Source of the DNA: a virus
Direction: 5' to 3' (one strand)
Length of the DNA stretch: 24,231 bases
IMG/VR virus record: IMGVR_UViG_3300042445_001169
Location: 1-24,231 of that record
The number at the start of each line of letters is the position of its first letter. Position 1 is the first letter of the stretch. The position numbers were made by a program, and so were the translations under genes. The notes beneath the pieces were generated by a model. That model was given only the letters and a program-made list of their open reading frames with translations. It was not told the DNA's origin and searched no databases. Below are positions 1-24,231 of the stretch, piece after piece.

Positions 1-177
1 CTCATCGTTGAGGCTCTTGTGCTCTGACTTTAAAATGTATTCTGAAATTCTTTTGCGTAAGGTCTCGACATTTCTGTCTTGCATACTGTAATGCTCTTGG
101 ACTCTTTTAGCAATCTCTGCCTTGTTAAGGTCTCCTTGCTGGTGTAACTCTAGTGCGTATTCTAGGTAAGGTTTCAT
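1..177 (-). CDS. Partial small protein with helix-turn-helix-like N-terminus
   Basis: An open frame starts with ATG at 177 and runs off the left edge, giving 59 visible residues that begin MKPYLEYALELHQQGDLNKA. Residues 15-50 look like a helix-turn-helix: an amphipathic helix, then AEIAKRV, a short turn, and a second basic helix (VETLRKRISEYI). Such a domain commonly binds DNA, but the rest of the protein is missing, so no role can be assigned. The start overlaps the end of the upstream gene (125-325) by 53 bases, which is long but similar to other overlaps in this leftward block. The HTH reading is an inference from residue pattern only. Confidence 0.6.
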   Translation of the reverse strand, partial: MKPYLEYALELHQQGDLNKAEIAKRVQEHYSMQDRNVETLRKRISEYILKSEHKSLNDE

Positions 178-325
178 CACGTAATTGATTTAATTTTTCG
201 ATTAGAATTGAAATGGAATCCTGAAGGTCCTCGTACTCCTTGTCAATAAGAGCCTCATATATCTCGTCTGTCATCTTATTGATGAAGCGAAGAGTTGTAT
301 TTGTATATTCAATATGTTCTTTCAT
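125..325 (-). CDS. Small hypothetical protein, 66 aa
   Basis: I chose the ATG at 325 because the longer alternative, a GTG at 361, lies inside the terminator hairpin at 336-369 and would translate the hairpin itself. The protein begins MKEHIEYTNTTLRFINKM and is rich in charged and leucine/isoleucine residues over 15-50, probably alpha-helical. The C-terminal 17 residues (RIRTRVTPARRP end) overlap the start of the next gene and are Arg/Pro-rich, so they may be little constrained. It lies just beyond a terminator that ends the nrdA/tRNA transcript, so it either depends on read-through or has its own promoter. I do not recognise the family. Confidence 0.5.
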   Translation of the reverse strand: MKEHIEYTNTTLRFINKMTDEIYEALIDKEYEDLQDSISILIEKLNQLRDETLPRIRTRVTPARRP

Positions 326-330
326 AGCCA

Positions 331-369
331 ACAAAAAGGGGAAGTGTAAAACGTAAAACACCTCCCCTT
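331..369 (-). terminator. Rho-independent terminator of the leftward nrdA-tRNA transcript
   Basis: In the minus-strand RNA a 12-bp stem (arms 358-369 and 336-347, with one G-U pair at 343/362 and a run of four G-C pairs) closes a 10-base loop (348-357). It is followed directly by UUUUUGUU. This is the classic stem plus U-tract arrangement. It lies downstream of tRNA-Trp and nrdA, so it likely ends that transcription unit. Confidence 0.85.
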
Positions 370-447
370 CGAAATAATTATCACTTTAACCTTTGTAAAT
401 TTAGTTAAATATCTAATTAGTTGTATATTTTTCAGAAAAATTTATTG

Positions 448-519
448 CACGCCTGCTTAGACTCGAACTAAGAACAAAACTTTTGGAGAGTTCCGTGTTA
501 CCAATTACACCACAGACGC
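448..519 (-). tRNA. tRNA-Trp (anticodon CCA)
   Basis: The minus strand folds into a full 72-nt cloverleaf. The acceptor is GCGTCTG/CAGGCGT, the D arm GTGT-AATTGGTA-ACAC, the anticodon stem GAACT/AGTTT with loop CTCCAAA (anticodon CCA), the variable loop 4 nt, and the T arm CTTAG-TTCGAGT-CTAAG. The discriminator base is G73, as expected for bacterial tRNA-Trp. The 3' CCA is not encoded (GCAA follows). Two G-U pairs weaken the acceptor stem, one of them at the terminal 1-72 position. The D arm resembles that of bacterial tRNA-Gln, but the anticodon loop matches Trp. It follows nrdA by 7 bases and precedes the terminator, so it is probably processed from the nrdA transcript. Confidence 0.88.
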
Positions 520-526
520 AATCTAT

Positions 527-2314
527 TTAACCATCGCAAGATAAACAATCTGGGTCAGTAGCACGTGTAGCAATATCAGCACGCAACACAGATTCTGTAC
601 GCATATAGTATAATGTTTTGATGCGTTGTCTCCATGCCTCCATGTGGACCTGGTTAATCCACTTAGGTGTAGCCTGAGATGGGAACGCAAGGTTCAATGA
701 TACTGATTGGTCTATGTACTGCTGACGAATACCTGCCTGCTTAATTAATTCTAATTGGTTAATCTCCTTGAATGTTTTAAATACATCCTTAACAGGGGTG
801 TGGTCTTCTCCATCAGGATTCTCCATCAACTTACCGTTCACATAGAACCAACTATCTAACTCAGCAATGTCTTGTATTGATCCACCATCGGCAAGAATCT
901 TATCCCATATCTCTTTGGTATTAATACCAATCTTCTTTAGCACCTTCTCAAGTTCTTTGTTCTTGCGAATGAATGTACCCTTAGCTGACTGGTCTGTAAA
1001 TACATTGGCAGCCCAAGGCTCAACACCTGCAGATACATTACCACTTAACTTGGAGTTAGATACCGTTGGAGCGATGGCACGAAGGTGGGTATTTCGCATA
1101 CCTGTCTCAACACACCATAATGGCTCACCATATTCCTCAGCCATGTCACGTGATGCACGCTCAGACTCAATCTTAATTTGAGAGAATATCTTACGTGTCT
1201 CAAACTGAGCAAGCAATCCTTCAAATGGTATACCTTTCTGTTGTAAGTATGTGTGCCATCCTAGTACACCTAGTCCAATTGCACGACCTTTCTCAGCAAA
1301 GCGAACCACATTCTCAAAGCCCTTCATGTTCTTAGCCTTCTGAATAAACTCCTCAAGCACACCATCTAAAAACCATGTAGCTACATATATTAAGTCAGTG
1401 TCCTTCCACTCATCATACCTAGCTAAGTTAACAGAGGACAGACAGCAAACAAAGCTATGGCTCTCGTCTGTGTGCAATACAATCTCGGAACATATGTTGG
1501 TCATGTATACCTTCAAGCTATTCTTCTTGTATGCCTCAGGGTTCTGCTTGTTGACATTACCTTTAAATAAAATGTATGGCTCTCCAGTAGCCTTACGCTT
1601 CTGTAGTAACTTGCCCCACTTGCGACGTGCATCAGCATCACCATCTTCTAGCTTACGCATAAACTTATCTCCCACCACAGCACACTGGTGTAGGTTCAAA
1701 CACTGACGGTTCACATCACCCTTAGGCTCACGAATCTCCAACCAATCCTCAAAGTCTTTGTGCTCAATATTTAGATTACTTGATGCAGCACCACGACGGA
1801 CATTGCCTTGTGATGTTGCAAGAATAGTAGAGTCAAATATCTTAGTGAATGGGATGACACCATCTGATGTGCCGTTCTTAGCTATCTTTGATCCTGCTGG
1901 GCGAATGCGGTTGAAGCCAACACCTACACCACCGCCATGCTTGGCAAGTAGCATCATCTCTAAGTTTTTGGTTCCAATGTCATTCACTGAGTCAGCTATG
2001 TCAATACCATAACAAGAGATAGGCAAGCCTCTGTCCGTTCCGGTGTTAGATAGCACAGGTGTGGCTAAATTAAGCCATCCTCTAAATATATAATCAAAAA
2101 ACTTATCTTCTAACTCAGGTTTACTTAATCTATTGGCAACAGATTTAGCTACTCTTCTATAGGCATCAACAGGTTTTTCTCCTTGTAATAAATAACCACC
2201 TGATATTGTTTTTATGTATTCAAATGAATATCCCCATTCTGGTAAGTCTATACCTAACTCCCACCCTAATGAATTAAGCAATGTGTTTAATTCGTTCTTG
2301 TTGTTCGATTGCAT
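527..2314 (-). CDS. nrdA: Ribonucleoside-diphosphate reductase, large (catalytic) subunit, class I
   Basis: Reduces ribonucleoside diphosphates to deoxyribonucleotides together with the NrdB subunit encoded at 4040-5032. The 595-residue protein shows the catalytic set: C101 (PISCYG) and C290 (FVCCLSS) as the redox pair, N273-x-C275-x-E277 (TNICSEI) in the active site, Y569-Y570 (TLYYMRTES) for radical transfer, and a C-terminal C590-x2-C593 tail that is re-reduced by thioredoxin or glutaredoxin. It is shorter than host enzymes (about 750 residues) and lacks an N-terminal ATP-cone, so dATP feedback inhibition is probably lost, as in many phage enzymes. A GIY-YIG endonuclease gene ends 10 bases upstream of the start. 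The leader is AT-rich with no Shine-Dalgarno sequence. Confidence 0.97.
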   Translation of the reverse strand: MQSNNKNELNTLLNSLGWELGIDLPEWGYSFEYIKTISGGYLLQGEKPVDAYRRVAKSVANRLSKPELEDKFFDYIFRGWLNLATPVLSNTGTDRGLPISCYGIDIADSVNDIGTKNLEMMLLAKHGGGVGVGFNRIRPAGSKIAKNGTSDGVIPFTKIFDSTILATSQGNVRRGAASSNLNIEHKDFEDWLEIREPKGDVNRQCLNLHQCAVVGDKFMRKLEDGDADARRKWGKLLQKRKATGEPYILFKGNVNKQNPEAYKKNSLKVYMTNICSEIVLHTDESHSFVCCLSSVNLARYDEWKDTDLIYVATWFLDGVLEEFIQKAKNMKGFENVVRFAEKGRAIGLGVLGWHTYLQQKGIPFEGLLAQFETRKIFSQIKIESERASRDMAEEYGEPLWCVETGMRNTHLRAIAPTVSNSKLSGNVSAGVEPWAANVFTDQSAKGTFIRKNKELEKVLKKIGINTKEIWDKILADGGSIQDIAELDSWFYVNGKLMENPDGEDHTPVKDVFKTFKEINQLELIKQAGIRQQYIDQSVSLNLAFPSQATPKWINQVHMEAWRQRIKTLYYMRTESVLRADIATRATDPDCLSCDG

Positions 2315-2324
2315 ATTAATTTAT

Positions 2325-2978
2325 TTATGATTTACAAAAATTTATGTGTCTAGTTAACCCTTGTTTACTAAACATCTTTTTACACTTATAACACTCGCAA
2401 TTTTTTTCCATTATAATACCTTTATTATATGGCTGTATTCCTCTAGACTTTCTTGTTTCTGATATTTTCTTTTTGGTATCTTCAGTTCTATGTTTACCTT
2501 TTCCGTAGGTTCCATTTAACTCTTTCCATTTCCTCAATTTATCTGAACTTTTAAATCTAGATTCTAAATTAAACATAGGATTGGAATCTTTCATTCTAAT
2601 GCTAACAAGAGTTCTCGATTCATGAGTTTTATTCATTGATGTCATTCTTATAGAACATAATCTTTTATATTCTTTAGCTTTTTCTGAATTATAATCAATT
2701 CTATTTCCACCACTACCTCTATTAACAATATTGTAACAATTAGGATTATTAGCTATATCAAATAGGCTAAGAAATCTTTCTTCAAAATCAAACGCTTCTT
2801 TTCTTGTACTAAAGAATCTCAATTTTTCGGTTATAAAATTGTCTTTACCATATTTTAGTATAGCTTTTTTTAATGTCTTACCAGATCCATTATAAATCTT
2901 TTTTGTACCTGAACCATAGTAGCATTTATTATTAACAAGATTTATAGTCTTATAAAAATAATACTCCTGATTAATCAT
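2325..2978 (-). CDS. GIY-YIG homing-type endonuclease with NUMOD3 and C-terminal zinc finger
   Basis: Free-standing endonuclease of 217 residues. The N-terminal GIY-YIG fold is seen at YYFYKTIN (6-13) and CYYGSG (19-24), with the metal-binding Glu probably in FEERF (65-69). A NUMOD3-like basic motif with GKHRTEDTKKKISETRKS lies near 161-178. The last 22 residues hold a C196-x2-C199-x11-H211-x3-C215 zinc finger. This layout, nuclease followed by DNA-recognition modules, is that of I-TevI/Seg-like enzymes. The gene is clearly more AT-rich than nrdA and fits tightly between a 45-aa gene (8-bp overlap) and nrdA (10-bp gap). That is the expected position for a mobile endonuclease gene which cuts its neighbour, here probably nrdA, in endonuclease-free relatives. 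Confidence 0.88.
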   Translation of the reverse strand: MINQEYYFYKTINLVNNKCYYGSGTKKIYNGSGKTLKKAILKYGKDNFITEKLRFFSTRKEAFDFEERFLSLFDIANNPNCYNIVNRGSGGNRIDYNSEKAKEYKRLCSIRMTSMNKTHESRTLVSIRMKDSNPMFNLESRFKSSDKLRKWKELNGTYGKGKHRTEDTKKKISETRKSRGIQPYNKGIIMEKNCECYKCKKMFSKQGLTRHINFCKS

Positions 2979-3108
2979 TTTCTAAAGATTTTATTAGTTC
3001 AAGTAAAAATTCTATCATTTGTACAGCACTCTCTGCACCGCTTGCATCTATTGAAGCTGTTGACTTATCTGGCAACACTATCTCAATCTTTATCGGGGAA
3101 TTTGACAT
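2971..3108 (-). CDS. Small hypothetical protein, 45 aa
   Basis: ATG at 3108 gives MSNSPIKIEIVLPDKSTASI and an amphipathic helix AESAVQMIEFLLELIKSL, ending in ND. It overlaps the upstream gene (3083-3361) by 26 bases and the GIY-YIG start by 8 bases, so it probably shares their transcript. A short beta strand pair followed by one helix is all that can be read. I do not recognise the family. If the GIY-YIG gene is a later arrival, this gene and nrdA were originally adjacent. Confidence 0.6.
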   Translation of the reverse strand: MSNSPIKIEIVLPDKSTASIDASGAESAVQMIEFLLELIKSLEND

Positions 3109-3361
3109 AACTAAAAGATGTTAAAAAGGTTGTTAAAGGTTCTACCTCATCGAAGTAAATGTCATCATCAAAGATATACACGTGCCACCTTCCAACTTTT
3201 GCTTCATCATCAGCGTTAGTTATTAGTGTGGTGTGCTTAGATACTACATACACATAGTAGTAGAAGTCCTCTGGGTGTCCTGACTCATGCTTAGAGACAA
3301 GGATTTTCTCAAAACCTAAATCTATTAGGTCTTGCTCATGGATAGGATGGTGCTTTATCAT
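3083..3361 (-). CDS. Hypothetical protein, 92 aa
   Basis: Starts MIKHHPIHEQDLIDLGFEKI and is rich in aromatic and acidic residues (DDDIYFDEVE near 64-73), with no membrane segment. The Lys-Ile-Leu-Val / Tyr-Tyr-Tyr-Val-Tyr-Val strands suggest a small beta-rich fold. Its start overlaps the end of the MazG-like gene by 4 bases (ATGA type), a sign of translational coupling in the dNTP operon. Function unknown. Confidence 0.75.
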   Translation of the reverse strand: MIKHHPIHEQDLIDLGFEKILVSKHESGHPEDFYYYVYVVSKHTTLITNADDEAKVGRWHVYIFDDDIYFDEVEPLTTFLTSFSYVKFPDKD

Positions 3362-3666
3362 GACTTTATGAAGACTCCGTTAGTTGTTTTTCCCTTGCGA
3401 TGCTTAATCTCATTCCATGCGGAGTTCAATGCTTCTTGTGGTGTTAACCCACATTGCATTGTTAAGATGATAAGAGTAACGAACGTGTCACCTAAGCCGT
3501 CAATCAATTCATCAGGCTTGTTCTTGCTGATAGCGGAGGCCGCTTCACCCAATTCCTCAACAACCTTGACGAATTGAGACTTTACAAATGATGGGTCAAT
3601 CAAACCTTTGTCGTTAGCCCAGTCATGTACGTTAATAATTAGTTGGTCAAAAGATAATTCTTCCAT
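3358..3666 (-). CDS. MazG-like nucleoside triphosphate pyrophosphohydrolase
   Basis: A 102-residue all-alpha protein carrying the MazG metal-binding signature: E37-E38-x-x-E41 (VVEELGEAA), then E53-x-x-D56 and D60 (DELIDGLGDTF). Proteins of this kind hydrolyse (d)NTPs to monophosphate and pyrophosphate. In phages they are linked to dNTP pool control or lowering of host alarmone levels. The position between nrdB and nrdA supports a nucleotide-pool role here. Its length is about one MazG domain, so it should act as a dimer or tetramer. The substrate cannot be told from sequence. Confidence 0.88.
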   Translation of the reverse strand: MEELSFDQLIINVHDWANDKGLIDPSFVKSQFVKVVEELGEAASAISKNKPDELIDGLGDTFVTLIILTMQCGLTPQEALNSAWNEIKHRKGKTTNGVFIKS

Positions 3667-3693
3667 TGTTTATTTTGTTTAGTTTAAATTTAT

Positions 3694-4029
3694 TTAATAA
3701 TCTCTTACAAGAGTATAAGTTCCAGAAAATTCATCTTGTTTATTATTAATTAATGCTTTCATAAATGCAAAAGAATCTGAATCAAAAACCATATATTCTT
3801 CAAACCATTCTTTTTTATATTCCAACCAAATTTGCCTTATAATACTTATTGATTCGTGTTTTGTATTTTTGCATAAAAACAATCTTGTTTTTGATCCATA
3901 TCCAGATTGATCTCTATATTCATACACCTCAACAATTCCATCTCTGCATTCTAAGTATTCATTAACTAATGATTCATTTTTATTTTCTAAATCAAGATAA
4001 ATCTTATCTCCTCTATTTAATTTTTCCAT
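3694..4029 (-). CDS. Hypothetical protein, 111 aa, AT-rich insert between nrdB and mazG
   Basis: I chose ATG at 4029 (MEKLNRGDKIYLDLENKNES), after the nrdB stop at 4040; the longer frame up to 4122 would overlap nrdB. The protein is charged and aromatic-rich with no membrane segment. Strands such as GIVEVYEYRD and KTRLFLCKNT suggest a small beta-containing fold. Its composition is markedly more AT-rich than nrdB and mazG on either side, like the two homing endonuclease genes, which suggests a later insertion. I see no nuclease motif in it, and the family is unknown. Confidence 0.65.
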   Translation of the reverse strand: MEKLNRGDKIYLDLENKNESLVNEYLECRDGIVEVYEYRDQSGYGSKTRLFLCKNTKHESISIIRQIWLEYKKEWFEEYMVFDSDSFAFMKALINNKQDEFSGTYTLVRDY

Positions 4030-4039
4030 TATATTATAT

Positions 4040-5032
4040 TTAAAACATGTCACTCCAGTCCTCACCTTCGTTGGCTTTGCTGTAAGCAGTTGGTCTGGTT
4101 GCAAAAAAATCTGAGTGCTCAACGCCTGCTGTCAATTGGTAGAACCAATCTAATTGTTCAGCAGCCGCAGGATCGTAAGCAAATATGGCATCATAGCCTA
4201 GCTCCAATAACTTATCGTTGATGCGTTTGTGCATAAAATGTTTAAGGTCGTAAGCCTTTAAGTTTTCTAAGTCACCTCTTTCAAATATCTTGTCGATGAA
4301 TTTCATCTCCATATCCAAGGTTAACTTAGCCGCCTCAATGATGGCATCCTTTGCATCTGTCTTTAGGTCAGGGAACTCCTCACACATATGACGAAATAGT
4401 TTACATCCCATCTTAGAGTGTAGAGCCTCGTCTCTTACTGACCACTTCATCTGTTGTCCAACACCTTTTAGTTTGTTGTTCAATTGGAATGAATAGAGTA
4501 CAGCAAATGAGCTATACAATGCAACACCTTCAGTGAAGGCAGAGAAGATAGCAAGTGAGCGAGCCACATCTCTACGTGCATGTGCACTGGTGCAAAGTAT
4601 CTTATAGTTATAATGATGAGGTACGGATGTCAAAGCATCAATACGTCCAGCAATAGCAGGCTCGTGCATGAACCCTTCGTAGTCATCAAGACCAAGAGTA
4701 TCATTAAGATACGAGTAGGCTGTTGCGTGAACAGTCTCTTGAGCTCCGAACATCATAGCCATCTGAATAATCTCATACTTAGGGAACCAGTCGGTCACCA
4801 TGCCTGTCCAATAGTCAGACACAGCACACTCTGTTTGAGCAAAGCCAAGTAGGATATTACCTACCACGTGCTTCTCATTCTCTGTTAGATTCTCATTCCA
4901 ATCCTTTACATCGGACGACATAGGAATCTCTGTGTGTAACCAAAATGCCTGAGCTTGTTTAAGCCAACCTTCCGTATAATATTCAGGGTACTCAAAAGGT
5001 TTGTATGCAATTCTTTTTTCAAATAAACTCAT
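4040..5032 (-). CDS. nrdB: Ribonucleoside-diphosphate reductase, small (radical) subunit, class I
   Basis: A 330-residue ferritin-like di-metal protein that makes and stores the tyrosyl radical used by NrdA. Ligands can be read as E68 (QTECA), E99 and H102 (QETVH), E168 (FTEGV), and E202 and H205 (RDEALH). The radical Tyr is present as Y106, seven residues after E99, as Y122 follows E115 in E. coli. The first ligand looks like Glu rather than the usual Asp, a variant seen in some NrdB branches. The C-terminus ends EDWSDMF, the kind of acidic/aromatic tail that docks on the large subunit. The start overlaps the upstream 130-aa gene by 14 bases. Confidence 0.97.
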   Translation of the reverse strand: MSLFEKRIAYKPFEYPEYYTEGWLKQAQAFWLHTEIPMSSDVKDWNENLTENEKHVVGNILLGFAQTECAVSDYWTGMVTDWFPKYEIIQMAMMFGAQETVHATAYSYLNDTLGLDDYEGFMHEPAIAGRIDALTSVPHHYNYKILCTSAHARRDVARSLAIFSAFTEGVALYSSFAVLYSFQLNNKLKGVGQQMKWSVRDEALHSKMGCKLFRHMCEEFPDLKTDAKDAIIEAAKLTLDMEMKFIDKIFERGDLENLKAYDLKHFMHKRINDKLLELGYDAIFAYDPAAAEQLDWFYQLTAGVEHSDFFATRPTAYSKANEGEDWSDMF

Positions 5033-5411
5033 AAGATGCTATAAATCGTTTAATACTGTTGTCTTTAATAATCTGGTTTCCAGCTAGTACCTCGTCTAAA
5101 AACTCGTCGATGTCTATCTGTTCTAGTAACTCTACTGCTACCATAGGCTTAGTTTGCTCATCTACAAATGTAAGCTCACCTTGTGCTGCGTAAAACCGAA
5201 AGTACTTTGGCTCTTCGTCTACAACACTGAAGACTATACTACGTTCGTCTTCGTCGTCTATTTCGTTTGAGAAGTGGACCAGTGCGTCTGCTATCTGATC
5301 AAAAGTATCCTCCTGCATCGAGCTCATCCATTTGAAGAGACTCTGTGGTACTGCTACCATCTGTCTCTCCTCGAAATACCTCGACGCTAAATCCATGTTT
5401 TCTGAGCTCAT
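5019..5411 (-). CDS. Hypothetical acidic protein, up to 130 aa
   Basis: Acidic soluble protein (NEIDDEDERS, EQIDIDEFLDEV) with several beta strands (SIVFSVVDEEPKYFRFYAA). The longest start, ATG at 5411, follows an AT-rich leader typical here but makes a 113-base overlap with the VRR-NUC gene. Internal Met codons at 5360 (MVAVPQSLF) and 5327 (MSSMQEDTF) would shorten the overlap to 62 or 29 bases. The end overlaps the nrdB start by 14 bases, so it is in the same operon. I do not recognise the family. Confidence 0.7.
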   Translation of the reverse strand: MSSENMDLASRYFEERQMVAVPQSLFKWMSSMQEDTFDQIADALVHFSNEIDDEDERSIVFSVVDEEPKYFRFYAAQGELTFVDEQTKPMVAVELLEQIDIDEFLDEVLAGNQIIKDNSIKRFIASYEFI

Positions 5412-5604
5412 TTAGTCTAAATTTTTGTAAGTCTGATACTTTTCCTGTTGGTGTCTTAACCTCACTAAACAAAACTCCCTTGGTCGGATGCAAAGCTAGT
5501 AGGTCAGGTATTCCGTTCTTGTTAGTCTTGATTAACTTAAGAACATAGTACCCTTCTTTCTCTAGTTGCTTAATTCGTTTGGATTGTATTTGTTGTTCTG
5601 ACAT
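5299..5604 (-). CDS. VRR-NUC domain nuclease
   Basis: 101 residues holding a minimal VRR-NUC (PD-(D/E)XK type) nuclease: an N-terminal helix with QSKRIKQLEKEGY, then G31-I-P-D34 (NGIPDLLAL), E48-x-K50 (FSEVKTP), and Q60. The domain ends near residue 83 (VEVFRGETDG). Stand-alone phage VRR-NUC proteins are thought to act as structure-specific nucleases, for example on Holliday junctions or flaps. Placement 4 bases after the SF2 helicase gene suggests joint work in replication or recombination. The last 18 residues overlap the next gene and may be unconstrained. Confidence 0.88.
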   Translation of the reverse strand: MSEQQIQSKRIKQLEKEGYYVLKLIKTNKNGIPDLLALHPTKGVLFSEVKTPTGKVSDLQKFRLNELRKHGFSVEVFRGETDGSSTTESLQMDELDAGGYF

Positions 5605-5608
5605 GGGG

Positions 5609-6844
5609 CTACGAATTTAAGAAATCTTTCTTGAAAAAATTTAGAGTGTAGTCTTTTTTCTGTTGGACTACTTCATAAATCTTCTCCTCAATTCCTCCAA
5701 TCGTAAATACCCAATACACCTTGTTAAACTTGCGGTCAATGGTAGTCATCCTATCCTTACTTTGCCAGTATGATGTTGCACTAAAGTCTATATTATAGTA
5801 CACCAAAAAGTCAGCATTGCGGAGGCTAATTCCCTCACGTCCTGATACAATCTGAAGAGCAATGTTCTTACTTGTTGTGTTAAACTCCTCAAGGTCATCA
5901 GTTAACTCATCACCAAAGATAAACTTCAACGCATCCCACTCAGCCTTAAACTTATAAAAGATTCCTATCTTCTTGTTCTTGAACTGATCCCTGATATAGT
6001 TAGCCTTGGTATAGTCAAACACCAATCGTCTGCCTGACTCAAGGATGATGGTCCCCGAGTACATCTGATGAAGTTTGTTCATCATCTTGCCACCCGTGTC
6101 AGCAAGTATGGTGTCATCATCACCTTGCACAACCGAATCTTTCTTGAGTTTGTTAGCTAACTTATAAGTCAAAGGACTCATCGCAACTCTAAGTACTGCC
6201 TCCTCTACCGAGGTTGTGAAGCCTGCCTTCTCTTGGGTGAATGATATCATTAGATGCTTGATGGCATCCATAATCTTATCCTTCATAGCACCCGAGTAGT
6301 CATTAACTTTCATTGCACCAATGTACTTTATCTTAACTTTAACATAGTCATTAGCCCACCGGTAAAAGTTGACATACGATTTAAATGGATTGCTAGGATG
6401 CACATAGAGTTGGTGGTATATCTGAGAGTAACTCTCAGGTGTCGGTGTCCCCGACAGAAATATAACCTTTGCGTTAGACTTCTTTACCAAATCTTTAACC
6501 TGCTTCGCTCTTTTGCTAGGCTTAGGGAATGCACCCATCGTGTGTGCCTCATCACAAATTATGAGGTTCCAATTTGTCACCTCAAGTTTGTGGATTGACT
6601 CATAGTTTACACACGTAAGGTTAAAGTTACAACCTAAATCTTTATGGTCTTTCTTAATACCAGGCACCACCTTTAACTTAGTGATGAACAATACTTCTTT
6701 AGCACCTAACGCATCGCAGATAGCTAATGATGTCATGGTCTTACCGGTTCTTACCTCCATAGAAAGATACAGCAGACCATGCTCTTTAATAATGCCAAGC
6801 CCGTCGCTTACTATCTTCTTCTGGTAATCCCGTAGTTGTATCAT
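5609..6844 (-). CDS. SF2 (SNF2-like) DNA helicase/ATPase
   Basis: 411 residues with two RecA-like domains. Motifs: Q-motif region LRDYQ (4-8); Walker A MEVRTGKT (29-36); Walker B DEAH (98-101); motif III SGTP (131-134); motif V-like IVSGREGISLRNAD; and motif VI-like YWQSKDRMTT with Q361 and R365. The MEVRTGKT form of Walker A and the Q-x-x-x-R motif VI are those of SNF2-type phage helicases. It probably remodels replication or recombination intermediates. It sits between the primase-helicase and VRR-NUC genes, and its start overlaps the small Cys-rich gene by 59 bases. Confidence 0.92.
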   Translation of the reverse strand: MIQLRDYQKKIVSDGLGIIKEHGLLYLSMEVRTGKTMTSLAICDALGAKEVLFITKLKVVPGIKKDHKDLGCNFNLTCVNYESIHKLEVTNWNLIICDEAHTMGAFPKPSKRAKQVKDLVKKSNAKVIFLSGTPTPESYSQIYHQLYVHPSNPFKSYVNFYRWANDYVKVKIKYIGAMKVNDYSGAMKDKIMDAIKHLMISFTQEKAGFTTSVEEAVLRVAMSPLTYKLANKLKKDSVVQGDDDTILADTGGKMMNKLHQMYSGTIILESGRRLVFDYTKANYIRDQFKNKKIGIFYKFKAEWDALKFIFGDELTDDLEEFNTTSKNIALQIVSGREGISLRNADFLVYYNIDFSATSYWQSKDRMTTIDRKFNKVYWVFTIGGIEEKIYEVVQQKKDYTLNFFKKDFLNS

Positions 6845-7037
6845 TATCTTCTAATTTAATGTGAAATGCCCCTTCAGATGGGTATTCTGTATTGTCCCAA
6901 TAATACTCACACGTACCATCTTCTTTGATTGGTGGAGTCATAAAGTATGACTGATAGTCACTCGCTTTTGCTGTGTACCTGTAGCACATCTGCTGCTTTG
7001 GGCACCCATCTCCTGGGCACATTGCTATATCCGGCAT
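6786..7037 (-). CDS. Small four-cysteine protein, 83 aa
   Basis: ATG at 7037 overlaps the primase stop by one base (TAATG), which favours this start over the longer frame beginning at 7085 inside the primase gene. Four cysteines, C7-x4-C12-x5-C18 and C43, with CYRYTA after the third and CEYYW after the fourth, look like a small zinc or iron-sulfur site. I recall similar short C-P-x-x-C-P...C-Y-R-Y proteins in Bacteroidota phages but know no function. The acidic C-terminal 20 residues overlap the helicase start by 59 bases. Confidence 0.78.
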   Translation of the reverse strand: MPDIAMCPGDGCPKQQMCYRYTAKASDYQSYFMTPPIKEDGTCEYYWDNTEYPSEGAFHIKLEDNDTTTGLPEEDSKRRAWHY

Positions 7038-9415
7038 TATAGTAGTTCTAATTGTTTGTCTTCTTTTAATGGAAACACCATCCACTTACCTGCACCATCA
7101 CGACCCTCTACTGGGTTACTTCCGGTCATATGCAAGCAGTAGGTACGTAGCCACGAGTTGAATCGTTGCTTAGACAACATACGGAACATGCCGTTGTTAT
7201 CCGCTATGAACTTATCGAACACATCATCAGGTCTGAATCGCTGATTCATCGGTATGAATGTAGAACCAAACTCTTGAGCCCACTCAGCAAACTCAGCGTT
7301 AGTCTCTGCTCTGAACTTACGTTCTTTAAGATTCACAAAGTTACACTTGACAAGCCCAGTATTGAGGTAACCCTGCAATACTTTGATCATGTAGTTATCG
7401 AACGCACACCAGTCATCTTGACTCCAATCGTTGAATAGCAACCGACCAAACTCATCCTGAGGTGTGAAGTCTTTGGAATAGAATTGCTTAAACTCCATCT
7501 CCCACTTACGTCTCTCAAATGAGTTACCCTTACCTTGTATGGCATAGTTGGTCGTGATGACCACCTTAGGTGACTTGTGGAATGGAATCTTGATTGCATC
7601 CTTATTCTTACGCTCGACTGTAATACCCTCGGTAACCACCGAGAATAAACGCTCAAAGTCAAAGTTCTTCTTGACATCATCGAACACCAACACCTGCGTG
7701 TCTGTACTAACTAACTGATAAGCAAATGACTTATCAAAGGAGAATGACTTACCATCAATGGTGACCGCCTTCTTCATCCGGCTGATGCCGTTCATGAATA
7801 GACCCTTACCCGTTCCTCCCTCAGGATTCTCAGATATCACCTCATCATTAATGATGACAGCCGGGCAGTAGCCCCCGTTCTTGAATGCGTGAAGGATAAA
7901 GCCAATGGTCGACTCGATGGATGCCACACGTTGGTCATCACTGCCACCGATGTTGCGTATAAATGTTTTGTAGTCACACTCATCTGCAGGGCAGAAGATG
8001 AAGTCACGTTGAATGACCTGGTCTGACCACACGTAGCCACCTAGGTCCTCATAGTTTAGTAGCACTTTCTTATCCTTGGTCACCTTGACCACACCATTCT
8101 TAAAGTATAAGTACGCCTCATCCTTTGTGTCCTCCACAAAGTAAATGTTCACAGAGTCAAGCATAGACAAGAAGTCTTCTCTAAAGAATCTAGTCTTGTC
8201 CGCAAAGTAATTGTACACGCTCAGATCCTGAAAGTTATTTAGGATATGGTTTAGTACAAAGTCCTTGATGTCATCCTCTGTACACATCTCAATTAGATTC
8301 TGATTGATGCGTACAAAGATGAAGCCCTTGTTACCCTCAGGCACATACTTACGGTAGCCATTGTTTTCTAAGAATGTCTTTAGCTCGTAGTGGATTAATG
8401 TAACCACACCTTTGTCACTCTTAGTCCAGAATGTATTCTTACTCTGCTCCTCCTCGATTCTAGTTAGTACTGAATCAATCGTTCCGTCCTCCACCCCGGA
8501 GGCTTTCAATTGAGAACGGATATCCTTTTTTGGCACACCACGGCTTAGTTGATTCTTTGCAAAGTCAACACGAGATGTGTCCTCAAAGTATTTGGTAGCA
8601 TACTTGTCTGTGTGACGATATGCCGAGTCAATGATACCTTGTATCTCCTTGGTTGTAAAGTCCTCAGATGCGAATGCCATCATGCGGTACAATGCCTCTG
8701 ATTTAGTGACACCATACTCGTTGAATGCCATAGCTAGTACGAACAAGTTATTGTTGCGTGCACCTGGCACGAACCCAAACTTATTGTCCCACCACTTAGC
8801 CAAGCGATTAATAATCTCATCCTCATCATCGATAGGGATGGTTGGCCTCATGTCCCTAGTCACGTGCTCCATCTCTGACTCATCCAATTTGTTCCACTCT
8901 AGTGAGTTGACATTCACAAATATGGTCGGGTCATAAGACTCATAGCATACACGAGATACATTCTTGGATGTCTTATCAAACTGCTCGCAGTTATAATGGG
9001 TCTCTAAAGCATTAAAGAATAACTTATGCTTAGTTACATCCTTTGGTATCTTGACCAACACTTTCAGACCATTACCTGATGGTGATATAAAAACTGAGAA
9101 CGTATAAGGGTCATTAGCCAATTCATCTTTCTTAGCTAGTATCTCATCATTGGATGGGAAGTTATCAAAGTCTAAACATATCAGACCACTATGCTCCAAT
9201 AGGGCAGAGTCCTCACGCTTAGAGAACGTACCTGAGAAACAAATCGCAGGCAGGTCTTGCTTGAGCTTATTACGTAGCTCCTTGTCTTTCTCCAATCTAA
9301 TCTTTCGAACGATGTCCTTGGACTTACCCTCCTTAACTCTGGAGAGTATAGCCAGCACATCCCGATAGAATGGGACAGACGTTTCTTTTATGTTAGAAAA
9401 TATGGTTACTTGCAT
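7037..9415 (-). CDS. Fused primase (VirE-N/AEP type) and SF3 replicative helicase
   Basis: A 792-residue replication protein. The N-terminal part (about 1-175) resembles the BT4734/VirE-N prim-pol-like domain: LDFDNF (81-86), SPSGNGLKVLV (111-121) and FDKTSKNVSRVCY (146-158), which form the metal and nucleotide site. A primase C-terminal helical region follows (about 200-275). The C-terminal part is a D5-like SF3 helicase: Walker A EGGTGKG (532-538), Walker B QVLVFDDV (574-581), sensor VVITTNY (618-624) and an arginine pair at 635-636. Such proteins prime and unwind at the phage fork. The gene precedes the SF2 helicase and follows a small SH3-like gene and the 9784-9965 repeat element. Confidence 0.92.
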   Translation of the reverse strand: MQVTIFSNIKETSVPFYRDVLAILSRVKEGKSKDIVRKIRLEKDKELRNKLKQDLPAICFSGTFSKREDSALLEHSGLICLDFDNFPSNDEILAKKDELANDPYTFSVFISPSGNGLKVLVKIPKDVTKHKLFFNALETHYNCEQFDKTSKNVSRVCYESYDPTIFVNVNSLEWNKLDESEMEHVTRDMRPTIPIDDEDEIINRLAKWWDNKFGFVPGARNNNLFVLAMAFNEYGVTKSEALYRMMAFASEDFTTKEIQGIIDSAYRHTDKYATKYFEDTSRVDFAKNQLSRGVPKKDIRSQLKASGVEDGTIDSVLTRIEEEQSKNTFWTKSDKGVVTLIHYELKTFLENNGYRKYVPEGNKGFIFVRINQNLIEMCTEDDIKDFVLNHILNNFQDLSVYNYFADKTRFFREDFLSMLDSVNIYFVEDTKDEAYLYFKNGVVKVTKDKKVLLNYEDLGGYVWSDQVIQRDFIFCPADECDYKTFIRNIGGSDDQRVASIESTIGFILHAFKNGGYCPAVIINDEVISENPEGGTGKGLFMNGISRMKKAVTIDGKSFSFDKSFAYQLVSTDTQVLVFDDVKKNFDFERLFSVVTEGITVERKNKDAIKIPFHKSPKVVITTNYAIQGKGNSFERRKWEMEFKQFYSKDFTPQDEFGRLLFNDWSQDDWCAFDNYMIKVLQGYLNTGLVKCNFVNLKERKFRAETNAEFAEWAQEFGSTFIPMNQRFRPDDVFDKFIADNNGMFRMLSKQRFNSWLRTYCLHMTGSNPVEGRDGAGKWMVFPLKEDKQLELL

Positions 9416-9435
9416 TTGCGTATTGGTGATTAGAT

Positions 9436-9738
9436 TTACTTACGTACTGGTAACTCAAAGTTCATGGTAAGCCAAGTAAATAACTCGATGTTCTCGCCAT
9501 TGTTCATCCACTCATCACGCAAGTCATCCCAATCTGTAGCACCATCAGGTAATGTCTGTCCCACCAAGCCATACTCAGAGTAAGATAGGATAGTATTGAT
9601 GAATTCTCTTGAGTACATCATGATGGTCTCGTTGTTATCAAACTTGACATGCTTTGCACCTGATTGATCCTGTCCAATTATTGTACCCCATCCGTAACGG
9701 ATATCAAAAACTCGGTCGTTAATCTTAAAATTTGCCAT
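9436..9738 (-). CDS. Hypothetical protein with SH3/Tudor-like barrel, 100 aa
   Basis: ATG at 9738 (MANFKINDRVFDIRYGWGTI) is preferred to the upstream ATG at 9777, which would place translation inside an inverted repeat. The N-terminal half, DRVFDIRYGWGTIIGQDQSG followed by AKHVKFDN and TIMMYSREF, has the strand pattern and Gly positions of a small SH3-like barrel, often a nucleic-acid or protein-binding module. The second half is acidic (DWDDLRDEW). It lies between the duplicated GTGTAC element and the primase-helicase gene, so it may be a replication accessory protein. That role is inferred from position only. Confidence 0.75.
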   Translation of the reverse strand: MANFKINDRVFDIRYGWGTIIGQDQSGAKHVKFDNNETIMMYSREFINTILSYSEYGLVGQTLPDGATDWDDLRDEWMNNGENIELFTWLTMNFELPVRK

Positions 9739-9768
9739 AATATTTATTAGTTTTTTAAAAAGTTTACA

Positions 9769-9792
9769 TTTGTACACAAAAAAGTGTACAAA
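9769..9792. promoter_or_regulatory. Perfect inverted repeat TTTGTACAC-N6-GTGTACAAA
   Basis: Arms of 9 bases (9769-9777 and 9784-9792) flank AAAAAA. It lies 31 bases upstream of the gene starting at 9738, a position fitting an operator or an initiator-protein site. The same TTGTACAC word recurs at 9956-9963 and 20142-20149. Confidence 0.6.
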
Positions 9793-9965
9793 ATATTTTA
9801 AAGTTTACATTTATAACTTACTGATATATAATAAGTTATATTTATTATTCTTTGATTATGTACAAAGTGAACAAAATATATAAGAAAAGAGAAAAAAATA
9901 ATTTATCTAAAAAGAAAAAATATATATTCATCTAAGTCCCACATATTTTGTTCATTTGTACACAA
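9784..9965 (+). repeat. Duplicated AT-rich element, copy 1 (GTGTAC-bounded)
   Basis: About 180 bases between the SSB-like gene (stop at 9968) and the gene starting at 9738. It starts with GTGTAC (9784), has the 31-base core 9800-9830 (AAAGTTTACATTTATAACTT then A, C, TGATATATA), later GAACAAAATATA, and ends with TTGTACACAA (9956-9965). Copy 2 at 19969-20151 keeps the order and spacing: the boundary motif is 16 bases before the core in both, and core to terminal TTGTACAC is 156 versus 157 bases. The core differs at one position. Both lie on the same strand. No gene fits inside. Confidence 0.85.
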
Positions 9966-9967
9966 GA

Positions 9968-10276
9968 TTAGAATGGAAGGTCTTGTTCTTCCACTGTTGG
10001 AGTAGCAGGTGCCGATGGCTTAGAGCCACCTTGCTTGGCCGTAGAGCCACCATCTGATGACCACACTAACTTCCCATTAGCCAAGTAGTTTTTCTTAGCC
10101 TTAGACTCACGCTCTTCCTTGGTCTGAGACTCGGTGATAGTTAATACGTTTCCGTAGTTGTCCTCCTCGTCATTGATTGAGATAGTAATGTTAAGGTAGT
10201 TACCCTTTTCTCCTTTAACTAATTTGTCCTTAGAGATTTTTGATACATCTAACGATGCTGAAAATAATTGTGCCAT
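9968..10276 (-). CDS. Single-stranded DNA-binding protein-like, 102 aa
   Basis: A small strand-rich N-terminal domain (FSASLDVSKI, GNYLNITISIND, GNVLTITESQ, LVW) is followed by a Gly/Ser/Pro-rich linker (GGSTAKQGGSKPSAPATP) and an acidic tail ending EEQDLPF. The tail closely matches the D-[IL]-P-F tip by which bacterial SSBs recruit partners, which is the main ground for the call. It is shorter than host SSB (about 170 residues). The adjacent exonuclease and annealing genes complete a recombination set. The gene ends two bases from the duplicated element. Confidence 0.8.
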   Translation of the reverse strand: MAQLFSASLDVSKISKDKLVKGEKGNYLNITISINDEEDNYGNVLTITESQTKEERESKAKKNYLANGKLVWSSDGGSTAKQGGSKPSAPATPTVEEQDLPF

Positions 10277-10288
10277 AATTGTTTTTGT

Positions 10289-11020
10289 TTATAAAGTTTC
10301 TAATTTGTAATACTGATTAATGTCATCGGTCGCATTCGGACCGAAGAACTTTTGGTATACCTCGATAGCTTTGTATACCTTCTCTCTGCCACGATCCAAG
10401 AACTCATCCGAGCACTCAAACAAGCCCGTACGCAGGCTATCTTTCTCAACTGCGATAAATACCATAGGCTTACCAAATAACTGGTTGTAGATGTAAGCCT
10501 GTGAGTCGTAGTTATACTTGCGAGCAGAGAACTTGAAGTCATCAAGATTGGTGGTAGTTTTTAAATCTATTAGTATTTCACTACCAACAATATCTGATTT
10601 ACCTTTCCATTGGATGCCACCAATCTCACCGATGGCCGGCACCTCATACGAGTTGTCCTCATCACGTATCATGTCATAGAATGTCAGGTTACCCATCAAA
10701 GCTTTGACCATGCGGTCACACTCATCAGCCTCTTTCTGTAGCAGTAGCATGTCTGTGCTATGTGCCGACAATGCTTCTTTGTAGATGTTGGTCGTGCGTG
10801 TCGATGCCTCCACCTTGATGAAGTTCTTTAGCTTCTCAGGTTCTAGTATGGATGCGTGAAAATAGGAGCCTGCAAGCATAGCCGGTGTCTTATCTTTAGG
10901 CACACCATACTGCGTAGGATTGTAAAGCAATGCACCAATGTCTGAGTTAGACAAGTAGTTACGACCTACGCCCAAGTAGTACTCGGTATCATTTCGTAGT
11001 GTTTCTAATATGGTAGTCAT
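10289..11020 (-). CDS. PD-(D/E)XK exonuclease, RecE/DUF3799-like
   Basis: 243 residues from ATG at 11020 (MTTILETLRNDTEYYLGVGR). Motifs of the lambda-exonuclease/RecE-like fold can be seen: S23-N-S-D near the N-terminus, GSYFH (51-55), D143 (KSDIVG), D152-x-K154 (IDLKTT), and Q174-A-Y-x-Y178. Such enzymes resect 5' ends of double-stranded DNA to make 3' tails, which a partner annealing protein then pairs. That partner is probably the DUF1071-like protein at 11201-11785 in the same operon, with the SSB-like protein downstream. The start overlaps a 71-aa gene by 32 bases. Confidence 0.9.
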   Translation of the reverse strand: MTTILETLRNDTEYYLGVGRNYLSNSDIGALLYNPTQYGVPKDKTPAMLAGSYFHASILEPEKLKNFIKVEASTRTTNIYKEALSAHSTDMLLLQKEADECDRMVKALMGNLTFYDMIRDEDNSYEVPAIGEIGGIQWKGKSDIVGSEILIDLKTTTNLDDFKFSARKYNYDSQAYIYNQLFGKPMVFIAVEKDSLRTGLFECSDEFLDRGREKVYKAIEVYQKFFGPNATDDINQYYKLETL

Positions 11021-11204
11021 AAAATATAAGTTTTGCTTTGTGAATTTTATCCTCCCTTTGGGAGATGATAGCATTAATAATAAAGATGTGTTCCCAATAT
11101 GTACACTGATTGATAACCTTGATGTAGTCTTTTACCTTAACACCTAGTTCATCTGCCATCAGTATATCTATAAAGATGTCCACATTAGGATTCTTTATTT
11201 TCAT
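10989..11204 (-). CDS. Hypothetical protein, 71 aa
   Basis: ATG at 11204 overlaps the stop of the annealing-protein gene by 4 bases (ATGA type), which supports translational coupling. The protein starts MKIKNPNVDIFIDILMADEL and is mostly helical and basic at the C-terminus. The last 10 residues overlap the exonuclease start. Placement between an annealing protein and its exonuclease suggests an accessory or adaptor role, but nothing in the sequence proves it. Family not recognised. Confidence 0.7.
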   Translation of the reverse strand: MKIKNPNVDIFIDILMADELGVKVKDYIKVINQCTYWEHIFIINAIISQREDKIHKAKLIFYDYHIRNTTK

Positions 11205-11785
11205 TTCTTTAACTTATTAATTGCAGACTTGACTTGATCCGATAGCTCGTACTTCTTGGATAGGTTCTTGAACACATCCTCAGACTTGAGGCCAATGTTA
11301 TCGACAACATAGTTGACCACCTTGCCCCAGTTCTCATCACCCACCTCAAGAGCCACCTTAGCAGTTGACTTAGGAGCGATAGCCTTAGGCTCGTCAAAAA
11401 ATTCTTCTTTGTTGTAGATGTTTAAAGCTAGTCCATGTAGTGCAAGAGCCTTAACTGTGCATCTTTGTATGGCCTTGTTTGTATCAAAAGAAGTGATCTT
11501 ATCTAATCGAATAGACGCATTGCGTATATCCATAATTGGGAGATACTCTATGTGTTCAATATTATTAATTGTAACACCAACTTTTACAAATGCAGTCATA
11601 CCATCTGTGAAATAATTAACACCATTCTCTGTCTCAAATACGGTGCGTTGAATATCTGGGTAATGTTCTTTTACTGCACCCCAGGCTGTGCTCCATGAAA
11701 TGTAGGATAAGTTTCCTCTCTTTTCCACCTTGCTTGAAAGGTTAATAGAGGATAAAGTTTTAAATACTGATTGCGTTTTTTCCAT
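11201..11785 (-). CDS. Single-strand annealing protein, DUF1071/Sak-like (Rad52-like)
   Basis: 194 residues. The N-terminal pattern VEKRGNLSYISWSTAWGAVKEHYPD (20-44), then strands around GMTAFVKVGVTINNIEHIEYLPIMD and the helix NKAIQRCTVKALALHGLALNIY, matches DUF1071/Sak-type annealing proteins, which have a Rad52-like fold and pair complementary single strands. The C-terminal 50 residues form a separate helical domain after an Ala/Pro/Lys linker (KAIAPKSTAK). It forms a recombinase pair with the exonuclease downstream. An HNH endonuclease gene overlaps its start by 26 bases, the typical position for a homing gene beside its target. Confidence 0.88.
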   Translation of the reverse strand: MEKTQSVFKTLSSINLSSKVEKRGNLSYISWSTAWGAVKEHYPDIQRTVFETENGVNYFTDGMTAFVKVGVTINNIEHIEYLPIMDIRNASIRLDKITSFDTNKAIQRCTVKALALHGLALNIYNKEEFFDEPKAIAPKSTAKVALEVGDENWGKVVNYVVDNIGLKSEDVFKNLSKKYELSDQVKSAINKLKK

Positions 11786-12317
11786 TGTATTTATTGATTA
11801 TATTATTATTTAATTCATAATTTACTCTTGCATTGTGGGCTTCTTCTTCCGTATCAAATAAACCTAAATAAATCTTTTTACTATTTAAGTTTATGTATGA
11901 TTCAAACTTATTGCATATTTTAGATAAACTTACGCCAGGATATTTGCTAGATGTTTTAGTCATAGACCACCTGTGACATGAATTTTCCATACGAGATACC
12001 CATTCTAAATTACAAAGTCTGTTATCAGAAGTGATACCATTTATATGATTTACTTGTGTGCAATTTTCTCCTCTATGTAAACCAAAATTATTAGCAACTA
12101 ATACGTGAACATAGTATGCTTTAGTTATCTGATTAATTGTTAATCTTAATTGGAGATAACCGTTTTTCACTCGACCAGGACTCATTATTTTTTCTAAACG
12201 AAGCATAGTAGAATTTTTGCCATTCTTGTCTATCCTTTGTAATCTTTTAATTCGACCATGATCACTAACCTGATACTTACCTTCATAACCTTCGATGTCT
12301 TTCCATACTTCAGTCAT
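11760..12317 (-). CDS. HNH homing endonuclease with NUMOD4 and AP2 domains
   Basis: 185 residues from ATG at 12317. Domains in order: NUMOD4 (EVWKDIEGYEGKYQVSDHGR, 3-22), HNH (H71 in YVHVLVAN; N90-H91-I-N93; NRLCNLEWV, 99-107), and an AP2-like DNA-binding domain (KYPGVSLSKICNKFESYI, then KKIYLGLFDTEEEAHNA; about 125-169). AP2-HNH proteins are mobile endonucleases of phages and of the lineage ancestral to plant AP2 factors. The gene is more AT-rich than its neighbours and its end overlaps the annealing gene start by 26 bases. It probably cuts that gene, or the junction, in relatives that lack the insertion. Confidence 0.92.
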   Translation of the reverse strand: MTEVWKDIEGYEGKYQVSDHGRIKRLQRIDKNGKNSTMLRLEKIMSPGRVKNGYLQLRLTINQITKAYYVHVLVANNFGLHRGENCTQVNHINGITSDNRLCNLEWVSRMENSCHRWSMTKTSSKYPGVSLSKICNKFESYINLNSKKIYLGLFDTEEEAHNARVNYELNNNIINKYNGKNAISI

Positions 12318-12337
12318 AATAATATTTTTTAGAAAAC

Positions 12338-12419
12338 GATGCCCCATAAAATCCACCGCTCTTCACTTCGGTTTCAATTAAGGGGCATCAAATGCTTTAG
12401 GTTGCTATAATGTGAAGAG
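12338..12419 (-). ncRNA. Pseudoknot-capable structured leader upstream of the HNH and annealing genes
   Basis: Two perfect 8-bp pairings cross each other: GATGCCCC (12338-12345) with GGGGCATC (12382-12389), and CTCTTCAC (12359-12366) with GTGAAGAG (12412-12419). The 12359-12366 strand lies in the loop of a small hairpin (12355-12358 with 12369-12372). The region fills the gap between the stop at 12437 and the start at 12317. It could be a regulatory RNA, a terminator/antiterminator, or a remnant linked to the endonuclease insertion. Confidence 0.5.
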
Positions 12420-12436
12420 GCAACTGCACGACAAAT

Positions 12437-12745
12437 TTAACCCTTTTCTTGAAATAAACAATAGCCAAGCAGTAAATAATTATATAAATCTGCAAAGCGT
12501 GACTCCAAAGGCTCTGCTTGAGGCAGATTTGGATTCTTAATATGTGCCTGAACAGAGCTTAACTGCTTGTCAAAAAAGATTGACCAAACTTGTAATGGGC
12601 TGATCCCCGCACGCTTGGCTGACTCCTTGAAGTTATTGAGCACGTCAGTATTCTCTAGCGTGTACTCAGGTTGCTTTGCCTTTCTAATTGACATGGCATG
12701 ATTTAGTAGCGTATCGTACGCCTCGTTGAATTGTTCTTGTGTCAT
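12437..12745 (-). CDS. Small helical phage protein, possibly DUF1599-like
   Basis: 102 residues, all-alpha pattern. The region EYTLENTDVLNNFKESAKRA, then SPLQVWSIFFDKQLSSVQAH and EPLESRFADLYNYLLLG, resembles the DUF1599/nucleotide-modification-associated family, where conserved acidic and Asn/Arg positions lie on helices. I rate this as a resemblance only. The start lies 5 bases after the stop of the upstream gene. If right, the protein might act on nucleotides or modified bases, in line with the MazG and methylase-like genes elsewhere in the window. Confidence 0.7.
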   Translation of the reverse strand: MTQEQFNEAYDTLLNHAMSIRKAKQPEYTLENTDVLNNFKESAKRAGISPLQVWSIFFDKQLSSVQAHIKNPNLPQAEPLESRFADLYNYLLLGYCLFQEKG

Positions 12746-12750
12746 GATAA

Positions 12751-13077
12751 TTATTTTTTATAAAATTCTTTTAAGCTACTTATGAATTGATTGGGTAAGT
12801 CAATAAATAATAAATCAATATCTGTATCACTAGACTCACTTAAAATTCTATCTAAAACCCTATTAAAAAAACTAATTGATTCTTTGTTATCTTTTAAAAT
12901 TTTAGCTAGTTGAATATAATTTTGTAAGAAGTACAATTCACCACTAGGGTGGCATTTGAAAATCCTTTCAGAATACTTTTCAATATTTAAAATCTTACAA
13001 GCCTCCCCAAAACTTATTGAATCTGTGATCATTTTTTGGAAAAACATTTCTGGTTCTTCTTTTATTTCTTGTGTCAT
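12751..13077 (-). CDS. Hypothetical AT-rich protein, 108 aa
   Basis: Starts MTQEIKEEPEMFFQKMITDS and is Ile/Leu/Lys/Ser-rich and helical, with a LDRILSESSDTDIDLLFIDL stretch. It overlaps the upstream gene by 4 bases (ATGA). Its composition is more AT-rich than the genes either side, like the gene at 3694-4029 and the homing endonucleases. No recognised motif; function unknown. Confidence 0.65.
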   Translation of the reverse strand: MTQEIKEEPEMFFQKMITDSISFGEACKILNIEKYSERIFKCHPSGELYFLQNYIQLAKILKDNKESISFFNRVLDRILSESSDTDIDLLFIDLPNQFISSLKEFYKK

Positions 13078-13334
13078 ACTAAATATCTGTCTATTTCATT
13101 ATTAATTTGCTCGTGATTGATAGCATGAGCTACCTTGATGTTAAAATAATTCCTATTAGCCATCCAGTGCTCAGGTAAATCCTCAAACTGAATAAGTAGG
13201 TAGTGGTAGTCACCACTGGCTTTTAGTACCAACAAATTGTTGCCACCAAGCACACTTGCGTAACGTATCCCTCTCTGTCGAAGAGTACGTTTAGTATGGT
13301 TTGATAAACCAAGGGGTGTCATCTTTTTGCCCAT
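13074..13334 (-). CDS. Hypothetical basic protein, 86 aa
   Basis: Begins MGKKMTPLGLSNHTKRTLRQ; the first 30 residues are basic, with an RQRGIRYASVLG helix-turn pattern. Beta strands NLLVLKASGDYHYLLIQFED follow. It overlaps the zinc-ribbon gene upstream by 16 bases and the next gene by 4. A nucleic-acid-binding role is possible from charge alone. Family unknown. Confidence 0.68.
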   Translation of the reverse strand: MGKKMTPLGLSNHTKRTLRQRGIRYASVLGGNNLLVLKASGDYHYLLIQFEDLPEHWMANRNYFNIKVAHAINHEQINNEIDRYLV

Positions 13335-13621
13335 TCTTTTGAGTAGTCTATTGGTGCGTAGAACTTAGTTTGAACCCAACCAGCCTTGCGTAGTCTACGC
13401 TTCTTGTGGTCGATGTAAGGATAAAATGTGAAGTGACCCTGCGTGTGCTTTTGCAACTGCATTGTTTTATCACAATCATCACATACTAGGTTCATTGTTA
13501 ACTTATTGCCTGACTTCACAAACAATCTCTCGACCACCTTTAGGTCGTGCTCATGCCCACACCATGGGCACCGCATGTCGGACTCCTCGAATCCTTTGCG
13601 GGATCTAATGATTTTCTCCAT
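13319..13621 (-). CDS. Zinc-ribbon protein, 100 aa
   Basis: Contains C18-P-W-C21 and C47-D-D-C50, two CxxC knuckles about 25 residues apart, the layout of a zinc ribbon, followed by a basic region (HKKRRLRKAGW). Zinc ribbons of this kind occur in DNA- or RNA-binding phage proteins. The ATG at 13621 is used; an inner Met (MRCPWCG) is a possible alternative start. The upstream small membrane gene overlaps its start by 17 bases. Confidence 0.75.
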   Translation of the reverse strand: MEKIIRSRKGFEESDMRCPWCGHEHDLKVVERLFVKSGNKLTMNLVCDDCDKTMQLQKHTQGHFTFYPYIDHKKRRLRKAGWVQTKFYAPIDYSKEWAKR

Positions 13622-13745
13622 AGGTTATTAAAATGTACAAACACAATAACGCACTCAATGTGCCTGATATGCCAATCAACACACCAGTAATAAATTGTCT
13701 GAAGGCAATCTCTGAGACCTCCTTGCAGTTAAATTTTTCTTCCAT
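13605..13745 (-). CDS. Small single-helix membrane protein, 46 aa
   Basis: ATG at 13745 overlaps the end of the DnaA-like gene by 17 bases, and the stop lies 17 bases inside the zinc-ribbon gene. A charged N-terminus (MEEKFNCKEVSEIAFRQ) is followed by one hydrophobic helix of about 23 residues (FITGVLIGISGTLSALLCLY). It is the fifth of five tiny membrane genes in 13605-14476. Role unknown; holin-like, antiholin-like or host-membrane functions are possible. Confidence 0.65.
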   Translation of the reverse strand: MEEKFNCKEVSEIAFRQFITGVLIGISGTLSALLCLYILITYGENH

Positions 13746-14061
13746 CTCTTTCACGAGCTAGTTCTTGTTTAGATTTAGCGGTCACTAGGTTAGTAGTGCC
13801 AGTTTGATTCTTTTCAAATTCTTTCATCTTATTGATGCCATATAAAATGGTAGCATGGTCAATAGGGTAGCCATACCTCTCACAATACCTTTGTATCTCC
13901 CATAACTTTACTCCCTCCTTGTCACATAAATTATAAAAATGGTGACGAGCTGAGACAATAGGGGATAGCTTAGTATTTAAAAACATATCCTTCTTTCTTA
14001 ATCTGTGTCGATAGCATATTCGCCTGGCGATTCTGTCTATCTTATCTACATCTGATATCAT
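13729..14061 (-). CDS. DnaA domain IV-like DNA-binding protein
   Basis: 110 residues. The segment SARHHFYNLCDKEGVKLWEI followed by QRYCERYGYPIDHATILYGI (37-76) has the layout of DnaA domain IV: the R-x-x-x-x-x-L helix, then G-hydrophobic-x-L-x-x-I, a Gly, and the D-H-[AS]-T-hydrophobic signature that reads the DnaA box. There is no ATPase domain. It is flanked by tiny membrane genes and overlaps the upstream one by 4 bases. It may bind the phage origin or host DnaA boxes; both are inferences. Basic N- and C-termini fit DNA binding. Confidence 0.72.
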   Translation of the reverse strand: MISDVDKIDRIARRICYRHRLRKKDMFLNTKLSPIVSARHHFYNLCDKEGVKLWEIQRYCERYGYPIDHATILYGINKMKEFEKNQTGTTNLVTAKSKQELARERDGRKI

Positions 14062-14141
14062 ATAACTATTACAAAAAATAATACTATTAAAACGACTATA
14101 CCAATTAGTAGGATGGTTGCCTTTCTTTGCTGATCTATCAT
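14058..14141 (-). CDS. Tiny single-helix membrane protein, 27 aa
   Basis: ATG at 14141 gives MIDQQRKATILLIGIVVLIV ending FFVIVI: seven hydrophilic residues and one 20-residue hydrophobic helix. Its stop overlaps the DnaA-like start by 4 bases (ATGA), and its start overlaps the stop of the gene upstream by 4 bases. The tight overlaps and clean hydrophobic profile argue that it is real despite the size. Confidence 0.55.
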   Translation of the reverse strand: MIDQQRKATILLIGIVVLIVLFFVIVI

Positions 14142-14230
14142 GAGAATATCTCTATTAAAAATGCGACAAGGCCAACCAATACAGCCCCTAAAATACATAG
14201 CACTATAGTGCCCTTAGTTTTGTAACTCAT
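14138..14230 (-). CDS. Tiny single-helix membrane protein, 30 aa
   Basis: ATG at 14230 gives MSYKTKGTIVLCILGAVLVG ending LVAFLIEIFS: a basic N-terminus and one hydrophobic helix. It overlaps the next gene by 4 bases (ATGA) and the previous one by 4. A positive N-terminus suggests the helix is inserted with its N-terminus in the cytoplasm. Confidence 0.55.
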   Translation of the reverse strand: MSYKTKGTIVLCILGAVLVGLVAFLIEIFS

Positions 14231-14328
14231 AACTTTAAAATATAATGTGAATAAATAAATAGGCCAATTGCCCATACCAATAATACTGAGATAGCAGTGT
14301 AAACTATTGCTTTTTCTTTCTTATCCAT
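14227..14328 (-). CDS. Tiny single-helix membrane protein, 33 aa
   Basis: ATG at 14328 gives MDKKEKAIVYTAISVLLVWA ending IGLFIYSHYILKL: charged start, one hydrophobic helix, basic end. It overlaps the following gene by 4 bases (ATGA) and the preceding 51-aa gene by 8 bases. Confidence 0.55.
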   Translation of the reverse strand: MDKKEKAIVYTAISVLLVWAIGLFIYSHYILKL

Positions 14329-14476
14329 TTTTCTTTAAGTCTTCTACATATACCGCCATTGATAATACAAGCACACCAGCAGTAAAGAATAAAAATGTGG
14401 CGGTCATGTACTCAAAGTACGCACTCGGTAGTACCGATGCAAATAAGCCGTAGCTAATTTTAAATAGTGAATTCAT
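14321..14476 (-). CDS. Small membrane protein, 51 aa
   Basis: ATG at 14476 gives MNSLFKISYGLFASVLPSAY, then EYMTATFLFFTAGVLVLSMA and a charged tail VYVEDLKKNG. One strong hydrophobic helix (25-42) is preceded by a weaker hydrophobic segment. It overlaps the upstream gene by 4 bases (14473-14476) and the downstream tiny membrane gene by 8. First gene of the five-gene membrane cluster in transcription order. Confidence 0.6.
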   Translation of the reverse strand: MNSLFKISYGLFASVLPSAYFEYMTATFLFFTAGVLVLSMAVYVEDLKKNG

Positions 14477-14715
14477 AGGTCTGTATATTGATAAATTATT
14501 TCGTCAAAATCTCTAACTAAATTTTTGCTAACATTATCGTAGCTAGTCCATAACCAATCGTTACCATCGTAACACTGAAGTATATACTTCTTGGTAATTG
14601 GGTCTCGTGTAAACTTCATTTGCACCGTACGTTTGGTTGCGGTCGGTAGGTAGAATGTCCCGCCTTTCTTGCCAGAAATTAGTAACTCCCTGAACTTGTC
14701 TATTTGCTCTATCAT
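14473..14715 (-). CDS. Hypothetical protein, 80 aa
   Basis: ATG at 14715 gives MIEQIDKFRELLISGKKGGT, with a following beta-rich part (VQMKFTRDPITKKYILQCYD) and an acidic C-terminus. The frame has natural protein composition and couples by 4 bases to the next gene. It overlaps the 96-aa frame by 155 bases. Family unknown. Confidence 0.65.
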   Translation of the reverse strand: MIEQIDKFRELLISGKKGGTFYLPTATKRTVQMKFTRDPITKKYILQCYDGNDWLWTSYDNVSKNLVRDFDEIIYQYTDL

Positions 14716-14851
14716 TTTCTATCTTATTTAAAAAGTGCTGATGCTTCGCATTATTGTATTGCTCCACAAAATTTAATATTTGATTGTCGTACTTGCAAGC
14801 CTGCCCAAATTGGGTGTACTCACACCATTCGTTGTATGTCATTTGCTCCAT
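14561..14851 (-). CDS. Hypothetical protein, 96 aa, with long overlap into the next gene
   Basis: ATG at 14851 overlaps the methylase-like stop by 13 bases and gives MEQMTYNEWCEYTQFGQACK, a helical N-terminal half up to about residue 50. The second half overlaps the 80-aa gene in another frame. At the overlap point the third frame reads AAA-TGA, so a one-base shift would end this protein exactly at the start of the next gene. The second half may therefore be a recent extension. The N-terminal half is more credible than the C-terminal one. Confidence 0.55.
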   Translation of the reverse strand: MEQMTYNEWCEYTQFGQACKYDNQILNFVEQYNNAKHQHFLNKIENDRANRQVQGVTNFWQERRDILPTDRNQTYGANEVYTRPNYQEVYTSVLRW

Positions 14852-15513
14852 TGTTTAGCGATGGCTTTAGCCATTCCTTGAAAAGTTTTACTGCGTAATG
14901 TTCTGCGTTGCTCGGGTGTCTTAGCTTCGCTTAGTGCTTTATAATACCACATAGGTTGCTTCTTTGTTTTACCCGTTTTACTATCAGTCCATTCAAAGAA
15001 TTCCCCTTTTTCTACTACATCTGTAGGCACAAGTTTAGGTAATCCTTTTAACCAAAAACATGTAGACTTACTAGCTTTGTCACCAAACATCCATGGTTGT
15101 ACAATTTGATCGGGCTTTCGCCATTGACTCGAAAGCGAACCAATAGGGTTCTCAATTGCAATACAAGGAATATCACAATCATAAAGTCTTTTCGCAAATG
15201 CTACTGCATCATCTCTATCTTTAATTCGATTAGGATATCTAGGATGAGGTCTTCTCTCCTGGGTTGGCAGATGTTTATCATCGGGATGATACAACCATCC
15301 CGCACCACTAGCAGATAAGAACGTACATGGTGGATGGGCAATCATTATATCCCACCCATCATTAACAATCTTAAATACATCCCCTTGTATATGCCACTCG
15401 GGATGACCACCACTACAAGGTAACAAGTCGCAACTGAATGCCTCATGACCTAAGGCTCTTAACTCTTTTGTTATTGCTTGGCTTTCTTCACAAGCTACAA
15501 GTATTCGTTTCAT
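14839..15513 (-). CDS. DNA cytosine-methyltransferase-like protein
   Basis: 224 residues. Two hallmarks of C5-cytosine methylases are present and in order: PPC at 61-63 (MIAHPPCTFLS, catalytic Cys of motif IV) and ENP at 121-123 (CIAIENPIG, motif VI). The N-terminus MKRILVACEESQAITKELRA takes the place of the SAM-binding motif I, but lacks the usual F-x-G-x-G. No target-recognition domain of usual size is visible; host enzymes are 330 residues or more. It may methylate phage DNA against restriction, or be a divergent member with another base-modifying role. Its start overlaps the Cys-rich gene upstream by 26 bases. Confidence 0.8.
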   Translation of the reverse strand: MKRILVACEESQAITKELRALGHEAFSCDLLPCSGGHPEWHIQGDVFKIVNDGWDIMIAHPPCTFLSASGAGWLYHPDDKHLPTQERRPHPRYPNRIKDRDDAVAFAKRLYDCDIPCIAIENPIGSLSSQWRKPDQIVQPWMFGDKASKSTCFWLKGLPKLVPTDVVEKGEFFEWTDSKTGKTKKQPMWYYKALSEAKTPEQRRTLRSKTFQGMAKAIAKQWSK

Positions 15514-15772
15514 ATTTTAATTCATTTATACGTTTACCAATTGATATAATTCTAAGTGCTTTAAAATCGCTGATCTCGTAGTAATCAGCGAATGCTTGAA
15601 AGGTGATGAAATTGTTTAACCAATCTAAGTACATCATCTCAATTTTAATTCTCATTCCATTGAATGCATTACATCTTTCGCAGATGTCACCATCAAACCA
15701 TAGGTCATGCCGACCTTGCAATTCGCCACATTCGTAGCAAGACCAAATGTCTTCGTGCTTTGTAAGTCCCAT
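15488..15772 (-). CDS. Zinc-ribbon protein with C-terminal helical domain, 94 aa
   Basis: Two knuckles, C12-Y-E-C15 and C31-E-R-C34, with GELQGRHDLWFDGDI between them form a zinc ribbon. The C-terminal part (DWLNNFITFQAFADYYEIS, then FKALRIISIGKRINEL) looks like a helix-turn-helix. It ends 26 bases inside the methylase-like gene. A DNA-binding regulator or recruitment factor is plausible; the family is not known to me. Confidence 0.75.
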   Translation of the reverse strand: MGLTKHEDIWSCYECGELQGRHDLWFDGDICERCNAFNGMRIKIEMMYLDWLNNFITFQAFADYYEISDFKALRIISIGKRINELKYETNTCSL

Positions 15773-15783
15773 TGTATTTAAGT

Positions 15784-16152
15784 TTATAGTTCAGCAGTAA
15801 AACAGCACTCATCTGCATTAGGATGTTGCTCAAAAAAATCTAAAATCTTTTTACCAAAAAACCAATCAGCAAAATAGGGTACATACTTTGGGTCAATTCC
15901 CTCATCAATTAACTTAGCATCATTATAAGAAATATTCTTTTCAAAAAAGATTTCCAGTTTTTGCTTGAACTCCCCCATATGTTTTTCTAATTCAGCCATT
16001 CGCTTATGTGTGGTGTCAAGATATTCTCTGTATATCACATATTCTATTTCATATGGCTCTTGCTCTACTGCTCCAAAGGATTCCCCTACATCTGAGGATT
16101 GAACTCCAAACCAAAACTTGCCTTCAATGTCACCTCCATAATATCTTCCCAT
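15784..16152 (-). CDS. Hypothetical protein with MGRYY-GDIEGKFWFG N-terminus, 122 aa
   Basis: The N-terminus MGRYYGGDIEGKFWFGVQSS is striking and I recall similar openings in small proteins of environmental phages and plasmids, function unknown. The middle is a charged helix (YLDTTHKRMAELEKHMGEFK), and the end (ADECCFTAEL) is acidic with a Cys pair. It is preceded by a 50-base gap whose motif recurs before the gene at 17690-18193, so its translation or transcription may be controlled through that leader. Confidence 0.78.
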   Translation of the reverse strand: MGRYYGGDIEGKFWFGVQSSDVGESFGAVEQEPYEIEYVIYREYLDTTHKRMAELEKHMGEFKQKLEIFFEKNISYNDAKLIDEGIDPKYVPYFADWFFGKKILDFFEQHPNADECCFTAEL

Positions 16153-16163
16153 AATTTTAGATT

Positions 16164-16186
16164 GGTTGACCTATACACCATAAGGT
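16164..16186 (-). promoter_or_regulatory. Pseudoknot-capable 5' leader motif, copy B
   Basis: On the minus strand: ACCTT-AT-GGT-GTA-TAGGTCAACC, 11 bases before the ATG at 16152. ACCT can pair with AGGT and GGT with ACC in crossing order (H-type pseudoknot). Copy A at 18206-18228 is identical in 18 of 23 positions, and both sit in gaps of exactly 50 bases. Confidence 0.6.
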
Positions 16187-16202
16187 TATTAGATTGATGT
16201 TT

Positions 16203-16676
16203 TTAATTTTCGTTTGCGTATTCAAAAAATAATTCTTCTAGTTCTTTAATCTCTTCTTCTGTACAGAAGTCAAACTGCTTAATGAAGTCATCGAATGGCT
16301 CGGCATCATCTAACCTATGCATCACCTCCATTTCAATGAACTCAAACCAATCCATAAAATGATATCGACCCTCTAGGTAATCAAACTGCAAGTCCATAAT
16401 TTTGACACCATCTTTGTAGCTTAACTTTCCTGCAAAACCTGCACCTGCCTCGCTGTATTCGCACTCGATAAGCACACCAAATTCTTTGCTTATATTTTGT
16501 ATCCACTCCTCAGGTGGTGACCACTTCGTTTCTGAACTGAATGTAAGTTCAGTCCCATCATTCAATATTATATCTAATGAATACATGTCATCACTCATGC
16601 TCATGTCTTCATTTAGTTTTTGGATTGCCTCCGCATCCCCGAAAGCTTGCATCCAATTGTAACAAATATTTGCCAT
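16203..16676 (-). CDS. Api92/DUF1281-like protein with ferredoxin-like fold
   Basis: 157 residues. The pattern MANICYNWMQAFGD, then ETKWSPPEEWIQNISKEFGV, CEYSEAGAGFAGKLSYKDG and a Trp-rich C-terminal part matches the Api92-like/DUF1281 proteins found in phages and conjugative plasmids: the W-x-P-P-x-x-W and Y-x-E-x-G-x-x-F-x-G motifs are both present. The family's biochemical role is not established. It is very acidic. It precedes the 122-aa gene with a 50-base gap holding leader motif B. Confidence 0.8.
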   Translation of the reverse strand: MANICYNWMQAFGDAEAIQKLNEDMSMSDDMYSLDIILNDGTELTFSSETKWSPPEEWIQNISKEFGVLIECEYSEAGAGFAGKLSYKDGVKIMDLQFDYLEGRYHFMDWFEFIEMEVMHRLDDAEPFDDFIKQFDFCTEEEIKELEELFFEYANEN

Positions 16677-16708
16677 CTTAAATTGTATTTAAAGTTTAGA
16701 ATTGATTA

Positions 16709-16993
16709 TTAACGTGTCATCGCAAGCTTGCGATTTGGGTTGTCTTCAAATGCTTTGGTGCATTCCGCTTTTATGTCGGCATCTACAATCTCCCATATAC
16801 CTTCATATTGTCCAAACCTGCTAGAATATGTGCATACATTAAGTATGCCTTTATTCTTTTTAACATAGTCTCTTATTTCATGCATATCCTTGCCAAAAAC
16901 CTCATACATACTTAATGTACCCTTTTGACCCCACTTATCTACATCGCAAGTGGCATGGAATTCTACTAGTTTTTGTTTGATTAAATCCTGCAT
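16709..16993 (-). CDS. Hypothetical protein, 94 aa
   Basis: Begins MQDLIKQKLVEFHATCDVDK, with WGQKGTLSMYEVFGKDMHEI following. A mixed alpha/beta soluble protein with two Cys after the start region and no motif I can name. Its ATG lies one base after the stop of the upstream 69-aa gene, so the two are translated from the same message. Family unknown. Confidence 0.7.
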   Translation of the reverse strand: MQDLIKQKLVEFHATCDVDKWGQKGTLSMYEVFGKDMHEIRDYVKKNKGILNVCTYSSRFGQYEGIWEIVDADIKAECTKAFEDNPNRKLAMTR

Positions 16994-16994
16994 C

Positions 16995-17204
16995 TTATAA
17001 GGTGTTTAAAAAGTTAAGAATTGATTGCGTTTTTGTAGTGTATTGACCTATGTATTCGGTCAATGCCTCACTAATTTCAGTAAAAATTGAACATTCCAGT
17101 ATGTCCTGGGTTTCCCGATTGAAAACCTTTACGATGATTACACCTGCATCAGATGCTACCACATGTAGGCTATATTCGCCTTGGTTAATTATTTTCCTTG
17201 CCAT
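16995..17204 (-). CDS. Hypothetical protein, 69 aa
   Basis: MARKIINQGEYSLHVVASDA with strands VIIVKVFNRE and a helical C-terminus (ISEALTEYIGQYTTKTQSIL). Likely a small beta-sheet fold with one helix. The start overlaps the gene at 17185-17466 by 20 bases. No recognised family; a host-directed small protein is possible given its place in the promoter-proximal part of the early block. Confidence 0.65.
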   Translation of the reverse strand: MARKIINQGEYSLHVVASDAGVIIVKVFNRETQDILECSIFTEISEALTEYIGQYTTKTQSILNFLNTL

Positions 17205-17466
17205 GATAAAAAGGTATTATATATTTATTTAAAAATTCAATCGGCTCTAAATCTGATACAATAGGACGCCATGTATTTGCGTAGTTGTATTCCTTTTGCC
17301 CATTGCCTAGGCTTGTCACTTGAAGCGTGCATATATCGCTAAATTTGCCATCTAGTTTTGCAAGGTGAACGTACAGCGTAACATTGCCCCGTTCCCATTC
17401 CTTGATTAGCATGCCATCTTTATGTGGCCCTACTATATCCTCTCTGTTTATTATTGTAGTGTTCAT
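17185..17466 (-). CDS. Hypothetical protein, 93 aa
   Basis: Starts MNTTIINREDIVGPHKDGML. The middle reads as alternating strands (GNVTLYVHLAKLDGKFSDIC, then LQVTSLGNGQKEYNY), followed by LEPIEFLNKYIIPFYHG. It overlaps the upstream 75-aa gene by 4 bases (ATGA coupling). The family is not recognised. Confidence 0.68.
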   Translation of the reverse strand: MNTTIINREDIVGPHKDGMLIKEWERGNVTLYVHLAKLDGKFSDICTLQVTSLGNGQKEYNYANTWRPIVSDLEPIEFLNKYIIPFYHGKENN

Positions 17467-17690
17467 ACGTTCGATAAAATATAGTTTTTAATTTCATTCG
17501 CTTTGCTCATGCATAGGCGATGCTCTAAAAAGTTTGTTAGGTATTCGGTTTCTGCCTGAACATATTCAGCCCTACCGAAGTAAAAATTTATTTCCTCCGT
17601 TCCCGTTTGGATGTTAGTTAGTTTTGATTTAGGCTTGATTAATACCTTGTATTTATCCTCCGAAATTCCAAGCTTGAATGTCTTTTGCAT
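17463..17690 (-). CDS. Hypothetical protein, 75 aa
   Basis: MQKTFKLGISEDKYKVLIKP leads into a small protein with a beta-rich N-terminus and a helical C-terminus (ETEYLTNFLEHRLCMSKANE). The ATG overlaps the upstream stop by one base (TAATG), and its own stop overlaps the next ATG by four. Family unknown. Confidence 0.68.
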   Translation of the reverse strand: MQKTFKLGISEDKYKVLIKPKSKLTNIQTGTEEINFYFGRAEYVQAETEYLTNFLEHRLCMSKANEIKNYILSNV

Positions 17691-18193
17691 TACACGAATT
17701 TTAAGTTATTATTTAATACTTTATTGCCTTCAGAAACCAATTTGTCGTAGGATCGGCGAAGGGTATCCCTACCATTTGAGCTCATAAGCATTTGAGATAT
17801 GGTAACTTTGGTAGTCCCTTTCTTAAATGTCATGATGGCAAACGTGCCCTTGCTTTCGTCCTTTGTGTAACAAATTCCCTTGTCAAATTCCCTTTGCATA
17901 CGGGCTTTATCTTTCTTTGCATAGTGTGCCTCTAGCCACTCTTCAAAAAGGTCATCGATGGTCGTAAACGTGTCGTAATATTGCTCTTCCTTTGTTGCCT
18001 CGCAATATGCTACAAATGCCTTGTAATCATCGTCATTATCTGTAGGTCTAACCCATGTGCACCCGCCTCGGCCTTCATTACTTGCCATGCCTACCCGCTT
18101 GCCATTGAAATAAACCAAGGCTTGAAAACAATTTGTTTCTTCGGAGTTCCACTCTGAAAATTTTACGTTTTTTAATTCGATTGTATTTTTCAT
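17690..18193 (-). CDS. Hypothetical protein, 167 aa
   Basis: I chose the ATG at 18193 (MKNTIELKNVKFSEWNSEET) because the longer frame from 18295 would run through the upstream gene and the leader motif A. Visible features: FQALVYFNGKRVGMASNEGR with GGCTWVRP, an acidic stretch (DNDDDYKAF), and C-terminal beta strands GTFAIMTFKKGTTKVT. This suggests a mixed fold with an early beta-sheet. It is the first gene after the leader motif, which suggests dosage control. Function unknown. Confidence 0.75.
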   Translation of the reverse strand: MKNTIELKNVKFSEWNSEETNCFQALVYFNGKRVGMASNEGRGGCTWVRPTDNDDDYKAFVAYCEATKEEQYYDTFTTIDDLFEEWLEAHYAKKDKARMQREFDKGICYTKDESKGTFAIMTFKKGTTKVTISQMLMSSNGRDTLRRSYDKLVSEGNKVLNNNLKFV

Positions 18194-18205
18194 TTTTATT
18201 GGTAC

Positions 18206-18228
18206 GGTTGACCTAAGTACCGAAAGGT
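18206..18228 (-). promoter_or_regulatory. Pseudoknot-capable 5' leader motif, copy A
   Basis: On the minus strand: ACCTT-TC-GGT-ACT-TAGGTCAACC, 12 bases before the ATG at 18193. Pairings ACCT/AGGT and GGT/ACC cross, and a second possible pairing GGTAC/GTACC lies around the second stem. It matches copy B at 16164-16186 in sequence, order and distance to the start codon. Confidence 0.6.
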
Positions 18229-18243
18229 TTAGTAAATGATATC

Positions 18244-18912
18244 TTAGTGAGGTAATATAGTTACGGATTTGGCTTTTGATTGCGTGCCCATGCAAAGCTT
18301 ACAATTGTCGCAGGTGGTTTTTTGGCCTGCCTCCTTTGAAGCGGGGCAAGTAACATAATCTTTACTTTCGGTTTGACCTACAAAAAATGTACGGAAGCCC
18401 GATTTTTGTGCAAGGTTTGAGATTGTTTCCGTTTCTACGGAGGCCATGAAATAATTTTTAGCCCATGGATTTTTGTGCCATTGGTGGGTATAACCCGTCC
18501 AAAATTTAGCACGCTTTGAAATTTTACCTATTAACGCTTCGCCTAATAAAATAGGCTCGCCATATGAGCCGAAACGCACGCCCTTACCTTCAATAGCTTG
18601 CAAGAGGTCGGCCTCCATTGCGGGGGATAGTTCAGGGATATTATCAAGCCCTAAATTACGCAGGCTTCTAACCTTTGAGGCTAGACCCATCTCACTTTGC
18701 CCCTTTCGAACATAGCAAGTCTTATTGATATCCTTTGAATGCGGGCAGTCAAAACAAACTGCCTTGTCTGACAAGGTGCTAATTTTTGCGTCTGACTCTA
18801 TCCACTCCGAAGGAATGATATAATTTTGAATAAGCGCACCCGTTTTGGTGTTTGAGGTAGCAAACTGAAAATTCACTACAGCGTTTCCTAGTTTGAAATT
18901 AAAGTTTTTCAT
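18244..18912 (-). CDS. Cys-rich protein, DUF7227-like
   Basis: 222 residues with seven well-spaced cysteines: C53-x2-C56, C66, C189, C201-x2-C204-x2-C207. The region VRFGSYGEPILLG, then FWTGYTHQWH, FMASVETETISNLAQKSGFR and the end CPASKEAGQKTTCDNCKLCM is a pattern I recall from a phage and plasmid family of unknown function (DUF7227). The cysteines probably bind zinc or an Fe-S cluster. Its leader shares the ACGTWATGAAAAAC start context with the next gene upstream. Placed near the promoter, it is likely expressed early and in quantity. Confidence 0.78.
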   Translation of the reverse strand: MKNFNFKLGNAVVNFQFATSNTKTGALIQNYIIPSEWIESDAKISTLSDKAVCFDCPHSKDINKTCYVRKGQSEMGLASKVRSLRNLGLDNIPELSPAMEADLLQAIEGKGVRFGSYGEPILLGEALIGKISKRAKFWTGYTHQWHKNPWAKNYFMASVETETISNLAQKSGFRTFFVGQTESKDYVTCPASKEAGQKTTCDNCKLCMGTQSKAKSVTILPH

Positions 18913-18938
18913 TACGTATATTTTTAAGATGAATAAAT

Positions 18939-19253
18939 TTATTTAACGATATCAAAACAAAGACCCTCAAAACCTAGGTTATAATATTTCCCCCCCTCGA
19001 TAATTGTGGGCTCAATTACACCACTATATACAACGTGTCCGCATTCATAGTTTGTAACATGTAAGCTATCCCCCTCTAGTTGGTAATTATCCTCATTAGT
19101 AGAAACAATAGAAATAAAATCGTTTATTGAATCCTCATGAATATAGGGCATATACCAACCATTCCAACCGCTTTTAGGATTATGCAATCCTTTAAAATGG
19201 CACTCTGTTTCATCAAAGGTAAAAATTGCAGGCACTAAGATTTCGTTTTTCAT
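18939..19253 (-). CDS. Hypothetical protein, 104 aa, first gene of the leftward block
   Basis: ATG at 19253 (MKNEILVPAIFTFDETECHF) is preferred to 19316, which would place the -7 and most of the -33 promoter elements inside the coding region. The protein is beta-rich with W and Y clusters (NGWYMPYI) and ends GLCFDIVK. It is promoter-proximal, about 27 bases downstream of the predicted transcription start, so it is probably one of the first phage proteins made; such proteins often target the host. Family unknown. Confidence 0.7.
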   Translation of the reverse strand: MKNEILVPAIFTFDETECHFKGLHNPKSGWNGWYMPYIHEDSINDFISIVSTNEDNYQLEGDSLHVTNYECGHVVYSGVIEPTIIEGGKYYNLGFEGLCFDIVK

Positions 19254-19285
19254 AACGTATTTTTTAAGGTGATTAAATTCTTTTG

Positions 19286-19316
19286 CAATACTAAAAAGGT
19301 TTTTTTTATTGTGCAA
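19286..19316 (-). promoter_or_regulatory. Leftward Bacteroidota-type promoter for the early block
   Basis: On the minus strand TTG (19314-19316), 20 bases, then TAGTATTG (19286-19293), one mismatch from the Bacteroidota -7 consensus TAnnTTTG at the normal spacing. The predicted start is near 19280, just ahead of the gene at 19253. Confidence 0.65.
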
Positions 19317-19323
19317 GTTTTTT

Positions 19324-19352
19324 TGTAGAATATTTGTAGAAAAAATGTAGAA
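19324..19352. repeat. Three TGTAGAA repeats at exact 11-base spacing
   Basis: TGTAGAA occurs at 19324, 19335 and 19346, one helical turn apart, so all face the same side of the DNA. They lie about 45-70 bases upstream of the predicted leftward start, the normal place for an activator or phased operator. Confidence 0.7.
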
Positions 19353-19577
19353 TAAAAATAGGCTGTTTACCTGGGTTGAGGGGTAAAAATGGCGATTGCG
19401 GGCTGTATGGGCACTTTTTGGTTGTTTTGATCCCTAAATTTGTGTTTTTATTTGGTAATTGTTTGAGGGAAAAAATAGGTAGAAATTTTGAAAGGCTTTG
19501 AACTTCGACAATTTTTGGCGGGGTGCAATACGTCCTCTCTAATCACCTAAATTTGTTTTTCAATTGCCCTAAATAAA

Positions 19578-19711
19578 TTTTTAGACGAGCCTAAAAAATA
19601 ATAGGATGGGAATATTTAGATAAATGTCTAAATGCTTCGCTATTGTGGTAGCCTAAAAATATCGGCATGTCCTGGCGGGTTAGATAGTTAGACAAATACC
19701 TAAATGTTTCG
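19578..19711. repeat. Cluster of TTTAG...CTAAA inverted repeats
   Basis: Three inverted repeats: TTTTTAG-ACGAGC-CTAAAAA (19578-19597), TTTAGA-TAAATG-TCTAAA (19615-19632) and TTAG-ACAAATAC-CTAA (19688-19703). The last two are also direct repeats of each other, through TAAATG(C/T)TTCG. They look like binding sites for one dimeric protein. Confidence 0.6.
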
Positions 19712-19745
19712 GGGGCAGGGGCAGAGTCAACCGAGCGAGCGAGGT

Positions 19746-19767
19746 AGCATAGCACAGCATAGCACAG
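19746..19767. repeat. Tandem 10-base repeat AGCATAGCAC x2
   Basis: Two exact copies, 19746-19755 and 19756-19765, followed by AG. Just before it GAGCGAGCGAG also repeats a 4-base unit. Origin-like direct repeats or simple slippage are both possible. Confidence 0.65.
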
Positions 19768-19828
19768 AGCCCGCAGGAAAAAGCCAAAAATCTACGGCAA
19801 AAAGTTCCGAATCGCACCCCCCCTACCT

Positions 19829-19851
19829 CGAAAAGAGCCGTTTTCTTTTCG
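19829..19851. other. Perfect hairpin CGAAAAGA-N7-TCTTTTCG
   Basis: Arms 19829-19836 and 19844-19851 with loop GCCGTTT, next to a run of C on the left and GGGCCC on the right. There is no U-tract on either strand, so it is not a standard terminator. A structural site of an origin or a packaging site is possible. Confidence 0.5.
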
Positions 19852-19968
19852 GGCCCCGGCAGTCAGAATGGTGGTGTTACCCTTCACCCCTATTTTTCTA
19901 ATTATAGTATTGTACTTTTCCAAGACCAATTGTACTATTCGTAAAGTTGTACATTTGGTCACTAAATT

Positions 19969-20151
19969 GTGTACACTTTTTTTCAAAGTTTACATTTATA
20001 ACTTATTGATATATAGTTATTTATATATTTTATTATTCTATTATGTATAAAATGAACAAAATATAAAGGAAAATTAGAAAAAATTTTTTTTCTCTAAAAT
20101 AAAAATATATTTAGTACGTAAGTGGCACTAAAGTTCTACACTTGTACACAA
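19969..20151 (+). repeat. Duplicated AT-rich element, copy 2 (GTGTAC-bounded)
   Basis: Same order and spacing as copy 1 (9784-9965): GTGTACAC at 19969, the core 19985-20015 with a single T/C difference, GAACAAAATATA further on, and TTGTACACAA at 20142-20151. More TTGTAC words precede it near 19930 and 19948. It ends about 20 bases upstream of the groEL promoter. Confidence 0.85.
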
Positions 20152-20171
20152 ATTTATTTCTGGCATGATTA

Positions 20172-20202
20172 TTGTTTGGTGTTATAATTGTATATAAATT
20201 TG
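20172..20202 (+). promoter_or_regulatory. Rightward Bacteroidota-type promoter for groEL
   Basis: TTG (20172-20174), 20 bases, then TAAATTTG (20195-20202), an exact match to TAnnTTTG. Predicted start near 20208, giving a leader of about 15 bases before the ATG at 20223. Confidence 0.75.
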
Positions 20203-20222
20203 TAACAAATAAAATTTAACTT

Positions 20223-21779
20223 ATGATTGTCAAGGATATCGTCTTCGGAAGTGAAGGCAGACAGAAATTAATTAATGGTGTCAACACCATAGCTAATGCA
20301 GTTGGGTCTACTCTAGGTGCTAGAGGCAGGACAGTTCTAATTGAGTCGGAGAACCACGTTGGTGGCATTACAGTTACTAAGGATGGTGTGACGGTGGCTA
20401 AGTCAATTAACTTGATGGACCCGGCAGAGAACCTAGCGGTGATGATCATGAGGGAAGCATCTGAGAAGACGGCTAATTCGGCAGGTGATGGGACTACTAC
20501 ATCGATGGTGTTGGCTCAGGCCATCATACATGCTGCGATGGGTCTGCTAGATAAGCAGGACAATACCACACAGGTGCTGCGAGACGTTCAAGAGGCTGGT
20601 CTAAAGGTGGCTGAGGCGTTGAGCGAGATGTCAACAGAGATTACATCGGACAAGTTGGTGGACGTGGCGACTATCTCGGCTAATGGTGACGCAGAGATTG
20701 GGCAGATTATTGCTGATGCGTACAACCAAGTTGGTCTAAGTGGGGTGGTGACAGTCGAGAACTCGGCAACAGCTCAGACATATGCTGAGGTGGTGAGTGG
20801 GATGAAGATAGACAGGGGCTTCACAAGTAAGTACTTTGTGACAGATACCAGAAAGCAAGAGGCTATACTAGATAAGCCATACATTTTGGTCACAGACCAG
20901 GCTGTTACAAATCTTAACGACATACTTCCTATCATTGAGTTCATACTTCAGGGTAAAAGATCGCTACTAATCGTTGGAGAAGTGGAGGAGAATGCGCTAA
21001 ATACGCTAAATGTCAACAAAGTCAAGAACAATTTAAAGATTTGCACCATTATTCCTCCGTCATTTGGCTACAAACGCCATCAGATTATGCAGGACATAGC
21101 AATTGCGACCGGTGCTAAGTACTTTAGCGAGCAAACAGGGGACAATTTGATGATGGTCACGGTCGATGACCTAGGACGTGCGGACAAAGTGGTCAGTGGC
21201 CGGTTCAATACGCTCATATTTGACGCAGTTGGAGAGGGAGAAGAGAGAATAGCGGAGCTGCAAGAGCAGATGAGCGCAGAAGAGTCAGCAATTGAGAAAG
21301 AGTTCTTAAAAGAACGCATCGCTAACCTAGGTGGTGGCGTGGGTGTCATCAAGGTGGGTGCCAACTCAGACATTGAGCAGAAGGAGAAGAAGGACCGAGT
21401 GGACGATGCGGTGTGTGCGGTGCGTGCAGCACTAGAAGAAGGCATCCTGCCAGGTGGTGGCGTGGCACTTAAGGACATCGCTACCAATTTATTGGTAGCC
21501 GATAAGGGCACCGAGATATTACAAATGGCCATGCTCTCACCTATGATCAAAATACTTGCTAACGCAGGCATAGATGTGGAGGGGGCTGACTTTGATGAGG
21601 GTAAGCAGTTGTCAAAAGAAGGCATAGGAGTCAACGTGGCTAATGGGTCATACTGCCACATGATGAGCGTTGGCATTATTGACCCAACTAAGGTGACTAA
21701 AGAAGCTCTTAAGAACGCTGTGTCAGTGGCTACCACATTGCTATCCACAGAGACGGTCATAACTAATATTAGAGCATAG
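20223..21779 (+). CDS. groEL: Phage-encoded chaperonin GroEL
   Basis: 518 residues, alignable by eye with GroEL along its length. N-terminus KDIVFGSEGRQKLINGVN; ATP-binding KDGVTVAK (53-60) and D89-GTTT (GDGTTT); apical-domain segment PPSFGYKRHQIMQDIAIATG; GGGVGVIKVGA (370-380); D395 in KDRVDDA, matching the catalytic Asp398 of E. coli; LPGGGVAL (409-416). It lacks the C-terminal Gly-Gly-Met tail (ends NIRA) and is shorter than the host protein (about 545). A short GroES follows two genes downstream. It probably folds phage structural or replication proteins. Its own promoter lies at 20172-20202 and a hairpin follows the stop. Confidence 0.97.
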   Translation: MIVKDIVFGSEGRQKLINGVNTIANAVGSTLGARGRTVLIESENHVGGITVTKDGVTVAKSINLMDPAENLAVMIMREASEKTANSAGDGTTTSMVLAQAIIHAAMGLLDKQDNTTQVLRDVQEAGLKVAEALSEMSTEITSDKLVDVATISANGDAEIGQIIADAYNQVGLSGVVTVENSATAQTYAEVVSGMKIDRGFTSKYFVTDTRKQEAILDKPYILVTDQAVTNLNDILPIIEFILQGKRSLLIVGEVEENALNTLNVNKVKNNLKICTIIPPSFGYKRHQIMQDIAIATGAKYFSEQTGDNLMMVTVDDLGRADKVVSGRFNTLIFDAVGEGEERIAELQEQMSAEESAIEKEFLKERIANLGGGVGVIKVGANSDIEQKEKKDRVDDAVCAVRAALEEGILPGGGVALKDIATNLLVADKGTEILQMAMLSPMIKILANAGIDVEGADFDEGKQLSKEGIGVNVANGSYCHMMSVGIIDPTKVTKEALKNAVSVATTLLSTETVITNIRA

Positions 21780-21785
21780 CAAACG

Positions 21786-21807
21786 ATTATACTTAAATAA
21801 GTATAAT
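21786..21807. promoter_or_regulatory. Inverted repeat after groEL (ATTATACTT-N4-AAGTATAAT)
   Basis: Nine-base perfect arms (21786-21794, 21799-21807) seven bases after the groEL stop and 52 bases before the next ATG. It has no U-tract. It could be an mRNA-end hairpin or an operator for the HTH protein encoded downstream. Confidence 0.55.
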
Positions 21808-21858
21808 ACTTGAATATATCATTCATATTTATTATATTTACACCAAAATACATATAAT

Positions 21859-22398
21859 ATGAAAGAAAAAAGATTGATATATTCGCTATGCTGTCCTTTT
21901 ACTAACGCTGTGCATTATATAGGCAAGTCTACAAGTGGTATGCTTAGGCCAATGCAACATCTAACTAAAAGCCATTCTGACAAAGTAATTGAATGGGTAG
22001 ACAATCTAAAACAAATAGGTCATGCACCTACTGTTAAAGTATTAGAGTACGTTAGTGTAAATGATGATTTAGATAGCAGGGAGAGATACTGGATACAAAA
22101 AGAGATTAACAATAATTCTTTATTGCTAAATAGCTGTCTAGTAACTCCCCTCTTAATTACTCATAACATTGACCAGCTATTGGGAAGTGGTGAAGGTATG
22201 GAGTTTTTGAAAATAGCAGAGTTTGTTAAAACAAAACGAAAGCAAGTTGGGTTGAAGCAAGAGGAATTTGCTGAAAAATCAGGGGTAGCATTAACTGTGG
22301 TTAGAAAGATAGAACAAGGTAAAACAAATCTAAACTTAGAAAGTATTTTACAAGTGCTAAAAATGTTTGGATGTACTATTGATGTTGTGAAAATTTAG
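21859..22398 (+). CDS. GIY-YIG nuclease fused to a HipB/Xre-like helix-turn-helix
   Basis: 179 residues with two clear domains. N-terminal GIY-YIG nuclease (5-95): LIYSL with Y8, HYIGKS with Y20-I-G22, R30 in GMLRPMQHL, and E75 in SRERYWI, so all catalytic positions appear intact. C-terminal Xre-type HTH (118-175): FVKTKRKQVGLKQEEFAEKS followed by GVALTVVRKIEQGKTNLNLE and ILQVLKMFGCTIDVV, very close to HipB-type antitoxins. The fusion suggests a nuclease tethered to, or regulated through, a specific operator. Large palindromes lie just behind the gene (22395-22446) and may be its sites. It sits between groEL and groES and is more AT-rich than both, so it may be an inserted selfish gene. Its role could be homing, phage exclusion or self-regulation. 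Confidence 0.88.
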   Translation: MKEKRLIYSLCCPFTNAVHYIGKSTSGMLRPMQHLTKSHSDKVIEWVDNLKQIGHAPTVKVLEYVSVNDDLDSRERYWIQKEINNNSLLLNSCLVTPLLITHNIDQLLGSGEGMEFLKIAEFVKTKRKQVGLKQEEFAEKSGVALTVVRKIEQGKTNLNLESILQVLKMFGCTIDVVKI

Positions 22399-22413
22399 TA
22401 GTAATACTACTAA
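22395..22413. promoter_or_regulatory. Palindrome TTAGTAGTA-A-TACTACTAA
   Basis: Nine-base perfect arms around one base, overlapping the stop codon of the GIY-YIG/HTH gene. Candidate operator or mRNA-end hairpin. Confidence 0.55.
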
Positions 22414-22424
22414 TTTAGCAGAAA

Positions 22425-22446
22425 ATATTAACTTATAAGTTAATAT
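22425..22446. promoter_or_regulatory. 22-base perfect palindrome between the GIY-YIG/HTH gene and groES
   Basis: ATATTAACTTA followed by its exact reverse complement, no spacer. Size and symmetry are typical of an operator for a dimeric Xre-type regulator such as the one encoded just upstream. Confidence 0.6.
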
Positions 22447-22548
22447 AAACTAAAAATCCAAACCAATATGGCGAGGTAAATGCTAAAAATCCAACCCGTT
22501 CCAAAATGTAACAGGTTGAAAAGTGTGCATTACTAATATAAACTAAAA
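22441..22548. repeat. Direct repeats in the groES leader region
   Basis: TAATATAAACTAAAA occurs exactly at 22441-22455 and 22534-22548. CTAAAAATCCAA occurs at about 22450 and 22483. The 190-base gap 22399-22588 therefore holds paired repeats and palindromes but no gene. Confidence 0.6.
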
Positions 22549-22564
22549 TTTACAAATTTGTAAA
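22549..22564. promoter_or_regulatory. 16-base perfect palindrome in the groES leader
   Basis: TTTACAAATTTGTAAA, 25 bases before the groES ATG. AAATTTGTAA also occurs at the groEL promoter -7 region (20197-20206), so the two chaperonin genes share this word in their leaders. Confidence 0.5.
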
Positions 22565-22588
22565 GAAATCTAAAATATAATTAATGTT

Positions 22589-22846
22589 ATGAAAGTAATC
22601 GGAAAGAATATTCTAATCGTCCCAATGGAGGAGGAGACAAAGTCCAAGGGTGGACTGATCATGACCGCAATGGACACAAATGAGCTACGCTACAAGAAAG
22701 CTACCGTGGTGTCACAAGGCTCACTAGTAGATGGCATCAAGCCAGGCTCATTCATTTACTTCGACAGAGCATCTGGCCACAGCATCCGCATCAATGAGGA
22801 CCTATATACGGTCATCTCTGAGAAAGATGTTGTGGTGGTTCTTTAG
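22589..22846 (+). CDS. groES: Phage-encoded co-chaperonin GroES
   Basis: 85 residues with GroES layout: N-terminal strand KVIGKNILIVPME, mobile loop ETKSKGGLIMTA (residues 16-27, in which LIM takes the place of the GroEL-binding IVL), KKATVVSQG, the turn DGIKPGSFIYFDR, and the C-terminal strands LYTVISEKDVVVVL. It is shorter than host GroES (about 97) and seems to lack the roof hairpin, a feature also of some phage co-chaperonins that need a roomier cage. It should cap the GroEL encoded at 20223-21779. The final 35 bases overlap the end of a convergent gene. Confidence 0.92.
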   Translation: MKVIGKNILIVPMEEETKSKGGLIMTAMDTNELRYKKATVVSQGSLVDGIKPGSFIYFDRASGHSIRINEDLYTVISEKDVVVVL

Positions 22847-23351
22847 ACTTTTGATTAATCTTGTTGATGACCCTATCATATTGCCTTGTGGCAAAGTGAT
22901 GGGGTTTATCACTTTTAGGGGTGACCTCTTTGATGGATGGGATGGGCTTCTCACCAGCCAGCATGGCATAACACTGGCGCATGATGGACTTGGCTTGAGC
23001 AGATAGCTCATAGATAGCCCTTTGGCCAGTCCCTGGTTTTCTAAAGTAAACAATCAGACCACGGTTGATAAAGTCAACACGCCTTGCTTGGCTAAAGCCA
23101 AATATCTGCCGATAGTGGTCATACTGGTCGGCATCAAAGATATGCTCTGAATACAGAAAGCAAAGCATCTCAAAGTCATCTAGGCTGATGCCATGCTTGA
23201 AGCGAGCCCACGCTCGCACGACACGCAGATATTTCATATAATCGGCATTTACCTGCTTGCGAGTGGCCATTATAAAGCGAGGCTTGTAATGACGGACCTT
23301 AACCTTACGCTCAGGGTATTTGCGTGGTTTCATGTAAGTCTTTATTGACAT
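22812..23351 (-). CDS. Winged-helix-like protein, 179 aa, convergent with groES
   Basis: The only leftward gene right of 20222. A basic N-terminus (KPRKYPERKVKVRHYKPRF) precedes a domain reading FKHGISLDDFEMLCFLYSEH, then HYRQIFGFSQARRVDFINRG, LIVYFRKPG and AIYELSAQAKSIMRQCYAML, the helix-helix-wing order of a MarR-like winged helix. The last 35 residues are basic and Pro/Lys-rich. I used the ATG at 23351; MKPRK at 23333 and MATRK at 23270 are alternatives. A transcription regulator or DNA-binding structural accessory is likely. Its 3' end overlaps groES by 35 bases. Confidence 0.8.
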   Translation of the reverse strand: MSIKTYMKPRKYPERKVKVRHYKPRFIMATRKQVNADYMKYLRVVRAWARFKHGISLDDFEMLCFLYSEHIFDADQYDHYRQIFGFSQARRVDFINRGLIVYFRKPGTGQRAIYELSAQAKSIMRQCYAMLAGEKPIPSIKEVTPKSDKPHHFATRQYDRVINKINQKSKEPPQHLSQR

Positions 23352-23373
23352 TTTATTTAATTTATATATTCTA

Positions 23374-23391
23374 CAAAATTACTTATCTTTG
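23374..23391. promoter_or_regulatory. Divergent -7 promoter elements
   Basis: Plus strand TATCTTTG (23384-23391) and minus strand TAATTTTG (23374-23381) both match TAnnTTTG exactly and face away from each other, toward the genes at 23411 and 23351. Neither has a clear TTG at the usual distance, so activators may be needed. Confidence 0.45.
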
Positions 23392-23410
23392 CCAAATAAT
23401 AATAAGAATT

Positions 23411-23704
23411 ATGGATAAGAAAAAATCAATGATCAAGGTTGGTGATTTGAAGAAAGTTGTAGGTGGCATGAGAAAGGCATCTGCAGAGCGTGAAGATGAG
23501 CGTACAATGCTTCAGAAGAATCGCAACTTAGGACTAGCCCCAGATCAAGATAAAGCAGCTGCGTCACGTATTGGACAATTACGCAAAGAGAATGCGTACT
23601 ATGCACCAATCGCAGAGAGATACCAAGGTATTATCAACAGTGCGGCCGCAGGTCGTGATGTGCCTTTGCCTCCATCATCTCAGTTGTTTAACAAAAAGAA
23701 ATAA
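23411..23704 (+). CDS. Small basic protein, 97 aa, start of probable late region
   Basis: ATG at 23411 (MDKKKSMIKVGDLKKVVGGM) is preferred to the frame-open start at 23324, which lies upstream of the -7 element. The protein is charged and helical with LRKENAYYAPIAERYQGIIN and a Pro-rich end PLPPSSQLFNKKK. It overlaps the next ATG by one base (TAATG). Probably a virion or assembly protein, judged from its place at the head of a rightward gene block, but not recognised. Confidence 0.75.
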   Translation: MDKKKSMIKVGDLKKVVGGMRKASAEREDERTMLQKNRNLGLAPDQDKAAASRIGQLRKENAYYAPIAERYQGIINSAAAGRDVPLPPSSQLFNKKK

Positions 23705-23934
23705 TGAAAAGTGTTATCAAGAAGGCTGCAAAGTACGAGTCCGCTAAATCATTGGACGGTGCAATGAGCTTTTTAAAAGGTAACGTAGGTAAAATAAATA
23801 ATATGGCAAAGCAAGAAAAAACACCAATGACTAAACCCATGCCTAAGACGACTATGGGTATCTCAAAAATGGCAACTGCTAAGAAAGCAGTTAAAGTAGC
23901 TAAGGCTGCTAAGGCAATTAAAAAAATGTGCTAA
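23704..23934 (+). CDS. Very basic Lys/Ala/Met-rich protein, 76 aa
   Basis: MKSVIKKAAKYESAKSLDGA, then SFLKGNVGKINNMAKQEKTP, and an end in KKAVKVAKAAKAIKKMC. The C-terminal Lys-Ala repeat pattern is like histone H1 tails and some phage DNA-condensing proteins. It lies between two other small probable late proteins. A DNA-binding virion role is an inference from composition only. Confidence 0.72.
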   Translation: MKSVIKKAAKYESAKSLDGAMSFLKGNVGKINNMAKQEKTPMTKPMPKTTMGISKMATAKKAVKVAKAAKAIKKMC

Positions 23935-23945
23935 TAAACAAAACA

Positions 23946-24231
23946 ATGGCAAAGCAAAAACCAAAGTACTCAGAAGCTGAGATGAAAAAAGTTGGAGCAG
24001 GGTACGATAAGATCGGATTCAAGAACTCTGCAATCGACATGGTAAACAGTAAGATGGCTGCTCATGCAAATGAGTGGACCGGTATAGTTGAGGAGAAATA
24101 TGCTCCAGCTAGACCAGCTATGGACACGAACGTACTTCGTTCAAGAAAGCCAGGTTGGGGAGAAGGAGACGTAATGGAAGACATTAGCAAGCGCAATAAA
24201 AACATTAAGACTGTTTATGAAGCTACAGGTG
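23946..24231 (+). CDS. Partial protein of the probable late region (continues past the window)
   Basis: ATG at 23946 gives MAKQKPKYSEAEMKKVGAGY and 95 readable residues, still open at the right edge. Hydrophilic and helical, with REKR-poor but Lys/Asp-rich composition and the stretch EEKYAPARPAMDTNVLRSRK. MAKQ...K...Y echoes the inner MAKQEK of the preceding protein, so the two may be related or share a targeting segment. A structural role is likely from position; the family is unknown. Confidence 0.7.
   Translation, partial: MAKQKPKYSEAEMKKVGAGYDKIGFKNSAIDMVNSKMAAHANEWTGIVEEKYAPARPAMDTNVLRSRKPGWGEGDVMEDISKRNKNIKTVYEATG

Follow-up and report, generated by a model that had tools for sequence, protein, structure and literature searches.

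The 24,231-nucleotide stretch analysed here (the window; virus record IMGVR_UViG_3300042445_001169) carries, between groEL and groES, a gene encoding a GIY-YIG domain fused to a HipB-type helix-turn-helix (HTH), and we consider it likely that this is a free-standing phage homing endonuclease gene, which would home into paired operator-like sites and probably represses its own synthesis. Among the roles that the first-pass annotation, made from the letters alone, had offered for such a protein, a self-limiting homing nuclease is favoured by the occurrence of empty and occupied alleles, by the varied contexts of the gene and by hipB-type operator-like sites both at the insertion sites and at its own promoter; binding, cleavage, homing and autorepression are predicted from these sequences. 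The HipB-type domain and the predicted target appear to be new. If the reading is right, a selfish gene would have recruited a toxin-antitoxin DNA-binding domain for its targeting, giving a homing endonuclease family with a target that can be read from sequence and tested directly.

The fusion protein and its family

As had been proposed, the open reading frame encodes a GIY-YIG domain and an Xre/HipB-type HTH in one chain of 179 residues with an ATG start (Table 1). The HTH is matched by HTH_3 at residues 123-176 (E=1e-12) and by NCBIfam couple_hipB/Y4mF (TIGR03070) at residues 118-173 (E=6e-19; 67.8 bits, below the family cutoff of 71.65). The Pfam GIY-YIG profile (PF01541) matches residues 6-82 with 19.1 bits, under its gathering cutoff of 22.6 bits, which is a curation threshold and not a biological feature; despite this score the protein is assigned to the GIY-YIG nuclease superfamily by its motif residues and fold, and cleavage activity is predicted. 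In an AlphaFold model built from 34 aligned relatives (pLDDT 81, pTM 0.51), strands and helices succeed one another as in GIY-YIG domains at residues 6-84, and a low-confidence linker leads to a helical HTH from residue 115. Foldseek matches in the PDB, all with E-values above 0.001, include the UvrC GIY-YIG domain (1yd6) and I-TevI (1ln0) for the nuclease half (TMt 0.61-0.64), while the best matches of the HTH half are HipB structures. The best full-length structural match in BFVD, 29% identical over the whole chain, is A0A6J5KZ42 of an uncultured phage, whose annotation as an 'HTH_XRE domain containing protein' rests on the HTH only.

Table 1 Features of the fusion gene and its surroundings, in window coordinates
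Feature	Position	Strand	Basis or remark
GIY-YIG - HipB-type HTH fusion gene, 179 aa	21859..22398	+	ORF, profile matches, full-length relatives
GIY-YIG nuclease domain, aa 6-91 through N91 (Y8, Y20, G22, R30, H34, E75, N91)	21874..22131	+	Pfam, alignment, structure model, Foldseek
Linker, aa 93-110, low-confidence, probably flexible	22135..22188	+	structure model
HipB/Y4mF-type helix-turn-helix, aa 115-174	22201..22380	+	profile matches, HipB-like relatives, structure model, Foldseek
groEL, left flank of insertion	20223..21779	+	
groES, right flank of insertion	22589..22846	+	
Inserted segment, 676 bp, relative to empty allele in L066	21779..22454	+	pairwise alignment
Operator-like dyad O1 TTATACTTAAATAAGTATAA	21787..21806	.	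-72 from ATG; motif search and matrix
Second, degenerate operator-like dyad O2 TTACACCAAAATACATATAA, abutting ATG	21838..21857	+	score 7.5; same place in many relatives
Promoter-like sequence between O1 and O2, TTG at 21810, TATATTTA at 21833-21840	21810..21840	+	by inspection

Scans of viral contigs returned 21 relatives at 55-80% identity across nearly the full chain, along with two at about 36%; searching with the nuclease half added further viral relatives. Translated family members carry a HipB-like HTH at the C-terminal end, except one that is cut off at a contig end; L063-L065, which rank among the weakest matches, differ in their C-terminal parts and are not counted in the family. The 34 aligned relatives comprise 32 distinct members and two from a second, 32%-identical group. 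All 32 distinct members, which come from uncultured phages, keep the fusion and the catalytic residues, and no relative has the two domains split. Among the GIY-YIG residues that had been picked out at first reading, Y8, R30 and E75 are invariant in the 34 relatives (as are I7, H34 and N91, among others) and Y20 and G22 are at least 90% conserved. Pairwise dN/dS for the nuclease domain is about 0.04-0.17, and in the pairs measured both domains are under purifying selection. A domain swap is possible in L014-L016: the HTH of L014 (residues 115-174) is identical to that of the window at only 29 of 60 residues, against 70 of 92 for the nuclease half, and its sequence looks closer to standard HipB.

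The two-domain order, which the first-pass annotation had thought to look for in phages and Bacteroidota genomes alike, is recurrent in uncultured phages; in 84,980 bacterial and archaeal genomes, scanned by pattern, the nuclease half had no relative. When the protein was searched against phage and plasmid records, the matches listed covered the HTH alone. The closest HTH relatives found are standalone HipB-like proteins, mostly from Bacteroidota and 62-76% identical (80 loci kept). In the part of the literature covered, a GIY-YIG domain joined to HipB was not found described.

Occupied and empty alleles

The gene is mobile, judging from an empty allele in a near neighbour and from members in unrelated contexts. 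The neighbour, L066, has groEL and groES products 96% and 100% identical at the amino acid level and a groEL-groES gap of 135 bp, and its alignment with the window breaks at 21778 and 22455. Near relatives that differ in whether an intergenic site is occupied or empty are what is expected of a free-standing homing endonuclease gene. The groEL/groES context is common to no relative from the full-chain search of viral contigs, whose neighbouring genes differ, and family members occupy many unrelated genomic contexts.

In other phages the groEL-groES gap houses other nuclease genes, which speaks for the homing reading. A second GIY-YIG gene with a different HTH lies there in L067, L070-L073 and L086, a third GIY-YIG-like gene in L068, and NUMOD4-HNH-type genes in L067, L071, L079, L086 and L132 (one of these was scanned); in many distant relatives the gap is only 1-5 bp. 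Palindromes on both sides of the fusion gene had been put forward for binding tests with the protein, and both are real. The one at 21786-21807 is a conserved operator-like dyad. Those at 22395-22446, GTAGTAATACTAC and TTAACTTATAAGTTAA (22397-22445), were rejected as sites of the fusion protein, since several relatives, some with the gene and some lacking it, have one or both in their groEL-groES gap; they belong to the phage groEL-groES spacer. Elsewhere in the window, a NUMOD4 - HNH_3 gene with a weak AP2 match (11760-12356, minus strand) resembles in layout the HNH genes of the relatives' groEL-groES gap, and an open reading frame at 2325-2978 (minus strand), beside a ribonucleotide reductase frame (527-2314), is GIY-YIG-like by eye; for it Pfam gave just a weak NUMOD3 match (E 0.054).

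The patchy presence of the fusion gene bears on two other roles suggested at first reading, a one-protein toxin-antitoxin, in which the nuclease would be a toxin restrained by its own HTH, and a superinfection-exclusion repressor. The HTH does resemble the antitoxin HipB, and operator-like dyads flank the promoter. However, HipA was found in none of 20 gene-bearing records, many of them fragments (control records were positive in 4 of 14), nothing specific points towards exclusion, and a gene that is missing from close relatives and changes contexts does not suggest a resident regulator. We regard either role as very improbable.

Operator-like dyads at the promoter and at insertion sites

The sequence between O1 and O2 resembles what we take to be a Bacteroidota-type promoter. 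A motif search upstream of 22 members recovered a dyad of 18-22 bp whose start often lies some 72 bp upstream of the ATG; its log-likelihood was 88-90 against 22-40 in shuffles. In the promoters of bacterial HipB-like genes, TTATATG-N6-CATATAA is repeated about three times, one copy every 40 bp. With a matrix trained exclusively on 79 bacterial hipB promoters, a score of 6 or more was reached in the upstream regions of 26 of 31 phage members as against 2 of 341 other phage ORFs, and both of the latter sit just downstream of the fusion gene, in L010 and L011; dyads are weak or lacking upstream of the gene in L023, L051, L057 and L060. Escherichia coli HipB binds TATCC-N8-GGATA, a layout that is the same as that of the phage and Bacteroidota dyads (PMC3376134). 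Operator-like sites of the hipB type stand at the fusion gene's own promoter, where the protein is predicted to bind. A covariation between recognition helix and half-site (K/R at position 146 going with TACCC) was suggestive in five members and is not claimed: L041, which combines an ALTV helix with a TACCC site, and L003, which has GGG on one side, contradict it, and it is also undercut by O1 belonging to the flank in aligned pairs.

Relatives were picked for one of the flanking genes and then scanned with the same matrix; in those without the fusion gene, dyads were found at the positions that it occupies in other phages. They are present in the groEL context (L069 and L127; also L068, L067, L071-L073 and L086, which carry other nuclease genes), beside ribonucleotide reductase (L224, L225, L231, L232, L241, L244, L248 and L257), in the DNA polymerase region (L304, L380 and L381), in the context of the gene that follows L012's copy (L344, L345 and L351) and in 34 of 80 loci of the exonuclease context; family scans of neighbouring genes gave several of them no name. 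Over three contexts, 57 matches scoring at least 9 in gene-less relatives fell in the gaps, which total 213 kb, and 2 in the other 1,183 kb. With permuted matrices the same gaps yielded 3.2 matches on average and 24 at most, so part of the gap signal comes from AT-rich palindromes. Neighbouring dyads in gene-less relatives are spaced by 40 bp in 12 of 21 pairs, the spacing of host hipB promoters. No record has the pair pattern more than once, and 10 of 30 records have it (none of five gene carriers against 10 of 25 others, which is not significant alone); several members are closely related and these counts are not independent. Pairs 40 bp apart also stand in phages without the gene at L344 1170, L360 2007, L377 491 and L380 5350, and the tested records among these four had no HipB-like match. 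Nor was a HipB-like or HTH_3 match found in 16 records chosen from dyad-bearing loci, several of them fragments; in these records the dyads therefore do not seem to be operators for any repressor that could be recognised.

Empty and occupied alleles were also compared around the dyads. In the two closest pairs, which come from unrelated contexts, both breakpoints fall within the spacer between dyads: counted from where the first dyad starts, they lie at 25 and 39 for L473/L474 (exonuclease), and at 25 and 38 for L016/L225 (ribonucleotide reductase). Three further pairs, L003/L381, L404/L405 and L013/L231, have a replaced stretch that overlaps the spacer plus part of a dyad or beyond, the L013 copy being inserted in the opposite orientation, and in L012/L344 most of the dyad pair is replaced. 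Occupied sites such as those of L473, L016 and L003 retain one dyad on each side of the gene. L066, the window's nearest empty relative, has no operator-like dyads, and a dyad pair at the groEL locus was seen solely in groEL relatives further away, L069 among them, so the target of the window's own copy is deduced from its relatives.

The gene-less dyads might instead be scars, promoter operators remaining after a gene once present was deleted. They are indeed similar to the gene's upstream operators, and in L016 and L003 O1 of the gene is at the same time the left dyad of the occupied site. However, most pairs in empty genomes have the 40-bp spacing of host hipB promoters, whereas dyads in gene promoters are spaced by 51 bp or other values; the occupied sites with a dyad on either side are not those of a gene with both dyads upstream; and in the exonuclease context dyad-bearing loci without the gene far exceed gene carriers (34 against 3). 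We therefore give the scar explanation little credence.

Proposed mechanism and comparison with known systems

We propose the following for how homing might take place. The HipB-type HTH, probably dimeric, would bind dyads of the form TATAY-N8-RTATA, and the GIY-YIG domain, held on its flexible linker, would cut in or beside the spacer between two of them. Repair of the break from a gene-bearing genome would copy in a cassette of about 0.6-0.7 kb, and insertion would split or remove the dyad pair, so that the carrier would be protected. In gene-bearing alleles one dyad often lies near -72 and another at about -21, around a promoter-like sequence; self-repression would follow, as for I-TevI, the protein probably limiting its own synthesis.

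I-TevI, the GIY-YIG homing endonuclease of phage T4, represses its own promoter through an operator related to its homing site (PMC2988022), and is by analogy a precedent for the proposal of the first-pass annotation that the nuclease represses its own promoter. Both proteins have an N-terminal GIY-YIG domain, a linker and a C-terminal binding domain that contains an HTH, and in both an operator near the promoter resembles the homing site, which is a prediction for the fusion protein (PMC2988022, PMC10448857). Unlike I-TevI, which is intron-encoded and has a zinc finger in its linker, the fusion gene is free-standing, its linker is short and its HTH is a predicted dyad reader of HipB type. It also resembles the seg genes of phage T4, which are intergenic, intronless, of GIY-YIG type and variable between related phages (PMC2988022), but its binding domain differs from theirs and it is inserted at its predicted recognition site. 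The cleavage sites of characterised free-standing homing nucleases are usually distant from the gene (PMC2988022), in T4 by hundreds to thousands of bases, and the coincidence of insertion and predicted site seen here counts against the homing reading.

The exchange of binding domains has parallels as well, T5orf172 genes showing it in modular form among phage GIY-YIG-type nucleases (PMC10448857). Odn of phage ICP1, a T5orf172 nuclease fused to a RepA_N domain, likewise bears the DNA-binding domain of another element's regulator on a GIY-YIG-superfamily nuclease, and it needs semi-palindromic repeats for cutting (PMC8263062). Odn differs in targeting a satellite origin and in its reversed domain order, whereas the fusion gene has a HipB-type binding domain and is found inserted at repeats. 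The HTH is like those of HipB and Y4mF antitoxins in sequence and in the geometry of its dyads, and unlike them in being fused to a nuclease, in scoring below the family cutoff and in having no HipA partner in the records searched.

Odn, which cuts a satellite origin by copying the binding domain of the initiator (PMC8263062), is also the precedent for supposing that offence or defence is the main job, with HipB-type operator arrays cut in the host chromosome or in competing phages and insertion being secondary. Host hipB promoters share the dyads and their 40-bp spacing, and the nearest relatives found for the HTH are standalone HipB-like proteins of Bacteroidota. Yet a selfish homing gene is expected to show just such a patchy, context-hopping distribution and insertion at a recognition-like site, and no link was seen to a particular satellite or host target; this explanation seems to us improbable.

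The homing reading raises the question of why phages retain copies of a host antitoxin operator. More speculatively, and with considerable doubt on our part, Bacteroidota phages may carry copies of the host hipB operator, often paired and preserved in position and spacing despite the lack of a HipB-like or HTH_3 match in the 16 records above, that bind host HipB as decoys or host-read switches; the nuclease would have borrowed the HipB domain to home there and might also cut host hipB promoters.

Around the insertions, direct or inverted flank-to-flank repeats were significant in just a few members and were set aside as a general feature. The gene adjoins tRNA-like sequences in L042 and L056, as judged by eye and by flank similarity. 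A repeat, CAAAGTAAGGGTA, lies upstream of the gene in unrelated contexts, twice and 33 bp apart in L022 (1622 and 1655) and L023 (4304 and 4337), and in reverse in L018 (4610).
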